A stretch of DNA of 64,000 nt. Source: Paraburkholderia azotifigens (GTDB lineage Bacteria > Pseudomonadota > Gammaproteobacteria > Burkholderiales > Burkholderiaceae). The notes beneath the pieces were generated by a model that saw only the letters and a list, made by a program, of their open reading frames with translations, was not told where the DNA came from and did no database searches. Every line of letters begins with the position of its first letter. Positions within the stretch are counted from its first letter, which is position 1. The stretch spans positions 2,294,001 to 2,358,000 of the forward strand of contig NZ_VOQS01000003.1 of NCBI RefSeq assembly GCF_007995085.1. Reading direction: 5' to 3'. The translations under genes were made by a program, and so were the position numbers. Positions 1 to 64,000 of the stretch are shown in pieces.

Positions 1-1151
1 ACACGCGCTTGCCCGATAGCCTGTGGGGCGACCTGAACGGCCAGCTTGCCGCGCTCGAACTCGGTGCACGCCGCCTGAACGATCTGCTTGGCGACTACGG
101 CGACAGCGTCGTGCTTGAATCGCTCGCGCTGTTGCGCGAACGGGCGGTCAAGTTGATGCGTTCGCACGTGGCAGCGCTGCCCGATGGCGACTACATGTTC
201 GAAGACATGCTGGATAACGACGGCGTGCGCGACGAGCCGCTGAAGATCGCCTTATGCATGCGCGTTGCGGGCGACACGCTGACACTCGATTTCACCGGCA
301 CGTCGCCGGCTTGCGCCGGACCTGTGAACATCTCGCGGGCCACGGCGATCGCCGCCTGCTATGTCGCGCTCAAGCATCTGTTCCCGGACGTGCCCGCGAA
401 TGCGGGCGTGCTCGACGCCGTGTCGTTCGTATTGCCGGATGGGCTCGTGATCTCGGCCGACCGGCCGCGTCCCGTCGGCGGCTATACGGAAACGATCTTG
501 CGCATGATCGACGTGATTTTTTGTGCGATGGCCCAGGCCGCGCCGGAACTCGCGATGGCGCAGGCTTACGGGACGATCAACGCGCTCTCGATCGCCGGTC
601 ATCGCAGCGGCGGCGCACGCAAAGGTCAGCGCTGGGTGATGTTCAGCTTTTTCGGCGGCGGTCACGGCGGACATTCGCAAGGCGACGGCCTGAGCCACGG
701 CAACGCGCCGATTTCGACCGCGACGATCCCGCCGCTGGAAATTCTGGAGGCCGCCTATCCGGTGCGCTTCACGCAATGGGCGTTACGTCCCGATTCGGGC
801 GGTGACGGCACCTATCGTGGCGGGCTGGGCGCGATCTATGAAATCGAACTGCTCGAAGACGAAGCGGAAGCGTTCATCTTCGGCGAGCGCGGACGCTCCG
901 CGCCGCAAGGCATCGCGGGCGGCGCGGCGTCGGTGCGCAACGTGTTCCGCTATCAGCAGGATGGCGAATGGCACACGCCGCCGATGGCGTCGAAAATGCT
1001 CGGCATCCGCCTGAAGCGCGGCGAACGCGTGCGGCTGGAAACGCCCGGCGGGGGCGGCTACGGCGCGCCGTCGGAACGATCGGATGCGGCACGCGAACAC
1101 GACCGCGCGATGGGTTATGTCACGATGGATATGAAGGAGCAACAAGCATGA
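1..1151 (+). CDS. hyuB: Hydantoinase B/oxoprolinase family protein, 5' end outside window
   Basis: The reading frame is open from base 3, so the true start lies upstream of the window; about 383 codons remain of a family usually near 550-600 residues. The protein resembles the B subunit of N-methylhydantoinase/5-oxoprolinase/acetone carboxylase-like enzymes, with the family's Gly- and His-rich stretches (FFGGGHGGHSQGDG; PDSGGDGTYRGGLG) and the C-terminal TPGGGGYG motif. These ATP-dependent enzymes open cyclic amides such as hydantoins or 5-oxoproline. Its stop overlaps the start of the A subunit by an ATGA, which indicates translational coupling. The exact substrate cannot be told from sequence. 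Confidence 0.9.
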   Translation, partial: TRLPDSLWGDLNGQLAALELGARRLNDLLGDYGDSVVLESLALLRERAVKLMRSHVAALPDGDYMFEDMLDNDGVRDEPLKIALCMRVAGDTLTLDFTGTSPACAGPVNISRATAIAACYVALKHLFPDVPANAGVLDAVSFVLPDGLVISADRPRPVGGYTETILRMIDVIFCAMAQAAPELAMAQAYGTINALSIAGHRSGGARKGQRWVMFSFFGGGHGGHSQGDGLSHGNAPISTATIPPLEILEAAYPVRFTQWALRPDSGGDGTYRGGLGAIYEIELLEDEAEAFIFGERGRSAPQGIAGGAASVRNVFRYQQDGEWHTPPMASKMLGIRLKRGERVRLETPGGGGYGAPSERSDAAREHDRAMGYVTMDMKEQQA

Positions 1152-3220
1152 ACGATGCGGCACACGGTTCTCTCGTCGTCGGCGTCGACGTGGGTGGCAC
1201 GTTCACCGACCTGTTCGTCCTCTACGAAGCCGCCGGCACCGCGCGCGTGGTCAAGGTGCCGTCGACACGGGGCGAAGAAGCGCGCGGTTTCATGAACGGC
1301 ATCGAACGCATCGGCGACGAAGGCGAAGGGCATGGCGGCGCGCGTGCGATTGCGACGGTCGTGCATGGCACGACGGTCGGCACCAATGCGCTGCTCGAAC
1401 GAAAGGTGGCCCGCACCGGCATCATCACGACGGAAGGTTTTCGCGACGTGCTCGAAATGCGGCGCCGCGACCGGCCGCGCACCTGGGGCTTGCGCGGGAC
1501 GTTCGAGCCGGTCGTGCCACGCGATCTGCGACTCGAAGTGAGCGAGCGCGTGCTGGCCGACGGCACGTTGCATACACCCGTGGACATCGCTCAGGTCGAG
1601 GCCGCCGCGCGCGCGTTGCTCGAACGCGGCTGCGAGGCCGTGTGCGTGTTCTTCGTCAATGCCTACGCGAATTCTGTCAATGAAGTGCACGCAGTGGCGG
1701 CGGTGCGCGCGATCTGGCCCAACGCGAACGTCACGGCGGCGACCGAAGTGTTGCCCGAGATCCGCGAGTTCGAACGATGCTCGACGGCCACGCTGAACGC
1801 GTCGTTGCAGCCCGTCGTAGGCAGCTATCTGACGCGTCTCGAGAGCGATCTGAAAGCGCATGGATTCGGCGGCGAATTGCTGGTGGTGCAGAGCAATGGC
1901 GGGATCATGTCGCGCCAGACCGCGTGCGATGTGCCCGTGCGCACGGCGTTGTCCGGCCCGGCTGCGGGCGTGATCGCCTGTGCCGCGATCGGACGTGCCG
2001 CGGGCTTTCCGAATCTGGTGACGGGCGACATGGGCGGCACATCGTTCGATGTGTCGCTGGTTGCGGGCGGTGAAGCGTCGTTGTCCGCGCAGACCTCGAT
2101 CGATTTCGGCATGGTAGTGCGCGCGCCGATGATCCAGATCGAGACGATCGGCGCGGGCGGCGGCTCGATTGCATCGGTCGATGCGGGCGGCCTGCTGCAG
2201 GTCGGCCCCGAGTCCGCCGGCAGCGTGCCAGGCCCGGCGTGCTACGGACGCGGCAACATGCGCCCGACCGTCACCGATGCCAACGTGCTGCTCGGTCGGA
2301 TAGCAGCCGATCGTCCGCTGGGCGGCGGGCTTCTGTCACGGATGGACGCCGGCAAGTCGCGCGAGGCGATCGACATGCACGTCGCTGCGCCGCTAGGACT
2401 CGATGCGTATGCCGCAGCCGAAGCGATCCTGACGGTGGCGAACGCGAAGATGGCGGGTGCGATTCGCCTGGTGTCGATCGAGCGGGGCCATGATCCGCGC
2501 GAGTTTGCCTATATGCCGTTCGGCGGCGGCGGCGCGCTGCACGTGTGCGCGATGATGCGCGAAGTCGGCACCACGACGGGCATCGTGCCGCGTTTTCCGG
2601 GCGTGACGTCGGCGATCGGCTGCGTGATTGCCGATATGCGCCACGACGCCGTGCAGACGCTGAACAGGGGGCTGGCCGAACTCGATATCGACGATCTGCG
2701 TGCCCGCGTCGCGGGCATGGCCGACGCGTGCCAGGAGCGGCTCGATTCGGCGGGCGTCGCCTTCGAAGCGGTGCGCGAGAACGTCGAACTGGACATGCTG
2801 TACGTCGGCCAGAGCCATACGGTTCGCGTCGAAGTGCAGCGCGACGCGCTCGATCGTGCGGCGATCGGCGCCGCGTTCGAAGCCGCGTACCGCACGGCGT
2901 TCGGGCGCGCGCTGGACGGCATTCCCGTGCGCATCATGAACCTCCGCTATGCGCGCATCGGTGTCCGGCCCAAGTTCGATCTGGCCGTGCTGGCACCGAA
3001 GGCCACGACGATGCCGGCCTCGCCCGGCACGCAAGCGGTATTTCATGACGGCCAGTGGTGGGACGCCGTGCGCCATGCACGCCTCGACTTGCCGGTGGGC
3101 GCAACGGTGGACGGTCCCGCGATCCTCGAACAGGCCGATACCACGATCTGGCTCGAACCCGGTTTCAGCGGTCGGGTCGACCCATTGGGTAATCTGCTGA
3201 TCACGCGCCGCACGACCTGA
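1148..3220 (+). CDS. hyuA: Hydantoinase A/oxoprolinase family protein
   Basis: 690 residues. The N-terminus carries the actin-like ATPase phosphate loop VGVDVGGTFTDLF, followed by VVHGTTVGTNALLERK and the central GDMGGTSFDVSL motif, all typical of HyuA/oxoprolinase A subunits, which drive ATP-dependent opening of a cyclic amide with the B subunit. The chosen ATG overlaps the hyuB stop (ATGA) and gives the family-like N-terminus; a longer in-frame version would start inside hyuB and is rejected. Operon partners downstream are a cysteine hydrolase (9-bp gap) and a PEP-mutase/isocitrate-lyase family enzyme, suggesting ring opening followed by amide hydrolysis and C-C cleavage. Confidence 0.93.
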   Translation: MNDAAHGSLVVGVDVGGTFTDLFVLYEAAGTARVVKVPSTRGEEARGFMNGIERIGDEGEGHGGARAIATVVHGTTVGTNALLERKVARTGIITTEGFRDVLEMRRRDRPRTWGLRGTFEPVVPRDLRLEVSERVLADGTLHTPVDIAQVEAAARALLERGCEAVCVFFVNAYANSVNEVHAVAAVRAIWPNANVTAATEVLPEIREFERCSTATLNASLQPVVGSYLTRLESDLKAHGFGGELLVVQSNGGIMSRQTACDVPVRTALSGPAAGVIACAAIGRAAGFPNLVTGDMGGTSFDVSLVAGGEASLSAQTSIDFGMVVRAPMIQIETIGAGGGSIASVDAGGLLQVGPESAGSVPGPACYGRGNMRPTVTDANVLLGRIAADRPLGGGLLSRMDAGKSREAIDMHVAAPLGLDAYAAAEAILTVANAKMAGAIRLVSIERGHDPREFAYMPFGGGGALHVCAMMREVGTTTGIVPRFPGVTSAIGCVIADMRHDAVQTLNRGLAELDIDDLRARVAGMADACQERLDSAGVAFEAVRENVELDMLYVGQSHTVRVEVQRDALDRAAIGAAFEAAYRTAFGRALDGIPVRIMNLRYARIGVRPKFDLAVLAPKATTMPASPGTQAVFHDGQWWDAVRHARLDLPVGATVDGPAILEQADTTIWLEPGFSGRVDPLGNLLITRRTT

Positions 3221-3229
3221 GAGATACGC

Positions 3230-3850
3230 ATGATGACTTCCGGCACGCAACTCGATCCACGACAGACCGCGCTCATCATCGTCGATCTGCAAAACGACTT
3301 TGTGAGCGAAGGCGGCGCCTATCATCGCGGCGGCGCGGCGTCCGACGCGGCGCGCGCATTGCCGCTGCGCGTGGCGCCCGTGGCTCGCGTGCTCAAGCAA
3401 CGAGGCGGCTTTGTCGCGGCAAGCCAGTTCACGTTATGGCCCGACGCCCAGGGTGAGCCGATGATCTCGCCGCATCTCAGGCAACTGCGCCCGTTCCTGC
3501 GTCGAGGTGACTTTGTCGCTGGGTCGAACGGTCACGCGACGGTCGCCGCACTCGACGATATGGTCGATGTGTCGGTGTGGAAAGTCGCGTATTCCGCGTT
3601 CTTCAACACGCAGCTCGACTGGGTGTTGCGTCGCGCGGGCATCGAGGTCGTGGCGATCTGCGGCATCGTCACCAACGGCGGCGTGGCGAGCACCGCGCGC
3701 GACGCGCATATGCGCGACTATCGCGTGCTCGTTTTGGGCGACGGTTGCGCGGCATCGACGCAAGCAGCGCACGACGCGGCGCTTGCCGATCTTTGCACGG
3801 TCGGCGAGGTGACGACGTGCGAGGCTTTCCAGGGACGCCTTGGCGCCTGA
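3230..3850 (+). CDS. Isochorismatase-family cysteine hydrolase (probable amidase)
   Basis: 206 residues, the usual size for the family. The catalytic triad can be placed at Asp19 (IIVDLQNDF), Lys118 (SVWKVAYSAFF) and Cys144 (CGIVTNGGV), as in N-carbamoylsarcosine amidase, nicotinamidase-like and maleamate amidohydrolases. The start has two adjacent ATGs behind a GAGAGA ribosome site, 9 bp after hyuA. In this operon it most plausibly hydrolyses the carbamoyl or amide product made by the HyuAB ring-opening enzyme; that role is inference. It is not an isochorismatase by context, as no siderophore genes are nearby. Confidence 0.85.
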   Translation: MMTSGTQLDPRQTALIIVDLQNDFVSEGGAYHRGGAASDAARALPLRVAPVARVLKQRGGFVAASQFTLWPDAQGEPMISPHLRQLRPFLRRGDFVAGSNGHATVAALDDMVDVSVWKVAYSAFFNTQLDWVLRRAGIEVVAICGIVTNGGVASTARDAHMRDYRVLVLGDGCAASTQAAHDAALADLCTVGEVTTCEAFQGRLGA

Positions 3851-3919
3851 GCAGAAAAGAGGCTGGTTGGTCGCCATGGATGGCGGCGGCATCACCCGAC
3901 CGAAACAGGAGTAGAGACA

Positions 3920-4786
3920 ATGTCGACAAAAGCAAACGGACTTAAGACCATCCTTCAGCAAGGTTCAGTCCTTGCCCCTGGCGTCTTCGACGCATTGACA
4001 GCGTTGATCGCCGAACAGGCTGGCTTCAAGGCGCTGTATCTATCCGGCGCATCGATTGCCTACACGCGGCTTGGCCGCTCGGATGTCGGTCTGACGACGT
4101 CATCCGAAGTCGAAGATACGCTTGCGCGGATTACCGAGCGTGTCGATGTTCCGTTGATCGTCGATGCCGATACGGGCTTCGGCAACGCGTTGAACGTCAA
4201 GCGCACGGTGCGTGGCTTCGAACGCGCGGGCGCGGCCATGATCCAGCTGGAAGATCAGACCTTCCCGAAACGTTGCGGGCATCTGGACGGGAAGTCATTA
4301 ATCCCGGTTGCTGAGATGTGCGGCAAATTGCGTGCGGCAGTCGATGCGCGATCGAACAGCGACACGATGATCCTGGCGCGCACCGATGCAGTGGCCGTCG
4401 AGGGACTGGACGCTGCGCTCGATCGCGCCGAGCAATATCTGGAAGCAGGTGCCGATGCTTTGTTCATTGAAGCGCTGCGCTCGGTCGAACAGATGAAAGG
4501 GGCCTGTGATCGCTTCGCAGGACGGGTTCCATTGCTCGCGAATATGGTCGAGGGCGGTAAAACGCCGGTGCACAGCGTGCAGGCGCTGACGCAACTGGGA
4601 TTTCGCATTGTTATTTTTCCCGGCGGCACGGCCCGCGCGGTCGCGCATACGTTGCAGGGTTATTACGCCAGTCTGCGTGAGACCGGAACGACTGACCCCT
4701 GGAAAGATCGCATGCTCGATTTCGACGGAATCAACGACGTGATCGGGACGCAGGCGTTGATGGCAGAGTCGAAGCTGTACGGTTAA
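3920..4786 (+). CDS. Isocitrate lyase/PEP mutase superfamily enzyme
   Basis: 288 residues, full length for the PrpB/2,3-dimethylmalate lyase/oxaloacetate decarboxylase group. The Mg-binding strand reads VDADTGFGN at 81-89 and the active loop is KRCGH at 117-121, whose Cys119 marks true C-C lyases more than phosphonate mutases. It follows the cysteine hydrolase by 69 bp, with AGGAG plus spacer before the ATG. Methylisocitrate lyase is unlikely because no prpC or acnD genes accompany it; a substituted-malate lyase role after ring opening of a heterocycle fits the context but is not proven. Confidence 0.85.
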   Translation: MSTKANGLKTILQQGSVLAPGVFDALTALIAEQAGFKALYLSGASIAYTRLGRSDVGLTTSSEVEDTLARITERVDVPLIVDADTGFGNALNVKRTVRGFERAGAAMIQLEDQTFPKRCGHLDGKSLIPVAEMCGKLRAAVDARSNSDTMILARTDAVAVEGLDAALDRAEQYLEAGADALFIEALRSVEQMKGACDRFAGRVPLLANMVEGGKTPVHSVQALTQLGFRIVIFPGGTARAVAHTLQGYYASLRETGTTDPWKDRMLDFDGINDVIGTQALMAESKLYG

Positions 4787-4789
4787 AGG

Positions 4790-5730
4790 CGCTCATCGCC
4801 TGCTTGCGGAGATCGCCGCCACCGGCAGACCGTGACGGCGATCGCTTGAAACTGCTGTGCAGATGTACGCCTGACTGTCGTTGCTTTGAAAAAGTGAGGG
4901 ACGGAGTCAGGGGTTCCAGCCTCAGACTTCGCCTTATTTCCTATAGCACTTCCAACTCAACTCGCGCGATTTCGAAATCCTGGTATCAACTGGCGTCGCA
5001 GGGCATTCCAGATGCGGTCACAAACAAGTGGCGAGCTTCAGGTGATGGCACCCAGTTGCCACGGCACGAACTCGTTGTGGCCGTATCCGTGCAACTCGCT
5101 TTTCGACTTTTGCCCGGAAGCGGTCGCTGCCGCCGCAAGGCTTCGATGCCACCCAATGCGGCCGGATCGACTTCGACCACACCGATTCTGATAGATATTT
5201 CGGCATCCATAGCAATCAGCCGGGCGGCAGGATCGATGCGCATGGCGAGGCGACACGCGATCCGGGCGTGCTGTTTGCCGATCCGCCTGGCACGGGATTC
5301 GGCCGCGCCGACCCCTCGGACTGCTGGGGCGCGACCGTCTTCATGACGCTGTACGCGAGGCGCTCACTGGGGGTCTCGCTGGTCGACGGGTCACAAGGGG
5401 TTCGGTCTCGCGTTGCTGATCACGCCACTCACCTGCGCCCACAACCTTTTCGATTCGACGAAGTGATCGGTCCGGAGCCAGTCGCCCGTTCTCGCGCGTG
5501 CAATCAGCTGGACTATGACCAGGTGGCAGAGCAGGTTGACCGTAATTGATCATCGAGTTTGTGCGTCATGGCTACCTCACCACGGAAAGTCTGATATCTC
5601 ACTTTGAGGATATGACGCGGAAGGGCCATTTCATGGAGTTTGGCTTCAGTGGTCTTGATTGACAGTTATTGAAATACGAGAACGTAGAGATATGTTAGAG
5701 ACCAGAGGTGCAGAGCGATTCAGTGTCCGG
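4790..5730. other. About 0.9 kb without an intact gene; coding-like fragments
   Basis: No intact gene is recognised. Two plus-strand stretches look coded: one frame from about 5103 to 5400 (contains IDFDHTDSDRYFGIHSN and LFADPPGTGFG) and another from 5546 to 5662 (contains IIEFVRHGYLTTESLISHFE) that ends in a stop. They are in different frames with stops between them. I do not recognise either family. The stretch adjoins the decayed transporter gene and is probably the remains of one or two older genes. Confidence 0.4.
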
Positions 5731-5733
5731 GAC

Positions 5734-6086
5734 TCAGCGCTGGGTGACGGCGGCGAATGCCACCGCGATCGACAGCGCGATCACGATGGTTGAGTGTCCG
5801 AGCGAGAAGAAGAATCCCACGGCTACGGGCCGTTTGCCGCTTTGCATCAGCTTGCGGGTTGTATTGTCGATTGCGGCGATGTGGTCTGCGTAGACTGCGT
5901 GTCGCAAGCCGAATGTGTAAGCGAGCAATGCGGTCCCGGGCAGTGCCGGGCGGCCGTGCAGTGCAGTCAGTGCCCGGATCCAGACGCCGACATGGCGGCA
6001 ATGAGCAATGAAAAGATTCCGACGATCTTGCCGCGTAGCGCGTGTGGTCTGTCATCGACCAGATTGGAAAGGAAACGCTGTTGCAT
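5734..6086 (-). pseudogene. hoxN: Truncated, frameshifted nickel/cobalt transporter (NiCoT, HoxN/NixA type)
   Basis: The N-terminus from an ATG at 6086 reads MQQRFLSNLVDDRPHALRG and then falls out of frame near 5960-5970. The frame ending at 5734 continues with LLAYTFGLRHAVYADHIAAI and FFFSLGHSTIVIALSIAVAF, the signature helices of NiCoT permeases. The first His-Asp motif, normally HAVDADH, reads HAVYADH here, so a metal-site Asp is also lost. Only about 100 of roughly 340 residues remain before a stop. The gene is clearly dead, but its cobalamin riboswitch survives directly upstream, which suggests it once imported cobalt. Confidence 0.85.
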
Positions 6087-6154
6087 GAAAGTCCTCGCAT
6101 GCCAGTTGAACCGTCAGGTATGACGGCGTGGGCCGGGCGCACATGTGTCCCGGG

Positions 6155-6310
6155 CGCGGCAGGTCTCCTGGCTTGCGCGTCATGCACCCGATGTCGCCTT
6201 CCCGGTTTCACAGTGGCGTGATGACATCGGACTTCGCGTTCACAGTTGCGGGCACAGCCACGGACTCGGCGGTGGTTCGCCTCACCGTGTTCCCCATAAT
6301 GCCTTGCGGC
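6155..6310 (-). promoter_or_regulatory. Cobalamin (B12) riboswitch
   Basis: Read on the minus strand, the conserved blocks occur in order: GGGAACACGGTG, then CGTGGCTGTGCCCGCAACTG, then GCCACTGTGAAACCGGGAAG, and finally the B12-box AGCCAGGAGACCTGCC near 6158-6173. This matches the classic cobalamin riboswitch core. The motif CCGGGACACATGTGCGCCCGG downstream (about 6130-6152) can form a GC-rich stem and may be part of the expression platform. About 70 bp further is the start of the broken NiCoT transporter. Such riboswitches normally repress cobalt uptake or B12 genes when cobalamin is present; this one now controls no intact gene that I can see. Confidence 0.92.
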
Positions 6311-6505
6311 AGCCGCCGCGGATGCGATTATCCCGTATCAAGCTTGCAGATTGTTCTCGCTGGAGCAGGGAGCAGGTGACGCGGCGGGTGTCGGCTTATG
6401 GGGAATGAGAGTCATCGGGCTGGCAATCGTGGAATGTCGCTTGTGGGTCCGAGGCCGGCCCGATGACCCATCATCGTGAGCGTGATTGCCCTGATAGTGA
6501 GGCAG

Positions 6506-6694
6506 TTATCGCCGCGTACGCGAGCCTACGGCGCTCCGTGTTTTCCAGGTTACGCCGTGCTGCTCAAGGTAGTCTCTGATTAGCTGTCGCACCACCTGAG
6601 ACGGTGTCAGGTCCTGCGCGGCGCAGAGTTTCTCGAAGGCTTCTTTTTTTACAGGGTCGATCAGGACCGTCAGGCGGGCACTTTTCGTTTCCAT
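6506..6694 (-). CDS. Ribbon-helix-helix (CopG/MetJ-like) DNA-binding protein
   Basis: 62 residues. The beta strand SARLTVLIDPVKKEAFEKLC followed by a helix pair (TPSQVVRQLIRDYLEQHG) is the ribbon-helix-helix fold used by small repressors and antitoxins. The ATG is preceded by CCACCATGG-like sequence and an AT-rich stretch (6718-6740, TTAATCAAATTATAATAG) that probably holds the promoter. No toxin gene lies beside it, so it is more likely an orphan regulator than half of a toxin-antitoxin pair. Confidence 0.8.
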   Translation of the reverse strand: METKSARLTVLIDPVKKEAFEKLCAAQDLTPSQVVRQLIRDYLEQHGVTWKTRSAVGSRTRR

Positions 6695-6840
6695 GGTGGT
6701 AGGGACGTTTGGAACATGTTAATCAAATTATAATAGATTGTTCGTCCCCGCCACAGCAATCGATGTCGCCGTGCTCAAACGTCACCGGGATCAAGGTGCG
6801 CAGGTGGCGGTCCTGGCCGTCCAAAGGCACAGCAGCGGTG

Positions 6841-7068
6841 TCAGGTTTGCGCCCGGTCAAGGAGAAAATTTCGTCCCGCCTGAGTGAGCGACGTGGCTCC
6901 CCGCCCATTCTCCGAGACGGAGACGAGGCCGGCACGAATCAGTTCGTGCGTCACGGACCAGCTCAACGCCGGCGTATCGCGGCCGTAGCGCGGCTGGGAA
7001 AGGCGCTCGAGCGCCCAGATCGCGGCGTGGCTCAATGCGGCAGGTTGGACGTCAATGGGCTCGGTCAT
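6841..7068 (-). CDS. Small hypothetical protein, possibly winged-helix
   Basis: 75 residues with a strong ribosome site (AAGGAGGAGATATG), so the reading frame is very likely real. The sequence (AIWALERLSQ..., VTHELIRAGLVSVSENG, TSLTQAGRNFLL) has the helix-helix-wing rhythm of small winged-helix proteins, but I do not recognise a named family. It follows the spermidine-synthase-like gene by 68 bp on the same strand and may be the last gene of that operon. Confidence 0.65.
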   Translation of the reverse strand: MTEPIDVQPAALSHAAIWALERLSQPRYGRDTPALSWSVTHELIRAGLVSVSENGRGATSLTQAGRNFLLDRAQT

Positions 7069-7136
7069 ATCTCCTCCTTGTAACGATGCGGCTTGCGTTC
7101 GGGACGCGGGTGAATCGGGTTTTGCGAAAGGTTTGT

Positions 7137-7958
7137 TCAGGTTCCCGCGTTGGCAGCGCGCTCGTCCCAGTCGAGGCTTTTGCCGTACTCGATCCGTATT
7201 GCGGTTTCCTGTAAATTTAAAGGGTGCACGGTTTCAAGCACGCGCGCCCGCACAAGAGATTCATCCCGCGACAAACCTGCGGTCCGTCCCTTCCAGGCAA
7301 AAGCGATGACGTTATCGAGGCTGTCTTCTGCGGGCGCCAGAACGACTGCGTCGTTGAACGCATCCCTGACGGAACGAAGGCTGCGGCGGAAACCCGGATC
7401 GCTGATCATCAGATTGGCGACGAGCAGACCGCTATCAGCCAACTGGCGACGACACGCCGTATAGAACGCTCTGCTGCACAGTTCCGGAGCCATACCGTCT
7501 GCATTGAATCCATCAACGAGAAGGACGTCGGGACGGTGTTCGGAGGAAGTGACGTAGTGCGCACCATCCGCACAGATCACCTCGAACCGCTCGTCGTTCG
7601 GTGGTATCTGGAATCGCGAGCGCAGCGCGACCACTTCCGGATTGATTTCGACGACAGTGATGGCGGCATCCGGCAGATAACGATAGCAATACTTCGGAAG
7701 CGAGCCGCCACCCAGGCCGATGATCGAAATGCGGCGGGGTAAGGGCTGGAATAGCACGAAGCCCATCATCGTGCGCGTGTAGCCCAAAGCCAGAGCGTAC
7801 GGGTCGTGCGCAAACATGCAACTTTGCACACCCGTTGCGTCGAACTGCAGCGCGACGAGGCCGTCGCTGTGCACAAGCAACGGTCGCGTAGGGCGGTGGT
7901 GTGCCTGACTGAGGAAGCTTCCGCGATCGCTGGTGAGGCTGCCGGGTACTTCCGTCAT
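7137..7958 (-). CDS. Spermidine synthase-like (SpeE-type) protein
   Basis: 273 residues. The Rossmann SAM/dcSAM site reads IIGLGGGSLPKY (79-90) with an acidic residue at strand 2 (VVEINPEV), followed by VICADGAHYV and VLLVDGFNADG, as in polyamine synthases. It lacks the membrane N-terminus of some SpeE-like fusion proteins. The start ATG overlaps the stop of the HPr-like gene by ATGA, so the two are translationally coupled. Many such stand-alone proteins are methyltransferase-fold enzymes of unknown substrate, so true spermidine synthesis is not assured. Confidence 0.85.
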   Translation of the reverse strand: MTEVPGSLTSDRGSFLSQAHHRPTRPLLVHSDGLVALQFDATGVQSCMFAHDPYALALGYTRTMMGFVLFQPLPRRISIIGLGGGSLPKYCYRYLPDAAITVVEINPEVVALRSRFQIPPNDERFEVICADGAHYVTSSEHRPDVLLVDGFNADGMAPELCSRAFYTACRRQLADSGLLVANLMISDPGFRRSLRSVRDAFNDAVVLAPAEDSLDNVIAFAWKGRTAGLSRDESLVRARVLETVHPLNLQETAIRIEYGKSLDWDERAANAGT

Positions 7959-8248
7959 TGGATGTGCGACGACGCGTCCTGTGTTGATCTGTTCCCTGAT
8001 GCGCGCAGCACATCAGAAAGTATCCGCACCGCTGCACATTCATCCGGTCCTGTCGCCAGGATTCTGACGGGTGTGTCCCGTCTGGCCCGAAGCGACATGA
8101 CGGACATGACATCCTTGCCATTGACCGTGCGGCCATTTGCCACACAAACGATGTCGCTGGAAAATGCGGATGCCGCCAGCGCAAACCTCGCCGCTTCCTG
8201 CGCGTCGAGTCCCCGGTGATTTTCCACCCCGGTCAGCACGTCTACCAC
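7955..8248 (-). CDS. HPr-like phosphocarrier-fold protein lacking both phosphorylation sites
   Basis: 97 residues from a GTG with AGGAG 7 bases upstream; an ATG at 8368 would overlap the previous gene by 65 bp and is rejected. The fold matches HPr: NHRGLDAQEAARFALAASAF aligns with the loop normally reading GLHARPA, and NGRTVNGKDVMSVMSLRA aligns with the NGK-VNAKSIMGVMSL region. The PTS His15 is Asp here, its Arg and Pro neighbours are Gln and Glu, and the regulatory Ser46 position is also Asp. It therefore cannot be a normal PTS carrier; a Crh-like or binding role is inferred. Coupled to the SpeE-like gene. Confidence 0.82.
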   Translation of the reverse strand: MVDVLTGVENHRGLDAQEAARFALAASAFSSDIVCVANGRTVNGKDVMSVMSLRARRDTPVRILATGPDECAAVRILSDVLRASGNRSTQDASSHIQ

Positions 8249-8303
8249 CTCGTCTCTCCTGTATGCCTGTCCATCGCTCCCGTCTGAAGCGATCCGCCTG
8301 AAT

Positions 8304-8750
8304 TCAATGCAGATGTCGTCCGACAATGTCCGCGAGGAAATCCCGCAACTGTTCGTCCCATGCGCCACTGTCCAATGTCACGTTGGCGGTTCCCCCGAGG
8401 CGCATGCTGGCGTCAAGGTAGACCGCGCGCAAGGCTCGGGGCTGCAGCGGCCTGCGAAAGAACCGCCCGTCGCCGTCGAGGAACAGACACATCTTTCCCC
8501 GATACCGGGCTCCGCATATCGACATGGCGTCGAAAACGTGACGCGCCGACGCCTTCGGATAAACGAAGATGACACTGATTCCGTGGGCTTCGAGCCGGTC
8601 GCACATCTCCGAGAACCGATATAGCATCTGAAATCCGCGTTCTCCTGCCGTGCCGACGCCGACCACAATCACGCCGCGATCACCCATCACATCCCGCACA
8701 AGACGGCATGAATGGTCGTAAGACAACAGCGAAGCGCTCGGGTCAATCAC
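8304..8750 (-). CDS. Hypothetical protein, thioredoxin-fold-like, GTG start
   Basis: 148 residues from GTG at 8750 with AAGGA eight bases upstream. The order of strands (GVIVVGVGT, SVIFVYPKA, MCLFLDGDGRFF, RAVYLDAS) resembles a redoxin/peroxiredoxin core, but no CxxC or peroxidatic Cys is in the expected place, so catalytic redox function is doubtful. It is the first gene of the minus-strand group that continues with the HPr-like and SpeE-like genes (55-bp gap). A palindrome lies 121 bp upstream of its start. No named family recognised. Confidence 0.6.
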   Translation of the reverse strand: MIDPSASLLSYDHSCRLVRDVMGDRGVIVVGVGTAGERGFQMLYRFSEMCDRLEAHGISVIFVYPKASARHVFDAMSICGARYRGKMCLFLDGDGRFFRRPLQPRALRAVYLDASMRLGGTANVTLDSGAWDEQLRDFLADIVGRHLH

Positions 8751-8870
8751 CTTGAATTCCTTGCCGGACTGTCATGCATGCGCACGTCGTCGCGTGCCTG
8801 CGGTGCTGGCTGATGGCCCGCCGCAGGACGGTGCACGCCAGCAGCTTCCGTCAGTTTTGAGTCGGACCTG

Positions 8871-8889
8871 ATGATAATAACATTATCAT
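8871..8889. promoter_or_regulatory. Palindromic operator candidate, copy 1
   Basis: ATGATAATAACATTATCAT is a perfect 8-3-8 inverted repeat in an otherwise GC-rich stretch, 121 bp upstream of the GTG-start gene at 8750. A second copy with two changes lies at 9848. It resembles a Fur/Zur-type element but its spacing differs from the standard Fur box (7-1-7). Confidence 0.6.
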
Positions 8890-9076
8890 GATATGTGTGT
8901 GTTTGACGATTGCCGTCCATACTCCGTCCACACTATTGGGCCGCTTACCCGGGCTCGCGGGCCGGCCCCCACGTCCGCTCGCGCAGATCGTCCAGCAGCG
9001 GCATGATCGCGAGCGCTGTGAGTACGCCCGCCAACGGTATGGTCGCGGCATAGCCGGCATGCCTCAAGCCCAGCGC

Positions 9077-9715
9077 TCATGTCACTCCGCTCGCGAAGAG
9101 GCACGCAAGCATGCCCGAGTGGACCTTCAATCGGTCCCGGTTGGCGAGTACGGGTTTCGCCCCCGGATCGTCCTTCGCTGCATTCCAGTAGACGAGCTTG
9201 CCCAGTTCGATGCCGATGTCCGCGACGATGCCTGTCATATGCGTGGAGCGGATTTCCGCGCCGGACAGCTTGGTGATCATCGCGTTCTGCAGACCCATGA
9301 TGAAGCACAGCAGCATGACAGTGGCCGGAACAAGCAAAGTGTCCCGCAGCGCCAGATGACTGCCGGGTAACCCGAAACACAGGAGCAGGGCCGCCGCGAG
9401 CAGAAGCGGAGAAGCATATTGGCTGTGCAGGCGCTGCCGGCGTCCCCAGTTGACCAGCACGGCCGAACAGGCAGCTCCCAGCAGGAATGATATGAGCGAG
9501 CCGACGCCGGCGTGCACCAGTGCGGCGTCGCCGAGTACCGTCTCGTCGGCGATTGAGGAGACCACGCCACTCATGTGCGAGGTGTACTGCCTGACCGCAA
9601 GATACCCACCAGCGTTGGCTGCGCCTGCGACGAATGCGAGTGAAAACCCGAGGCGTCTGTTCGCCTCTATGCTTCGGTCCCGTCCGGTCAGGGTTCGAAA
9701 GAACTGTGCGGGCAT
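9077..9715 (-). CDS. DUF1275 (YoaK-like) membrane protein, C-terminus cut by in-frame TGA
   Basis: 212 residues to the first stop. Features typical of DUF1275: FVAGAANAGGYLAVRQYTSHM near the N-terminus, MGLQNAMITKLSG and THMTGIVADIGIELG in the middle, with about six hydrophobic segments. After the TGA at 9077-9079 the same frame stays open to a TAA at 8945-8947 and encodes ALGLRHAGYAATIPLAGVL, ALAIMPLLDDL, which is the normal C-terminal helix of the family. A GGA-to-TGA change would explain it, so the gene may be a recent nonsense mutant that has lost about 44 residues. A palindrome 133 bp upstream may regulate it. Confidence 0.8.
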   Translation of the reverse strand: MPAQFFRTLTGRDRSIEANRRLGFSLAFVAGAANAGGYLAVRQYTSHMSGVVSSIADETVLGDAALVHAGVGSLISFLLGAACSAVLVNWGRRQRLHSQYASPLLLAAALLLCFGLPGSHLALRDTLLVPATVMLLCFIMGLQNAMITKLSGAEIRSTHMTGIVADIGIELGKLVYWNAAKDDPGAKPVLANRDRLKVHSGMLACLFASGVT

Positions 9716-9847
9716 GCGAAAACGACTCCTGTCGCCGTGCCACGTGTGCGTGGCGATGCAGCGGAGCAGAGACGAAAACGGGTTGCGCCGTATGGACGGG
9801 TGCAGGTCCCCGCCAGCGTATGGAATCCTGCGGATAAAGCTGCTAGG

Positions 9848-9866
9848 ATGATAACGACATTATCAT
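9848..9866. promoter_or_regulatory. Palindromic operator candidate, copy 2
   Basis: ATGATAACGACATTATCAT, 17 of 19 identical to the copy at 8871. It lies between the divergent DUF1275 gene (start 9715) and the Hyf-like operon (start 10104), so it could act on either. The rest of the 388-bp gap shows nothing else that I can name. Confidence 0.55.
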
Positions 9867-10103
9867 GTTCTGATAACCGAATGTTCCTGATGCGGGCTCG
9901 GTATTTTCAGGCCCGAGATCCAGCGGAGAAATCCAATGCAGGGTGGGCTTGCGGCACACGCGCAGTTCCTTCAATCGAAGGGCAGGGCTGGGGAGCACTT
10001 CGAATCTATGGGCGCCGGGAGGCTTGCGGCTGAGATCGCCCGCAGATGCCGGGCCGACATCACGGCTAACTGGCGATAGGCGCATAAGAGCGTGTCGCGC
10101 GCG

Positions 10104-12113
10104 ATGACTTCTTTGCCCCTTCTCCAGATCGCACTGTTTGTGATCATAGGGTGGCTCGCGATCGGGACACTGGGGCTCGCCGGTCTGCGCCGCACTCGCT
10201 TGGTCGCGCACGGGCTGTTCCCGGCGGGAGCGCTGTTCGGCGTTCTGCTGTGCGCGCTGGGCATTGCCGGCGTGTTCTCCGCTCCGCAGGAGGCGGTCTT
10301 GCCACTGGGGTTGCCCGGGCTGCCGTTTCATGTGAGGCTCGATGGCCTGTCGGCGTACTTTCTTGCTGTGCTTGGCATGGTGAGCGCTGGCGTCAGCGCA
10401 TTCTCCGCCGGCTATTTCCGCAAAGGCGAAGGCACACCGCCCGGTTTGCTGTGCTTCGAATATCACGTGTGCCTGGCGGGCCTTGCACTCGTCCTCGTGG
10501 CAAACGATGCGTACTGCTTCATGGTTGCGTGGGAAACCATGACGCTCGCGGCAACGTTCCTCGTGATGAGCAACCATCGGATTCCCGAAATCCGCCACGC
10601 GGGTTACCTGTACTTCCTGATTTCGCACGTCGGCGCACTCGGCCTTCTGCTGTGTTTCGGCTTGCTGCAGGCGAACACGGGGGACTACACGTTTGCGGGC
10701 ATGCGGCAGCAGCACCTGGATGTGTTCTGGGCATCCGTTGCATTCGTGCTGGCGCTGTTCGGCTTTGGCGCGAAGGCGGGTATCTTCCCATTGCATGTGT
10801 GGCTGCCCGAGGCGCACCCGGCCGCTCCATCGCCGGTGTCGGCGCTGATGAGCGGCTTTGTGCTGAAGGCAGGGCTCTACGGCGTGTTGCGCACTGTGTT
10901 TGACCTGTTGCACGTGCAGATCGCATGGTGGGGCGTTCTGATGCTGGCGCTCGGCCTTTTCACCGCGTTGTTCGGCGTCGTGTTCAGCGCGATCCAGAGT
11001 GACATGAAGCGGCTGCTCGCCTACTCGTCGATCGACAACATCGGTCTGATGTTCGTCAGCATGGGGCTGGCAATCCTGTTCCGGGCGTTTGACATGCCGG
11101 CGCTCGCCGCGTTGTCGCTGACCGCGCTCCTTTACCAGATCGCGAGCCATGCGGCATTCAAGAGCCTGTTATTCATCACGACGGGTTCCGTGCTGCATGC
11201 AACGGGTGAACGTAACCTCGGTCGCCTGGGCGGACTCATTCGCTTCATGCCGTGGGCCACATGGGCTGCGCTGCTGGGCGCGCTATCGAGTGCGGGCCTG
11301 CCGCCATTAAGCGGGTTCGTCTCCGAATGGCTTCTGCTGCAGAGCTTCCTGTTCACACCGGGGCTGCCGGACCCGTTCCTGAACATGATCGTTCCGCTGG
11401 TCGCGGCGCTGATCGCGCTGGTCGCTGCGCTCGCGGGCTACACGATGGTCAAGTTCTTCGGCGTCATCTTTCTCGGGCAGCCACGCGAGGCGAAGCTCAG
11501 CAACGCTCGCGACGCCAGTCCCTGGGAGCGCGTCGGCTTTGTGTGGCTCACGGCAATGTGCCTGCTGCTCGGCTTGCTGCCGGTGCAGTTCGTGGCCGTG
11601 CTCGACCGCGTGACGCAGGCACTGATCGGCGCGGGCATCGGGCAGGCGGTCGCGCGCAATGGCTGGTTGCTGCTGGCGCCTACGAATATCGGACGCGCGA
11701 GTTACATGCCGTTGGTTTTTCTGCTGTTCTTCCTCGGTTGCTGTGCGCTTGCATGGATTCTCGTGCGTCGCCTGTATCACGGCCGGCTGCGCCGTGCGAT
11801 TCCGTGGGCGTGCGGGCATCCGTTCGTGACCGCGCGCATGCAGGACACGGCCGAAGGGTTCGGGCAGCCGATTCGCGAAATCTTTGCGCCGTTGTTCCGG
11901 ATCGAACGGCAGCTTCCTTCGCCGTTCGATGCACGTCCGGCATATCGCGTCGCGGTGACGGATCGCGCATGGAGGATGATTTACGAGCCGATCGCAAGCG
12001 CTGTCAGGCGTGTTGCGGCGCTGGCCGGGATGCTCCAGACGGGGCGCATCGCCATCTATCTGATGTATAGCTTCCTCGTGCTCATTGTTCTCCTGATGCT
12101 GGTGAGGCGATGA
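10104..12113 (+). CDS. hyfB: Hydrogenase-4-like subunit B (proton-translocating antiporter-type subunit)
   Basis: About 669 residues, a polytopic membrane protein of the NuoL/M/N-MrpA family, closest in order and length to HyfB/HycC. Conserved proton-channel motifs are visible: FMVAWETMTLAATFLV, GFGAKAGIFPLHVWLPEAHPAAPSPVSALMSG, AIQSDMKRLLAYSSIDNIG, and SAGLPPLSGFVSEWLLL. ATG at 10104 is preferred to the GTG at 10092. First gene of a tight operon (4-bp overlap with the next). In the complex it forms one of the membrane proton channels. A long antisense frame over its 5' half is a shadow. Confidence 0.93.
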   Translation: MTSLPLLQIALFVIIGWLAIGTLGLAGLRRTRLVAHGLFPAGALFGVLLCALGIAGVFSAPQEAVLPLGLPGLPFHVRLDGLSAYFLAVLGMVSAGVSAFSAGYFRKGEGTPPGLLCFEYHVCLAGLALVLVANDAYCFMVAWETMTLAATFLVMSNHRIPEIRHAGYLYFLISHVGALGLLLCFGLLQANTGDYTFAGMRQQHLDVFWASVAFVLALFGFGAKAGIFPLHVWLPEAHPAAPSPVSALMSGFVLKAGLYGVLRTVFDLLHVQIAWWGVLMLALGLFTALFGVVFSAIQSDMKRLLAYSSIDNIGLMFVSMGLAILFRAFDMPALAALSLTALLYQIASHAAFKSLLFITTGSVLHATGERNLGRLGGLIRFMPWATWAALLGALSSAGLPPLSGFVSEWLLLQSFLFTPGLPDPFLNMIVPLVAALIALVAALAGYTMVKFFGVIFLGQPREAKLSNARDASPWERVGFVWLTAMCLLLGLLPVQFVAVLDRVTQALIGAGIGQAVARNGWLLLAPTNIGRASYMPLVFLLFFLGCCALAWILVRRLYHGRLRRAIPWACGHPFVTARMQDTAEGFGQPIREIFAPLFRIERQLPSPFDARPAYRVAVTDRAWRMIYEPIASAVRRVAALAGMLQTGRIAIYLMYSFLVLIVLLMLVRR

Positions 12114-13060
12114 TCACATTCTCCGGATTCGTCTCCCAGACGCTCGAAATCCTGCTGGCTCTGGCGGCCGCTCCGCTGCTGACCGGATGGATCAACATGT
12201 GCCGCGCCTGGCTTCAGAACCGTCGCGCGCCTTCCGTCTGGCAACCGTACCGGACGCTTCACAAGCTGTTCAACAAGGAGTCGGTCGTCGCGCATCACGC
12301 GAGTCCCGTATTTCGCGGCGCGCCGTATGTGATCTGGGCCTGCATGACGCTCGCGAGCGCGATCGTGCCGACCCTGTCGACCGATCTGCCGCTGTCGCCT
12401 GCCGCCGATGCCATTGCGCTCGTTGGCCTTTTCGCGCTGGCGCGCGTGGCAATCTCGCTGGCTGCGATGGACGTCGGCACCGCGTTCGGTACGCTTGGCG
12501 CGCGGCGGGAGATGCTGGTCGGCTTTCTTGCGGAACCGGCTCTGCTGATGGTGCTGTTTTCCGCGTCGCTTATCACGCAGTCCACGCTGCTGACGCGCAT
12601 CGTCGAGACGCTGAGCCATCGGGAGCTCGCGATCTATCCGAGCCTCGCATTCGCGGGCATTGCGTTCACCATGGTGTCGCTCGCGGAGAACGCAAGGCTG
12701 CCCGTCGATAACCCGACTACGCATCTCGAACTGACGATGATCCACGAGGCGCTGATCCTGGAGTACTCTGGCCGGCATCTTGCGCTGCTGGAATGGGCAG
12801 CGAGCCTCAAGCTGTTCGCGTATTCGTGCATCGGTCTGGCGCTGTTCGTGCCGTGGGGCATTGCGCAAGCGGGCGATCCCGTCGCGCTGCTGCTCGCGAT
12901 ACCGGTGCTTGCCGTCAAGCTTGTCGTGGGCGGGGCGCTACTCGCCGTGGTGGAGACGACCAACGCGAAAATGCGCATCTTCCGGGTGCCGGAGTTTCTC
13001 GCCACCGCCTTCCTGCTCGCCGTCATCGGCATGCTTGTCCATTTTCTGCTGGGGGCGTGA
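12110..13060 (+). CDS. hyfC: Hydrogenase-4-like subunit C (NuoH-type membrane subunit)
   Basis: 316 residues, about eight membrane helices. Recognised by NuoH/HyfC features: RAPSVWQPYRTLHKLFNKE near the N-terminus (quinone-chamber/amphipathic region), GTAFGTLGARREMLVGFLAEP, and the acidic loop SLAENARLPVDNPTTHLELTM. This subunit anchors the peripheral arm to the membrane domain and forms the E-channel in complex I and group 4 hydrogenases. Its start overlaps hyfB by 4 bp and its stop abuts the next ATG, so expression is coupled. Confidence 0.93.
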   Translation: MITFSGFVSQTLEILLALAAAPLLTGWINMCRAWLQNRRAPSVWQPYRTLHKLFNKESVVAHHASPVFRGAPYVIWACMTLASAIVPTLSTDLPLSPAADAIALVGLFALARVAISLAAMDVGTAFGTLGARREMLVGFLAEPALLMVLFSASLITQSTLLTRIVETLSHRELAIYPSLAFAGIAFTMVSLAENARLPVDNPTTHLELTMIHEALILEYSGRHLALLEWAASLKLFAYSCIGLALFVPWGIAQAGDPVALLLAIPVLAVKLVVGGALLAVVETTNAKMRIFRVPEFLATAFLLAVIGMLVHFLLGA

Positions 13061-13729
13061 ATGCACGGTCTCCACGGTCTTTCGACTCAGATCATCAACC
13101 TTCTGGCCGCCGTCCTGCTGATGGTGTCGTTTGCGATGCTCAGCCAGCGACGGATCTTGTCACTGATTCACCTTTACACCGTGCAAGGTATTGCGCTCGT
13201 CGCGGCCAACCTCGTGCTGGGGTTCGTCACGCAGGACGTCCATCTTTACGTGTCGGGGATACTGACCCTGGTGCTCAAGGTCGGTCTGATCCCGTGGATT
13301 CTCTACAGGCTGGTGCAGCGCCTCAACGTGAAAACAGACGTCGAGACGCTGCTCAACATACCGACGACCCTGCTGATCGGGATCGTACTCGTCATCGTTG
13401 CGTTCAATGTGGCGGCGCCCATCAGCCAGCTTGCGTCCTCGGTTGCGCGCGGCACCCTCGGCATCGCGCTTGCCTGTGTCCTGTTGTCGTTCATGATGAT
13501 GATCACGCGTTCAAAGGCGCTACCGCAGGTCATCGGCTTCCTGTCGATGGAAAACGGGCTTTTCTTCGCGGCTGCGGCAGCGACGAATGGTATGCCGATG
13601 ATCGTCGAACTGGGTATCGGACTCGATGTTCTGGTCGGCATCCTGATCCTCGGCGTCTTCATGTTCCAGATTCGCGAGCAGTTCGACAGCCTGGACATTC
13701 ATCATCTGGAAAGGCTCAAGGATGACTGA
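13061..13729 (+). CDS. hyfE: Hydrogenase-4-like subunit E (NuoK-like)
   Basis: 222 residues with about seven hydrophobic helices, the usual HyfE size. The N-terminal part (LYTVQGIALVAANLVLGF...) and the C-terminal half (QVIGFLSMENGLFFAAAAAT, GMPMIVELGIGLDVLVGILI) match HyfE, which carries NuoK-like glutamates for proton transfer. ATG directly follows the hyfC TGA. Overlaps the next gene by 8 bp. Confidence 0.9.
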   Translation: MHGLHGLSTQIINLLAAVLLMVSFAMLSQRRILSLIHLYTVQGIALVAANLVLGFVTQDVHLYVSGILTLVLKVGLIPWILYRLVQRLNVKTDVETLLNIPTTLLIGIVLVIVAFNVAAPISQLASSVARGTLGIALACVLLSFMMMITRSKALPQVIGFLSMENGLFFAAAAATNGMPMIVELGIGLDVLVGILILGVFMFQIREQFDSLDIHHLERLKDD

Positions 13730-15182
13730 CACGTGGGTCCTGCTGCTCGTGTTCGGGATTCCGCTTCTCGCTGGCGGGTGCCTGGCGCTTGTCGGACAGC
13801 ATCGCCTGGCGCCGGACCTCAATGTCGGGTTCAGCTTTCTGACCTTCGCGGCCGCGACCTGTCTCGCCGCGCAGGCGGTGGAGCATGGGCCGACTTTTGC
13901 GCTGGGCAAGCTCTTTTTCGTCGATCCGCTCAATGTCTTTCTCGTTGCACTCACGGCGTTCGTCGGCTGGACGACCTCGGTCTTCTCGAAGCCGTACATG
14001 CGAATCGAACAGAGTCGCGGCAAGATGACGGCGGCGCGCATGCGGCTTTACCACAGCATGTACCAGCTATTCGTGTTCGCGATGCTGGTGGCGCTGCTCG
14101 CCAACAACGTCGGCATCCTGTGGGTCGCGATGGAGGCCGCCACGCTTGCGACCGTGTTGCTGGTGAGCGTCTATCGCACGGCAGCCAGTCTCGAAGCGGC
14201 CTGGAAATACTTCATTCTGTGCGGGGTTGGCATCGCACAGGCGCTTTTCGGCACGATCCTGCTTTATCTCGCGGCGAGCCGGCAGCTCAGCGGCGGCGAT
14301 GCGCTGCTCTGGAGCAGCCTGAGCGCCGTCAAGGGCCAACTCGATCCCACCATCATGTCGCTCGCGTTTGTGTTCCTTCTGATCGGCTACGGCACGAAGG
14401 TCGGCCTCGTGCCGATGCATAACTGGTTGCCGGACGCCCATGCCGAAGGCCCCACGCCTATTTCCGCCGTGCTCTCGGGCCTGCTGCTCAACGTGGCGCT
14501 GTATGCGGTGCTCCGCTGCAAGGTGCTGGCCGATGGGGCACTGCAAAACGGCCTGCCGGGACGGCTGCTGGTCGGGTTCGGACTGGTGTCGGTGCTGGTC
14601 GCAACGTTTTCGCTGTTGCGCCAGAAGGACGTCAAGCGACTGTTCTCGTATTCGTCGATCGAACACATGGGTTTGATGACATTCGCGTTTGGACTCGGCG
14701 GACCTGTTGCGACGTTCGCAGGTCTGCTGCACATGACCGTTCATTCGCTCGTCAAGTCGGCCATTTTCTTCGCCGTCGGGCATGCTGTGCAGAAAGCCCG
14801 CACGCAGATGATCGACGACATTCGCGGGCTGTTGCGTGTGAGCCCAACGGTTGGATGGGGCATGATGCTTGGGACACTCGCAATCCTCGGCATGCCGCCG
14901 TTCGGCGTCTTCGCGAGCGAGTTCCTGATCTTGACGACGGCAATCAGCGAACTGCCGTGGGCAACACCGTTTCTGCTGCTGGCGCTGGCCGTTGCTTTCG
15001 GGATCATTTTTGCGCGTGTGCAGCACATGGTTTTCGGCGAGACGACGGCGACAGCGCTCGAACATTCGCCAGCGCTGCTTCCTGTCTTCGTCCATCTGGG
15101 CCTCGGTCTGATGCTGGGGCTTTACATTCCGCCGTATCTTGCCACGTGGTACCGGCAGGCAGCGGCAATGATCGTCGGGTGA
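13722..15182 (+). CDS. hyfF: Hydrogenase-4-like subunit F (proton-translocating antiporter-type subunit)
   Basis: 486 residues, NuoN/M-like membrane subunit; about 14 helices. Motifs: WVAMEAATLATVLLVSVYRT, GYGTKVGLVPMHNWLPDAHAEGPTPISAVLSG, RQKDVKRLFSYSSIEHMGLM, MTVHSLVKSAIFFAVGHAVQ. These hold the glutamate, lysines and histidines of the antiporter-type proton path. No HyfD homologue is present between E and F, so the operon encodes two antiporter-type subunits (B and F) and not three as in E. coli hyf. Confidence 0.92.
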   Translation: MTDTWVLLLVFGIPLLAGGCLALVGQHRLAPDLNVGFSFLTFAAATCLAAQAVEHGPTFALGKLFFVDPLNVFLVALTAFVGWTTSVFSKPYMRIEQSRGKMTAARMRLYHSMYQLFVFAMLVALLANNVGILWVAMEAATLATVLLVSVYRTAASLEAAWKYFILCGVGIAQALFGTILLYLAASRQLSGGDALLWSSLSAVKGQLDPTIMSLAFVFLLIGYGTKVGLVPMHNWLPDAHAEGPTPISAVLSGLLLNVALYAVLRCKVLADGALQNGLPGRLLVGFGLVSVLVATFSLLRQKDVKRLFSYSSIEHMGLMTFAFGLGGPVATFAGLLHMTVHSLVKSAIFFAVGHAVQKARTQMIDDIRGLLRVSPTVGWGMMLGTLAILGMPPFGVFASEFLILTTAISELPWATPFLLLALAVAFGIIFARVQHMVFGETTATALEHSPALLPVFVHLGLGLMLGLYIPPYLATWYRQAAAMIVG

Positions 15183-15184
15183 CC

Positions 15185-16747
15185 ATGAAGATCAACGAAC
15201 TTGGACTCGCCGATGTGGTGCAGCTGTCATTGTTCACGGGCAAGGCCACCACGTTTCTCGCGCGAGCCGATGCGGCGGCCTGGGTTCACATCGCCGGCGC
15301 GATACGCGAGAAGGGCGGTCGACTGATCTCCTTGTGGGCGACGGAAGAGGCGACGGGCAGATTCGTTGCTTCAGCGGCCTATGCGCTGGAGGATGGCTTG
15401 CTATGGGTGCAACTGCCCATTTCCGGTGAACACGAAAACGGAGCGTACTATCCAGACCTGTCGGCGATTTTTCCATGCGCATCGCGCATGCAGCGTGCTG
15501 TCTACGATCTCCTCGGACTGCGCGCGACGGGCGCTGAAGACACGCGGCCATGGCTGAATCACGGCAACTGGCCGGCCGACTATTTTCCGCTGCAGAAACT
15601 GTCGTCTGGAAACGAGCGTTTCGAATCGCACGAAGCGGACTATCCATTTGTGCCCGTCACTGGCGATGGTGTTCATGAGATCGCGGTAGGGCCGATCCAT
15701 GCGGGCATCATCGAGCCGGGGCATTTTCGGTTCTCAGTCGTCGGCGAAAAGGTGCTGAGACTGGAGGAGCGACTCGGTTATACGCATCGAGGTATCGAGC
15801 GGCTGTTCGGGCAGACGCCGTTGCTGCTGGGCCATCGTCTGGCGGGACGAATTGCAGGCGATACGACAGTGGCGTTCTCATGGGCGTACTGCATGGCGGT
15901 CGAACGCGCGTTGAACGTCTTTGTGCCTCCTCGCGCGCAGTGGTTGCGGGCAGTGCTGCTCGAGCGTGAGCGCGTCGCGAATCATCTCGGCGATCTGGGT
16001 GCGCTCGGCAACGATGCAGGTTTCGCATTTGGGCTTGCGCAGTTCTCCCGGCTAAAGGAAAACTGGTTACGTCTGAACGGCAAGGTGTTCGGACACAGGC
16101 TCTTGATGGACCAGATTGTGCCTGGCGGCGTCGCGCGCGATCTGACGGCGGAACTCATCGGGAGTGTCGAGAGCCAGTGCGACCGGATCGAAGCCGAGGT
16201 CCGGACGATGCAGCGCATCTATGAGGAGCAGTCCGGGCTGCAGGACCGCTTTACGGGTGCAGGCAAGTTGACGGAGAACGTCGCGACGCACTTCAGTGTG
16301 TGCGGCATGGCGGCGCGGGCGAGCGGTCTGGCCATCGACGTACGCGTCAACCACCCGTACGCGCCGTATCACGAGGTCCGGCCTCGGATGATCTGCGACG
16401 ACCGGGGTGACGTGGCCGCACGCGTTGCTGTACGTTTCAACGAGGTCTACGAATCACTCAGGTTGATTCGCGAGTTCATCGACGGCCTGCCTGACGGTGA
16501 GATCGTCGCGCCGGTTGAAGTTGATCGTCCGCGAGCGTGCGGCGTCGGTTGGGTCGAAGGCTGGCGCGGAGATGTATTCGTTGCGCTTGAAACTGGCGAG
16601 AACGGAACCATCACGCGGTGCCACTGCCACGATCCCTCGTGGCAAAACTGGCCTGCGCTGGAGCACGCGATCATCGGCAATATCGTTCCTGATTTCCCGT
16701 TGATCAACAAGTCGTTCAATCTGAACTACGCGGGACACGATCTGTAA
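15185..16747 (+). CDS. hyfG: Hyf/Ehr large subunit (NuoC-NuoD fusion-like) without NiFe cysteines
   Basis: 520 residues: an N-terminal 30-kDa NuoC-like domain (about 1-150) followed by a NuoD/hydrogenase large-subunit domain (YTHRGIERLFG at 199-209, ERERVANHLGDLGAL at 260-274). In real group 4 NiFe hydrogenases two CxxC pairs bind the metal. Here the first site reads RIAGDTTVAF (222-231), like complex I, and the C-terminal site reads CHDPSWQNWP (481-490) in place of DPCxxC. All four cysteines are missing, so the protein cannot hold a NiFe centre. This fits the Ehr (energy-converting hydrogenase-related) complexes, whose electron partner is not established. Confidence 0.9.
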   Translation: MKINELGLADVVQLSLFTGKATTFLARADAAAWVHIAGAIREKGGRLISLWATEEATGRFVASAAYALEDGLLWVQLPISGEHENGAYYPDLSAIFPCASRMQRAVYDLLGLRATGAEDTRPWLNHGNWPADYFPLQKLSSGNERFESHEADYPFVPVTGDGVHEIAVGPIHAGIIEPGHFRFSVVGEKVLRLEERLGYTHRGIERLFGQTPLLLGHRLAGRIAGDTTVAFSWAYCMAVERALNVFVPPRAQWLRAVLLERERVANHLGDLGALGNDAGFAFGLAQFSRLKENWLRLNGKVFGHRLLMDQIVPGGVARDLTAELIGSVESQCDRIEAEVRTMQRIYEEQSGLQDRFTGAGKLTENVATHFSVCGMAARASGLAIDVRVNHPYAPYHEVRPRMICDDRGDVAARVAVRFNEVYESLRLIREFIDGLPDGEIVAPVEVDRPRACGVGWVEGWRGDVFVALETGENGTITRCHCHDPSWQNWPALEHAIIGNIVPDFPLINKSFNLNYAGHDL

Positions 16748-17274
16748 TGTGGCAACTGCTCAAACGCATCGTGCTGACGGATATTCCGGCCGAGGTGACT
16801 CCGGCTATCACCGATGAATGGCTGACCGGACATCAGCAGTTTCATCAGGAGATTCTCGATGTGGTTGGCCGCGCGCTTTGCATCCGGCAGATAGACGCCG
16901 GTTCCTGCAACGGATGCGAACTCGAAATCCATGCGCTGAACAACCCGTACTACAACATTGAGGGTCTCGGCATCAGGTTCGTTGCAAGTCCGCGTCACGC
17001 CGACATGCTGCTGGTCACAGGGCCGCTCACACTGAATATGAGGGAAGCCGTGCGGCGAGCGTGGGAGGCAACACCCCATCCCAAGCTGGTGGTTGCGGCG
17101 GGCGACTGCGCCTGTACGGGTGGTGTCTTCAAGGACAGTTATGCCGTCTGCGGCCCGCTGTCAGAACTGCTTCCGGTGGACGTCACCATACCCGGCTGTC
17201 CGCCAGCGCCGATCGACCTGTTGAGAGGCATTCTTACGGCGATACGTGGAAACCGAGGCGCGCTCGCGCCATGA
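16747..17274 (+). CDS. hyfI: Hyf/Ehr small subunit with [4Fe-4S] site (NuoB-like)
   Basis: 175 residues of the NADH:ubiquinone oxidoreductase 20-kDa/NuoB family. Cluster ligands are all present: Cys54 and Cys57 (GSCNGCELE), Cys121 in GDCACTGG and Cys151 in IPGCPP, so the N2-like [4Fe-4S] cluster is probably retained. The start overlaps the hyfG stop by one base (TAATG). No ferredoxin-like NuoI/HyfH or HyfA subunit is found in the operon, so this is the only iron-sulfur protein seen here. Confidence 0.92.
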   Translation: MWQLLKRIVLTDIPAEVTPAITDEWLTGHQQFHQEILDVVGRALCIRQIDAGSCNGCELEIHALNNPYYNIEGLGIRFVASPRHADMLLVTGPLTLNMREAVRRAWEATPHPKLVVAAGDCACTGGVFKDSYAVCGPLSELLPVDVTIPGCPPAPIDLLRGILTAIRGNRGALAP

Positions 17275-17302
17275 CTCTTGCGGGAGACAGGCTTTGGAGC
17301 GC

Positions 17303-17734
17303 GTGAAAGCAACCTGCAAGGCACTCGTGCGCCAGACATGGCCGCAACTTGTCACGTTTGCCGGGTATCTGGTCGCGATTGGAATGCGATTTCCGCGCTG
17401 GTTTGTCTTGCTGTCGGTCCTCGCCGTTGTGGCCGTCGTATGTATCGTCGGTCGCCAGCTTGGACCGGGAGATGAGCGAACGCATAGCGATCCATTTCTG
17501 GGGGCGGTTCTTGTTGGCAGCGGACTCGCGTCGATCGTCCTGACGTTGAAATGGTGGATAGTCGAAAAGGAGGCGCAGCTTGCGGCGGGCAGCCTCCTGT
17601 ATCTGGCTGGCCACGCCGAAGCCCCAGCCAATCCTGCGCTGGCGTGGACAAGTATCGTGACCCAGTGGGGTTCATGCGCTGTCTTTCTCGTCATTGCGTT
17701 GTTCTGGGCGATCCGGTGCAGTCGCACCGGTTGA
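17303..17734 (+). CDS. Hypothetical membrane protein
   Basis: About 143 residues with four hydrophobic segments (WFVLLSVLAVVAVVCIVG; DPFLGAVLVGSGLASIVLTL; LAAGSSLLYLAGHA-like; CAVFLVIALFWAIRC). I choose a GTG with a nearby GGAG; an upstream in-frame ATG at 17246 would overlap hyfI by 29 bp. It directly follows the Hyf-like operon on the same strand and may be co-transcribed. No named family recognised; a shadow frame on the other strand is not supported. Confidence 0.6.
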   Translation: MKATCKALVRQTWPQLVTFAGYLVAIGMRFPRWFVLLSVLAVVAVVCIVGRQLGPGDERTHSDPFLGAVLVGSGLASIVLTLKWWIVEKEAQLAAGSLLYLAGHAEAPANPALAWTSIVTQWGSCAVFLVIALFWAIRCSRTG

Positions 17735-18064
17735 AACCCGCCAGGCGCGACCACTCGCCCGGCGAAGACGATCTGCGGAACACTCGTTAAAACAACGGTA
17801 AAGGGACGTGGGCCGTGCCCCGCGCCTCCTTCTTCTGAGCCTGGAGGCGGCCGTTGAGCCGACTCAGGTTCAGACGGCTGCATCGGGGTCGAATCAGGCA
17901 TCCGACAAGTCACGCGGGGAGTCCGCTGCGCCGGTGAGCATTGACCGGCGGCAGGCGGCAGCGCCGCAATGACACGCGTGCCATGGTCAATGTGATCTGA
18001 TCGTTAAGGACACTTGATCACAACAGCGCTACACTCGAAATGTGAGAGACCGTGGAGGAAAATC
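17735..18064. other. Intergenic, no gene seen
   Basis: 330 bp. I see no convincing coding region or RNA. It ends in the GTGGAGGAAA ribosome site of the next gene and probably holds its promoter. Confidence 0.5.
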
Positions 18065-18382
18065 ATGGCCGACGCCACTCCTCAAAGTACTTTTCGCAGT
18101 CTTCCGCTGACTGCTGAGCAGGATGCGGAAGTCAAGCACTACATAAAGAAGAAAATGCAGTGCGGCATACCGTGGGACACGCCAGAACTGGAGGCGATGC
18201 TTCACGACATGTTGGCTCCTCCCGTCGGCGACGATGAAGGATTCGACGAGACCGTCGACGACGCCCGGGCACTCACGGAGCGCGCGTCAGCTTCCGTCGA
18301 AGAGAGCATGGACCCTATCGAGGCAAGCGAGGAGCGCAATGCCGCAGCAGAATCCGAAGGCATGAAGGGGCCCAGACGCTGA
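18065..18382 (+). CDS. Hypothetical acidic protein
   Basis: 105 residues from an ATG with a clear ribosome site (GGAGGAAAATC). N-terminal half is helical with a basic patch (EVKHYIKKKMQCGIPWDT) and the C-terminal half is acidic and low-complexity (GDDEGFDETVDDARAL..., EESMDPIEASEERNAA), so probably disordered. I do not recognise the family; no neighbour gives a function. Confidence 0.65.
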   Translation: MADATPQSTFRSLPLTAEQDAEVKHYIKKKMQCGIPWDTPELEAMLHDMLAPPVGDDEGFDETVDDARALTERASASVEESMDPIEASEERNAAAESEGMKGPRR

Positions 18383-18610
18383 ATCTCGTCCGGCGCGCAC
18401 ACGAGGAGGCGCTCGGGTGCCTCGGGTGCATTAGCTTCTCCCCACCGAACGGTAAGCTCCATTGAATCGTTTTTCAGGTCGGCCTGGCCCAATGGCCTGT
18501 GCGCAAGCCCAGCCGGCGCGCGATCCGGAGCGTCGCGGCACGTTCTTCCAGGTTTTCCTAAAATATCTAGTGAGAGCGGTACGAAATATGCCGCACTCAA
18601 GGAGGTCATC

Positions 18611-19138
18611 ATGGAACTTCACATGCATTCGCATCATTTTGCGCGCCGCATACCGGACTGGCGCGCAGCGGCGATTGGCGGCTGCGTTGCAGGCGCTGTG
18701 TTTCTCGCGCTCGAGCTCCTCGCGATGTGGGCGATGGGGCGGAGCCCGTGGGGGCCGCCACGGATGATCGCGGCGATCGTCCTTGGTCGCGATGCGCTGA
18801 TACAGCCAGCAACCTTTGACGCCGGCATCATGCTGGCGGCGCTGATTGTCCACTTCGTGCTAGCGATCGTTTTCGCCGTCATTCTCGCGGTAATCATGGC
18901 ACCATTCAGCCTCGATTCGAGCGTCGGAATGGCGTCGCTCGCCGGCGGGCTGTTCGGCGTGGCCGTTTATCTGGTCAATTTCTACGGTATGACTGCGTTT
19001 TTCCCGTGGTTCGCGGAGGCCCGCGAGTGGGTGAGCTTTATCTGCCATATCGTGTTCGGGTTAGTCGCGGCCGATATGTATCTGCGCCTTGAGAGGAAGG
19101 AGGCCGAGGTAGGTGGAACGGGCTCGGCGACTGGCTGA
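18611..19138 (+). CDS. Conserved four-helix membrane protein
   Basis: 175 residues, strong ribosome site (AAGGAGGTCATC). Four hydrophobic helices: IGGCVAGAVFLALELLAMWA, AGIMLAALIVHFVLAIVFAV, LAGGLFGVAVYLVNFYGM, and FICHIVFGLVAADMYL. A His-rich start (MELHMHSHHFARR) precedes the first helix. Similar small proteins exist in proteobacteria without a known role; older names such as sodium:proline symporter are not supported by its size. Confidence 0.78.
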   Translation: MELHMHSHHFARRIPDWRAAAIGGCVAGAVFLALELLAMWAMGRSPWGPPRMIAAIVLGRDALIQPATFDAGIMLAALIVHFVLAIVFAVILAVIMAPFSLDSSVGMASLAGGLFGVAVYLVNFYGMTAFFPWFAEAREWVSFICHIVFGLVAADMYLRLERKEAEVGGTGSATG

Positions 19139-19191
19139 TGCTTCCAGTCAGTGAGTCGGCTAGTTAAGGCAGCGGCCGCAGATCGCTTGCG

Positions 19192-19446
19192 TCAATTAGC
19201 GGGGCTGCGGCCGTTTTCCTGTGAACGGGCGTCTCGGACTCCTCGCCTGAACAGCCAGATCAGGATCGACAAAACGACTGAAATGACGACGCACGTCACG
19301 ATCTGGAAATGGAAGCTGAACCCCGGCCGCACAATGTCGATGTCGCCGGGAAAACGCCCCAGTGGAAGCCGGGACAGCCACCGCCACCCGAGACCTGCGA
19401 CATTGATAGGCCGGTCCCGCTCAGGTTGAGTGCCGTCCAATTTCAT
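19192..19446 (-). CDS. DUF2905 family small membrane protein
   Basis: 84 residues. The block LGRFPGDIDIVRPGFSFHF, followed by a hydrophobic helix (VTCVVISVVLSILIWLFRR), is the DUF2905 signature. These proteins normally also have an N-terminal helix, which is poorly kept here (GLGWRWLSRLPLGRF only), so the protein may be short at its N-terminus. Function unknown. Confidence 0.72.
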   Translation of the reverse strand: MKLDGTQPERDRPINVAGLGWRWLSRLPLGRFPGDIDIVRPGFSFHFQIVTCVVISVVLSILIWLFRRGVRDARSQENGRSPAN

Positions 19447-19682
19447 GCCGGTTTTGAAGCGTAGCTGACGCTCGATTGACCCTTTGACTAAGATGCGAAC
19501 GGCAGTTGATCGGGCGGTGGTAGGCGTTCAACCACCTCCCCGGCAAGCTGCGGTTTAAGACTCCAATGTCAGTTCTGTAGAACGTTCACGGAACTGGGGC
19601 TCTGGGCCAATAAGAGCCATTCGACGCGATGACATGAATCGCTGACAATGCTCGATTGGCCTTTCCCACGGGAGGTCCCAAG

Positions 19683-20107
19683 ATGATCGACGAAACGGGT
19701 CTGTCAGCGATGAATAGAAGCGTTTTGTGCTGGCTGGCTACAGCGGAATCCCTTGCGCTGATGGTCCCAATCGTCTTCTGATTGCCAATATCGCCTCGCC
19801 AGGCAGTGCGAGAAACATTGCCTCGAACACTGCGGGATGCGTGAGCTTCCTCGACCCTTCCGTCCAGAAGGGTTTCAAGGCCAAAAGTAGAGCCCGACTT
19901 GCCACAAATCGCGACGGCGATTTCGAATCACTTGCGCGTCCTCTCGTTGATCTGACTGGACCGAGGTTTCCCTTCTCGACGATATTCGTTATCGACGTCG
20001 TTTCTATCGAGCCGATCGTTGCGCCGAGCTGCCGGTTGCATCCGGCGACGACGGCGTCGCAACAGATCGAATCGGCTATGAGAGCGCACGGCGCGCGTGC
20101 GGCTTGA
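19683..20107 (+). pseudogene. Pyridoxamine 5'-phosphate oxidase-like FMN-binding protein, broken
   Basis: The true start is ATG at 19683 (MIDETGLSAMNRSVLCWLAT), but the frame stops after about 32 residues. The neighbouring frame from 19745 continues the family: NRLLIANIASPGSARNIASN, SFLDPSVQKGFKAK, VEPIVAPSCRLHPATT and QQIESAMRAHGAR. Residues joining the two, usually DGxPNVSPKEIFA, are missing, so a deletion of about 60 bp with frame loss has destroyed the flavin-binding N-terminal part. Intact relatives are stress-linked flavin proteins. Confidence 0.75.
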
Positions 20108-20339
20108 TTTGCCGCGATGCGTCCGTTAGCCCCGTTTTCGCGCGAGAGTACTCGGTATGCATTGCCGGGTACATAAACCAAAAGTAAAATTTTCGCGACA
20201 CGTAAAATGTCTTGCGCATATTTAACCTTTCTCGATTCCCATTTAAAGATTTTTTAAAATCCGGCCAATGGTTCATTCGTTTTATTCTTGTGGCGGCGGC
20301 GAAGAGCATCGCAGATATCGCCAAGGACGTGAAAGGAAC

Positions 20340-20765
20340 ATGATTGTGCAGAGAACTGGAATTGCGCTTTGTGTGGCAATTGTGCTTGCTGGCAATGCGC
20401 AAGCGGCAGTCAAAGACCCGAACAGTCTCGAATGCTCTGTTGACCAGAAAGAGGTGTCTCACGATCTTGAGGTGAAGCAGTCCAATGGTGTCATCGTCAG
20501 CTTTTCGTATCTGTCTAGCGTTCCCACGCAGGGTCTCGCGACGAATTGCACCATAGATTCCAGCCTGGTCAGGGGTACACCCATCGTCTCCGGTACTACG
20601 ACTACGTACCCGATGCTGGACGGTGATGTTGTGACGGTCACAAAGACGGCGCGTGGCTTCCTGTTCGATATGTCGAAGCTGGACCAGGTGAAATACTGCA
20701 GCGGTCCTATCGCAACGAGAATTCTCCTTCAGCCTGGGAAAAAGAAGTGCGTGCTCATGCCTTGA
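20340..20765 (+). CDS. Secreted hypothetical protein with signal peptide
   Basis: 141 residues from ATG with AAAGGA upstream. Residues 1-23 form a signal peptide (GIALCVAIVLAGNAQA, cleavage after AQA). The mature part has three or four cysteines (LECSVDQ, TNCTIDS, VKYCSGP, KKCVLMP) that could form disulfides, and a beta-rich pattern. No recognised domain. An AT-rich stretch at 20190-20260 upstream probably contains its promoter. Confidence 0.7.
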   Translation: MIVQRTGIALCVAIVLAGNAQAAVKDPNSLECSVDQKEVSHDLEVKQSNGVIVSFSYLSSVPTQGLATNCTIDSSLVRGTPIVSGTTTTYPMLDGDVVTVTKTARGFLFDMSKLDQVKYCSGPIATRILLQPGKKKCVLMP

Positions 20766-21152
20766 ACGGTGTGCTGAAATAGCTCGCGATTTTGTGAGGT
20801 CACATCGAGGGTTCTCTCGCGACGCGAGCGTCTCAGGTAACCGCTCAGTGGTCATTGCAGGGCAGTCTGAACTGCGCTGCCGATGTGCTTGATGAAACTT
20901 CGATGCCGAAACTTCTGCGTGGTCTGTAACTTTGCCGGCGCCAACAGGGGGCTACGACCGTCCGCTAACGAGAATGCCGAAGATCCGCCTCAGGTCGTTT
21001 TGCTGCGTTTGCCTTCGGTCCGGGATCGGCCAAGGCGACGAATGCGTGCAGTCGGCCATATGCGGCCGCTCGACTCCGCTGTCGGCTCGACATTCGAAGG
21101 TCAGCTTCGCGCAGCCAACGGACCTTCCCCCGCCCGGCTTCGGCAAACGCGT
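20766..21152. other. Intergenic, no gene seen
   Basis: 387 bp between convergent genes. The plus-strand frames here lie partly antisense to the membrane-protein gene at 21153 and have Arg- and Pro-rich shadow composition. I see no RNA gene or repeat. Confidence 0.45.
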
Positions 21153-21599
21153 TCACCTGCCAGATGCAATTCGACTATTGGTGGCCTGCAGGAACGGAAA
21201 GCTGGCAAAGCAAAGTTGGGCCGCGAGTCCGATCGCTCCGGGCACAGACCAGAAGCCAGCGAAGTACTCTGCCACAGTCCGATTGAAGCAAGTCACCGCA
21301 GTAACAAATTCTGCAGACATCAAGACGGCAAAGGAGATTGTCCCCATCAGCAACGCTCCTCCCGTATCGGTCATCAAGCCGCGTTTTTTCACGCTCCATC
21401 GTGACATCCGCCAGCTGATGGCAAGTATGACCGGCGCTTCCAGCAATACGGCGACCGTATCACCAAAGCGCGGAACAAGCAGCAGGACGCGGATCGCTCC
21501 GAGGGCAAATCCGATCGCGAAAACACTCATCGCATAAGCGCAGCCAGCTTTGGCACAGGTGACTGCCCACTTGATCCAACTACCGGAGCACCGCGTCAT
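21153..21599 (-). CDS. Hypothetical membrane protein
   Basis: 148 residues or fewer; hydrophobic segments AYAMSVFAIGFALGAIRVLL, TVAVLLEAPVILAISW, GALLMGTISFAVLMSAEFV and IGLAAQLCFASFPFL suggest four helices. The pattern RVLLLVPRFGDTVAVLLEAPVI is typical of conserved proteobacterial small membrane proteins of unknown role. Start uncertain: ATG at 21599 or an internal ATG (MSVFAIGF) at about 21530. Confidence 0.65.
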   Translation of the reverse strand: MTRCSGSWIKWAVTCAKAGCAYAMSVFAIGFALGAIRVLLLVPRFGDTVAVLLEAPVILAISWRMSRWSVKKRGLMTDTGGALLMGTISFAVLMSAEFVTAVTCFNRTVAEYFAGFWSVPGAIGLAAQLCFASFPFLQATNSRIASGR

Positions 21600-21627
21600 C
21601 GCGATCCACGCTCATGTCATGAAACGT

Positions 21628-22079
21628 TCAACAAGTAAAGAGATCGGTGTGCCCGAAGCCTTTCGAATAGTCGAGCACGGAAATAACTATCGGAGTTACG
21701 CGGAATATTCGGACTTCCTCGGGGACGGCATTGGCATTGGCAGGGAAATCTGGTCCGGATACTTGAGCGGCAGCATCCTCAAGACCTTTTCCGCTTCAGT
21801 GCGATCGGTCACTGGTTGCGCGTGCGCCGCCATGGACAAACCAGTAATTGCCATCAGATCTGAAGTGTCGTGATCTATCGTAAGCGAGACGCGATCGTCC
21901 CGGGCCAGATTGTTCGCCTTCTGACTGTCCAGACCGCAAAGAAAGTAGAGCGTGAGTCCCTCACTCACGTAGCCTACCGTCGTCGCCTGCGGCCAACCGT
22001 CCGGCCTTAGCGTGGCAATCGTCATGATCCGGTGCTGATCCAGCAGTGCCAGTATTCTTTCTTTGATCTGTTCATTCAT
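21628..22079 (-). pseudogene. Pyridoxamine 5'-phosphate oxidase family protein with C-terminal frameshift
   Basis: ATG at 22079 (MNEQIKERILALLDQHRIMT), then TIATLRPDGWPQATTVGYVS, NLARDDRVSLTIDHDTSDL: a PNPOx-like split-barrel flavoprotein. Near 21722 the frame changes and stops at 21696 after 127 residues. The adjacent frame carries the family's normal end, VPEEVRIFRVTPIVISVLDY then SKGFGHTDLFTC, up to 21628. A one-base deletion explains it. An FNR-type box lies 56 bp upstream of the start. The core is intact and the shortened form might still fold. Confidence 0.75.
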
Positions 22080-22134
22080 GGATCGTCTCCCGATTCGAAA
22101 CAAACCTAGCATGGACTATTGCGTCATCTGGCTC

Positions 22135-22148
22135 TTGACCGGTGTCAA
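22135..22148. promoter_or_regulatory. FNR-type box
   Basis: TTGACCGGTGTCAA, a perfect palindrome TTGAC-N4-GTCAA, 56 bp upstream of the PNPOx-like start at 22079. The spacing suits activation by an FNR/ANR-type regulator under low oxygen. Confidence 0.55.
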
Positions 22149-22615
22149 TGGCAAGCCCTTACCGACTTCAGGGCACACGGCCCTCGCGGTAGTGCTTTGT
22201 TGCAGTCGAATGCTGTCTTCGCATCGTTGGCGAACGCGGAAACCCGACGCGCGGAACGCTGGCGATACGCTGCTGCGCCCACTCGGCGCTCGTGATGTCG
22301 GTTTGGGGCGTCCGGTGCGGGTTGGAGGCCACGCGATCGGTAAGCTGACTAACAGCCGCGAGATCAACTCCAGAGCGCGGCACGTCGCTATACAGATGCG
22401 CGAAACGTGCATTCCCCATATCGCGCAACAACCCGTATGCGGGCCGGCCGAACTGGTCCTGATCACGAAGACCTTGCAAAGCCGCGAGGCAAACCTGCTT
22501 CTAACCAGCCGTCGTTTTCGGTCCGAGGCTCAAGGGAATTCGATTACCCGCCAGGATCGGAAGAATCTATCGCCCGGCGAGTCAAGATCGCTGCGACGGT
22601 GTACTTCTTAAGAGA
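22149..22615. other. Intergenic, no gene recognised
   Basis: About 470 bp between two FNR-type boxes. A minus-strand frame at 22168-22479 (104 codons) is open but has no recognisable domain and no good ribosome site. It may be a decayed gene. Confidence 0.4.
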
Positions 22616-22629
22616 TTGACCTGCATCAA
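22616..22629. promoter_or_regulatory. FNR-type box
   Basis: TTGACCTGCATCAA (TTGAC-N4-ATCAA), 105 bp upstream of the quinone oxidoreductase start at 22734. One base from the perfect TTGAT-N4-ATCAA consensus. Confidence 0.6.
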
Positions 22630-22733
22630 TGAGGCGTGGGAGCTAGCGGGTAGCTTGAGAATTGGTGCCCCGTCGCCTGGATCTATTCTTGGCGCTCGCG
22701 AGATCAAGCACTCGGCAAGCGGGGAAGGTGCCT

Positions 22734-23807
22734 ATGAGACACACACGTATCATCGTGACTCAGTACGGTGGTCCCGAAGCACTCAGGGTGGTTGAGGAGG
22801 AGTGCCCCGAGCCGAACGATGGTGAGGTGAGGGTGAAAGTGCTGGCTGCTGGTGTCAGCTTGCCCGACCTGATGATGCGCGAGGGCATTCATCCCGAAAC
22901 GCCACGACTGCCTTTCACGCCTGGGTGGGATCTGGTGGGCGTGGTGGATCGGCTCGGCCGTGGCGTCTCCGGAATCGAACCCGGCCAGATGATCGCCGCG
23001 CTGCCGATCAGTGGCGCGTACGCGCAGTATGTGTGCCTGCCGAAAAACGAACTGGTTCCTGTGCCACCAGGATTGGATGCTGCTGAGGCTGTCAGCCTCG
23101 TGCTCAACTATGTTACGGCCTATCAGATGCTGCATCGCTCCGCAAAGGTCAGACGGGGCCAGCGCGTCCTGATCCACGGCGCGGCAGGTGGTGTCGGCAC
23201 GGCACTGTTGCAACTCGGGCGTCTCGCCGGACTGGAGATGTACGGTACCTGTTCATCGCGTGGGGCGTCGACCGTTTCAGATTTAGGCGGTATCCCAATT
23301 GATTACCGCCAGCTCGACTTTGTTGAGGAAATTCGCCGCCTCACCGGGGACGGCGTGGACGTCGTCTTTGAGGGGATCGGCGGTACCCACATTTGGCGTT
23401 CCCGCAAGGCTCTCCGTTCTGGCGGGACGGTAATCGCATACGGCCTAACCTCCTCTCTGCGTGACGGTAGATTAGTTTCAGCTCGTCCAGGTCCAGGCCG
23501 TCGTAATCGCTTCGGTGCGATCGCCATTTTTGGGTTGTACATTGCTGGCGGCTTTCTATTGCCGGGCCGGAAACGGGTGATCCCGTACAGCATCCAGTGG
23601 CTCAAACGGCTAAAACCGGCGTTGTTTCGACAGGATTTGACGACCCTGCTTGATCTTCTGCAGCAGAGGAAGATTAAGCCGCTCATCGCGCAGCGCATTC
23701 CCCTTGCAGAGGCACGACGCGCGCAGGAGCTGCTCGGCAAGGAGGGCGTGACAGGCAAGATCGTGCTCGTGTGCAATGGATCCGGTTCTGCATCGGGCGC
23801 GGTATAG
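22734..23807 (+). CDS. Medium-chain NADPH:quinone oxidoreductase-like protein
   Basis: 357 residues, MDR superfamily. The nucleotide-binding motif is VLIHGAAGGVGTALLQLG, preceded by the substrate-domain pattern PFTPGWDLVGVVDRLGRGVS and AEAVSLVLNYVTAYQML. No structural zinc-site cysteines are seen, so it belongs to the zinc-independent quinone oxidoreductase/zeta-crystallin group. ATG at 22734 follows GGGGAAGG; an upstream in-frame start (22662) is less likely. The FNR-type box upstream suggests low-oxygen induction. Substrate not determinable. Confidence 0.88.
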   Translation: MRHTRIIVTQYGGPEALRVVEEECPEPNDGEVRVKVLAAGVSLPDLMMREGIHPETPRLPFTPGWDLVGVVDRLGRGVSGIEPGQMIAALPISGAYAQYVCLPKNELVPVPPGLDAAEAVSLVLNYVTAYQMLHRSAKVRRGQRVLIHGAAGGVGTALLQLGRLAGLEMYGTCSSRGASTVSDLGGIPIDYRQLDFVEEIRRLTGDGVDVVFEGIGGTHIWRSRKALRSGGTVIAYGLTSSLRDGRLVSARPGPGRRNRFGAIAIFGLYIAGGFLLPGRKRVIPYSIQWLKRLKPALFRQDLTTLLDLLQQRKIKPLIAQRIPLAEARRAQELLGKEGVTGKIVLVCNGSGSASGAV

Positions 23808-23825
23808 GAACGGTATGCGGCGTCA

Positions 23826-24104
23826 GCTGTGCACTTGAAAACGGTCCTTGCAGTGGCTCGCCGGAGCGGCGGTTCAGCGTCGTCAGATCGCCTGACGGTT
23901 TGTCGCCTGGCGCGGCGAGTGCTGGCGCGGGAAGTTTTTGTCGCAGTCCGCTTCGCAGGCTTTGGCATCTGGCATTCCCTTTCCGTCGAATACATATAAG
24001 GTCATCCCATGCTCGTCGACCAGCATTCCGCCACTTGTGTGTGGGCCAGCAGCGAGGGCTGATGTCGCGGCAAGAAGTCCCGCGAGCATCGTGAGCGCTT
24101 TCAT
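23826..24104 (-). pseudogene. Secreted-repeat lipoprotein family (DUF/Lipoprotein_15 type), frameshifted
   Basis: An ATG at 24104 starts a signal peptide (MKALTMLAGLLAATSALA) and one secreted repeat (GMLVDEHGMTLYVFDGKGMP, ACEADCDKNFP). The open frame then ends at 23883 in unrelated residues. The other frame continues the family with ALAAPGDKPSGDLTTLNRRS before running into the end of the oxidoreductase gene. The second repeat, which should follow, is missing. Frameshift plus 3' truncation. Confidence 0.7.
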
Positions 24105-24393
24105 ATCTATCCTCCTTCATGACGTTCGTTTCCCGAAGACGGCGAATTTCACCGCGGCGCCATCACACGAAGCACCGGACGCCCGTCGACGTTCTTCAGC
24201 GGGAAATAGACGCGATGCGTCGATGGATCGACGCCTATCACTTGCGCGTTGGGACCGATGCTGCCGTCACCGATCTTCGACACGGCTGAGGAGCCAACGG
24301 CGAACATCGAGACGATGCCTGCTTCACCGGCAACATAGAGCGCCCATGGCGGAATCGAATGCGAGTACGTCAGGATCGCCGCCCACGTCAAAA

Positions 24394-24463
24394 TGCGTAA
24401 TTCGTGGAAGCTGGACACGCGTTTCGCGTGAAGGTGGACGGCTGATTCGCGCGAAGCTGGACA
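24394..24463. repeat. IS21 left terminal repeats
   Basis: About three imperfect copies of a repeat with core GAAGCTGGACA or GAAGGTGGACG spaced about 22-25 bp, inverted relative to the right-end array. In IS21 elements such multiple end repeats are transposase-binding sites. Confidence 0.75.
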
Positions 24464-24495
24464 GTCGGAGCGCAGCGACGCGGGGTTTCCGATTT

Positions 24496-25254
24496 TTACT
24501 CTGATCGGGGTTTGTCGGTCAAACTCTTTTTGTGTTTGCGCATCGACTCGCCGCTGAGATTGACGCGATAGGTGTTGTGCACGAGTCGATCGAGAATGGC
24601 GTCGGCGAGCGTCGGATCCCCGAGTACCGCGTGCCAGTTCTCAATTGGAATCTGACTTGTCACAAGCGTCGAACGGTGGCCGTGACGATCATCAAGAATC
24701 TCCAGCAGGTCGCGCACGGCGCCGTCGCTCATGGGCGCCATCGCGAAGTCATCCATCAGCAGGACGTCCGTCTTTGCCCACTGCGCCAGCAGGCGTGCGT
24801 AGCGGCCACTACCGTGGGCAATGGCAAGATCCTCGTTCAACCGGGGCATTTTCAGATACAGCGTTGAGAAGCCCTGACGGCATGCCTGGTTGGCCAGTGC
24901 ACAAGACAGCCAGGTCTTGCCAAGACCGGTGGCGCCTATGATCACCGTGCTGTTGCGCTCGCGAATCCAGTTGCACGTCAGCAGCTGGCCGATGAGACTG
25001 CGGTCGAGTCCCCGTGCCGAGCGGTAGTCGATGTCCTCGGGCACGGCATCGGGGAACTTCAGTTTTGCGCGGCGTAGCCGCGCCGTCGTCTGCCGTGATT
25101 CGCGCACGCTGGACTCTCGCTCAACAAGCAGACCCAGTCGTTCCTCGAAGCTCATTGCTTCGATGTCGGCGAGTCCCTGCTGCTCGGTGAGCGCGGCGGC
25201 CATGCCGCTCAGGCGTAGCTCGTGCAGCTTCTCGATGGTCGGATGTCTGAGCAT
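24496..25254 (-). CDS. istB: IS21-family helper ATPase
   Basis: 252 residues. AAA+ ATPase of the DnaC-like group: Walker A IGATGLGKTWLSCALANQA, Walker B VLLMDDFAMAPM, and the IstB N-terminus HELRLSGMAAALTEQQ. ATG follows AAGGAG. It starts 9 bp after the istA stop. IstB assists IstA in target-DNA capture during transposition. Confidence 0.95.
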   Translation of the reverse strand: MLRHPTIEKLHELRLSGMAAALTEQQGLADIEAMSFEERLGLLVERESSVRESRQTTARLRRAKLKFPDAVPEDIDYRSARGLDRSLIGQLLTCNWIRERNSTVIIGATGLGKTWLSCALANQACRQGFSTLYLKMPRLNEDLAIAHGSGRYARLLAQWAKTDVLLMDDFAMAPMSDGAVRDLLEILDDRHGHRSTLVTSQIPIENWHAVLGDPTLADAILDRLVHNTYRVNLSGESMRKHKKSLTDKPRSE

Positions 25255-25263
25255 ATTTCTCCT

Positions 25264-26802
25264 TCAATGGTAGTAGTTGGGCCCACGCACGTTGGCGTGC
25301 GTAAGCGGTAAGTCGGCCTGTGCAGATGTCGGCGAGGGTTGCTGATCCAGACCGTTCTTCAGCGTTGAGGCGATGAACTTGTACCCCGGCGCTTTGAGAT
25401 CGATGGCGCGGCAGCAGGCCACCTCAAGTCGCTCGTTGCCATAGTCCTTTGCGAGCCGAAGCACACCAAGACAGGTGCGATAGGCCTGCTGCGGATGCTG
25501 GCGACCGCCCAGCAGATGCTCGATGACTGCGGCGGTGTATGGGCCGATGCTGTCCGCCCAGTTGCGCAGGCGCTGTGGGTCCCAGCCAGTGACGGCCTGA
25601 TGGTTAGCGGGCATGTGTTCATTGAGCGTGGTATGGGCGCCGCGCCGGTCGCTCTTTGCGTGCGCGGCGATACGCTTGCCGCGATGGAAGATCTCGACCG
25701 TCGATGTGGTGTAACGAAGGTCAACCTGTTCGCGCGCAAAGCGATGTGGGACCGAGTAGTAATGACCAGTCAGTTCGACGTGATAGTCGATGCCGACGCG
25801 GGCGACCTTCCAGTCGGCGTACTGGTACGGCAGCACAGGCAACGCCTTGAGCGCCGGACGGTCAAGTTCCTCGAAGGCGCTGCGGCGCGAACCCGGCAGC
25901 TTCTTGAAGGCCTTGTTGTTCAGGCTGGCGAGCAATCCGGCGATTGCCCGGTTCGCCTCGGCCAGACTGAAGAAGCGCTGCTTGCGCAGCCGGGCGAGAA
26001 TCCAGCGCTGGACCAGGAGTACGCCCTGTTCAACCTTTGCCTTGTCGCGGGGCTTCCCGCTGCGAGCCGGGAGGACAGTGACGCAATAATGCGCGGCCAT
26101 TGCTGCGTAGGTGCGATTGATCAGCGGATCATAGAAGCTGGGCTTGTGTACGCCTGACTTAAGGTTATCCGGCACGACAATCTCAGGACAGCCACCGATG
26201 AATTCGAACGCACGCACGTGCGAGCCGATCCAGTCCGGCAACTGCTGCGTCCAGGTCGCTTCGGCGTACGTGTAGTTCGACGCGCCGAGCACTGCGACGA
26301 AGAGCTCCGCCTCACGGATCTCGCCCGTCGCCGCATCGATGATTGCGACCCTGTCGCCGGAGTAGTCGACGAACAGCTTCTCGCCCGGAGCGTGCGTCTG
26401 GCGCAATGTCAGGGGCAACGAGCTGGCCCACTGGCTGTAGTGCGTGCAGAACCACGTGTACGCATAGCCGTCCGGATGCTCGGCCTTGTACTCGTTCCAC
26501 AGCAGATCCAGCGTGACGCCCTTGCGCGAGAGCTCGCGACGGACGGTGGGCCAGTGGGGTTCGGGCCGCTGCCCCTCGACCTGTGGTGGCGGCGGGTACA
26601 GCAGCGCTTCGAGTTCATCGTCGGACAGCGTCGCCGACACCGCCCAGGTAAGCCCTGCGCGCTCCATGCGCCGCACATACTGTCCGACTGTCGTTGGAGA
26701 GGCACCGACTGCCCGGGCAATCTCACGCTGCTTAAACCCGCAGTCGAAATGCAGGCGCAGCACTTCACGAATTTTACGCATGGTCAACGTTGGATATGCC
26801 AT
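25264..26802 (-). CDS. istA: IS21-family transposase
   Basis: 512-513 residues from ATG at 26802 (MAYPTLTMRKIREVLRLHFD). An N-terminal helix-turn-helix (GFKQREIARAVGASPTTVGQ) is followed by the rve-type DDE core, with LFVDYSGDRVAIIDAATGEI giving the first catalytic Asp, the region EIVVPDNLKSGVHKP the second, and KAKVEQGVLLVQRWI the Glu. All three catalytic positions look present. A start 33 bp upstream is possible but lacks the family N-terminus. Confidence 0.95.
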   Translation of the reverse strand: MAYPTLTMRKIREVLRLHFDCGFKQREIARAVGASPTTVGQYVRRMERAGLTWAVSATLSDDELEALLYPPPPQVEGQRPEPHWPTVRRELSRKGVTLDLLWNEYKAEHPDGYAYTWFCTHYSQWASSLPLTLRQTHAPGEKLFVDYSGDRVAIIDAATGEIREAELFVAVLGASNYTYAEATWTQQLPDWIGSHVRAFEFIGGCPEIVVPDNLKSGVHKPSFYDPLINRTYAAMAAHYCVTVLPARSGKPRDKAKVEQGVLLVQRWILARLRKQRFFSLAEANRAIAGLLASLNNKAFKKLPGSRRSAFEELDRPALKALPVLPYQYADWKVARVGIDYHVELTGHYYSVPHRFAREQVDLRYTTSTVEIFHRGKRIAAHAKSDRRGAHTTLNEHMPANHQAVTGWDPQRLRNWADSIGPYTAAVIEHLLGGRQHPQQAYRTCLGVLRLAKDYGNERLEVACCRAIDLKAPGYKFIASTLKNGLDQQPSPTSAQADLPLTHANVRGPNYYH

Positions 26803-26866
26803 GTGGCCTCTCGACGAAATCGTCGAGCGTGCCACGGTTGACCCGCGTCGCTACATCAGAGCGTTA

Positions 26867-26984
26867 CTGTCCAGCTTCGTGTGAAATCGCTGTCCAGCTT
26901 GCCGTGAAATCCGTGTCCACCTTCGCGTGAAATGCCTGTCCAGCTTGCCGCGAAATCACTGTCCAGCTTGGTGTGAAATACGCA
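26867..26984. repeat. IS21 right terminal repeats
   Basis: Five tandem copies of about 22 bp with core CTGTCCAGCTT then CGTGTGAAAT-like tail (for example CTGTCCAGCTTCGTGTGAAA). They look array-like but have no unique spacers and belong to the transposon end. Confidence 0.85.
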
Positions 26985-27199
26985 CGTCAAAAGACTGGAC
27001 GAGCTGTTTCGTGAGCAGATTCAACTCCAGCAGCTTCGCGTTGTCTTCACAGGCGATGAATGCCAGGTGGAGTTGCGGAACGATATAGAGGCGATGATTG
27101 CCCTATGCGCCCGGCAGATCGATTTGCGAGACGGTCGCATCGTTCGCGGGGTCGATCTCGACGAGTTTTCGTTGGGACTGCGCGTTAAATTCGCGGTCA

Positions 27200-27604
27200 T
27201 CCGGAGCTTGACTGATGACAGGCAAATTGCATTGAGACCCGAGACGGCCCCGTTATAGTCCCGCTGTTCGTAGGCGCGGACTACCTGCGCTCAGTAGCAC
27301 GAGGGGTAAGAGGGGTGAGTCGCTAAACTGCCTTGCAGTCGGGGGCAACTTCGTTGCGCGTTGCAACTTTCGAAAACACGACGTGCAGAGGTAGCACACA
27401 TTCAGGCGAAGTTTATAGCTGCGGCGGTGTGTCGGGCGAAATCCACTCGCAGGAGTGGTGCGCAGCAAACAACGAGAGCGGACCTTCCGCTCCCGGACCT
27501 GGCGAATTCGATTGGGCAGTTAAAATCGGAAGGCGAGCACTTCGGCTCGCCCCGCAAAACGGTATCGAACTTACTGGATGCGAGCAGTGACGCCCGCGCC
27601 CCCG
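27200..27604. other. No gene recognised
   Basis: About 400 bp between the decayed propeller gene and the Lys/Ala-rich gene. Several short frames are open but none has a recognisable domain. Confidence 0.45.
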
Positions 27605-28084
27605 TTATTGCTTTTTGGCAGCGTCGACCTTGGCGTCTGCAGCCTTCTTGTTGGCATCGTTCTGCGCTTCGACTTTTTCCTTGTCTGCCTTTGCCTGCGC
27701 CACATTTGCGTCCTTCGCCGCTTCGTTTTTCTTCCGGTCAGCCTTCGCCTGTGCGTCATGCTTCTTCTTGTCGGCCTTTGACTGCGCTTTCATTGCATCG
27801 GTGTGCGCCTCGGAAGCCTCTTTCGGCGTTGTTGCCTTCTGCATTTTTGCCGCTTTCTGGTCAGCGTCCGCTTGAGCTGAGGCCTTGTCTTCATTCGCCG
27901 ACGCCTGAGCCTTGTCCGCGTCGCTCTGCGCTTCGGCTTTCTTTTTATTTGCGGTAGCCTGTGCTTCACTCTTTTCGCTGTTCGCTTTCATTTGCGCCTT
28001 ACTTGCGTCCGAAGGCGTTGCCGTCTGTGCGAAAACTGTGGTGACCAGCATGGCGGATGCAAGAGCTGCGACGATTTTCTTCAT
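27605..28084 (-). CDS. Secreted Ala/Lys-rich helical repeat protein
   Basis: 159 residues with signal peptide (MKKIVAALASAMLVTTVFAQ, cleavage after VFA). The rest is almost only Ala, Lys, Asp, Gln, Glu, Asn, arranged in an 11-residue period (for example EAQATANKKKA then EAQSDADKAQA, later EAQNDANKKAA), which suggests a long amphipathic or right-handed coiled helix as in LEA-type or apolipoprotein-like proteins. AGGGAGAA precedes the ATG. A periplasmic stress or scaffold role is possible but unproven. No cysteine. Confidence 0.8.
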   Translation of the reverse strand: MKKIVAALASAMLVTTVFAQTATPSDASKAQMKANSEKSEAQATANKKKAEAQSDADKAQASANEDKASAQADADQKAAKMQKATTPKEASEAHTDAMKAQSKADKKKHDAQAKADRKKNEAAKDANVAQAKADKEKVEAQNDANKKAADAKVDAAKKQ

Positions 28085-28397
28085 AGTATTCTCCCTTGAA
28101 TATGCACCACGATCTGCAGTGCTGCTCGTGTAAACGTTAGGCGATTCTCCAACGTTGACCTTTTATGGTGACAAAGCGTAACCAGTCGGCACAATATGCA
28201 ACCAGGCCGCTTCTGTGATGGTTACGAGGGGAGCCGAGATGCTTTGCCCTCGGGACTTTAAGGGACAGCGCGTGGACGCGCACCGATGTCGCGGAATTGT
28301 CCGCCGTTACATTCCGGAGTGCGCTGGTCGATCGTGATCTCGCACGCAGCGATGTGAGCCATGCTGCGTGCGGAGAGTTCGCTACGCCCGATTACAC
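28085..28397. other. Intergenic, no gene seen
   Basis: 313 bp. No coding region or RNA recognised; the part next to 28084 should contain the promoter of the Ala/Lys-rich gene. Confidence 0.4.
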
Positions 28398-29840
28398 CTA
28401 GGGCTGAGCAAAGACGTCTGTGCGATTGAGTAGATTGCCCGTATTCGTTTGCACAAAAAACGGCAGGAAGCGCGAGCCCGCGGCGGCCAGGCCCTGATAG
28501 TCTCCGACGAATAAGCCTTCGGCATTGGGCGCAGTCTTGAGGTCGAATGAGCCCGCCAGATGTGTGTCGTCGCTAAACGTTGCCCCTCTGTCCGCCGAGG
28601 TCTTTTGCCAGATATCGGTCGGCAAGGTCGCAACGTTGCCGTCGGCAAGATTGCGAAAGTCGTAATACGTCACTGCCACGATCCCCGACGAGTTGACACG
28701 AATGCTCGGATTGAATGCTGGCCGTCCGGTAGCCGTATTAACGCGGGTTGGAGCGCTCCACGTGACGCCACCGTCGCTCGAAGTGGAAAGGGCGATTTCG
28801 TCGTAGTGGCCGCCATTGAAGCGGGAATCTTGCCAAACCACATACAGCTGGCCGGTTGTCGGATCGATGGCCGGCTCGGGGATGTCGTCCCCTGAACGCA
28901 CCGCTTCACCCGTGTTCGGGTCGAACACCGAGACGGTCTGCAAACCGGTGATAATTGCAGGCTTCGTCCAAGTTGCGCCGTCGTCGGTCGATTTTATGAA
29001 AGCCACCTTGCCTGCTGACTTTGAGAATGGCGGAGTGATGAGGTTGAAGAAGTCATACAGCGTTCCGGTCTGCGAATTCACGACTATCTGATTGCCTATT
29101 GTCTGCTGCCGTGAAGGCACCGACACAATTACGGATGGCGGACTCCATGTGGCCCCGCCGTCGGTCGTCTTCGAAAACAGCGACGGCCCCCGAAAAGCGG
29201 CCGTACGCCTGTTTGCATATGGATTTGCATTCGGCAGTTCAAGGCGATCCCACACTGCATAGGCGACCCCTGCCGTGATCGGACTGGCCGTCACCGACTC
29301 CTTGTCATTGAAAAACTGCAAGCTGGGTTCGTTATTCGCGATGATGGTGCTCGGCTTGGCCCACGTCAGGCCGCCGTCTTTCGACACAGAGGCGAGCACC
29401 GCGTTACTGTTGTCGGACTGATTGAAGGAGATAGACACGGCGTACGCTGTTCCGTCGGGGCCTATCGACACCCAAGGATCGGACGCCCGCTCATAGTCAG
29501 TCCCGCCTGCGCATGCACTAAAGGGGAGTGCGGCCGGCTTGGCCCAGGTGTAACCGCCGTCGATTGACGAACTCGCGACCAGGCCATGTGCGCCGCCGTT
29601 GTCCCATCGGTCCTGTTGCCACACGCCGATAAGAGCCGAAGGGTTTCCGGGATTGGCGGCAATCCACGGCTCCACCTCCGCGTTCACGTAATTGGTCCCG
29701 GGGCCACCTATCGTGCAAGTGGCGAATATGCTCGGACCGGAGACGAGAACGGGTGCTGCCCGAACGGTGGAAATCGTTGTGAGCAGGACAGCAGCGAGCG
29801 GGATGCCGCTCAACAGTACACGAGGTTTGTGGCAACGCAT
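28398..29840 (-). CDS. Secreted BNR/Asp-box repeat protein (sialidase-like propeller)
   Basis: 480 residues. Signal peptide about 1-28 (IPLAAVLLTTISTVRA). At least six Asp-box motifs of type S/T-x-D-x-G-x-T-W are visible: SIDGGYTW, SKDGGLTW, TTDGGATW, STDDGATW, SSDGGVTW, SADRGATF, spaced through the protein, giving a six- or seven-bladed propeller. The repeats are shared with exo-sialidases, but I see no catalytic Arg triad, so enzymatic activity is not claimed. Exported to periplasm or outside. AAGGAG precedes the ATG. Confidence 0.85.
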   Translation of the reverse strand: MRCHKPRVLLSGIPLAAVLLTTISTVRAAPVLVSGPSIFATCTIGGPGTNYVNAEVEPWIAANPGNPSALIGVWQQDRWDNGGAHGLVASSSIDGGYTWAKPAALPFSACAGGTDYERASDPWVSIGPDGTAYAVSISFNQSDNSNAVLASVSKDGGLTWAKPSTIIANNEPSLQFFNDKESVTASPITAGVAYAVWDRLELPNANPYANRRTAAFRGPSLFSKTTDGGATWSPPSVIVSVPSRQQTIGNQIVVNSQTGTLYDFFNLITPPFSKSAGKVAFIKSTDDGATWTKPAIITGLQTVSVFDPNTGEAVRSGDDIPEPAIDPTTGQLYVVWQDSRFNGGHYDEIALSTSSDGGVTWSAPTRVNTATGRPAFNPSIRVNSSGIVAVTYYDFRNLADGNVATLPTDIWQKTSADRGATFSDDTHLAGSFDLKTAPNAEGLFVGDYQGLAAAGSRFLPFFVQTNTGNLLNRTDVFAQP

Positions 29841-30290
29841 GGAAGGCTCCTTTCCAATGTGGTCGGCAACAACTCAACGTAGCCTGCTGGCAGTTGCGAA
29901 AGACGCGTGCTGGCATGCTTCGCCTCGCCACTGAAAGATCACATCATCGGCGCGTCCTGTTTTGCGAACTCTTCGCTGACCAGCTCGCTACTGCGTGAGC
30001 GGCTACTCATCGCGAGCGCTGGTCACTGCCAGCGCTCGGTCAAGCAAAATGCTGATAGCGGATCGTCGTTCCTTTTAATCCAGAGTTTGCCTTGCGGATA
30101 ACAGCGCCCCTCTTACAAGCGGTGTTTTGTCAGAGGTGTGGAATGGACTTTAGATTCTGGAAAACGACCTTGCGCGAGTTTTTTGTAACAACAGAAAGCG
30201 ATATTCACTCTCATTCCCAGTGCGGGCGAAAGCAGACGCGACGGTCCGCGGCTGAGCCCTTATGGCTGTTCGGCAGTGCCCTCGGCCGAT
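29841..30290. other. No intact gene seen
   Basis: 450 bp of promoter region for the propeller gene followed by low-quality coding frames. The only recognisable sequence is the adhesin fragment just downstream. Confidence 0.4.
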
Positions 30291-30296
30291 TGGCTC

Positions 30297-30415
30297 AGGC
30301 GGCATCGACGCTTGCGCTCGACGCAACCAACGATCTGAATGTCACGGGCGCGGTGGTTGGCGGTTCGACTGTCGTGCTTAACGCCGGACAGAATATCGGC
30401 GTGAAGGATTCGATC
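30297..30415 (+). pseudogene. Filamentous hemagglutinin repeat fragment
   Basis: About 40 codons: TLALDATNDLNVTGAVVGGS then TVVLNAGQNIGVKDS. This is the typical hemagglutinin repeat of large two-partner-secretion/CDI adhesins. It sits in a 166-codon open frame, but the residues on either side do not belong to the family. It is the relic of a much larger deleted gene. Confidence 0.65.
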
Positions 30416-30479
30416 CCGTCGTCCAGCGACATGCATGCTGAATGCATAGACATGGTCCAACGGCTGAACAAGGTCGTAC

Positions 30480-30770
30480 TCAGGCATCCGAAAAGTCTCG
30501 TGAGGTATCCGCTTCGGCCGCGAGCATCGACTGACGGCAGGTGGGAGCGGCGCAACGACACGCATAATTGGCGCGGATCTCGACTGTGATCTCCTCATCC
30601 ACAGTCAGCCCACAGTCGATGAACAGTTCGTCGCCCGGTTTAATGTCGACGAGCGCATGAATGAAGACGCGCTGACCGGTCTCGATGGCCTCGCAGTTCG
30701 GGGGCGCACGTGTAGTTGATGAAGCGTGCGCTGTTGCCGCCACGGCTGCCGTCTATGTGTGCGCGCTGCA
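30480..30770 (-). pseudogene. SET-domain protein remnant
   Basis: The frame ending at 30480 reads NCEAIETGQRVFIHALVDIK, GDELFIDCGLTVDEE and ANYACRCAAPTCRQSMLA, the C-terminal half of a SET domain plus post-SET cysteines. The preceding residues (GGNSARFINYTCAP) lie in another frame; a run of five G at 30700-30704 (one too many) explains the shift. The first half of the SET domain is missing. Intact bacterial relatives are SET-type lysine methyltransferases. Confidence 0.75.
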
Positions 30771-30804
30771 TGTTGGGCGGCAGACCAACGGGTCGTTCGC
30801 GAGG

Positions 30805-31500
30805 TCACATCGACGGGAGTACGACCGGATAGTCAAGGTGGCTGATCACCTGTTTGACGCCCGGGACGCCTTGCGCCGCAATGCACGCGGCTTTGCGCTC
30901 CTCCTCACTAAGGATTACACCCCACAGGTGCACCTCACCTTCGTTGACGATCACCTGCCCTCGCGATAGCGCCCAGCGCTGGCCAGACATCGCATTCAAG
31001 ATGGCCTCGCGTATCTCTTCATCGGCGCGTACGACCGGCTCCTGTTTGTTGTCGTGCGTGCTGCTTGCGAGCGCACGCACGAGGTCGGCGCGACTTACCA
31101 GACCTGTCACCTTGCCGCCTTCTAACACCGGAACGCGCTTGATGCGATGCCGCTCCAACAGAGATGCAACTTCCGAGAGAGGCGTGTCCTCGTTTACGGT
31201 GACGACGTCGACAGTCATCAGATCTTTCACCGTCTGAGCATGCTCTTTCACATACTCGCCAGCCAGTTCACGGCTAGATGCAAGAAACTCCAGCCACCAG
31301 GAGCGGCGCCGGCCGCCGGTGCCTATCTCGCCACGGTGCACCAGATCCCCCTCGCTGACAATGCCAATCAGCTTGCCGTCGGCAGTCGTAACCGGCACCG
31401 CGCTGACCGAGTGTTCGACAAGGAGCCTTGCGACCTCTAGTACGCTCATCTCGGGGGTAGCGAAAATGACCGACGTTGTCATCACGTCACGCGCCCACAT
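30805..31500 (-). CDS. CBS-CBS-BON domain protein
   Basis: 231 residues. CBS domain 1 about 5-60 (VMTTSVIFATPEMSVLEVAR, GIVSEGDLVHR), CBS 2 about 92-150 (LMTVDVVTVNEDTPLSEVAS, GLVSRADLVRAL) and a C-terminal BON domain about 155-225 (RGQVIVNEGEVHLWGVILSE). CBS pairs bind adenosine nucleotides and BON domains bind lipid or protein partners, so it is probably an energy-state sensor near the membrane. AAGGAGAGG precedes the ATG. A perfect FNR box lies 128 bp upstream of its start. Confidence 0.9.
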   Translation of the reverse strand: MWARDVMTTSVIFATPEMSVLEVARLLVEHSVSAVPVTTADGKLIGIVSEGDLVHRGEIGTGGRRRSWWLEFLASSRELAGEYVKEHAQTVKDLMTVDVVTVNEDTPLSEVASLLERHRIKRVPVLEGGKVTGLVSRADLVRALASSTHDNKQEPVVRADEEIREAILNAMSGQRWALSRGQVIVNEGEVHLWGVILSEEERKAACIAAQGVPGVKQVISHLDYPVVLPSM

Positions 31501-31627
31501 GAATCCTCTCCTTCAACGTTTTAACCTCTGGCGGACTGTATTCGGAAGAAGCGCTGTCGCGGCACCCGCGCTCACCGGAAACAGGCTGGGTCAAGATGTA
31601 TGGTCCACGCAGCAACGAATGCTTCGC

Positions 31628-31641
31628 TTGATCGAGATCAA
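31628..31641. promoter_or_regulatory. FNR box (perfect consensus)
   Basis: TTGATCGAGATCAA matches TTGAT-N4-ATCAA exactly. It lies 128 bp upstream of the CBS-BON gene start (31500) and 42 bp downstream of the end of the acyl ligase gene, so it should control the CBS-BON gene. Confidence 0.75.
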
Positions 31642-31682
31642 GTGGGAGCGTGTCGCGCAGCGAAGCGTCGTACTCGCGTCGG

Positions 31683-34529
31683 TCAGATGGCGTCGTGGTG
31701 AGCGGGTATCTCCAGTGGGGAAATTTCGCTCAATGCTCTTTCTCCACAACAGGCGGCGATTGCGGCGCGCGCGGCGTCGCGCAAGTCTGCAGCAGCCTTC
31801 ATGTCTTCGCCCGATGGTGCCAGGGCTGGGAGCACGGTAATCGTGATACCGGCTCGCATTGGCAACCACTGCCCATCCGGCAGCACAACACGCGTACCCG
31901 CGATCGCGACAGGAATCATGGGCCGGTGCGAAACACACGCGGTAACAAAAGCGCCGAGCCGGAATTGCCGCAGACCCGCGGATCTGACGAAGGTTGCTTC
32001 CGGGAAGAAGAGCAGCGAGGTTCCGGCCATTGCCTGCTTTACCAGTTCGCGCTCGTCGTCGGCCATGCGCCGATAGTCGGCGCGTTCGACGAAACGTACG
32101 CCTATTGCGCGAAGGAAGCGGCCGAGAAGCGGCGCGCTGGTGAGTTCACGCTTTGCGACAACACCGAGTGGGATGGGAAGGGCCGCGAGTAGCACGAGCC
32201 CGTCCAGATAACTCGCGTGATTGGCAACGAAGATAGCTGGCTGTGCGCTGTCAATGAGATCGACGCCGCGTACGGTCACGCGAATGCCTGCCAGCCGCAG
32301 GGCGAGTCGTGCGGCGCGCGATGCAATCCTCCAGTTTCGCTTTGCGTCCGGGTGCCACACAGTCATCAACCATGCGGGTATCGCTACAAGGAGGATGCTG
32401 ATCCAGCACCATGCACCGTAAGCGAAGCGTCCGCCGGCAGTTCGAAGCCGCCGGGCGATCGGCAGTATGGTGTTCGCGCCGATGTCGAGCCACTGGCGCC
32501 ATGGCGGGCGTGGCAGAAGGTGTCCGCGACTGCGCAGATACAGATCCAGAGTGGCAGCGTGGCGGATCTTGCCGCTGGATGTCTTGAGGATGCTGTGCGG
32601 TGGAACCAGAGCGACTTCCTCTGGCGGAGCGCCCAGCAGGGCCACGGAGGCTTCGTTGATGCCAGTACGTATCGTCGCGAGCGTGGCGGTAGCAGTTGCA
32701 CGAGTCTCTGCGATGACGAGCAGTCGATCGGTGCCCGTTTCAATGTCGGGTGTTCCGCACACCGCAACGCAACCGGCTCGTACTCCAGGCAGACGCCCAA
32801 CGGCTGCTTCCAGTTCGTACGGAAAAAAGTGACGCCCGGCCCGAATCACCAGATCCTTCACGCGGCCCGTGATAAACAGCTCTTCATCGGCGATATATCC
32901 CAGATCGCCGGTATCGAGCCAATTATCGTGAATCAGCTGTGCAGTCAAAGCGGGGTTCTGAAAATACCCGCGGGTCGCGGAGGGACTGCGGAATTCAATT
33001 CTGCCGACCGCTCTTTCGGGTACCTCATTACGGCCGGCATCGACAATACGAATCTGGTTGCCGGGTAACGCGCGTCCACTCGACACCAGTTCGAGCACGT
33101 CATCAGGAGATTCCGCTTGTGCTGCACGCTGCGAGTCAGCCAGTCGGACGCGACTGATACAGTCTGTCCGCACGCCTCGGCCAGGCTCCGAAAATGCCAG
33201 TCCAAGCGTGTTTTCTGCGAGACCGTAGACAGGGGTCAGGGCGGTCTGCCTGAACCCGTGGCTGGCAAAGCGAGCAGCAAATGCGCGCATGGTGGACGCA
33301 CTGACGGGCTCCGCGCCGCAAAATGCAAGGCGCAACGAGGTCAGATCGACGGCTTCGAGATCGGCGTCCTCGATCCTGCGTGTGCAGCGCTCATAGGCAA
33401 AGTTGGGCGCTGCCGTAATGGTGGCATGGTAATGACTGATTGTTTGCAGCCAGCGCGCCGGACGCGCAAGAAACGTCAGCGGGGACATCAGAACCAGTGG
33501 GATCCCGAAGTAGAGCGGGCCGAACCATGCTCCAATCAGTCCCATGTCGTGATACAGGGGAAGCCAGCTTGCGAAGATGTCGTGCTCCTCGATCCGGGCA
33601 GTCTGACCCATGGCCCGGATATTGGCGAGCAGGTTCGCATGCGTGAGCACGACGCCTTTAGGCGTGCCGGTGCTACCGGACGTGTATTGAAGCAGTGCGA
33701 CGTCGTCAGCGTGCGGGACATACTGTTCGGTATCCACCTCGCCCATCAATTGCGGTGCTGCAACGATCTCATGCAAGGTTGGTATCCTGGCCTTGGCCAG
33801 AAGGCCGGCTCCAAATGCATGTGAAGGCACGATCATGACCCGTGCACGCGCATCAGAAAGAATCGCCGCGTGCCGCGCCAGGTGATCGTCGATCCGTGCG
33901 GATTGTGCGGGCGGGTAGACGGGCACCACGATGGCGCCAATGAGCAATATGCCGGCGAAGCATGCGAAATAGTCACTGCCCGTCGGCAGCATCAGTGCGA
34001 CGGTATCTCCGGGATTGACGCCGAGCTTGCGCAACCCGAGCGACACCCGCAGGGCGGCCTCATGCAGCGCCGCGTAGGTCATCGTGTGTGACGACGACTC
34101 CTCGTCGAGAAACACGATGTGAGTGCGTTCGGGGCGTCGCAATGCATGCCACTGGAGTGCTTCGACCAGCGTTCTTGCATCAGTTGGCGGGTCCAGCGCA
34201 CCGGCCGGTACGCTAAGGTCGACGGTGTCGATGCGGGATCTGGACCGCCAGGCGGATGTTTCCCCTTCGAGGGCGCGCAGTAAATCACCCGGCGTTTTCG
34301 CCTGCCCGAACAGATCAAGCGGAAAGCGCACGCCGAGCGCTTTCTCGATGCGGGTCAGCAGTTCGGTGCGAGCGAGACTGTCCAGCCCCAGATCACGCTC
34401 AAACTGGCTGTCCAGTGTGGCACCCGGCAGCCTGGACCCACCCGGACTTATTTCTGCGGCGAAGGCGTCGACTATCTCGAGCATCCGCTGGGCGTAGGCC
34501 GATGATCGGCAGGCAGCATCATCCTTCAT
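31683..34529 (-). CDS. ACP / fatty-acyl-AMP ligase / PlsC acyltransferase fusion
   Basis: About 948 residues from ATG at 34529. Domain 1 (about 1-95): acyl carrier protein with phosphopantetheine serine in DLGLDSLARTE (Ser about 51). Domain 2 (about 110-660): acyl-AMP-forming ligase with YTSGSTGTPKGVVLTHANLL, SWLPLYHDMGLIGAWFGPLY (typical of FAAL-type enzymes) and LDTGDLGYI. Domain 3 (about 730-930): PlsC-type acyltransferase with NHASYLDG (NHx4D) and FPEATF. The protein could activate a fatty acid as AMP, load it on its own ACP and transfer it to a lysophospholipid-like acceptor. This is inference from order. Directly behind an acyl-CoA ligase gene. Confidence 0.88.
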   Translation of the reverse strand: MKDDAACRSSAYAQRMLEIVDAFAAEISPGGSRLPGATLDSQFERDLGLDSLARTELLTRIEKALGVRFPLDLFGQAKTPGDLLRALEGETSAWRSRSRIDTVDLSVPAGALDPPTDARTLVEALQWHALRRPERTHIVFLDEESSSHTMTYAALHEAALRVSLGLRKLGVNPGDTVALMLPTGSDYFACFAGILLIGAIVVPVYPPAQSARIDDHLARHAAILSDARARVMIVPSHAFGAGLLAKARIPTLHEIVAAPQLMGEVDTEQYVPHADDVALLQYTSGSTGTPKGVVLTHANLLANIRAMGQTARIEEHDIFASWLPLYHDMGLIGAWFGPLYFGIPLVLMSPLTFLARPARWLQTISHYHATITAAPNFAYERCTRRIEDADLEAVDLTSLRLAFCGAEPVSASTMRAFAARFASHGFRQTALTPVYGLAENTLGLAFSEPGRGVRTDCISRVRLADSQRAAQAESPDDVLELVSSGRALPGNQIRIVDAGRNEVPERAVGRIEFRSPSATRGYFQNPALTAQLIHDNWLDTGDLGYIADEELFITGRVKDLVIRAGRHFFPYELEAAVGRLPGVRAGCVAVCGTPDIETGTDRLLVIAETRATATATLATIRTGINEASVALLGAPPEEVALVPPHSILKTSSGKIRHAATLDLYLRSRGHLLPRPPWRQWLDIGANTILPIARRLRTAGGRFAYGAWCWISILLVAIPAWLMTVWHPDAKRNWRIASRAARLALRLAGIRVTVRGVDLIDSAQPAIFVANHASYLDGLVLLAALPIPLGVVAKRELTSAPLLGRFLRAIGVRFVERADYRRMADDERELVKQAMAGTSLLFFPEATFVRSAGLRQFRLGAFVTACVSHRPMIPVAIAGTRVVLPDGQWLPMRAGITITVLPALAPSGEDMKAAADLRDAARAAIAACCGERALSEISPLEIPAHHDAI

Positions 34530-34614
34530 GTCTCGTAACCGCTTTGGCGTCGGGATCACGGAGTTGCACTCTTCGGTGAATTCGATCGTCGTTTCCCTAC
34601 GCCGTGTCTCATGC

Positions 34615-36275
34615 TTATCCAATCAATACACGGCGCAGTACCTTGCCGAGTTGGTCGAGAGGCAAGGTATCGCGGAACTCGACGAACCTGGGAACCTTGT
34701 AGCTGCTCAGGTTGGCGCGGCAATGCGCCCGCACTTCAGCCGCAGTGAGGCTTGTCGAAGACGGGACGACGAATAGTTTCACGGCCTGTCCCGTCCGCTC
34801 GTCCGGCACGCCGACTGCGGCCGCGGCGGTTATGCCGGGGAGCGCTGCCACCACGTCTTCGACTTCGGATGGATACACCTTGAAACCTGACACGATGATG
34901 ACGTCTTTCTTGCGATCCACGAGCACGAGCATTTGCGTGGCAGTGAAGTAACCAACGTCTCCCGTGCGAAGCCAGCCATCGTGCGAGATAACCTTGGCCG
35001 TCTCGTCAGGGTTCATCCAGTAACCGCGCATGACCTGCGGTCCCCGGACCCACACTTCGCCGATACTCCCCGCAGCGACCACGGCATCATCGTCGTCGCG
35101 AATGCTGACTTCGGTTGAAGGCAGTGGATATCCCACCGATCCGGAAAAATCCTTTGCATCCGTCGGATTCACACACACGACTGGCGAGGCCTCGGTCAGC
35201 CCGTACCCTTCGACGATCGGCATCCCCGTTGCTGTCTGCCATCGCGCGGCAACGGACGGATGAATCGCTGCGCCGCCACCGATGACCAGCCGCAGCCGTG
35301 ACCAGTCGATAGCCGGGAAATGTGGTGCATTGAGAAGGGCTCGAAACAGCGTGTTCACGCCTAACAGTGCGGTGGGCCGCGTGCGGCGCAAGGTTCTTAC
35401 GAGCCCGGCGATATCGCGGGGATCCGTCACGAGCACATTGTGTCCGCCAAGCTCGACGAACGTCAGCAGACTCGCTGTCAGCGCGAAGATATGAAACAGC
35501 GGCAGCGGCGTGAGAACGGTCTGAGGCGTAGAACAAAACGCCTCACCCAGCCATGCGCGGATCTGAGCAACGTTGGAGCTCAGGTTGCGGTGTGTGAGCA
35601 TTGCACACTTCGGGGTGCCTGTCGTGCCTCCAGTGAACTGCAGCAGCGCCACGTCGTCGAGGGAGGCAGAGGGTTGATTTCGCGCATTGGGGTACTGGCG
35701 CGACAAGGCGGCACTGAATGTCCAGTACCTGCGCTTTGTTGGGGAATCGAGTCTCGAACGACACGCTGCACAAAGTCGATGGCGGCACGCTTTCGCAGCG
35801 GAAGCAGATCGCCCACCGCGACGGACACCACTGCGTTCGCCTGATTCTCATCAAGAATATCGTCGAGTTTCCAGGCGAAATTCTCGAGCACTACGATCGC
35901 TGAAACTGCCGCCGTAGATAGCTGGATCTGGATCTCGCGGGGTGTCGCCAGAGGGTTGACATTTGCCACGACGAGGCCTGCGTCGAGTACGCCAAAGAAA
36001 GCCACTACATAGGGCAAGCCGTTCGGCAAGATGAGCGCCACGCGCTCGGACGGCTCAAGTCTGAATTCGGTGATGAGAAACCGCGAGAACTGGCGCACAT
36101 ATCGCGCAACGTCCCGATATTCAATCGTATGACCGAATGAACTGAACGCCGGGCGTCTGGCGTAACGCGTGCAGGCCAGTTCGAACATTTCGGGTAACGT
36201 CCGAACGCTTGTGGCATCGATAGCTGGGACAGGCGGCTTGGCCCCATGGGGGTCTATCGTGTCTGCGTGAGTCAT
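34615..36275 (-). pseudogene. Long-chain acyl-CoA ligase (FadD-like) with one-base frameshift
   Basis: The first part (from ATG 36275) has the ligase N-terminus: TLPEMFELACTRYARRPAFS, RVALILPNGLPYVVAFFGVL, and NVNPLATPREIQIQL. The second frame has LLQFTGGTTGTPKCAMLTHR, VEGYGLTEASPVVCVN, WLRTGDVGYF and DRKKDVIIVSGFKVYP. A missing base near 35719-35722 separates the frames; adding one base restores a continuous protein of about 550 residues. Stop is 86 bp before the ACP-ligase-PlsC gene, which was probably in the same operon. Either recent pseudogene or sequencing error. Confidence 0.82.
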
Positions 36276-36350
36276 GGTTGGCGGGATGTGCTCGATGTGG
36301 CAGGCGCCGACGCAATAACGACTGTGCAACTGAGGCGCCACCTGTGCTTT

Positions 36351-36563
36351 TCAGGTCCGGGGCTTCCTGGCGGGGTGCCCCCGATGCAACGGCAGCCTTG
36401 CACGGATCCCTGAGTAGGCATGCCCCGCCCTGGTCAATGGCGCTGACAAGCCGCTGAGGCTGGCGATCTGCCTGCGAAGGCGTGGATGAATGCAGGCCAG
36501 TCCGAGGACGAAGAAGGCTCCGGGCAGTATCAAGAGGCCCACGATTGCTGCGCTTTTCAACAT
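36351..36563 (-). CDS. Small membrane protein
   Basis: 70 residues, ribosome site TGGAGGTG before ATG. One N-terminal helix (AAIVGLLILPGAFFVLGLAC) and a basic C-terminus. No family recognised. FNR-type box 66 bp upstream and same direction as the ligase genes, 76 bp ahead of them, so it may be the first gene of the operon. Confidence 0.6.
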   Translation of the reverse strand: MLKSAAIVGLLILPGAFFVLGLACIHPRLRRQIASLSGLSAPLTRAGHAYSGIRARLPLHRGHPARKPRT

Positions 36564-36628
36564 GACACCTCCAGAAAGCTCATGTGTTTCGCCATGGACC
36601 TAGCATAGGTTTCGTGTGTCAGGATGGA

Positions 36629-36642
36629 TTGACGTGTATCAA
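36629..36642. promoter_or_regulatory. FNR-type box
   Basis: TTGACGTGTATCAA (TTGAC-N4-ATCAA), 66 bp upstream of the small membrane protein that leads the acyl-ligase genes. Confidence 0.6.
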
Positions 36643-36835
36643 GACCCTCATGATGTCTGGGCTTATCCCCACGCAAAGTGTTCCTCGCATCCGGTCCCCG
36701 CCGTCTGGCGGAGCCGGTCGTCGGAAGTTTAAATGGCGTGCCAGCAGAGCAGAAGGGCGGCGCCACCGATAATCACAACGGTGGCGACATAGCAGGTTAC
36801 GCCCTTCGGGATGGGACCATCGTATGCCGATATGT

Positions 36836-36961
36836 CTACTTCGCCGCGATTTCGTTGCGAATGAGTTGAAATTCTGGCGAGTTATTCGCCGGTGCGGCCA
36901 GGCTCGCGCATATCGCTAACGCTATCGGCAGAGTGCGTTGCGGAACAAGGAATCGTTGCAT
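36836..36961 (-). CDS. Short secreted peptide or remnant of a periplasmic protein
   Basis: 41 residues from ATG at 36961 after GAGGAGAATG. Signal-like start (LPIALAICASLAAPA) and the start of a helical region (SPEFQLIRNEIAAK) before a TAG. In larger periplasmic/porin-like proteins a coiled helix often continues here, so it may be a truncated gene. Between two FNR-type boxes. Confidence 0.4.
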   Translation of the reverse strand: MQRFLVPQRTLPIALAICASLAAPANNSPEFQLIRNEIAAK

Positions 36962-37056
36962 GACATTCTCCTCAACACGGTCGGGCGCCGACGTCAAACC
37001 GTGAACTTCTTTCACGCACCGTTGGAATGACACCAGGTCGCTCGATCCATCAGAGC

Positions 37057-37070
37057 TTGATACACGTCAA
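37057..37070. promoter_or_regulatory. FNR-type box
   Basis: TTGATACACGTCAA (TTGAT-N4-GTCAA). It lies 96 bp upstream of the short peptide start at 36961 (minus) and 121 bp upstream of the gene at 37191 (plus) and may serve both. Confidence 0.6.
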
Positions 37071-37190
37071 ACGATGATTCGTCCCAGAGTCCATGCTGGT
37101 GTGGCGAACAGTTTTTCCTGGGTCGACGCTTTTTCTGCGTGTATGCGTGACAGTTGCCACGCGCTCGAGAAGCCGGGGCGAGAGGTATCC

Positions 37191-37652
37191 ATGTCTATTT
37201 TTCGTGCAAGAGTATTTTCAACGGCACTTCTCTTTGGGGCAATACTGTGTGTCAGCGTGTCGGCGCAGCCGCTGCCGGCGCCAGCGGAGCAAAACGGCAT
37301 CCGATATGTAACAGGCGGCATCGGAGAAGATGAAGTCAAGGCCTTTCATTCAGTCGCGGCCAGATACAACGTGCGGATCACGCTGTCGGCGAAGTCTGGT
37401 CATTACCTCTCCGATGTCGACGTAAAAATCTCCGCAGGAACCCGGTCTCTTCTGGTTGTACGGACGGCAGGCCCATTCCTCTTCGTACATTTGCCTGCTG
37501 GCCAGTACCAGATCTCTGCGCGTGACAGGCACGTAACAGAAACAAGGAAGGTCGTGGTTCCGGGGCGAGGTGGCATCGATGTTCATTTTTCCTGGGAGGA
37601 TCCTGACAGGCACGACGTCATGCAAATATGTACCGGATGCCGCACTCCTTGA
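37191..37652 (+). CDS. Secreted protein with carboxypeptidase-regulatory-like fold
   Basis: 153 residues, signal peptide to about 25 (STALLFGAILCVSVSA). After it, a beta-sandwich type pattern: VKAFHSVAARYNVRITLSAK, DVDVKISAGTRSLLVVRTAG, FLFVHLPAGQYQISAR resemble the carboxypeptidase-regulatory-like/DUF-type domain seen in periplasmic proteins. Two cysteines at the end (CTGC). ATG after GAGAGG. Exact role unknown; it precedes an ABC transporter by 274 bp. Confidence 0.65.
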   Translation: MSIFRARVFSTALLFGAILCVSVSAQPLPAPAEQNGIRYVTGGIGEDEVKAFHSVAARYNVRITLSAKSGHYLSDVDVKISAGTRSLLVVRTAGPFLFVHLPAGQYQISARDRHVTETRKVVVPGRGGIDVHFSWEDPDRHDVMQICTGCRTP

Positions 37653-37926
37653 TCATCATGCGCGGCGGTGCTGCACAGGCATTTCGCGGAGCTTTGCTCA
37701 GATTTATAAAGTTACTCCGTGTCGGGTGGGTCTGCGTCGGTTCCGCGAGCCTGAGCTGGCTAACATGGGGAAATCACCCGTCAGCTTCGTGCAGCCATGC
37801 GATGACGCAAATCGATTGGTGACGCGCGAGGCAACGGACGTGCAATCGCTGACCTTGAGTCGATCATCGAAGTAGTGACCGGTTGCACGGCCTGACAGAC
37901 CTTGTCACTTTAATTTTGAGCGAACG

Positions 37927-38631
37927 ATGGAGACCGTCTTTTCCGTCAAGGCAGTCAGCAAGGTCTACCCGATGGGAAGCATTAGTGTCCGCGCGCTCCA
38001 CGATGTGACTCTTGAGCTCGAAGCTGGCGAGCTTGTGGTTCTGCTGGGCGCGTCGGGCAGCGGCAAATCCACGCTGCTAAATCTGATGGGCGGACTCGAT
38101 ACGCCGACGGCCGGCACTATCAACTACCGGGACCATCGGCTCGACTCTGTGCCCGAGCGGGAACTAACGCGATTCCGTCGCGAGCATGTCGGCTTCGTGT
38201 TTCAGTTCTATAACCTCATACCCGGTCTCACGGCACGTGAAAACGTCGCGCTTGTGACAGAGATTGCAGACCGGCCCCTCGATCCAGACGTCGCCTTGCA
38301 TATGGTTAATATCGGCACACTCGCCGATCATTTCCCTTCCCAGATGTCGGGCGGTGAACAGCAGCGGGTCGCGATCGCCCGCGCAATAGCGAAACGGCCC
38401 GATGTGCTGTTGTGCGACGAGCCAACGGGCGCGCTGGATTTCCAGACGGGACGGGTCGTGCTCGAGGTGCTCGAACGCGTTAACCGCGAGTTTGGAACCT
38501 TGATTATTGTCGTTACGCACAACGCTGTCATCGCTGACATGGCGAATCGCGTGGTACGCATGAGCAGCGGCACGGTCGTCGAGGATCGTCGAAATGTGAG
38601 GCGTTCGCGCGCACAGGACCTGACGTGGTGA
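37927..38631 (+). CDS. ABC transporter ATP-binding protein (LolD/MacB type)
   Basis: 234 residues. Walker [10 protein letters not shown] (41-49), Q-loop [12 protein letters not shown], signature [16 protein letters not shown], Walker [14 protein letters not shown]-loop VVTHN. The spacing matches the MacB/LolD export-type group. Its TGA overlaps the GTG start of the permease. With the permease and a HlyD-like protein it forms a three-part exporter; substrate unknown. Confidence 0.93.
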
Positions 38632-40993
38632 GTGCCCTGACGCGCCTTCTATGGCGGGACCTCTGGCATATGCGGGCGCAAGCATTTGCGGCGGTGCTGG
38701 TCGTGGCTTGCGGCGTTGCCACATTCGTCGCAATGCGCACCACGTATTTGAGTCTATTGAAGGCGCAGCAGGACTATTACGTCTCTTACCGGTTTGCCGA
38801 TCTGTTCGTGACACTCAAACGCGCTCCGCTAGCAGTCGCATCGCGTATCGCGTCGATGCCCGGCGTCGCTCGCGTCGATCCACGCGTCGTGTCGGACGTT
38901 ACACTCGATTTGCCAGGCCTCGACGAACCAGCGACCGGACATCTCGTCTCGATTCCCGAGTTGTCATGGCCAGCGCTCAACCTGCTGCATCTACGAAGTG
39001 GCCGATATGTCTCGCCGGGCCGGGACGATGAAGTGCTGATGAGCGCCGCTTTCGCGGAAGCAAACAATCTCCATGTGGGGCAGCGCTTCGGGGCCGTATT
39101 GAACGGTCGCTGGAAAGAACTCCAGATCGTTGGCATTGCGCTTTCGCCGGAATATGTCTATGAAGCGGGAGCCGGATCCATTTTCCCGGACAATCGGCAC
39201 TACGGTGTCATCTGGATGGGACGTGATGCCGCGTCGGCTGCATTCAGCATGGAGGGGGCATTCAACGACCTGGCAATCGCACTCGACAACAGCCGCCGGA
39301 CATCTGACGTAATCGCCTGGGTCGACCGCGAACTGGCCCGCTATGGCGGGCTCGGTGCAATCACGCGCGAAGATCAGCTATCGCATCGTTTCATATCGGA
39401 CGAAATCGCACAGAACCGCACCACGTCTACGTATGTACCCACGATCTTTTTCTGCGTGGCCATGTTTCTGTTGCAGAGCGTGCTAGGCAGGCTGATCGAC
39501 ACGCAACGCACACAGATCGGGTTGATGAAGGCATTTGGATACGGAAACACGCGTGTCGCGTTGCACTACCTCCAGCTGGCGTCTCTGATTACGGCGTTGG
39601 GAAGCGCGATCGGTGTGGCAGCCGGGCTTGGGCTCGGATCCTATCTCACGGACATGTACGCGAAGTACTATCGCTTTGCCCGTCTCGAGTATCAGGCTGA
39701 CGGGGCAGTCGTGATCTCTGCCATCGCCGTGAGTTTCGTCACCTCAGTCGCGGGCACGGCGGTAAGCGTGGCGAAGGCTGCGCGATTAAAGCCCGTCGTG
39801 GCACTGCGTCCCGTATTGCCGCCGGCATTCGCGGCGGGCTGGGCGGAGCGGACTGGTCTGTCCCGGCACATCAGCGTGACCGGGCGAATGATCGTGCGCA
39901 ATATCGCGCGGCAACCCGTCAAATCCGCGCTTTCCTGTCTCGCGATTGCCAGTGCGAGCGCGATCCTCCTGATAGGAGGGTTCTTTTTCGATGCTATCGA
40001 TCATCTCTTCGACGTGCAGTTTCAACGCGTTGAACGTCAGGACGTGACCATCACTTTTTCCCAACCGCTATCGCATCGGGCATTCTTCACGCTCGAAAGC
40101 CTGCCAGGCGTGTTGAAGGTCGAGCCGTTTCGCGATGTGCCTGTCAGACTTTCCTACGGATATCGCTCCCGCCGGATCAGCCTGAGCGGAATTTCGACGA
40201 CGGCAGCCATGCATCGCCTTGTCGATGAACAGGGCGTGCCGTTGCGCGTGCCCCCGGACGGGATGCTGATCTCGGCACAACTCGCGGACGCGCTGGGGCT
40301 GCGCGCAGGCGACAGGATCACGGTGGAGTTGCTCGAGGGCAAGCGCCAGATACGACAGGTGACGGTGACGGGCGAGGTCGGAGAGCTGGTCGGCATTCGG
40401 GCGTACATGGATCAGCATGCCCTCGCGCGTCTGCTTGAAGAGAGCGGCAACTGGACGGGGGCGTGGCTGCAAACCGACGCACGCGCGCTTGAGCCTCTGT
40501 ATGGCACGCTCAAGCGTATGCCGGCCGTCAATACAGTAGCCGTCCGGCAAACTGTAATGACAGTTTCCGCAAGATCATGGACGAAAGCGTGCGTCTTTCG
40601 ACCACAATCAATTTTGTCTTCGCCTGCATCATCGCCTTCGGGGTCGCATTCAACGGGATGCGTCTCGCCTATTCGGAACGCGTACAGCAACTGGCATCGC
40701 TACGCGTACTCGGCTTCACGCGCGCAGAAGTCGGCTGGATCCTGCTTGGCGAACAATTCGTACTCGCTTCGGTGTCAGCGCCGGCCGGTCTGTTGCTGGG
40801 ATATGGCATCTGCGCGTTGCTGGTCCGGCGCCTAGCCACCGATCTGTATCGTCTGCCGCTCGTCATCGAAACTTCGACGTTCGCGTACGCATTGCTCGTT
40901 ACCGCCGGTTCGGTGGCGTGCTCCGGACTCGTCGTGGCGTGGAAGATCAGGCGCCTCGATATCGTCGCTGTCCTCAAGGCGCGCGAATCATGA
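38628..40993 (+). pseudogene. ABC transporter permease (FtsX/MacB-like), one-base frameshift
   Basis: First frame from GTG 38628 (overlaps the ATPase stop) covers about 640 residues: N-terminal helix, periplasmic part, FtsX-like core VPTIFFCVAMFLLQSVLGRL, LGLMKAFGYGNT-like loop (IGLMKAFGYGNTRVALHYLQ), and a second core SALSCLAIASASAILLIGGF. The frame is lost near 40559 (GTAATGACAG; one base short). The last four helices follow in the other frame: NFVFACIIAFGVAFNGMRLA, ASLRVLGFTRAEVGWILLGE, and ALLVTAGSVACSGLVVAWKI, ending at the next gene (ATGA overlap). If an error, the gene is intact at about 788 residues. Confidence 0.85.
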
Positions 40994-42156
40994 AGCGCAA
41001 TCGCATCCGATCGGCGTTGCTCATTGCGGTCGCGACGCTCGCAGTTGCCGCGGTTCTGGCGGGCGCGTTCTGGCCGAAAGCGGTTGTTGTCGATACGGCG
41101 CAGGTGAGCAGGGGACCGCTTCGCGTCACGATCGACGAGGATGGGGAGATCCGCGCACATGACCGCTACGTCGTCACGGCGCCGATCACCGGTCGTTTGC
41201 TGCGCGTGACCATGCGCGAGGGGGACCATGTGCGTGCGGGACAGGTGATTGCGGTGCTGGTGCCCGTCGCCATGACGCCCGGAGAAAGCGCGGAGCAGCG
41301 CGCCCATGTGGAGTCGGCGGAGGCCGCTTATGGCGAGGCTCTGGCGCACGTCGATCATGTTCGTGCCGATCTCGAGCAGGCGCACAGGGAGTATCAGAGA
41401 GGCAAGGCATTGATCGAGTATGGCGGCATTTCGAAGCAGGGGCTGGAACAACTCCGCGTCACCGAGGCATCGGGCATGAGCGATCTCGATGCAGCCCGCG
41501 CCCGCGCAACATCTGCGGCAGCAGAAGTACGAGCCGCGAAGGCGAATCTGCGAGCATTGGAAGCCGGGCATCCCGTGGAAGTCCGCGCTCCTGTCGATGC
41601 CGTCCTCCTGCGTGTTGACGAGCGGAGCGAACGCGTAGTGTCGGCCGGTGCTGCCGTCATGGTGCTCGCCGATCCCTCTCGCTATGAAGTGGTCGTTGAT
41701 GTTCTCTCAACGGACGCCGTCAAGATCAGTCCCGGGATGCGCATGTCGGTGGAAGACTGGGGCGGGCCTGTGCCAATCGATGCAAAAGTGCGGGTGGTCG
41801 AGCCAGGCGCTTTTACCAAGGTCTCGGCGCTGGGAGTTGAAGAGCAGCGCGTGCATGTCATTGCAGACCTGTCGGGCGCCCCGGGCCGGCTGAACGACGG
41901 GTATCGGGTTCTGGGCAGGATCGTGATCTGGGAAAGATCTGACGTGGCGAAACTTCCCATCGGCTCGCTATTCCGGTGCGGGGAACAATGGTGCGTTTTC
42001 ACCGTCGAGCGAAAGCGCGCCATACAACATGTTGTGCGCATCGGACAGCGCAATTCCGAAGAAGCCGAGATTCTCGACGGTGCTGGCAGCAATCAGATCG
42101 TGATCGTATATCCACCCGGCACTCTGACAAATAATGCCCGGGTTCTGCTGCGCTAG
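40990..42156 (+). CDS. HlyD-family membrane fusion protein
   Basis: 388 residues. One N-terminal helix (LLIAVATLAVAAVLAGAFW), a lipoyl-like domain (VVTAPITGRLLRVTMREGDH), a helical hairpin about 95-185 (EAAYGEALAHVDHVRADLEQ...), and the returning half-lipoyl (HPVEVRAPVDAVLLRVDERS). Type of periplasmic adaptor used with MacB-like ABC exporters. Coupled to the permease by an ATGA overlap. No outer-membrane channel gene lies nearby. Confidence 0.92.
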   Translation: MKRNRIRSALLIAVATLAVAAVLAGAFWPKAVVVDTAQVSRGPLRVTIDEDGEIRAHDRYVVTAPITGRLLRVTMREGDHVRAGQVIAVLVPVAMTPGESAEQRAHVESAEAAYGEALAHVDHVRADLEQAHREYQRGKALIEYGGISKQGLEQLRVTEASGMSDLDAARARATSAAAEVRAAKANLRALEAGHPVEVRAPVDAVLLRVDERSERVVSAGAAVMVLADPSRYEVVVDVLSTDAVKISPGMRMSVEDWGGPVPIDAKVRVVEPGAFTKVSALGVEEQRVHVIADLSGAPGRLNDGYRVLGRIVIWERSDVAKLPIGSLFRCGEQWCVFTVERKRAIQHVVRIGQRNSEEAEILDGAGSNQIVIVYPPGTLTNNARVLLR

Positions 42157-42159
42157 AGC

Positions 42160-42321
42160 CATTGCTACGGCCCGCAAAGAAAGCCGCACCAATGGCACAA
42201 TTGGATTTCCCTCGGGAATACCAAAACCGACCCAGGACATGGCCATCCACGTAGGCGGTGCGAAAGCGGGTATGAGATTCAGCAGCAGGACGACAACGAA
42301 CAGCGTCGCCAGCGTCGACAC
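42160..42321 (-). pseudogene. N-terminal remnant of a membrane protein
   Basis: A frame from ATG at 42321 starts like an integral membrane protein, with TLFVVVLLLNLIPAFAPPTW and MAMSWVGFGIPEGNP, then loses that character after about 50 residues and runs antisense to the HlyD gene to 41968. The preserved part suggests the start of a longer, deleted membrane protein. Low-certainty family call (small-exporter or SNARE-associated-like). Confidence 0.45.
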
Positions 42322-42380
42322 GACCTGATTTTCCGAGCGATTTCTACCGTACGAGCTTGCAGCCCGGCACGATACACCAC

Positions 42381-42394
42381 GTGATGTGGATCAA
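42381..42394. promoter_or_regulatory. FNR-like box with one mismatch
   Basis: GTGATGTGGATCAA differs from TTGAT-N4-ATCAA only at the first base. It lies 132 bp upstream of the P-type ATPase start and 60 bp upstream of the minus-strand remnant. Confidence 0.45.
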
Positions 42395-42525
42395 GCGCAG
42401 CACGGCAAGCATTTGATCTGCCAGGAAATGACGATTCGATGCCGGCCGGGTATTTCACGGAAGGATTCATATCCTATGCTGAAGGCAGCGATTTCGAAAT
42501 CTGACCCCGTTGCGATCTTTCCCTC

Positions 42526-44817
42526 ATGCCACGTCCGCTTCGCTCAGTCGAGCTTGTCCTGCTGGCCGCCTCGGCCGTAAGCCTCGTAACAGGCATTGTG
42601 TTCGCCGCGCTCGACGACGTCGCGCTCGCGCATGCACTGTGGGCCGTTGGAACCTTGCCCGTCCTGCTGGCGCTGCTGGTGTCGATCGTCAAGGCGCTGC
42701 AGCGGCATGAAGCAGGCGTCGATGTGCTCGCGCTGCTCGCCATCGGTTTCGCACTGGGGCTCAGCGAGTTCCTGACCGCCGCCGTGATCTCGCTGATGCT
42801 CGCGAGTGGACGAGCTCTCGAAGCGTACGCGCAGGAGCGGGCACGACGCGAAATGACCGCATTACTGAGCCGCGCTCCGCGTCATGCCAATCGCTTTGAG
42901 GGCGGTGAGTGGCGTCGCGTCGAACTGGATGCGGTACGTCCCGGCGATCGGCTGCTGGTACGAAGCGGCGATCTAGTTCCCGTCGACGGCTCGCTGATCG
43001 GCCACGCCCAACTGGACGAATCCACGCTCACGGGGGAATCCGTCATCCAGCAACGCTCACCCGGCGAACCGGTCAATAGCGGGGTCGTTAGTGTTGGTGC
43101 CGCCTTCGAGATGGTCGCTGCCGCGAGCGCGGCAGACAGTACGTTTGCCGGGATAGTCCGCATGGTGCAGTCGGCGCAGCGCGAGCGCAGTCCGGCAAGC
43201 CGTCTTGCTGATCGCTACGCGCTGTGGTTCGTGCTTGCAGCGCTTGCACTTGCCGCGGGTAGCTGGCTGATCTCCGGAGAAATCGCACGGGCGCTTGCTG
43301 TGCTTGTCGTTGCAACCCCGTGCCCACTGATTCTTGCAGTGCCTGTGGCCATTGTTTCCGGCATGTCGCGTTGCGCGAAACGAGGCGTGCTCGTCAAAGG
43401 TGGTGGTCCACTGGAGAGGCTCGCGCAAGCGAGCGTACTGTTCTTCGACAAAACGGGCACCCTGACGGGAGGGCAAGCGCGCCTCGTCGCAATCGAAGCA
43501 GGCATTGGCACCTCTCCCGAGACGGTTCTGCGCGTTGCCGCGTCGCTAGGCCAGGCGTCAGCACATGTCATATCCGAAGCGGTGACTGCGGCTGCACGCG
43601 GGCGCAAGCTCCCCCTGTCACTACCAACCCGCGTGGAGGAGCGACCCGGTGCTGGAGTTCAGGGAGAAGTGGATGGCCATATCGTCGCGATCGGTTCTTA
43701 CGATTTCGTATCATCGCTCGCAACGCCGGCGCCCTGGTGCGAAGCTTTTCTTCATCGCCTGACGTACGAGGGCGCCTCTGCTGTATTCGTCGGGGTCGAC
43801 GGTAACATGGTCGGTGCCCTGCAGATGGCGGATCAGATCCGGCTCGAAACGCCACGTGCGCTGCGGCTGCTGAAGCAGGAGGGCGTCAAACGGATCGTGA
43901 TGCTCACGGGCGACAGACGCGATGTAGCGGAAACGGTGGGGGCAATGCTGGGCGTCACGGAGGTGCGGCCTGAGCTATCACCCGCGGACAAGCTTGCAGC
44001 GATCCAGGCGGCACGCCGTGAAGGGCCAGTTGTCATGGTAGGCGATGGAATCAACGACGCTCCTGCGCTTGCGGCCGCTGATGTCGGCGTTGCGATGGGG
44101 GCACGAGGCGCGGCGGCGTCTTCAGAAGCAGCAGACGTGGTGCTGCTGGTCGACCGGCTGGATCGGCTTGTCGAGGGGTTTCGGGTGGCGAAACAGACGC
44201 GGCGGATCGCCGTCCAGAGCGTGATGGCGGGTATGGCGCTGTCGGTGTCGGCAATGGTGGTCGCCGCGTTCGGATTCCTGCCGCCCCTGTCGGGCGCGTT
44301 GCTTCAGGAGATCATTGATGTGGCCGTCATCGCGAACGCGCTGCGGGCCTTGAGGATTCGTTCGACAGCCATGACAGGCAGCCTTGCCCGTAGTGACGAG
44401 GACCGCCTGAAGACCGAGCATGTTGAACTTGGTCCAGTAGTCGGGCAGATCAGGGAGCTCGCGGACACACTGCCCGGTTTGCCGGGACCATCCGTCGCGG
44501 GCGCGCTCGCTAACATGAGCGATTTGCTGGCACACAAGCTCATCCCACATGAGCAGCGCGATGACCAGGAAGTGTATCCGGATCTTGCGCGCCTTCTCGG
44601 CGGAGAAGACCCGATGGCGGCGATGAGCGCCACGCACCGTGAAATTTTCCGGATCTCCCGTTTGCTTCAGCAAATGACGGAGACAGTGCCAGCCGAGGGA
44701 CCCGATGCAGAAAGCATCCGCGAATTCCAGCGTCTGCTGTACGGTCTCGATGCAATCGTACGCCTGCATTGTGCACAGGAAGAGGAACTCTTCCATACGC
44801 TTGCGGAAGGGGCGTAA
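42526..44817 (+). CDS. P1B-type metal ATPase with C-terminal hemerythrin domain (P1B-5-like)
   Basis: 763 residues. Actuator motif TGES (169-172), metal-channel motif TPCPL (264-268), phosphorylation site DKTGT (308-312), TGDRRDV and hinge GDGINDAPA. The last helix has QEIIDVAVIANALR (594-607), as in P1B-5 transporters. No N-terminal metal-binding domain. From about 620 a helical hemerythrin-like domain follows with His632, His675, His704, His748 and Glu753, a possible diiron site. P1B-5 pumps export Fe(II), Ni or Co and several carry such a tail, so O2- or iron-gated export is plausible. No good ribosome site seen before the ATG. Confidence 0.9.
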   Translation: MPRPLRSVELVLLAASAVSLVTGIVFAALDDVALAHALWAVGTLPVLLALLVSIVKALQRHEAGVDVLALLAIGFALGLSEFLTAAVISLMLASGRALEAYAQERARREMTALLSRAPRHANRFEGGEWRRVELDAVRPGDRLLVRSGDLVPVDGSLIGHAQLDESTLTGESVIQQRSPGEPVNSGVVSVGAAFEMVAAASAADSTFAGIVRMVQSAQRERSPASRLADRYALWFVLAALALAAGSWLISGEIARALAVLVVATPCPLILAVPVAIVSGMSRCAKRGVLVKGGGPLERLAQASVLFFDKTGTLTGGQARLVAIEAGIGTSPETVLRVAASLGQASAHVISEAVTAAARGRKLPLSLPTRVEERPGAGVQGEVDGHIVAIGSYDFVSSLATPAPWCEAFLHRLTYEGASAVFVGVDGNMVGALQMADQIRLETPRALRLLKQEGVKRIVMLTGDRRDVAETVGAMLGVTEVRPELSPADKLAAIQAARREGPVVMVGDGINDAPALAAADVGVAMGARGAAASSEAADVVLLVDRLDRLVEGFRVAKQTRRIAVQSVMAGMALSVSAMVVAAFGFLPPLSGALLQEIIDVAVIANALRALRIRSTAMTGSLARSDEDRLKTEHVELGPVVGQIRELADTLPGLPGPSVAGALANMSDLLAHKLIPHEQRDDQEVYPDLARLLGGEDPMAAMSATHREIFRISRLLQQMTETVPAEGPDAESIREFQRLLYGLDAIVRLHCAQEEELFHTLAEGA

Positions 44818-44979
44818 AGACCGAATTCCTGTCCCTGCGCGCTGGTATCGTCGCGTGATCGCGTACCCGGCTGCTTGATCGCGGCTATTGGAATTTCGTC
44901 TGGACCAACGGCACTGGACTGGCAGTGCAGGTCTGGTCACCCGCATCAATCTTCAGAATCAGCTTATGCGCGGTGCTGC

Positions 44980-45640
44980 TCAAGCGCCTTGCGTGCCGAC
45001 GAGCAGTAGCGGGATTTGCGCAAGACTGGCGACCCGCCCCGCGACACTACCAGGCAGCCAACGTGATATGCCCCGCCTGCCATGCGTGCCCATCACAATC
45101 AGTTGCAGCGTGACAGCTGCTGGCTTCGCGAACGATGGTATGGGCAACGTCGTCGCTGGTCGCTCGGCCGTACCGCGCGATCAATCACATAGATGGCTCG
45201 CAAAGAAGCATCGGGTACCGCAAACCACAGGTCAAAGCGCAGCGCGGTAGCCGCGTGAGGGCTTCCGTCAACCGCGAACGGGATGCGCTGCGGCAAGTGC
45301 CCGTTCTCGATGCTATAGCCTTCCGGTACGACAGGCAGCGGGCAGTGCAGAAGCCCGGTCAACGACTCTGAGACGGTTCCCTCAACCCAACGCGCCAGGC
45401 CATGGTGGTGGCGTGCACCTGAAACCGCAGTTCGGCTTGCCACGCATTGGCAGCATTTATCAATGCTTGCGCAACGACCCCGCCGTGTTTCGACAGGTCC
45501 ACCGCTTCCGTCTCGATGCGCACATCACATGGCACCAGCAACGCTTTGGCCTGTTCGAGTGCGCCAGTCGCATCCTCTAGTCATCTGTCGCGGACTGAAT
45601 CCAGCGCGTGGATTCACGCTTGATCCCGTAAGGTGGTCGA
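44980..45640 (-). pseudogene. Universal stress protein (two UspA domains), decayed
   Basis: Pieces in several frames, in UspA order: ATGALEQAKALLVPCDVRIE and VDLSKHGGVVAQALINAANA, then HHHGLARWVEGTVSESLTGL, LLHCPLPVVPEGYSIENG, RIPFAVDGSPHAATALRF, and finally IVMGTHGRRGISRWLPGSVA with IPLLLVGTQGA. This is a tandem two-domain Usp with multiple frameshifts. Its company with the CBS protein and FNR boxes matches low-oxygen stress regulons. Confidence 0.75.
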
Positions 45641-45682
45641 CTGCCATCCGTCAAGCGGGCAGACCAGGGCGACATGCCAGCT

Positions 45683-46162
45683 TCAGAAACGATGGTCGTA
45701 GTTCAACCGGATCGTCGTTGGCTTCGGCTGATCCTTTTGCGTAACTGTCAGGTCCACGTGATAAATGCCGCTCCATGGCATCAGGAAATCGTTGCCATAT
45801 GTGACGGCACTCCCTACCTTGACGGCATCCAGACGTTTCTCGACAGTCTTCGCGTGAAAGTGCGTGTCGTAGGAACGGGGACCTTTGACGCGGGCGAGTA
45901 CGGTAGCGTCGCTCACGCGCTCGCCCGTGGCCGTGTCAAAGATTGCGACGGTCAGATGGTATTGGTTCGGTCCCGGAGAGGGGACATCGCTCGCCGCTGT
46001 CGAGCCAGATTCTCCAGGCTTGCTGGATGGGACGACACCGTAGTGAACGGTGAGACCATGCGACGTGACGCTCCGCGAAAGATCGTCTGCATAGGCAACA
46101 GTACATACGCCCAAAAGAAACGTCGTAAGTATTGCGCCGATCAACGGTAGCTGGATGCGCAT
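45683..46162 (-). CDS. Periplasmic protein of FixH/YtkA-like type
   Basis: 159 residues, signal peptide to about 25 (AILTTFLLGVCTVAYA). The mature part is beta-rich: YHLTVAIFDTATGERVSDATV, ARVKGPR, and IYHVDLTVTQKDQP, similar to YtkA/FixH-like single-domain periplasmic proteins often placed beside metal or respiratory genes. Three His near the middle (DTHFHAK) might bind metal. FNR-type box 90 bp upstream. Function inferred only from fold pattern. Confidence 0.7.
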   Translation of the reverse strand: MRIQLPLIGAILTTFLLGVCTVAYADDLSRSVTSHGLTVHYGVVPSSKPGESGSTAASDVPSPGPNQYHLTVAIFDTATGERVSDATVLARVKGPRSYDTHFHAKTVEKRLDAVKVGSAVTYGNDFLMPWSGIYHVDLTVTQKDQPKPTTIRLNYDHRF

Positions 46163-46251
46163 GCGAACCTCCCACGTCTTTGATCACACAGGGTTACACC
46201 CCTGATCCAGGACTGCTCAACGGTATGGTCGCGCCTCGTGGGCGTGGCGCC

Positions 46252-46265
46252 TTGATTCAGGTCAA
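46252..46265. promoter_or_regulatory. FNR-type box
   Basis: TTGATTCAGGTCAA (TTGAT-N4-GTCAA), 90 bp upstream of the periplasmic protein start at 46162 and overlapping the last codons of the sensor kinase gene. Confidence 0.6.
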
Positions 46266-47614
46266 GCATTGCCAGCATGCCAGAACACCTCGACTTCGAG
46301 ACCCCCGAGGCGCTTCGAGCGACGCACGCAGACCGTCGCCGCATGAAGGTCGACGATCCGCTGGACGATCGACCAGCCAAGCCCGCTGCCACTTTCGTTG
46401 GTACCAGGAACGCGAAAGAAGCGCTCACCCAGTCGCGGGCGATCCGCATCGGCGAGTCCTGGACCGCTGTCTTCGACCGACAGGACCGCGTCGCCGTCAT
46501 CTGTCGACGTTCTGATCAACACGGATGCACCAGGCGGGCTGTAACGGATGGCATTGTCCACGAGGTTGCGCACCAGAGCTGCGAGCAACACGTCGTCGCC
46601 CTTGACGTGGCAAGGCCTCTCACCGTCAAATTCCAGCGACTGCCGCTTCGAGATCGCCATTGGTGCCAGTTCTGCGACGACCCGTTGTGCAAGCACGCTC
46701 AGATTGACCTTGGTGAGTGCGAGGGTCGCCCCGGACTCGAGCCGGGAAAGCACCAGCAGCTGGTTCACGAGACGCGTTGCGCGGTCACACCCTTCGATGG
46801 TCGCGCGCAATGCGTGCTGACGCAGGGCATCGTCCGCTTCTGCCAATGCAACCTGAGCCTGCGTTCGAATCGCTGCGATGGGCGTGCGCAACTCGTGCGC
46901 CGCGTCAGCAGTGAAGCGGCGCTCCGCGTCCCATACCGTCTGGATACGTGCGAAGAGTTGATTGAGCGCGTCGAGTACCGGGGACATTTCGGCGGGCGTT
47001 TGCGTCATCACGACTGGCGCGAGATCGTCCGGGCCACGCCGGGCAATGCTTCGGCCCAGTTTCTTGAGTGGCGTCACGCCTTGCCTCACCGCCCACCAGG
47101 TGGCAAGTCCAAGAAGGGGCAGGGCGGCAGCCATAGGCCACAGCGTACCGCGTAATACCGCTAACAGTATTGCGGTGCGCGAATCGATACGCTCACCGAC
47201 ATAGACGCGTGTATCTTCGCCCGTCCCGCGCGCAGAAAATACGCGCCACGCGTCACCGCCTATCCGCACGGTTGCGAAACCCTGCCCGAACTCGCCATTG
47301 GCGGGAATCATGGGCTCAGTCGGTGCATTGGCCGAACGCACGACTGCCTGCCCCTCATGAAAGATCTGGAAGGCAACCTTGGGTGCATACGGATGCGGTA
47401 CCCGTGTATCGATCTCGTCATCGTCGTCAATCGATTGGGTCTGCTGGACGATCAGCAACGCTGCTGCCTGTGCGAGGTGACTGTCGAGCAGCTCGTCGAG
47501 TTCGCTGCGGGCGTCACGCCAGATGAACAGCGCGGTAATCAGCCATACAGCGATTACGCCGCCAATCACCAGGACCAGCAGGCGTCCCTGCAATGAGCGT
47601 GGCAGGATCATCAC
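46262..47614 (-). CDS. Two-component sensor histidine kinase (QseC/TctE-like)
   Basis: 450 residues. Membrane helix about 11-30 (VLVIGGVIAVWLITALFIWR), periplasmic sensor about 30-160, second helix about 160-180, HAMP linker, phospho-His in AAHELRTPIAAIRTQ, N box LVRNLVDNAIRYSPPG and G1/G2 boxes DSGPGLADADRPR and GSGLGWSIVQRIV. The stop lies 5 bp... after the response regulator: regulator first, kinase second, on the minus strand. Adjacent cytochrome cluster is the likely target. Confidence 0.93.
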   Translation of the reverse strand: MMILPRSLQGRLLVLVIGGVIAVWLITALFIWRDARSELDELLDSHLAQAAALLIVQQTQSIDDDDEIDTRVPHPYAPKVAFQIFHEGQAVVRSANAPTEPMIPANGEFGQGFATVRIGGDAWRVFSARGTGEDTRVYVGERIDSRTAILLAVLRGTLWPMAAALPLLGLATWWAVRQGVTPLKKLGRSIARRGPDDLAPVVMTQTPAEMSPVLDALNQLFARIQTVWDAERRFTADAAHELRTPIAAIRTQAQVALAEADDALRQHALRATIEGCDRATRLVNQLLVLSRLESGATLALTKVNLSVLAQRVVAELAPMAISKRQSLEFDGERPCHVKGDDVLLAALVRNLVDNAIRYSPPGASVLIRTSTDDGDAVLSVEDSGPGLADADRPRLGERFFRVPGTNESGSGLGWSIVQRIVDLHAATVCVRRSKRLGGLEVEVFWHAGNA

Positions 47615-47619
47615 GTAGC

Positions 47620-48282
47620 TCAGCCCTCTCGCATCAGTACGTACCCGACGCCACGAACTGTCCTGATCAGCTCGCTGCCGAGCTTCGCGCGCAGGCGATG
47701 GATGTGCACTTCAACTGCGTTGCTCTCCACTTCCTGACCCCAACCGTACATGGCCTGTTCCAGCTGTTCGCGCGACATCACACGGCCCGCATTGAGCATC
47801 AGCACATACAGCAGATCAAACTCGCGTGTGGAGACGGTGACGGGTTCTCCATTCCGGTAGACAAGCCTTGCTGCCGGTTCGAGTGTGACGTCCTGCACCT
47901 CCAGCTTTTCAAGCGGCTGACCGTGTGCGCGGCGCACGAGCGCTCGCAGGCGGGCGGCGAGTTCCAGAAGATCAATGGGCTTGACGACGTAGTCGTCGGC
48001 ACCGATGTCGAGTCCACGGACGCGATCGGGGACCGTGTCGCGCGCGGTCAGCACCAGTACGGGCATGGTCACGCCCGCGCGGCGGGCCGACGATAGCACG
48101 TCGATGCCATCCTTGAGCGGAAGTCCGAGATCGAGCACTGCCGCAGCGTAGGACCGGGTGCGCAGTTCCGTTTCGGCAGCCTGGCCGTCGCGAACCCAGT
48201 CGACCTGAAACCCCGCTTGCCGAAGGCCCGCGCGAATTCCATCACCAAGCAACGGATCGTCTTCGACGAGCAGGATACGCAT
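47620..48282 (-). CDS. OmpR-family response regulator (QseB/TctD-like)
   Basis: 220 residues. Receiver domain with acidic pocket (LLVEDDPLLG), phospho-Asp51 in AAVLDLGLPLKDG, and Lys in VVKPIDLLEL; the C-terminal winged helix has TVSTREFDLLYVLMLNAGRV and RLRAKLGSELIRTVRGVGYV. Cotranscribed with the histidine kinase (5-bp gap). Preceded by cytochrome genes transcribed toward it with a 24-bp gap, so the five genes from 49961 down may form one operon. Confidence 0.95.
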   Translation of the reverse strand: MRILLVEDDPLLGDGIRAGLRQAGFQVDWVRDGQAAETELRTRSYAAAVLDLGLPLKDGIDVLSSARRAGVTMPVLVLTARDTVPDRVRGLDIGADDYVVKPIDLLELAARLRALVRRAHGQPLEKLEVQDVTLEPAARLVYRNGEPVTVSTREFDLLYVLMLNAGRVMSREQLEQAMYGWGQEVESNAVEVHIHRLRAKLGSELIRTVRGVGYVLMREG

Positions 48283-48306
48283 TATGTCCTTAGCCTTTGA
48301 GGGTCG

Positions 48307-49035
48307 TCAGTCGGCATCTTCGCGGTCGGTCTGGTGCGAAGTAGCTGCGTTGCCAACGGCTGTCATCGGCGCGGGAGCGACTTGCCACTGCCACCACCAG
48401 AACCCGAGCACGCTCGCGAGCACAATCGCCGCGATGCTTCGCCATGCACGCCTGATGCCTTCATCGGCGTGTCCGGACTTGTGTCCGCTCAGCATTGCGC
48501 CGACCAGGTTCTCCCGATGAAGCAAGCTGCTCACAATGACCCCGGCCACATGTACGCCAACCAGCGCAAGCATGAAGCTGGCCAAAGCTTCGTGCACTTC
48601 ACCCAACAGGTGTCCTCCGACATCGTTATAGGTCGCCCAACCGGTGATGGTCAATGCGCACGCCAAAGCCAGCATGGCGACGATGACAACCGCGCCGGCC
48701 GGGTTGTGTCCGACATGCCGTTGCGGATGGCCGCGCAATATCCCAAGGACATAGCGCCACACGGAGGCCGGGCCCCGAACGAAGCTGGAAAAACGGGCAT
48801 GTTTCGTTCCAACCAGCCCCCATGCGACTCTAAAAATTACCAGACCACCTGCGGTGTAGCCTAGCGCGACATGCACGAGCCGCCAATGCTCGCTTTCCGC
48901 GGTCAGCCATGCACCGGCAAAGCAGGCCGCGAACAGCCAGTGGAAGAGCCGCACGGGCGCATCCCAGACCAGAATGCGACGTTGTGTTTTGTCGCCTGCA
49001 CCGCTGCTATTGCGGTATGCGGATGAAGTGTTCAT
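48307..49035 (-). CDS. Cytochrome b561-type membrane protein
   Basis: 242 residues with four membrane helices and axial histidines at FHWLFAACFAGAW, RLVHVALGYTAG, LGEVHEALASFML and GVHVAG. It belongs to the Ni-hydrogenase/DHC-associated cytochrome b group (DUF4405/Cytochrom_B561). The start overlaps the diheme cytochrome c gene by 29 bp. In this cluster it is the inner-membrane quinol oxidase that reduces DHC. Confidence 0.9.
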   Translation of the reverse strand: MNTSSAYRNSSGAGDKTQRRILVWDAPVRLFHWLFAACFAGAWLTAESEHWRLVHVALGYTAGGLVIFRVAWGLVGTKHARFSSFVRGPASVWRYVLGILRGHPQRHVGHNPAGAVVIVAMLALACALTITGWATYNDVGGHLLGEVHEALASFMLALVGVHVAGVIVSSLLHRENLVGAMLSGHKSGHADEGIRRAWRSIAAIVLASVLGFWWWQWQVAPAPMTAVGNAATSHQTDREDAD

Positions 49036-49495
49036 TGAAGTTTCCTTGTTCGGCGCGGGTATGGCACGCCGCGCAGTTTGACGCGCTCTTGATCATGGGA
49101 CGCTTCCATACGTCGGCAGACACTTCAGCATGCTCTTGCCGGAACCAGTGGGAGCGGGTAATACGGTCTTCGGGCGGAACGGTGTGCGCCGCCGCGTCTC
49201 CTGCCGAATTTGCGGCGAGCCATGTCGAAATCTGCCTGACGGAGTCAGCGTCGAGTGACGCATCGGTGCCGAAATGGTGCTGCAGGTTGCCCAGAATGCG
49301 CTGCCATGACGCGGCGGGCAGCATGCCCGGCGGATAGGCGATATGGCAGACACCGCATTCCTGCCGATACCTGGGCAGCAGGTTGACCTGGCGGGATGTC
49401 TCTTCAGATTCAGCGGCAGCAATCGAGGCCGTCAGGGCAGCCACAAGAGCGACGGCACAAACCTCAACAGAACGGGGCACACGATTGAACAGCAT
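49007..49495 (-). CDS. Diheme cytochrome c (DHC)
   Basis: 162 residues, signal peptide to about 28 (VALVAALTASIAAA). Two heme c motifs CGVCH (47-51) and CAACH (141-145). Matches the DHC family, the periplasmic partner of SHP. Gene order with SHP and cytochrome b is the one described in Rhodobacter and Shewanella clusters. Confidence 0.9.
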   Translation of the reverse strand: MLFNRVPRSVEVCAVALVAALTASIAAAESEETSRQVNLLPRYRQECGVCHIAYPPGMLPAASWQRILGNLQHHFGTDASLDADSVRQISTWLAANSAGDAAAHTVPPEDRITRSHWFRQEHAEVSADVWKRPMIKSASNCAACHTRAEQGNFNEHFIRIPQ

Positions 49496-49541
49496 GGGAA
49501 GCGCTCCGGTGGACAGAACTTTCGATAGTGGAGTAAGTCGC

Positions 49542-49961
49542 CTACGGCTTGAGCGTCAAAAGCCAGGCGAGCAGATCCGCCTTCTCGGTTGCGCTGCACT
49601 CCCGTCCGACGACGTCGTTGCAATTGCGGCGGAACCATTTCTCAGTCTTCGAAGCGTCGGTGAAGCGCTCAGGGTTGAACGCGGGGGCTAGCGGCGCTAT
49701 CGACTTTCCTGTGACGGCATGCCTGCCAGTCTGGGTGGGCACTGCGCCGTGGCACGAAGCGCAACGCCACTCGTGGCCATGTGAAGCATTGAAGAACTGT
49801 TGTCCGCGCGACGGGTCCGGTTCTGCATTGCCCGACTGGGTACGGTAAGAGCCGAGAAGTTCTGATGGCGTGGCAGCATTGGCTGTCGCGATTGAAGTCA
49901 GGGCAAGGACGAGCAGAACTGCCCCGTACAAACCCGGCCGCAAAAGAAGCGATTTGCTCAC
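49542..49961 (-). CDS. shp: DUF1924/SHP-type monoheme cytochrome c
   Basis: 139 residues, signal peptide to about 30 (LVLALTSIATANA). Heme motif CASCH (67-71) and a distal loop FRRNCNDVVGREC with Asn and two Cys that, in Sphaeroides heme protein (SHP), give a labile Asn ligand and a disulfide. SHP binds O2 and reacts with nitric oxide or hydroxylamine-like small molecules in other species. First gene of the b561 cluster. Confidence 0.87.
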   Translation of the reverse strand: MSKSLLLRPGLYGAVLLVLALTSIATANAATPSELLGSYRTQSGNAEPDPSRGQQFFNASHGHEWRCASCHGAVPTQTGRHAVTGKSIAPLAPAFNPERFTDASKTEKWFRRNCNDVVGRECSATEKADLLAWLLTLKP

Positions 49962-50177
49962 GAGAGTCTCCGGTAGATGCAGACTATCCTGGGCGAACTT
50001 CCTTACCGGAGTCTTAACGCTTCAATTTCGCGGGTTGCTCACGTTGCGTTTGCTGTAACACGGTATTGGACCAGGCTTCAGCTCGCGGTGCCGATTATCG
50101 GCATGCGCACAACGGCAGAAGCCACACGCTCATTAGCTCTATCAATTGTGAGACCGCATTGCAAGGCAACGGAGCCG

Positions 50178-50191
50178 TTGATCTGAGTCAA
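50178..50191. promoter_or_regulatory. FNR-type box
   Basis: TTGATCTGAGTCAA (TTGAT-N4-GTCAA) in the 380-bp gap between the divergent SHP gene (start 49961) and the binding-protein gene (50342). Could serve either; nothing else is seen in the gap. Confidence 0.6.
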
Positions 50192-50341
50192 TCTGAGGCC
50201 ACTACTTCGGGCTTATGGTCGATCCAGATGGAGTGATTCCTGATGAAGAGAACACCGTTCGACCCGCCCACCGGGTCGGAGCGGCTTTCGCATAGAAGCT
50301 CGTAACGCAACGCACGCGTATATCGCGACCTCGGAGGCATC

Positions 50342-51232
50342 GTGATCCATCGACTCCAACTGACGCTGGCCGCATTGATTGTCGGTCATGACGCCATGAC
50401 AGCCTCACACGCGCAGACACTGGACAAGATTGCCCGAACCAACCAGATCGTCGTTTCCTATAGAGAGTCTGCGATACCGTTCAGCTATCTGCTCACGCCG
50501 CACAAGGCCGTTGGCTTTTCGGTGGATTTGACCGAAGCAATTGTTGATGACGTGCGCAAGGCACTCCGAAGGCCGGACCTCCATACCGTTTATATGCCTG
50601 TTACCGGGCAGAACCGAATCCCCTTGCTCGTCGACGGCTCAATTGACCTGGAATGTGGATCAACGACGAATACATCGGCCCGTGGCAAAGAAGTTGCGTT
50701 TTCAATCAACTACTTCTATGCAGGCACGCGACTGATGGCCAAGCGTGAATCGCACATCGCTGATTACTCTGATCTCGCACACAAGATTGTCGTGACCGTT
50801 GGAGGAAGCACCAACGAGAAAGTCTTACGCCGCCAACTCGACACACAGCACGTCGATGCCGATGTGGTGCTGAGCAAAGATTACGCCGATGCGCTGCGGG
50901 AGGTTGCGAACGACAGGGCAGCAGCACTGGCACTCGACGACGTTTTGCTCTACGGGCTACGTGCGAACGCGAGCGATGCAGATACGTGGGAAGTCGTCGG
51001 CAAGACGCTGCAGGTCGAGCCGTACGCGTGTATGGTCCGAAAAGATGATCCGGCGTTCAAGCGGCTCGTCGATAGTACGCTGGCAAGGCTGATGAAGAGC
51101 GGCGAGTTCACGCGCCTCTACGCAAAGTGGTTCGACTCGCCGATTCCACCGCGCGGCGTAAATCTCAAGATGCCGATGGGCGCAGAGTTGAAGGGGAACC
51201 TGACCGAACGCAGCGATCGCCCCACACAATGA
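50342..51232 (+). CDS. Amino-acid ABC transporter periplasmic binding protein (GltI-like)
   Basis: 296 residues from GTG with GGAGG nine bases upstream. Signal peptide about 1-24 (TLAALIVGHDAMTASHA). SBP_bac_3 fold: IVVSYRESAIPFSYL, VGFSVDLTEAIVDDV, GSIDLECGSTTNTSARGKEV, and VVTVGGSTNEKVLRRQL are typical of glutamate/aspartate-binding proteins. No permease or ATPase genes adjoin it, so it is an orphan that must work with another transporter or as a sensor component. Confidence 0.88.
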   Translation: MIHRLQLTLAALIVGHDAMTASHAQTLDKIARTNQIVVSYRESAIPFSYLLTPHKAVGFSVDLTEAIVDDVRKALRRPDLHTVYMPVTGQNRIPLLVDGSIDLECGSTTNTSARGKEVAFSINYFYAGTRLMAKRESHIADYSDLAHKIVVTVGGSTNEKVLRRQLDTQHVDADVVLSKDYADALREVANDRAAALALDDVLLYGLRANASDADTWEVVGKTLQVEPYACMVRKDDPAFKRLVDSTLARLMKSGEFTRLYAKWFDSPIPPRGVNLKMPMGAELKGNLTERSDRPTQ

Positions 51233-51379
51233 CTTCGAAGCAATTGCAGCGGTACATCCTTTGCATAGCGGTGCGTGCGCTTTCTTTGACTTCTGTATCG
51301 ATTCCACGGGGTGTCAGAGAAGCGAGAGAATATACACGTGTCTTCCGGTTTTCACGTAAGCACGACTTTTGGGCGCCAC

Positions 51380-52258
51380 CTATGACTGCTCGCGATCGAG
51401 TGCCGCGCGAATCTGCGCCAATTCATTGCGGCGCTGAGTCGTGGTTTCGGGATACCGAAGATTCAATTTCTCCAGCATGTTCAGAATGATCTGGGAGACT
51501 ATAAGCCGAGCGTTTTCCTTGTCATCGGCAGGCACGACATACCATGGTGCGTTTTTAGTACTGGTTGCACTGAGACATTGCTCATAGGCCTTCATATACT
51601 CAGACCAGTAGTTTCGCTCTTCGACGTCGGCGGTGCTGAATTTCCAGTTCTTGTCGGGTTCATCGATACGCGCGAGGAAGCGCTTGCGCTGCTCCTCCCT
51701 TGAAAGGTGCAGAAAGAACTTCACGATGCGCGTGTCGTTGCGATGAAGGTGGCTCTCCAGATCATTAATGGAGCGGTAACGGCCCTGCCAGAGGGCCGTC
51801 TCCGCGCCTGGCGAGCCAGATAAACCCTCTGCGTGAAGAATCTCCGGATGGACGCGAAGAATCAAGACCTCTTCATAATATGACCGGTTGAAAATCCCGA
51901 TCTGTCCACGCTCAGGAAGATCGCGCGTAGTGCGCCAAAGGAAATCGTGCTGAAGCTCAGTCGCGCTCGGATGTTTGAAGCTGAAAACCTTGCAACCCTG
52001 CGGGTTGACGCCCGACATGACGTGCTTGATCACGCCGTCTTTTCCCGCTGCATCCATTGCCTGGAGTATGAACAGTACCGCGTAGCGATTATCTGCATAC
52101 AGGACGCTTTGCAGTGCGCGCAACTGTTTGATGTGTTCCGCCAGCATGGCATGGTACTGCGCTTTCGAGCCGTATACGGGCGCCACGCGCGATGGAGACT
52201 TGTCCAGGTCAACCGCCGCACCTTCGTGAATGCGAAATGACTCTGCGTCGATCTTCAT
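51380..52258 (-). CDS. ppk2: Polyphosphate kinase 2 family protein
   Basis: 292 residues. Walker A DAAGKDG (69-75), lid/Walker B region [20 protein letters not shown], and a conserved core [20 protein letters not shown] then [15 protein letters not shown]. Typical PPK2 class I/III that transfers phosphate from polyphosphate to nucleotides or the reverse. ATG at 52258 follows GGGAGGACGG. It is the opposite side of a short gap to the SorAB genes and not obviously linked to sulfur metabolism. Confidence 0.92.
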
Positions 52259-52346
52259 GTCCGTCCTCCCGACCAAAGCCGATCGAGCGCATAACCGATC
52301 GCCTGGCGCCGGACATCAGTGTGTTGGTGGCGAGGGTTGAAGTCGG

Positions 52347-52691
52347 TTACGGCTTACCGTTGATTGCTGACAGGTACCGCGCTATCTCCTCGATCTTGTC
52401 GGCAGGAAGCGGCGCAGCATAGACCACCCGCATCTTGTTCACCTCAGCCTTCCATTCCTCGAACGACAAGGGCGGTTGTCGCAACACCATTCCGGGAGAG
52501 TGACAGATGACACAGTGGGCATTGGCCAGTTCAGAACCTTGGCCCGGCGGAAACGTGGTCCGCCCAGCAGGTAGCGACACCTCGACCGTTTGCCGATCGG
52601 GGGCAGTCAGGGGCGGGGTGGCGCCCGCCGTCTCCGATGCGGCAAGGCAAGTGAGAGCCGCCATTGAGAGAGCAACCATCTTGGCATTCAT
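52347..52691 (-). CDS. sorB: Sulfite dehydrogenase cytochrome c subunit (SorB-like)
   Basis: 114 residues, signal peptide to about 24 (MVALSMAALTCLAASETAGA). One heme c motif CVICH (60-64) and the C-terminal helix VNKMRVVYAAPLPADKIEEI as in small cytochromes that pair with SorA. The ATG lies 7 bp after the sorA stop. Accepts electrons from the molybdenum subunit. Confidence 0.88.
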   Translation of the reverse strand: MNAKMVALSMAALTCLAASETAGATPPLTAPDRQTVEVSLPAGRTTFPPGQGSELANAHCVICHSPGMVLRQPPLSFEEWKAEVNKMRVVYAAPLPADKIEEIARYLSAINGKP

Positions 52692-52698
52692 GTCGTCC

Positions 52699-53931
52699 TC
52701 ATGCAGCAAACACGTTTAACTGTTCGACTACGTTGCGCATGTAGCCGCCCGCGTTCCAGTTAGGCGTGTCCGGCTGGACAATGCCTTCCGTGTTGGTCGC
52801 CTTGACCTTCAGGACATACTGGCCGCCTTGTCGGGGTGAGAATTGCGATTCCCATCGGCGGAAGCTGTACTTGCCAAAGTCGCGCCCGAGTCGCGCAGGT
52901 GTCCAGCTCGTCCCGTTATCGTGTGAAAAAAGCACCTCGCGCACACCGGCATTGCCCCCAAACGCAATCCCGCGCACTATCTGCGTCCGGTTCAGGTCGA
53001 GCACGGCGCCATCACCGAGGTTCGTGAAGAATGACCTCGGTACCATCGCGCCAATGGGAATCGTCTTGACGTTCGTCTGTCCTGGCGATACGTCTGCGTG
53101 CGGTGTGTCCGGTATCTGGTAGGCCTTGGCCATCCAGAAGTTGGTATCGGGGGCGTCGATCACCTCAATATCATCGAGCATCTTCATCCAGTACGTGGAG
53201 TACCATCCGGGCACGACGAGGCGAAGCGGGTAGCCGTTCAAAAGCGGCAGGGGCTTGCCGTTCATGGCAAATGCAACCATGACTTCGCCATCGCGCGCGT
53301 GGTCTACGCTGAGCGTCTTGACAAAATCGGGCGTGTCGGCAATGACGCCCGTGTCGAGGCCGTTGAAGCGTACTTGCACGGCGCCCGGCTTTACGCCAGC
53401 GCGGTCGAGAATGTCCCTGAGACGCACGCCGGTCCATACCGCGTTGCCCATTGCGCCGTTGGCCCATTCACCGCCCGCTACGCGGGGCCTGAAAAACCCA
53501 CGCGAATTTCCCGCGCACTGGTTCACGGCAGCGATCTCGACACGCTCGAATTTTCTCGACAGGTCGTCAAGACTGAGGTCAAGTTCACGGCTGACCGATC
53601 CCCGCACTTTCATGCGGAACGACCGGGCATCAATGCGTGTAGGAATGCTTGCGAGGTGCCAGCGGACGAAAAAGCGATCGTTCGGTGTGAACACGCCTTC
53701 GTCGAAAACGGAGAATGGGGTCTCGAGGAGAGGCGGGCGGCTGCGAAGGAGCAGCATTTCGCCCTTTTGCGGAAATGCGGTTGTCAGTTCGCGCAATCCG
53801 TTTTCGAAGGGAAGGGTGACGGCATTCGCGGCTTGCGTGAGTCTCGGCAATCCCAATGCAAGACAACCTGCGCTTCCCGCCATGAGGGATTGCAGTACGC
53901 GGCGGCGTCTCGTATCGCATCGGTCGTTCAT
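52699..53931 (-). CDS. sorA: Sulfite dehydrogenase molybdopterin subunit (SorA-like)
   Basis: 410 residues. A Tat-type export signal starts RRRRVLQSLMAGSAGCLALG. The molybdenum-binding Cys is in VNQCAGNSRG (about 139), and the sulfite oxidase core is followed by the dimerisation domain (NWNAGGYMRNVVEQL at the C-terminus). I choose ATG 53931 behind GGAGGACGG; a GTG one codon earlier is also possible. Oxidises sulfite to sulfate in the periplasm and passes electrons to SorB. Confidence 0.93.
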   Translation of the reverse strand: MNDRCDTRRRRVLQSLMAGSAGCLALGLPRLTQAANAVTLPFENGLRELTTAFPQKGEMLLLRSRPPLLETPFSVFDEGVFTPNDRFFVRWHLASIPTRIDARSFRMKVRGSVSRELDLSLDDLSRKFERVEIAAVNQCAGNSRGFFRPRVAGGEWANGAMGNAVWTGVRLRDILDRAGVKPGAVQVRFNGLDTGVIADTPDFVKTLSVDHARDGEVMVAFAMNGKPLPLLNGYPLRLVVPGWYSTYWMKMLDDIEVIDAPDTNFWMAKAYQIPDTPHADVSPGQTNVKTIPIGAMVPRSFFTNLGDGAVLDLNRTQIVRGIAFGGNAGVREVLFSHDNGTSWTPARLGRDFGKYSFRRWESQFSPRQGGQYVLKVKATNTEGIVQPDTPNWNAGGYMRNVVEQLNVFAA

Positions 53932-54183
53932 CACCGTCCTCCATGTCCCGCTCTTGCGTCGGGACCTGACTCAATATATGCGCCGCTGAACGCCTGCTCC
54001 ATCGGGAATACCCGCAATCGCGTTTGCCGACAAGAGAAAGACAGCCCGGAACTGCAACGTCTTCAATAAAAACCGTTGGCCCATGGGTCGTGCGAATTGA
54101 GATGCCTCAATCAACGCGTGGCAGGTTCGCGTGATGCCGCTAAGGAATGTCCGGAACTACCGGTGAGCGTCTGATCGGGGAAC

Positions 54184-55002
54184 TCAAACGGACATGGCGA
54201 CCTTGGCGACCATGCCGACGGCAATGAGACCAGCGACGACCGCGAAGCCCTGTTGCAGCCTGTTAGCGCTCAACCGGCCGGCAACGAGCCGCCCAGCCAG
54301 CATGCCGCTCAGGGCGCCTGCAGCGAACGGCACGCCCACCGGCCAGTTCATGTGACCTGAAATTGCCGTCGAGATGACGCCGGAGGCGGACACAAGCGTG
54401 ATGACAGCAAGCGATGTCGCCATGATTGCCGGCACCGGTGCATTGGTGGCTTTGCTCGGCGCGGGGACAATGACGAAGCCTCCGCCCACGCCGAGCAGGC
54501 CGGACAGGAAGCCCGCGCCGATACCCGCCAGGGCAAGTGCGCGCGTGCAGGCGGCCGTCCACACGAAACGGCCTGTGCCGCTATTGAGCTGACAAGGTTG
54601 TAAAGCCGAATCGCCGTGAACTTCGTGAGGCGTGCTGACGGCAGCCTGTCGGAACATCCGGAGCGCGACGTACGCCAGCACGCCGGCAAAGACGAGTGTG
54701 AGCGGCCCGTTCGGCAGCCGATGGGCAAGCCACAGGCCGACGGGCGAGAAGACCGTACCTGTCACGGCCATCAGCGTTGCGGCGCGGTATCGCACGATGC
54801 GGGCCTGCAGACCCATCAATGCGCCAAGCGCGGCGGAGACGCCCACAGCCAACAGGGCGATGGGTGCGGCCTCGGCGATGTTCAGATGAAGTACAAACAG
54901 CAGCAATGGCACTGCGAGGATGGCGCCGCCTGCCCCCGTGAGCGCGAGGATCAGGCCGACGACAAGACCGAGGGCGGCGCTGCTGGCAATCACATGTGCC
55001 AT
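54184..55002 (-). CDS. TauE/SafE family sulfite/anion exporter
   Basis: 272 residues, seven or eight hydrophobic helices with duplicate TauE/SafE halves (VVGLILALTGAGGAILAVPL and LSGLLGVGGGFVIVPA). Ribosome site AAGGAGAGG. In this cluster it probably exports sulfite or thiosulfate formed by persulfide oxidation to the periplasm for SorAB. Specificity inferred from context only. Confidence 0.9.
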   Translation of the reverse strand: MAHVIASSAALGLVVGLILALTGAGGAILAVPLLLFVLHLNIAEAAPIALLAVGVSAALGALMGLQARIVRYRAATLMAVTGTVFSPVGLWLAHRLPNGPLTLVFAGVLAYVALRMFRQAAVSTPHEVHGDSALQPCQLNSGTGRFVWTAACTRALALAGIGAGFLSGLLGVGGGFVIVPAPSKATNAPVPAIMATSLAVITLVSASGVISTAISGHMNWPVGVPFAAGALSGMLAGRLVAGRLSANRLQQGFAVVAGLIAVGMVAKVAMSV

Positions 55003-55056
55003 CGGACAACCTCTCCTTATTCAACTGCGAGTCGTAGCGGTAGGCGCAGGCCGCAC

Positions 55057-55512
55057 TCACGCGCGCTGCGTCGTGGCTTTCGTCCGCTCGATCAGTTCGA
55101 AGACGGCCATGCCGGCGATCATTGCCGCCACGAACCCGACGGCCTTGGGGTAGCCAGCGCCCAGCGCAACAAGCGCGGGACCCGGGCAGAAACCGGCCAG
55201 CCCCCAGCCGATGCCGAAGGCGGCGCTACCCAGAACCAGTCTCGGCGTGATGGCCGTGCTGACGGGAAGTTGCATCGGCAAGCCGAGGTATGACCTGTCA
55301 CGGCGTCTCGCTGCGAAAAATGCAAGTGAGCCAACAGCAATGGCGCCAGCCATCACAAAGGCGAGTGATGGATCCCACCGGCCGGCCAGATCGAGGAAAC
55401 CCTGCACCTTCGCCGGATTTGCCATACCCGACACCATCAGGCCAACCCCGAAAAGAAGGCCGGCGAGCAATGCCGTAACCGGCGCGATGAGCGGTGTCTT
55501 GAGGGCTGCCAT
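55057..55512 (-). CDS. YeeE/YedE-type (DUF6691) membrane half-transporter
   Basis: 151 residues; four helices with FGVGLMVSGMANPAKVQGFL and GIGWGLAGFCPGPALVALGA, the C-terminal half of a YeeE/YedE thiosulfate-transporter-like protein with the conserved Cys. One bp after the partner half gene. Typical paired arrangement in BigR regulons. Confidence 0.9.
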   Translation of the reverse strand: MAALKTPLIAPVTALLAGLLFGVGLMVSGMANPAKVQGFLDLAGRWDPSLAFVMAGAIAVGSLAFFAARRRDRSYLGLPMQLPVSTAITPRLVLGSAAFGIGWGLAGFCPGPALVALGAGYPKAVGFVAAMIAGMAVFELIERTKATTQRA

Positions 55513-55513
55513 A

Positions 55514-55948
<435 letters not shown>

Positions 55949-55959
55949 GATGCGTCTCC

Positions 55960-56280
55960 TTACTGCTTTGGGCAGAACTGTTCATAAAGTACGGCCATCA
56001 CGGCGAGCGCCTCTGGACTTGCCACCGAATAGAAGATGTTCTTGCCATCCCTGCGAGTGGCTACGAGTTCGTTTTCCCGCAAAACGCCCAGTTGCTGCGA
56101 CAACGTGGGCTGACGAATACCAAGCTGCTCCTCGAGTTCCCCGACCGACATCTCGCCTTGAGAAAGCTGGCACATCAGCAGCAGGCGGTCGGGATTGGCG
56201 AGCACCTTCAGCAGGGCGCACGCATTCGCGGCGCCGGCCTGCATCGTGCCGAGATCGATGGTTGGACGAGGTCTCTTCAT
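55960..56280 (-). CDS. bigR: ArsR-family persulfide-sensing repressor (BigR/SqrR-like)
   Basis: 106 residues from ATG at 56280. Winged-helix ArsR fold with the recognition helix GIRQPTLSQQLGVLRENEL. Cys37 (DRLLLMCQLSQG) and Cys103 (QFCPKQ) match the pair that forms a disulfide or polysulfide bridge in BigR/SqrR, a sensor of reactive sulfur. An operator-like palindrome lies 8 bp upstream, between it and the divergent persulfide dioxygenase gene. Confidence 0.88.
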   Translation of the reverse strand: MKRPRPTIDLGTMQAGAANACALLKVLANPDRLLLMCQLSQGEMSVGELEEQLGIRQPTLSQQLGVLRENELVATRRDGKNIFYSVASPEALAVMAVLYEQFCPKQ

Positions 56281-56287
56281 GGTGATG

Positions 56288-56316
56288 TTCAATCTATATC
56301 AACATAGTATATTGAA
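56288..56316. promoter_or_regulatory. BigR-type operator
   Basis: AT-rich imperfect palindrome with outer arms TTCAAT and ATTGAA around CTATATCAACATAGTAT. A second inverted pair CAATCTAT/ATAGATTG spans 56290-56326. Located between the two divergent starts, as in known BigR sites that autoregulate and repress blh. Confidence 0.7.
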
Positions 56317-56363
56317 CAATAGATTGTATGTGAATAGAATGTTTTCATTCCCGGAGATTAGAC

Positions 56364-57224
56364 ATGCAGCCGATCATTCATCCCTTCTTTGACCCCGTCA
56401 CCTGGACCGTGACTTACGTGGTGTTTGCAGAGGGCCATGCCGGGTGCGCCATCATCGACCCGGTGCTCGACTACGATCCAAAGGCTGGACGAACCTCGAC
56501 AGCCAGCGTTGACAAGGTGATCGCTTTCGTGCGTGAGCATGCGTTGAATGTCGAATGGATACTGGAGACACATGCGCACGCCGACCATCTTTCTGCTGCT
56601 GCACATCTCAAGCGCGAGCTGGGCGGTCGCATTGCGATCGGCCAGCACATCCGGCGCGTGCAGGGCGTGTTCAAGACGCTCTTCAACCTCGAGCCGGCGT
56701 TCCGTCTGGACGGGTCTCAGTTCGACCACCTTTTCGAGGATGGCGAGACGTTTTCCATCGGTAATCTGACGGGCAGGGCGATGCACGTGCCCGGGCACAC
56801 GCCGGCTGACATGGCGTATCAGATCGGGGATGCCGTGTTTGTCGGAGACACGCTTTTCATGCCCGACGTCGGCACAGCGCGGTGCGACTTTCCAGGCGGT
56901 GACGCGCATGAACTGTATCGCTCGATCCGCAAGCTGCTGGCGATGCCGGCCGACGTGCGGCTATTCATGTGCCACGACTACCCGCCCGAGGGACGCGGGC
57001 CTGCATGGGAAACGACGGTGCGCGAACAGCGGGAACGCAATATCCACGTGCACGACGGCGTAAGCGAAGCGCAGTTTGTCGCCATGCGCGAGGCACGCGA
57101 TGCGACTCTGGCGATGCCGACACTGATCTTGCCAGCGGTGCAGGTCAATGTCCGCGCCGGTGAGTTTCCGCCGCCAGAGGCGAACGGAGTGCGGTATCTC
57201 AAGATTCCCTTGAATGTTGTCTGA
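56364..57224 (+). CDS. blh: Persulfide dioxygenase-like metallo-hydrolase (Blh/ETHE1 type)
   Basis: 286 residues. Metallo-beta-lactamase fold with metal motif THAHADHL (69-76), MHVPGHTPADM and VGDTLFMPDVG. ETHE1/Blh dioxygenases oxidise glutathione persulfide to sulfite using one iron. Divergent from bigR with 83 bp between starts, which is the standard arrangement. Confidence 0.92.
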   Translation: MQPIIHPFFDPVTWTVTYVVFAEGHAGCAIIDPVLDYDPKAGRTSTASVDKVIAFVREHALNVEWILETHAHADHLSAAAHLKRELGGRIAIGQHIRRVQGVFKTLFNLEPAFRLDGSQFDHLFEDGETFSIGNLTGRAMHVPGHTPADMAYQIGDAVFVGDTLFMPDVGTARCDFPGGDAHELYRSIRKLLAMPADVRLFMCHDYPPEGRGPAWETTVREQRERNIHVHDGVSEAQFVAMREARDATLAMPTLILPAVQVNVRAGEFPPPEANGVRYLKIPLNVV

Positions 57225-57310
57225 CGTAGCACGGGGTCGGGTGCGCGTCCGGCGGGTGAGGGCGCGTCGCGGTCCAAAGTTCGCCGTTTAACCGTTTCAG
57301 GAAGCAGGCC

Positions 57311-58981
57311 ATGATTGTGCGTTCCCTCACTCCAGATGTTTCGGTCTCCCCGCAGATTGCCGTCGATGATGTCGCAACGCTACTGACGCTAGGATTCAGA
57401 TCGATCGTGTGCCATCGCCCGGATGCGGAGGCGCCGGATCAGCCTAACTTCGAGGAAATCGCGCGGGCCGCGTCTGCCGTCGGTCTGAAGGCAGTTCACC
57501 AGCCCGTGCTGCCGGGCCAGGCTTCAGATAGACAGGCGGCCGCCTTCGCCGCGCTTCTCGAAGAACTACCCAAGCCGGTGCTGGCTTATTGCCGCACGGG
57601 CACGCGGTCTGCGACCCTGTGGGCGCTGTCACAAGCGGACACGCTGAGCGTGGCGGAAATTGAGCGCATCACAGCGAAGGCGGGTTACGAACTCAAAGCG
57701 GTGGTGGGGCGTATTGCCAATGCGGGTAAAGCACCGCAGCGCGTTGTCGAGGCGGAACACACTGTGGTGATCGTCGGTGGCGGCGCAGCCGGCATTGCCT
57801 TGGCGTCGAGCCTGCGCGCCCGTGATCCTTCACTGGATATAGCGATCATCGATCCTGCTGACGTGCACTACTATCAGCCCGGCTGGACGCTCGTGGGAGC
57901 GGGTATATTCGACGCGGCGGACACCGCGCGCACGATGGCATCGCGAGTGCCTCGCGGCGTGCACTGGCTCAAGGCCGCGGTGGTGGCATTCGAACCGGAC
58001 AGTCATGCGGTGGTGCTTGAGGGGTGCCGGAGAGTGCGCTATCAGCGGCTCGTCGTATGCCCGGGCATCAAGGTCGACTGGCACGGTGTCGAAGGCCTCG
58101 TCGAGACACTGGGCCGAAATGGCGTGACGTCGAACTACCGTTTCGACCTGGCGCCATATACGGCGGAACTGGTGAAAATGCTGCAAGGCGGAAAGGCGCT
58201 ATTTACGCAACCGCCAATGCCGATCAAATGTGCTGGCGCCCCGCAGAAGGCCATGTATCTATCGTGCGATACGTGGCGCCGAAACGGGACCTTGCACAAT
58301 ACTCAGGTGCAGTTCTTCACGGCGGGCGCGGCGCTGTTCGGCGTCCCCGATTACGTACCGGCACTGATGGAGTATGTGGAAGCGTACGGCATTGATCTGC
58401 GGTTCAGCCATACGTTGAAACGTATCGATGGTCATCGCCGGCGCGCCGTCTTCGAACGCGCGTTGCCCGACGGTAGCAGGGTCAATGTCGAAACTGACTT
58501 TGACATGATTCATGTGGTGCCGCCGCAGACGGCTCCGGACTTTGTCCGCGCAAGTCCACTTGCCGACGCTGCCGGCTGGATAGACGTTGACCCTGGCACG
58601 TTGCGCCATAAGCGGTATGAGCACATCTATGCGCTGGGCGATGCCACCAGCACAACGAACGCCAAGACTGCGGCAGCCGCCCGAAAACAGGCACCCGTCG
58701 TCGCCCATAACGTGCTGGCGAGTCTTGGTCGCGTCGGCGGATTGGCGACTTACGATGGCTACGGTTCGTGTCCGCTCACGGTCGAGCGCGGTAAGGTGGT
58801 ACTCGCCGAGTTCCTTTATGGTGGCAAGGTCGCGCCCACCTTTCCTGCGTGGCTGCTCGACGGCACACGACCGTCGCGTCTTGCCTGGTTTTTCAAGGAG
58901 CGGATCCTGCCGCCGCTCTACTGGGATGGCATGCTCAAGGGGCGGGAGTGGATGGCGCGACCCGCACTTGATGGGCGATAA
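57311..58981 (+). CDS. Phosphatase-like domain (DUF442) fused to sulfide:quinone oxidoreductase
   Basis: 556 residues. N-terminal domain about 1-110 is a tyrosine-phosphatase-like DUF442/TIGR01244 fold with P-loop CRTGTRS (94-100). From about 150 an FAD-dependent SQR follows (VVIVGGGAAGIALASSL, then QPGWTLVGAGIF, and the Cys-bearing strands VVCPGIKVDWHG and KCAGAPQKAMYLSCD). The fusion is known in BigR-type clusters; SQR oxidises H2S to persulfide and reduces quinone. ATG after AGGAAGCAGG. Directly downstream of blh (86-bp gap). Confidence 0.92.
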   Translation: MIVRSLTPDVSVSPQIAVDDVATLLTLGFRSIVCHRPDAEAPDQPNFEEIARAASAVGLKAVHQPVLPGQASDRQAAAFAALLEELPKPVLAYCRTGTRSATLWALSQADTLSVAEIERITAKAGYELKAVVGRIANAGKAPQRVVEAEHTVVIVGGGAAGIALASSLRARDPSLDIAIIDPADVHYYQPGWTLVGAGIFDAADTARTMASRVPRGVHWLKAAVVAFEPDSHAVVLEGCRRVRYQRLVVCPGIKVDWHGVEGLVETLGRNGVTSNYRFDLAPYTAELVKMLQGGKALFTQPPMPIKCAGAPQKAMYLSCDTWRRNGTLHNTQVQFFTAGAALFGVPDYVPALMEYVEAYGIDLRFSHTLKRIDGHRRRAVFERALPDGSRVNVETDFDMIHVVPPQTAPDFVRASPLADAAGWIDVDPGTLRHKRYEHIYALGDATSTTNAKTAAAARKQAPVVAHNVLASLGRVGGLATYDGYGSCPLTVERGKVVLAEFLYGGKVAPTFPAWLLDGTRPSRLAWFFKERILPPLYWDGMLKGREWMARPALDGR

Positions 58982-59354
58982 CGCGATGGCTCAAACGAAT
59001 CGGCCGGAAGAATAGTTCGATAACGGTCCGGGCGACGGCGGCGACATGACATTGCATTGCGTCAGGTGGCACGCGAAACCCGAGCCCTTCAAGCGCGACA
59101 TTAAACCTGAGCGTCACCTGGTTAAAGGCGATTGCGTCGTGGGGAATCTGGTACTTCACGTCGAATTGAGCAAACCACTCCTGCCAGTCGAAGTGGTTCC
59201 ATTGACGCGCGTCGAGCTGAACCAATTGCAGGGCGCGCAGGTCAGGCAGCAAAGCGGGAGGCGTGACGTGTTCGGCGTAAGCTGTCAATGCCCGGCGCGC
59301 ATCCTCCAGATTCTGGAGCGCCCTCTCGCGATATATACCTGTCAACCCCTCCAC
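58935..59354 (-). CDS. Hypothetical protein, overlapping the SQR gene tail
   Basis: 139 codons from GTG at 59354. Acidic, helix-rich sequence (RALQNLEDARRALTAYAEHV, ARQWNHFDWQEWFAQFDVKY) without recognised domain. The last 47 bp overlap the end of the SQR fusion gene in antisense. Composition looks protein-like but the ribosome site is weak, so the gene is uncertain. Confidence 0.4.
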   Translation of the reverse strand: MEGLTGIYRERALQNLEDARRALTAYAEHVTPPALLPDLRALQLVQLDARQWNHFDWQEWFAQFDVKYQIPHDAIAFNQVTLRFNVALEGLGFRVPPDAMQCHVAAVARTVIELFFRPIRLSHRVIAHQVRVAPSTPAP

Positions 59355-59718
59355 GGTATGGGAATGTGAGGCATGCCAGGCTTCAGGTCAACGCCGCCCA
59401 AAATGCTTCGGAGCAGCTTATCGGCCTATAGCGCGTACTTCCATCGTCGCAAGGATTCGACCCGAGCGCCGGGGGTCTGATGAGTTTCATTCAGGCGGAT
59501 CGTGACGTTTTTCGCGGCGCTCCTGCCGTTGGGTGCAAGCGAGAAGGGCTGAACAGTTGCTACACTCATGCCGCTGCGAGGTGGACGCAAAAGCGTTTTT
59601 GATGCTCACCACGATCCGCCCCGTCGCTCAAGTGTGAACGATCTGTGCATCGGCCACGCCGGGAACAGCATCCACATCGCCGTTCGCCATTACTGCCGGA
59701 TCTCAACAAAGGAAAAAA
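59355..59718. other. Upstream region of bS21 gene
   Basis: 364 bp, no other gene seen. Presumably promoter and leader of rpsU. Confidence 0.4.
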
Positions 59719-59931
59719 TTGACTACCGTAATTCTGAAACCTGACGAGCCCGTGGAAGTCGCTTTGCGCCGTTTCCGTCGTGCGATCGAGCGCACCGGCT
59801 TGATACCGGAGCTTCGTGCCCGGACAGCCTTTGAAAAACCTACCACAGAACGCAAACGCAAAAAGGCTGCTGCAGTGGCACGCCTGCGCAAGCAGATCAA
59901 GCGGTCGTTGCCGCCGAAAAAGCGGTACTGA
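59719..59931 (+). CDS. rpsU: 30S ribosomal protein bS21
   Basis: 70 residues, typical basic bS21: [40 protein letters not shown], and C-terminal [16 protein letters not shown]. The start is TTG at 59719 after AAAGGAAA; no ATG is available. bS21 binds the 30S platform near the anti-Shine-Dalgarno; copies of this kind occur near cold-shock genes in Burkholderia relatives. Confidence 0.95.
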
Positions 59932-60132
59932 CCGGGAGCGGGCCGGGCGGCCATGCTGTTGCGGCCGTCTGGCGCACTGCCGGGTTTCTCACGTAGACCC
60001 TTCCATATGGGTCAGGGGTGTGCGTTCGCGATGCAGGTCTGACAGTCAATGCACCTGTGCGCCATGCCAGGTGGGGCCATATCGCTTCGGTCACAAAACG
60101 AACCGCTCGGTGAAGCGGTTACAAGATAAGTG

Positions 60133-60161
60133 TTGACACAGCTGGTATAGGCAGTTACTGT
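60133..60161 (+). promoter_or_regulatory. Probable sigma-70 promoter of the cold-shock gene
   Basis: TTGACA at 60133 and TACTGT at 60156 with a 17-bp spacer. Transcription would begin near 60168, giving a 5' leader of about 130 nt ahead of the ATG, as usual for cold-shock mRNAs. The rest of the 369-bp gap between bS21 and this gene shows no other feature. Confidence 0.45.
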
Positions 60162-60300
60162 TCGGGTCGAAGTTCAAGAAGTTCGATTGCTGTTCATCAA
60201 TTGCTCGCTCCTCAGCGGTATTCGTTGTCCTCTCCCTCCTTGACGCTTCACGCGCTCTTTAACAGAGCAACTCTTCATATTTTTTTCTCAAGGATTCTTC

Positions 60301-60504
60301 ATGGATACCGGTACCGTTAAGTGGTTCAACGACAGCAAAGGCTTTGGCTTCATCACCCCGGACAAGGGCGGCGACGACCTGTTCGCTCACTTCTCCGAAA
60401 TCAGGGCCGACGGCTTCAAGACGTTGGCTGAAAATCAGAAGGTGAGTTTCGAAACGAAGCAAGGCCCGAAGGGTCTGCAAGCGGCTAACATCAAGCCGCT
60501 GTAA
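60301..60504 (+). CDS. cspA: Cold shock protein (CspA family)
   Basis: 67 residues: [15 protein letters not shown] (RNP1) and [10 protein letters not shown] (RNP2), closing [16 protein letters not shown]-fold RNA-binding protein, full length. AAGGA precedes the ATG in an AT-rich leader. Confidence 0.97.
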
Positions 60505-60514
60505 AGTTTGAAGG

Positions 60515-60542
60515 GCCCGGCCTCCGGCGACGGACACCGGGC
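60515..60542 (+). terminator. Possible stem-loop after cspA
   Basis: GCCCGG and CCGGGC arms with a 16-base loop, 10 bp after the stop. No U-run follows, so an intrinsic terminator is not proven. Confidence 0.3.
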
Positions 60543-60783
60543 TGCAGCGACACCCTCGCGGAGCGTTGTCTCCCAAAGTTGGCGCGATCGTTCTTAGCTG
60601 CATCTGTTTATTCAGCAGCTTGCCATCCGTCATACGCCTCGTTGCACCTCATTCTCCCCTCTGGCTTCAACGCCCTTTTTATCGTTTTTGATCGCGTGAG
60701 ATTCGGCTTGCAAAGGCCTTGAATCGGCTCGTCCGTGGACATTTCGCACGGCACGCGCGCACTCGAACATCATTAAAATTAAA

Positions 60784-61008
60784 ATGCAGAACAATCAAAT
60801 TCAGCTGTACAACGGCTATGTCGTCCGACCTTCTACGCATCGGTTGCCGGACGGAAGTTTTTCATCCAACCTGCTGCTCGAACGCACCGATAGCGCGCGC
60901 GCCGAAAGCCGCTACGAGTTCTATTCGCTCGATTACTTCACGAGTGAAAAGCAGGCGCTGCAGCACTCGACGCGCTGGGCACGCGACTGGGTCGACACTC
61001 GCGGTTGA
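60784..61008 (+). CDS. Small hypothetical protein downstream of cspA
   Basis: 74 residues: QIQLYNGYVVRPSTHRLPDG, ESRYEFYSLDYFTSEKQALQ and STRWARDWVDTRG. Amphipathic and well-coded. Similar short proteins follow cold-shock genes in related bacteria, role unknown. No clear ribosome site, AT-rich upstream. Confidence 0.68.
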   Translation: MQNNQIQLYNGYVVRPSTHRLPDGSFSSNLLLERTDSARAESRYEFYSLDYFTSEKQALQHSTRWARDWVDTRG

Positions 61009-61640
61009 CGGTGACGCCCGGGCTCAAAACACGGAGCGCATCTAAGGCACCAGGGCGCGCGCAACGAGGGGCGCCCAAACATCGCACGCGTCGATTCTTT
61101 ACATTCCTGGCTACGCTCGGCATCAAACGCGACGACTTACTTGGGATGACAGAGCAAACCAAAGGGAACGCCGGCGCGACCGGACATCGATCACTCGTCG
61201 GTCGCTGTGCGGCCCATGAAGAGACGCCCGGCGTATCGCGCCATAGGGCCGATGTGCTGTCGAAAGCGGACGGTCATAATCCGAAGCCCGTGCGAAAAGT
61301 TCCACACCCGAATCCGGACGTACGATGACGGTCCGGCGTCCCGGGGCTTTATTCCGCCACATATGCGCGGTAAGCCGCCCCTATACGATGCTGGCTTCGT
61401 TGCGCGCTACGGCATCCCGCACCGCTCCAAACCATCCAACGCCTGCTTTGGCCGCTGCTGATCTGGGCCAACCCCGAGCCGGCCTCTCCGTCACGAGCGC
61501 TTCTTACCAGCCATGGTGGCCATTCGCATTGACCTTAACGATCGCCCACCCTTTGGGTTTGGGGACGCGACGGCATAGACGGCCCGGTTGTTGGCGATCG
61601 CGGCGGAGTGAATGATGGCGCAAATCGGGTGGGGCATGAT
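61009..61640. other. No gene recognised
   Basis: About 630 bp. Several open frames (plus strand 61005-61328 and 61207-61461) have no recognisable domain and Arg-rich shadow composition; the permease frame also runs through part of it because of a frameshift. Confidence 0.4.
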
Positions 61641-61647
61641 CGAGTTG

Positions 61648-63056
61648 CTACACGAGTTCTTTGGGGTGCTCACGTTGGGCGAACCGCTCGGCTGACTCCG
61701 CCTTGCGATTGAACCCCAGCACGTAATAAAGTCCCCCAGCACCACGAGCCAGGCCGGGCCAACTACGAGTGCCACGCGGGTATCTGGGAAGTAGCCCATC
61801 AGGCCGATCACCAGCAACAAGAACCCTAGCGCGACGTAAGAACCGTACGGCCAGAAAGGCATTCTATAGAAGAGCTCGGCCTGCTCATGACAGTTGAGGC
61901 TGCGGCGGAACTTGAGTTGCGATAGCAGAATCACGACCCAAGTCCAGACCGCACCGAAAGTGGAAATGGCCGTCAGCCAACTAAACACCTCTTTTGGCGC
62001 CAGGTAGTTGAGTAGCACACCACCCAACAGCACCACCACCGACATCAATACGGCCGGTACCGGCACGCCTCTTTTATCCACTTTCGCAAACAGCGGCAGG
62101 GCCTGCCCCTGCTCGGCTAGGTTATAGAGCATGCGGCCAGTGCTGAAGATGCCGCTATTGCAGGAAGACAGTGCGGCGGTCAGCACCACGAAGTTGATGA
62201 TGCCAGCGGCCGCCGGAATTCCCATGCGTGCGAAGGTCATCACAAACGGACTGCCCTGCGTGCCGATCTGGTCCCACGGATAGAGCGACATGACCACGAA
62301 CAGCGCGCCAACATAGAAAATCAGGATGCGCCAGAATACAGAGTCGATGGCACGCGCCAACGTCTTCCTCGGGTTTTTCGCTTCACCGGCGGTCAAGCCA
62401 ATCATTTCCACGCCCAAATAGGCGAACATCACCATCTGTAGCGACATCAACACACCTTTGACACCATGGGGCATAAAACCACCATGGCTCCACAGGTTTG
62501 AAATGCCGGTCGCCATGCCCTGATTACCCAGGCCAAAAAAGATCATGCCGAGACTGGATACGATCATCAGCACGATCGTGACGACCTTGATCAGCGCGAA
62601 CCAGAATTCAAACTCGCCGTAGGCTTTCACACTGATGAAGTTGACGGAGCCCATGATCGCCAACGCGGACAGTGCCCAGATCCAGTGCGGCACACCTGGA
62701 AACCATATCCCCATGTAAATGCCGACAGCAGTGATTTCCACCATGCAGGTCACCACCCAGAGGAACCAATAGTTCCAGCCGGTCAGATAACCGGCGAGCG
62801 GGCCAAGATAGTCTTGCGCATAGCGGCTGAACGAACCGGCCACCGGGTTGTGAGTTGCCATTTCGCCGAGTGCACGCATGATCAGGAAAATGGCGAGGCC
62901 GCCTAATGCATATGACAGCATGATGGCGGGACCGGCCATTTTGATGGCGCTGGCCGAGCCAAGGAACAAGCCCGCACCAATGGCCGCGCCGAGCGCCATG
63001 ATGTTGATGTGCCGCTCCTCCAGCCCGCGATGTAATGTCTCTTCCTTTTCGCTCAC
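61648..63056 (-). CDS. Amino-acid permease (APC family, ProY/AroP-like) with C-terminal frameshift
   Basis: About 470 residues if the shift is repaired. APC signature HINIMALGAAIGAGLFLGSA, then VAGSFSRYAQDYLGPLAGYL, and LTAALSSCNSGIFSTGRMLY; 12 helices. The open frame as given extends to 61491 with an unrelated tail after LVVLGDFITCW. The other frame gives the family's normal end LYYVLGFNRKAESAERFAQR then EHPKELV and stops at 61648. The site is a run of five C (plus strand) at 61733-61737; six would restore the frame. Transport substrate likely an aromatic or small neutral amino acid; not determinable. Confidence 0.88.
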
Positions 63057-64000
63057 AAATGTCTCCTCTTGAACATGAATCTCTTTCCCATCGATCAGGT
63101 TGGGAAGGCGTTTTGCGCGGCGTTATCGCACCGCTTTCATCCGCAGTTCCAACGCGGAACGGGATCTACCGGTTTGTCCCCATCCGTACTTGCATCGCGT
63201 TCACTTGCTACATGCACGCTGGGCGTTTGCGCGCGTTGGGACCGCAGGTCGGCAGCGATCTTGTCACCTGTGAAGCGAATAGTCGTACTCAAGGATGTCA
63301 GCACCCCGGCAGCACGCGGCCTGGCGCCGGGCACGAAGCCGTGTCACGCGGCCATCAGCGTGTGCGCAATGCGACATCGGCTCGCCTTTAGCAGAACGCG
63401 GGGCAGGACGGGCGGGCGATGACCGTCACCTAATGCCCGGCGCGGGCGAGAAAACAGGCGCAAGTGTCTTCGATCGCTCCGCTGTATAGAACCACCACAC
63501 GCATGTCGTCTTCCAAACTGTGATTCCGCAATTTGCCAGTAAGTTCAGCTATAGTATTTGCAGATCTAAAGTTGAAGATAATGAATTTTCAATAAATTAA
63601 GTAAAAACAACTGCTGCTTCGTTCAGTCAAACCTCAGCCCGTTGTCGCTCAACTGATGAATCCGGACATGAATCTCGAGACCTGTAATGGCGCAGGAACT
63701 TGGTTTCGTGCCAGCCAGCTTTGGGACATTGCCACTGCGTTCAACATCCAGATGAGTCATCAGATGGGTTCAAGGTGCGGTTCAATGATTGGTTTGCATC
63801 AGTGCGGTGGTAGCTCGCCGGACTTCTGAAACCTGCCGACGGCGGAAAGGGATCGGACAGCGGACAGATTTGTCACGATGCTGTGAGTCTCTTACGGGTC
63901 GTGTGTTGCCCATTCGCGAAATGGTTTCGTTGATTGCACACCGATTGGCAATTAACGGCCACAACCTGCCGTTCAGCGCGCGCGGAAACTTACCGTTGGA
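63057..64000. other. Window end, mostly unassigned; possible HTH remnant
   Basis: No intact gene. The AT-rich block 63540-63620 (AGTTCAGCTATAGTATTTGC, ATAATGAATTTTCAATAAAT) looks like a promoter or recombination scar. A plus-strand stretch near 63700-63760 (RASQLWDIATAFNIQMSHQM) resembles the recognition part of an XRE-type regulator, normally ending SYFF. It is broken on both sides and is only a remnant, if it is one. Confidence 0.35.

Follow-up and report, generated by a model that had tools for sequence, protein, structure and literature searches.

Energy-converting hydrogenase-related (Ehr) complexes, encoded by ehrABCDLS, were reportedly described by Coppi in 2005 and by Marreiros in 2013. 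The available text of PMC6688271, PMC7894505, PMC10284858, PMC4378227 and PMC13194489 presents them as complexes without the CxxC pairs, with a function that is not established. Their composition is taken here from the available parts of citing papers, in which EhrD is not described: a membrane complex with NuoL-like, HyfE-like and formate-hydrogenlyase-subunit-4-like proteins, plus a large and a small subunit. We analysed a 64,000-nucleotide stretch of Paraburkholderia azotifigens DNA (the window; host genome, 9.7 Mb), in which a group 4 hydrogenase-like large subunit gene without both Cys pairs is clustered with genes for NuoL-, HyfE- and formate-hydrogenlyase-subunit-4-like proteins and a small subunit. 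Judged by these predicted parts, it belongs to the Ehr complexes, a type already known but unexplained in function. In the published parts at hand, the Geobacter Ehr cluster differs in spanning seven locus numbers (GSU0739-45) with two EhrA genes.

The operon consists of six forward-strand genes in the order hyfB-C-E-F-G-I, running from 10092 (GTG start) or 10104 (ATG start) to 17274, with overlaps or gaps of at most 2 bp. Pfam and NCBIfam profiles matched the six ORFs to HyfB, HyfC, HyfE, HyfF, HyfG and HyfI. An earlier note, made from the sequence alone, had listed the same six genes and the absence of HyfA, HyfD and HyfH, and for the operon both statements hold. The gene order is kept in 75 of 80 related loci, which are the best 80 by similarity rather than a random draw; some loci, and some of the genomes compared, may belong to the same species. 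Four of the five deviating loci (L067, L071, L074 and L078) start at a contig end. In locus L027, hyfBCEF was not found within 5 kb before a shortened hyfG, and we regard it as a degraded copy. Ehr is widespread: by score, it was present in 22 of 140 sampled gammaproteobacterial genomes (the window's own genome included; G097 counted by score alone). P. xenovorans LB400 has two copies (L019 and L022). Within the genus its distribution is patchy, with 11 Ehr-bearing and 13 Ehr-lacking genomes among the 24 sampled.

The membrane arm comprises two antiporter-like subunits, the NuoL-type HyfB (10092..12113, or from ATG 10104; 673 aa; NCBIfam 'hydrogenase 4 subunit B', 904.7 bits, cut-off 667) and the NuoN-M-type HyfF (13722..15182; 486 aa; NCBIfam hydrogenase 4 subunit F, 907.4 bits, cut-off 543), together with the NuoH-type HyfC (12110..13060; 316 aa; Pfam NADHdh, E 1e-33) and the NuoK-type HyfE (13061..13729; 222 aa), which has no Pfam match and matches NCBIfam hydrogenase 4 membrane subunit E below cut-off (3.8e-29). 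At the sequence level, HyfB and HyfF carry the Glu/Lys/His pattern of the antiporter-like subunits of the complex I superfamily: E148, K228, K306, H353, K357 and E412 of HyfB are conserved in at least 95% of 97 sequences, and E138, K226, K305, H341, K345 and E400 of HyfF in at least 95% of 103. A fully intact E-channel was ruled out in HyfC, which keeps five of the eight residues named for HycD (R112, E134, E142, E193 and E213, each retained in 97-100 of 100 sequences); Y102, E199 and E201 are changed, and H205 (100 of 100) occupies the position of HycD E201. The suggestion in the earlier note that the complex pumps protons or ions thus stands in large part, in that a working ion path is predicted, but not for the three altered E-channel positions.

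The large subunit HyfG (EhrL; 15185..16747, forward strand) is a NuoC+NuoD-like protein of 520 aa without NiFe ligands. In databases the protein is labelled hydrogenase 4 or hydrogenase large subunit, and partly NADH-quinone oxidoreductase subunit C. C241, C244, C531 and C534 of HycE align with A224, T227, N514 and G517, so that the window protein has none of the four cysteines. Among 108 sequences of the window type, these positions are free of Cys in 98 and include a single one in 10; two never occur together. The segment RIAGDTTVAF had been correctly placed at a CxxC site, RIAGDT being the position of the N-terminal pair. The assignment of CHDPSWQNWP to the C-terminal pair was wrong, since it aligns with CRAATYANWP of HycE, upstream of that pair; the true position is SFNLNYAGHDL (NLNYAG) at the end of HyfG, which stops at the column of HycE R537. 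HyfG thus lacks the protease-removed C-terminal extension of group 4 [NiFe] hydrogenases.

An AlphaFold monomer of HyfG had pLDDT below 50 in segments 153-194, 196-201 and 517-520; the pocket residues named here are those of the sequence alignment. I176, E177, D226, N508, K509, Y515 and D519 are identical in all 108 sequences, and N512 is kept in 107. On the strength of the seven invariant residues, the alignment indicates that the former NiFe pocket is rebuilt rather than decayed. H480 and H482 (HxH) were rejected as a universal metal site, the histidines being present in 94 and 92 of the 108 sequences. Compared with Escherichia coli Hyd-3 and Hyd-4 (FHL-1 and FHL-2; HycE, 7z0s), the window complex lacks the NiFe ligands, HyfA, HyfD, HyfH and the C-terminal tail, and unlike HycE its large subunit has Asn in place of the canopy Asp, as well as I176, D226 and K509.

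In the tree, all sampled NiFe-less types form one clade (support 99/97, with long branches flagged). It includes two further types, L105/L106/L133/L135 and L107/L134/L136, which differ from the window type in their pocket motifs. In L105, L106 and L133-L136 a HyfB-like gene is placed beyond hyfI, and in L105 and L106 a single 269-aa gene covers the HyfH- and HyfI-like matches. MBS, which we take 6u8y_L to be, was dismissed as closest relative, its sequence score falling below those of HycE, Nqo4, MBH and others; its name is absent among the literature matches listed.

The small subunit HyfI (EhrS; 16747..17274, forward strand; 175 aa; Pfam Oxidored_q6, E 4e-32) is predicted to hold one N2-type [4Fe-4S] site. 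Its cluster cysteines, C54, C57, C121 and C151, are conserved, as the first reading had it. Behind hyfI, the ORF 17246..17734 (forward strand) encodes a small membrane protein, previously placed at 17303 and suggested as a possible extra subunit. This gene occurs in 8 of 80 loci and in 4 of 11 Ehr-bearing versus 0 of 13 Ehr-lacking genomes of the genus. Among 40 genomes searched it was found only behind Ehr, which lends the proposal weak support, but 7 of the 11 Ehr-bearing genomes in the genus lack it, among them the nearest (G020). It is therefore optional for Ehr.

Upstream of the operon we found a palindrome, ATGATAA-N5-TTATCAT. Allowing up to one mismatch, the genome has just two copies of it, both at this locus. 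One predicted operator (ATGATAA-CGACA-TTATCAT, 9848..9866) lies between hyfB and a divergent gene for a DUF1275 membrane protein (9077..9715, reverse strand; PF06912, E 4e-34; 36 of 80 loci), which is flanked on its other side by the second exact predicted operator (8871..8889). The latter is 120 bp upstream of a reverse-strand gene group running from 8750 to 7137. This group encodes a 148-aa protein (8304..8750; no Pfam or NCBIfam match over cut-off; 33 of 80 loci), an HPr-like protein (7955..8368; Pfam PTS-HPr, E 3.7e-17; 18 of 80 loci) and a spermidine-synthase-like protein (7137..7958; Pfam, E 6e-9; NCBIfam, E 4.8e-63, below cut-off; 36 of 80 loci). By eye, the HPr-like protein has Asp at what we take to be the phospho-His position of HPr. 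A third, operator-like site with two mismatches (6716..6734) is located 21 bp upstream of a gene for a 62-aa ribbon-helix-helix (RHH) protein (6506..6694, reverse strand; Pfam RHH_9, E 4e-22, 78.3 bits against a cut-off of 23.4), and is found at the same position in relatives. All 11 Ehr-bearing genomes of the genus have the RHH gene, against 1 of the 13 without Ehr (the Fisher values of the analysis, 9.6e-6 and 4.2e-5, ignore relatedness). From this co-occurrence and the operator-like sites, the RHH protein is likely a dedicated Ehr regulator. Regulator and operator are additions to the earlier note, and the available text of the published Ehr accounts mentions neither. A literature search gave no 'ribbon-helix-helix' match for an Ehr regulator, a weak negative because most subscription papers lie outside that search.

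Upstream regions were also scanned for other control elements. As for the operator, 74 regions were used (7 of 81 were left out for a short hyfB or a short flank), with shuffled controls that preserve single-base composition only. FNR-type low-oxygen control was rejected for the window, where no site in the 400 bp before hyfB has fewer than four mismatches to the box; of the 74 regions, 8 had an FNR box with one or two mismatches versus 3.4 in the shuffles, a weak excess. No sigma-54 pattern was matched in these regions. A link to the low-oxygen-activated locus of Burkholderia was likewise discarded, 'hydrogenase' being absent from the literature matches listed.

The genes that recur around Ehr loci did not include a recognisable, constant redox partner. 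These genes were clustered from ORFs of at least 100 aa in the 80 loci plus the first 30 kb of the window (clusters in at least 8 of 81 stretches) and, for 18 gammaproteobacterial loci, from ORFs of 80 aa or more (clusters in at least 4); with such cut-offs on ORF length and cluster size the RHH gene was missed in both. Nine unclear clusters were scanned and gave PhnA/YjdM, ScpA, methionyl-tRNA synthetase, an HTH protein and five without a family; the others were judged by eye. The HTH protein is upstream of hyfB in 5 of the 18 gammaproteobacterial loci. An NADH module and NuoI are not encoded in the window operon, nor were they recognised among the recurrent neighbours of related loci. A nickel-transporter fragment had no counterpart in the fetched loci at E 1e-5.

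Several readings of the complex were weighed against these data. The database names would fit a NiFe hydrogenase with shifted ligands, but in each of the 108 sequences at most one of the four ligand positions is a Cys, and a genome-wide search found neither HypD nor a NiFe hydrogenase (the HypD control was positive in 4 of 14 genomes, E. coli among them). Neither of the refuters that the earlier note had named, shifted cysteines or dedicated maturation genes, thus holds, the latter as judged by HypD. Within the genus HypD shows no link to Ehr, occurring in 5 of 11 genomes with Ehr and in 5 of 13 without it. We give a displaced-ligand hydrogenase practically no chance, in agreement with the initial view that the complex is Ehr-like and not a hydrogenase. 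It might instead be a shortened complex I, with quinone reduced in the old NiFe cavity as in NuoD and electrons coming from some donor. With complex I it shares the homologous subunits (NuoBCD and NuoHKLMN), the single cluster at the N2 position, the antiporter-like subunits and an unextended C-terminus; it differs in that its operon encodes neither an NADH module nor NuoI. The quinone-site residues of complex I, which we presume to be His38 and Tyr87 in Thermus numbering, are not conserved, and correspond to I176 (108 of 108) and G225 (107 of 108). The canopy Asp, termed strictly conserved in the available text of PMC9474812, is Asn (N512) in 107 of 108. The same text states that membrane-bound hydrogenases lack the consecutive cysteines that are typical of complex I, and HyfI has CxxC. 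With these residues replaced, classical quinone chemistry is not supported; quinone, entertained at first as a substrate, does not appear likely, and we consider a shortened complex I unlikely.

In Riflemargulisbacteria and Saganbacteria, Ehr has been proposed to form an assembly with a formate dehydrogenase, and for Geobacter this has been suggested too. According to the parts of the papers at hand, Geobacter Ehr subunits are more abundant in formate-grown cells than in hydrogen-containing conditions (PMC7894505), and fdhA lies beside nuoE/F-like genes in many Saganbacteria with Ehr (PMC6349859). Here, however, no formate dehydrogenase was recognised among the genes recurring near Ehr, either in the 80 loci and the first 30 kb of the window or in the 18 gammaproteobacterial loci, and HyfA and HyfH are absent, which makes a formate assembly improbable for this locus. 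Substitution rates bear on whether the membrane arm could serve as an ion antiporter or pH-homeostasis device, with the soluble arm as a sensor or structural cap without turnover. In 9 of 9 genomes, HyfG and HyfI have a higher dN than the membrane arm, the opposite of complex I (Nuo; 7 of 7 genomes). This is also compatible with a redox half of lesser importance, and a pH role has been suggested for ehrABCDLS of an acidophile in the available text of PMC6688271. But the (near-)invariant pocket, proton-path residues and four cluster cysteines would be needless for a structural cap, and by dN/dS hyfB is no slower than hyfG, a rough comparison because dS is high in hyfG and hyfI, where two hyfI pairs were dropped. 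We hold the antiporter alternative to be rather doubtful. The available part of PMC13194489 calls Geobacter Ehr non-functional, and the degraded L027 copy and the patchy distribution in the genus would suit a relic. Against this, the median dN/dS of 0.08-0.13 across all six genes indicates purifying selection, the pocket is invariant, and the operator and candidate regulator are conserved; the selection data in particular disfavour decay, leaving a relic very improbable for this family.

We therefore favour, at slightly better than even odds (about 0.53), an Ehr complex that acts as a redox-driven ion pump of the complex I superfamily, has lost H2 chemistry, uses a non-hydrogen substrate and is under RHH control. 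Because NuoI/HyfH and an NADH module are missing from the operon, a soluble electron donor would dock directly on HyfI. Electrons would cross the single HyfI cluster to a small oxidised substrate in the rebuilt pocket, or move in reverse. E177, on the hydrogenase-like beta1-beta2 loop, would act as proton donor, and H+ or Na+ pumping through HyfC-HyfE-HyfF-HyfB would be driven by this reaction. A small carrier is a possible substrate. Weighing against the pump reading are the lack of a recognised redox partner gene among the recurrent neighbours, the higher dN of the soluble subunits and the three altered E-channel residues. The RHH protein may control the operon, its own gene and the neighbouring gene group through ATGATAA-N5-TTATCAT. 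More tentatively, and with the balance against it, Ehr might be an energy-converting enzyme in its own right, in which the former NiFe pocket (Asp226, Asn508, Lys509, Asn512 and Asp519) binds a substrate that is neither H2 nor quinone, under a dedicated RHH repressor with that substrate or a close signal as inducer.

Ehr itself was already known; what is new here is the invariant rebuilt pocket, the inverted dN pattern, and the palindrome with its candidate RHH regulator. Ehr has been called non-functional in print; the invariant pocket argues against this and supplies residues for mutation. A dedicated regulator with a defined operator would provide a handle for finding the inducing signal of Ehr, and we know of no earlier handle of this kind.

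The six genes lie on the forward strand in the order hyfB-C-E-F-G-I, as the earlier note had read them, and run co-directionally from 10092 (a GTG start; alternatively ATG at 10104) to 17274. The loss of both NiFe cysteine pairs from the large subunit HyfG was confirmed by alignment to Escherichia coli HycE: the ligands C241/C244/C531/C534 correspond to A224/T227/N514/G517 in the window protein. The C-terminal pair had been placed at CHDPSWQNWP, a motif that lies upstream of it; the true position is SFNLNYAGHDL, and HyfG has its last residue in the alignment column of HycE R537. The cysteines are not simply shifted elsewhere, a possibility that the note had raised: among 108 window-type sequences (the window, 80 related loci and 27 further loci), none of the four ligand positions carries Cys in 98, one does in 10, and more than one in 0. 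Maturation genes dedicated to this operon were the other objection considered, and HypD was not found by search of the window genome (9.70 Mb; 4/14 control genomes positive). A genome search for NiFeSe_Hases was likewise negative (5/14 controls positive), and the only large-subunit matches were HyfG itself and one protein (29%) in the ordinary nuo operon. The closest relatives with a name belong to Paraburkholderia. Within the genus, HypD occurs in 5/11 Ehr-bearing vs 5/13 Ehr-less genomes, and its presence does not track that of Ehr. A 64-aa HoxN/NixA-type nickel transporter fragment is encoded near the RHH gene described below (5734-5928, reverse strand; TIGR00802, E 6e-28, N-terminal part of the profile only). 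It had no match in the fetched related loci, and is apparently a remnant in a genome with no detected NiFe hydrogenase or HypD.

The remainder of the complex looks mostly intact, as judged from its residues. The small subunit HyfI retains all four cluster cysteines, as had been noted, and the antiporter-path Glu/Lys/His of HyfB and HyfF are kept in ≥95% of the sequences compared (97 for HyfB, 103 for HyfF). Taking as reference the eight E-channel residues of HycD named in PMC9474812, HyfC retains five (R112, E134, E142, E193 and E213, in 97-100 of 100 sequences); at Y102 it has Gly or Ala, at E199 mostly Thr or Ala, and at E201 His in 100/100.

By composition and missing ligands, the window complex is an Ehr of the kind described in PMC6688271, PMC7894505, PMC10284858 and PMC4378227, which cite Coppi 2005 and Marreiros 2013. 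A seven-gene cassette of Marinobacter atlanticus, with six complex I-like genes and possibly of this type, lies within a copper-resistance operon and is expressed more highly on an electrode at 160 mV, according to PMC8233155. In our tree the window type formed a single clade (100/100) nested in one NiFe-less clade (99/97), with long branches flagged. By score it was present in 22/140 sampled genomes of one class, counting that of the window; G170 gave the 23rd match, which belongs to another type. A second NiFe-less hyf type was seen in Paraburkholderia and other Gammaproteobacteria (loci L105 5341-12881, L106 5840-13249, L133 and L135); it adjoins a gene that is enolase-like by eye, and in L105 and L106 a single 269-aa gene spans the HyfH- and HyfI-like parts. 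A third type (L107, L134 and L136) differs in its C-terminal pocket motif.

Between the window and nine relatives, the dN ratio of HyfG+HyfI to the four membrane subunits was 1.7-4.65 in 9/9 genomes, whereas that of NuoBCD to NuoHJKLM (NuoN left out) was 0.45-0.68 in the 7/7 of these genomes yielding those subunits. By dN, subunit constraint is thus inverted in Ehr relative to Nuo. The E. coli Hyc/Hyf paralogues follow the ordinary pattern (HycE/HyfG 70%, HycG/HyfI 62%, HycD/HyfC 52%, HycC/HyfB 40%), whereas one pair of another NiFe-less type resembles Ehr (HyfG 71%, HyfH-I 73%, HyfB 77%, HyfF 80%, HyfC 91%, HyfE 92%). The difference between arms is smaller by dN/dS, and hyfB departs from the pattern: values were 0.122 for hyfG and 0.113 for hyfI (7 pairs), 0.126 for hyfB and 0.078-0.084 for hyfC/E/F, vs 0.026 for nuoB, 0.044 for nuoD, 0.19 for nuoH, 0.122 for nuoL and 0.112 for nuoM. 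Purifying selection acts on all six genes, which speaks against the statement, in PMC13194489, that the Geobacter Ehr is non-functional.

The gene order of the window recurs in 75/80 related loci, and four of the other five begin at a contig end. L027, apparently contig C272 of genome G019, is a degraded copy: hyfBCEF are absent from the 5 kb preceding its hyfG, whose match starts only at residue ~97. Of another 27 loci, sampled at genus, order and class level, 24 also keep the order; contig ends truncate L126 and L131. The remaining locus, L119, holds an orphan hyfG (6691-8289, reverse strand) with no other Ehr subunit found within the fetched 16.5 kb. The small membrane-protein gene at 17303 is optional across Ehr loci. 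Several neighbouring genes recur: DUF1275 and spermidine-synthase-like genes in 36/80 loci each, a 148-aa gene in 33/80 and an HPr-like gene in 18/80. In the window HPr-like protein (7955-8368, reverse strand), two Asp were placed by eye at what we take to be the positions of the HPr phospho-His and regulatory Ser. A conserved 75-aa protein with no Pfam match (6841-7068, reverse strand; 18/80 loci) adjoins the RHH gene. No redox partner was recognised among the genes recurring near Ehr. Farther away, the gene at 42526-44817 (forward strand) encodes a fusion of a P-type ATPase with a hemerythrin domain.

Two copies of the palindrome ATGATAA-N5-TTATCAT flank the DUF1275 gene: one (9848-9866) in the interval separating it from the divergent hyfB, the other (8871-8889) upstream of the reverse-strand gene group 8750->7137. 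A scan of all 9.7 Mb of the genome, allowing ≤1 mismatch, gave no further site. Among 74 hyfB upstream regions of 700 bp, it was exact in 26 and present with ≤3 mismatches in 38, vs 0.4 in shuffles. Nine of 40 relatives carry it exactly, every one an Ehr-bearing member of the genus and always on the contig of hyfG. It is missing in exact form from two Ehr-bearing genus genomes (G010 and G023), from 13/13 Ehr-less genus genomes and from 6/6 Ehr-bearing genomes of other families in the order. In the degraded locus L027 an exact copy persists at 3834 despite the missing hyfBCEF. The candidate regulator is a 62-aa RHH_9 protein (6506-6694), found in 11/11 Ehr-bearing vs 1/13 Ehr-less genomes of the genus (the exception is G018) and, in other families, in 2/6 Ehr-bearing genomes (G033 and G034) and no Ehr-less one. 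Its gene lies near Ehr in 47/80 loci; in G002 it is on a different contig from the window-type operon. An operator-like site (≤2 mismatches) stands ≤150 bp upstream of 46/58 RHH gene copies in the fetched loci, where 580 shuffles gave an expectation of none. We infer that Ehr has a dedicated switch, in which the RHH protein would bind the palindrome. In 5/18 gammaproteobacterial loci a different HTH protein is encoded upstream of hyfB, instead of or besides RHH (e.g., L117 13365-13784, reverse strand), and is possibly another local regulator.

On the best-supported reading, Ehr would be a redox-driven ion pump with a putative small substrate and a putative soluble donor: the donor would dock on HyfI, and the redox reaction with the small substrate, which may run in either direction, would drive the pumping of a presumed ion.
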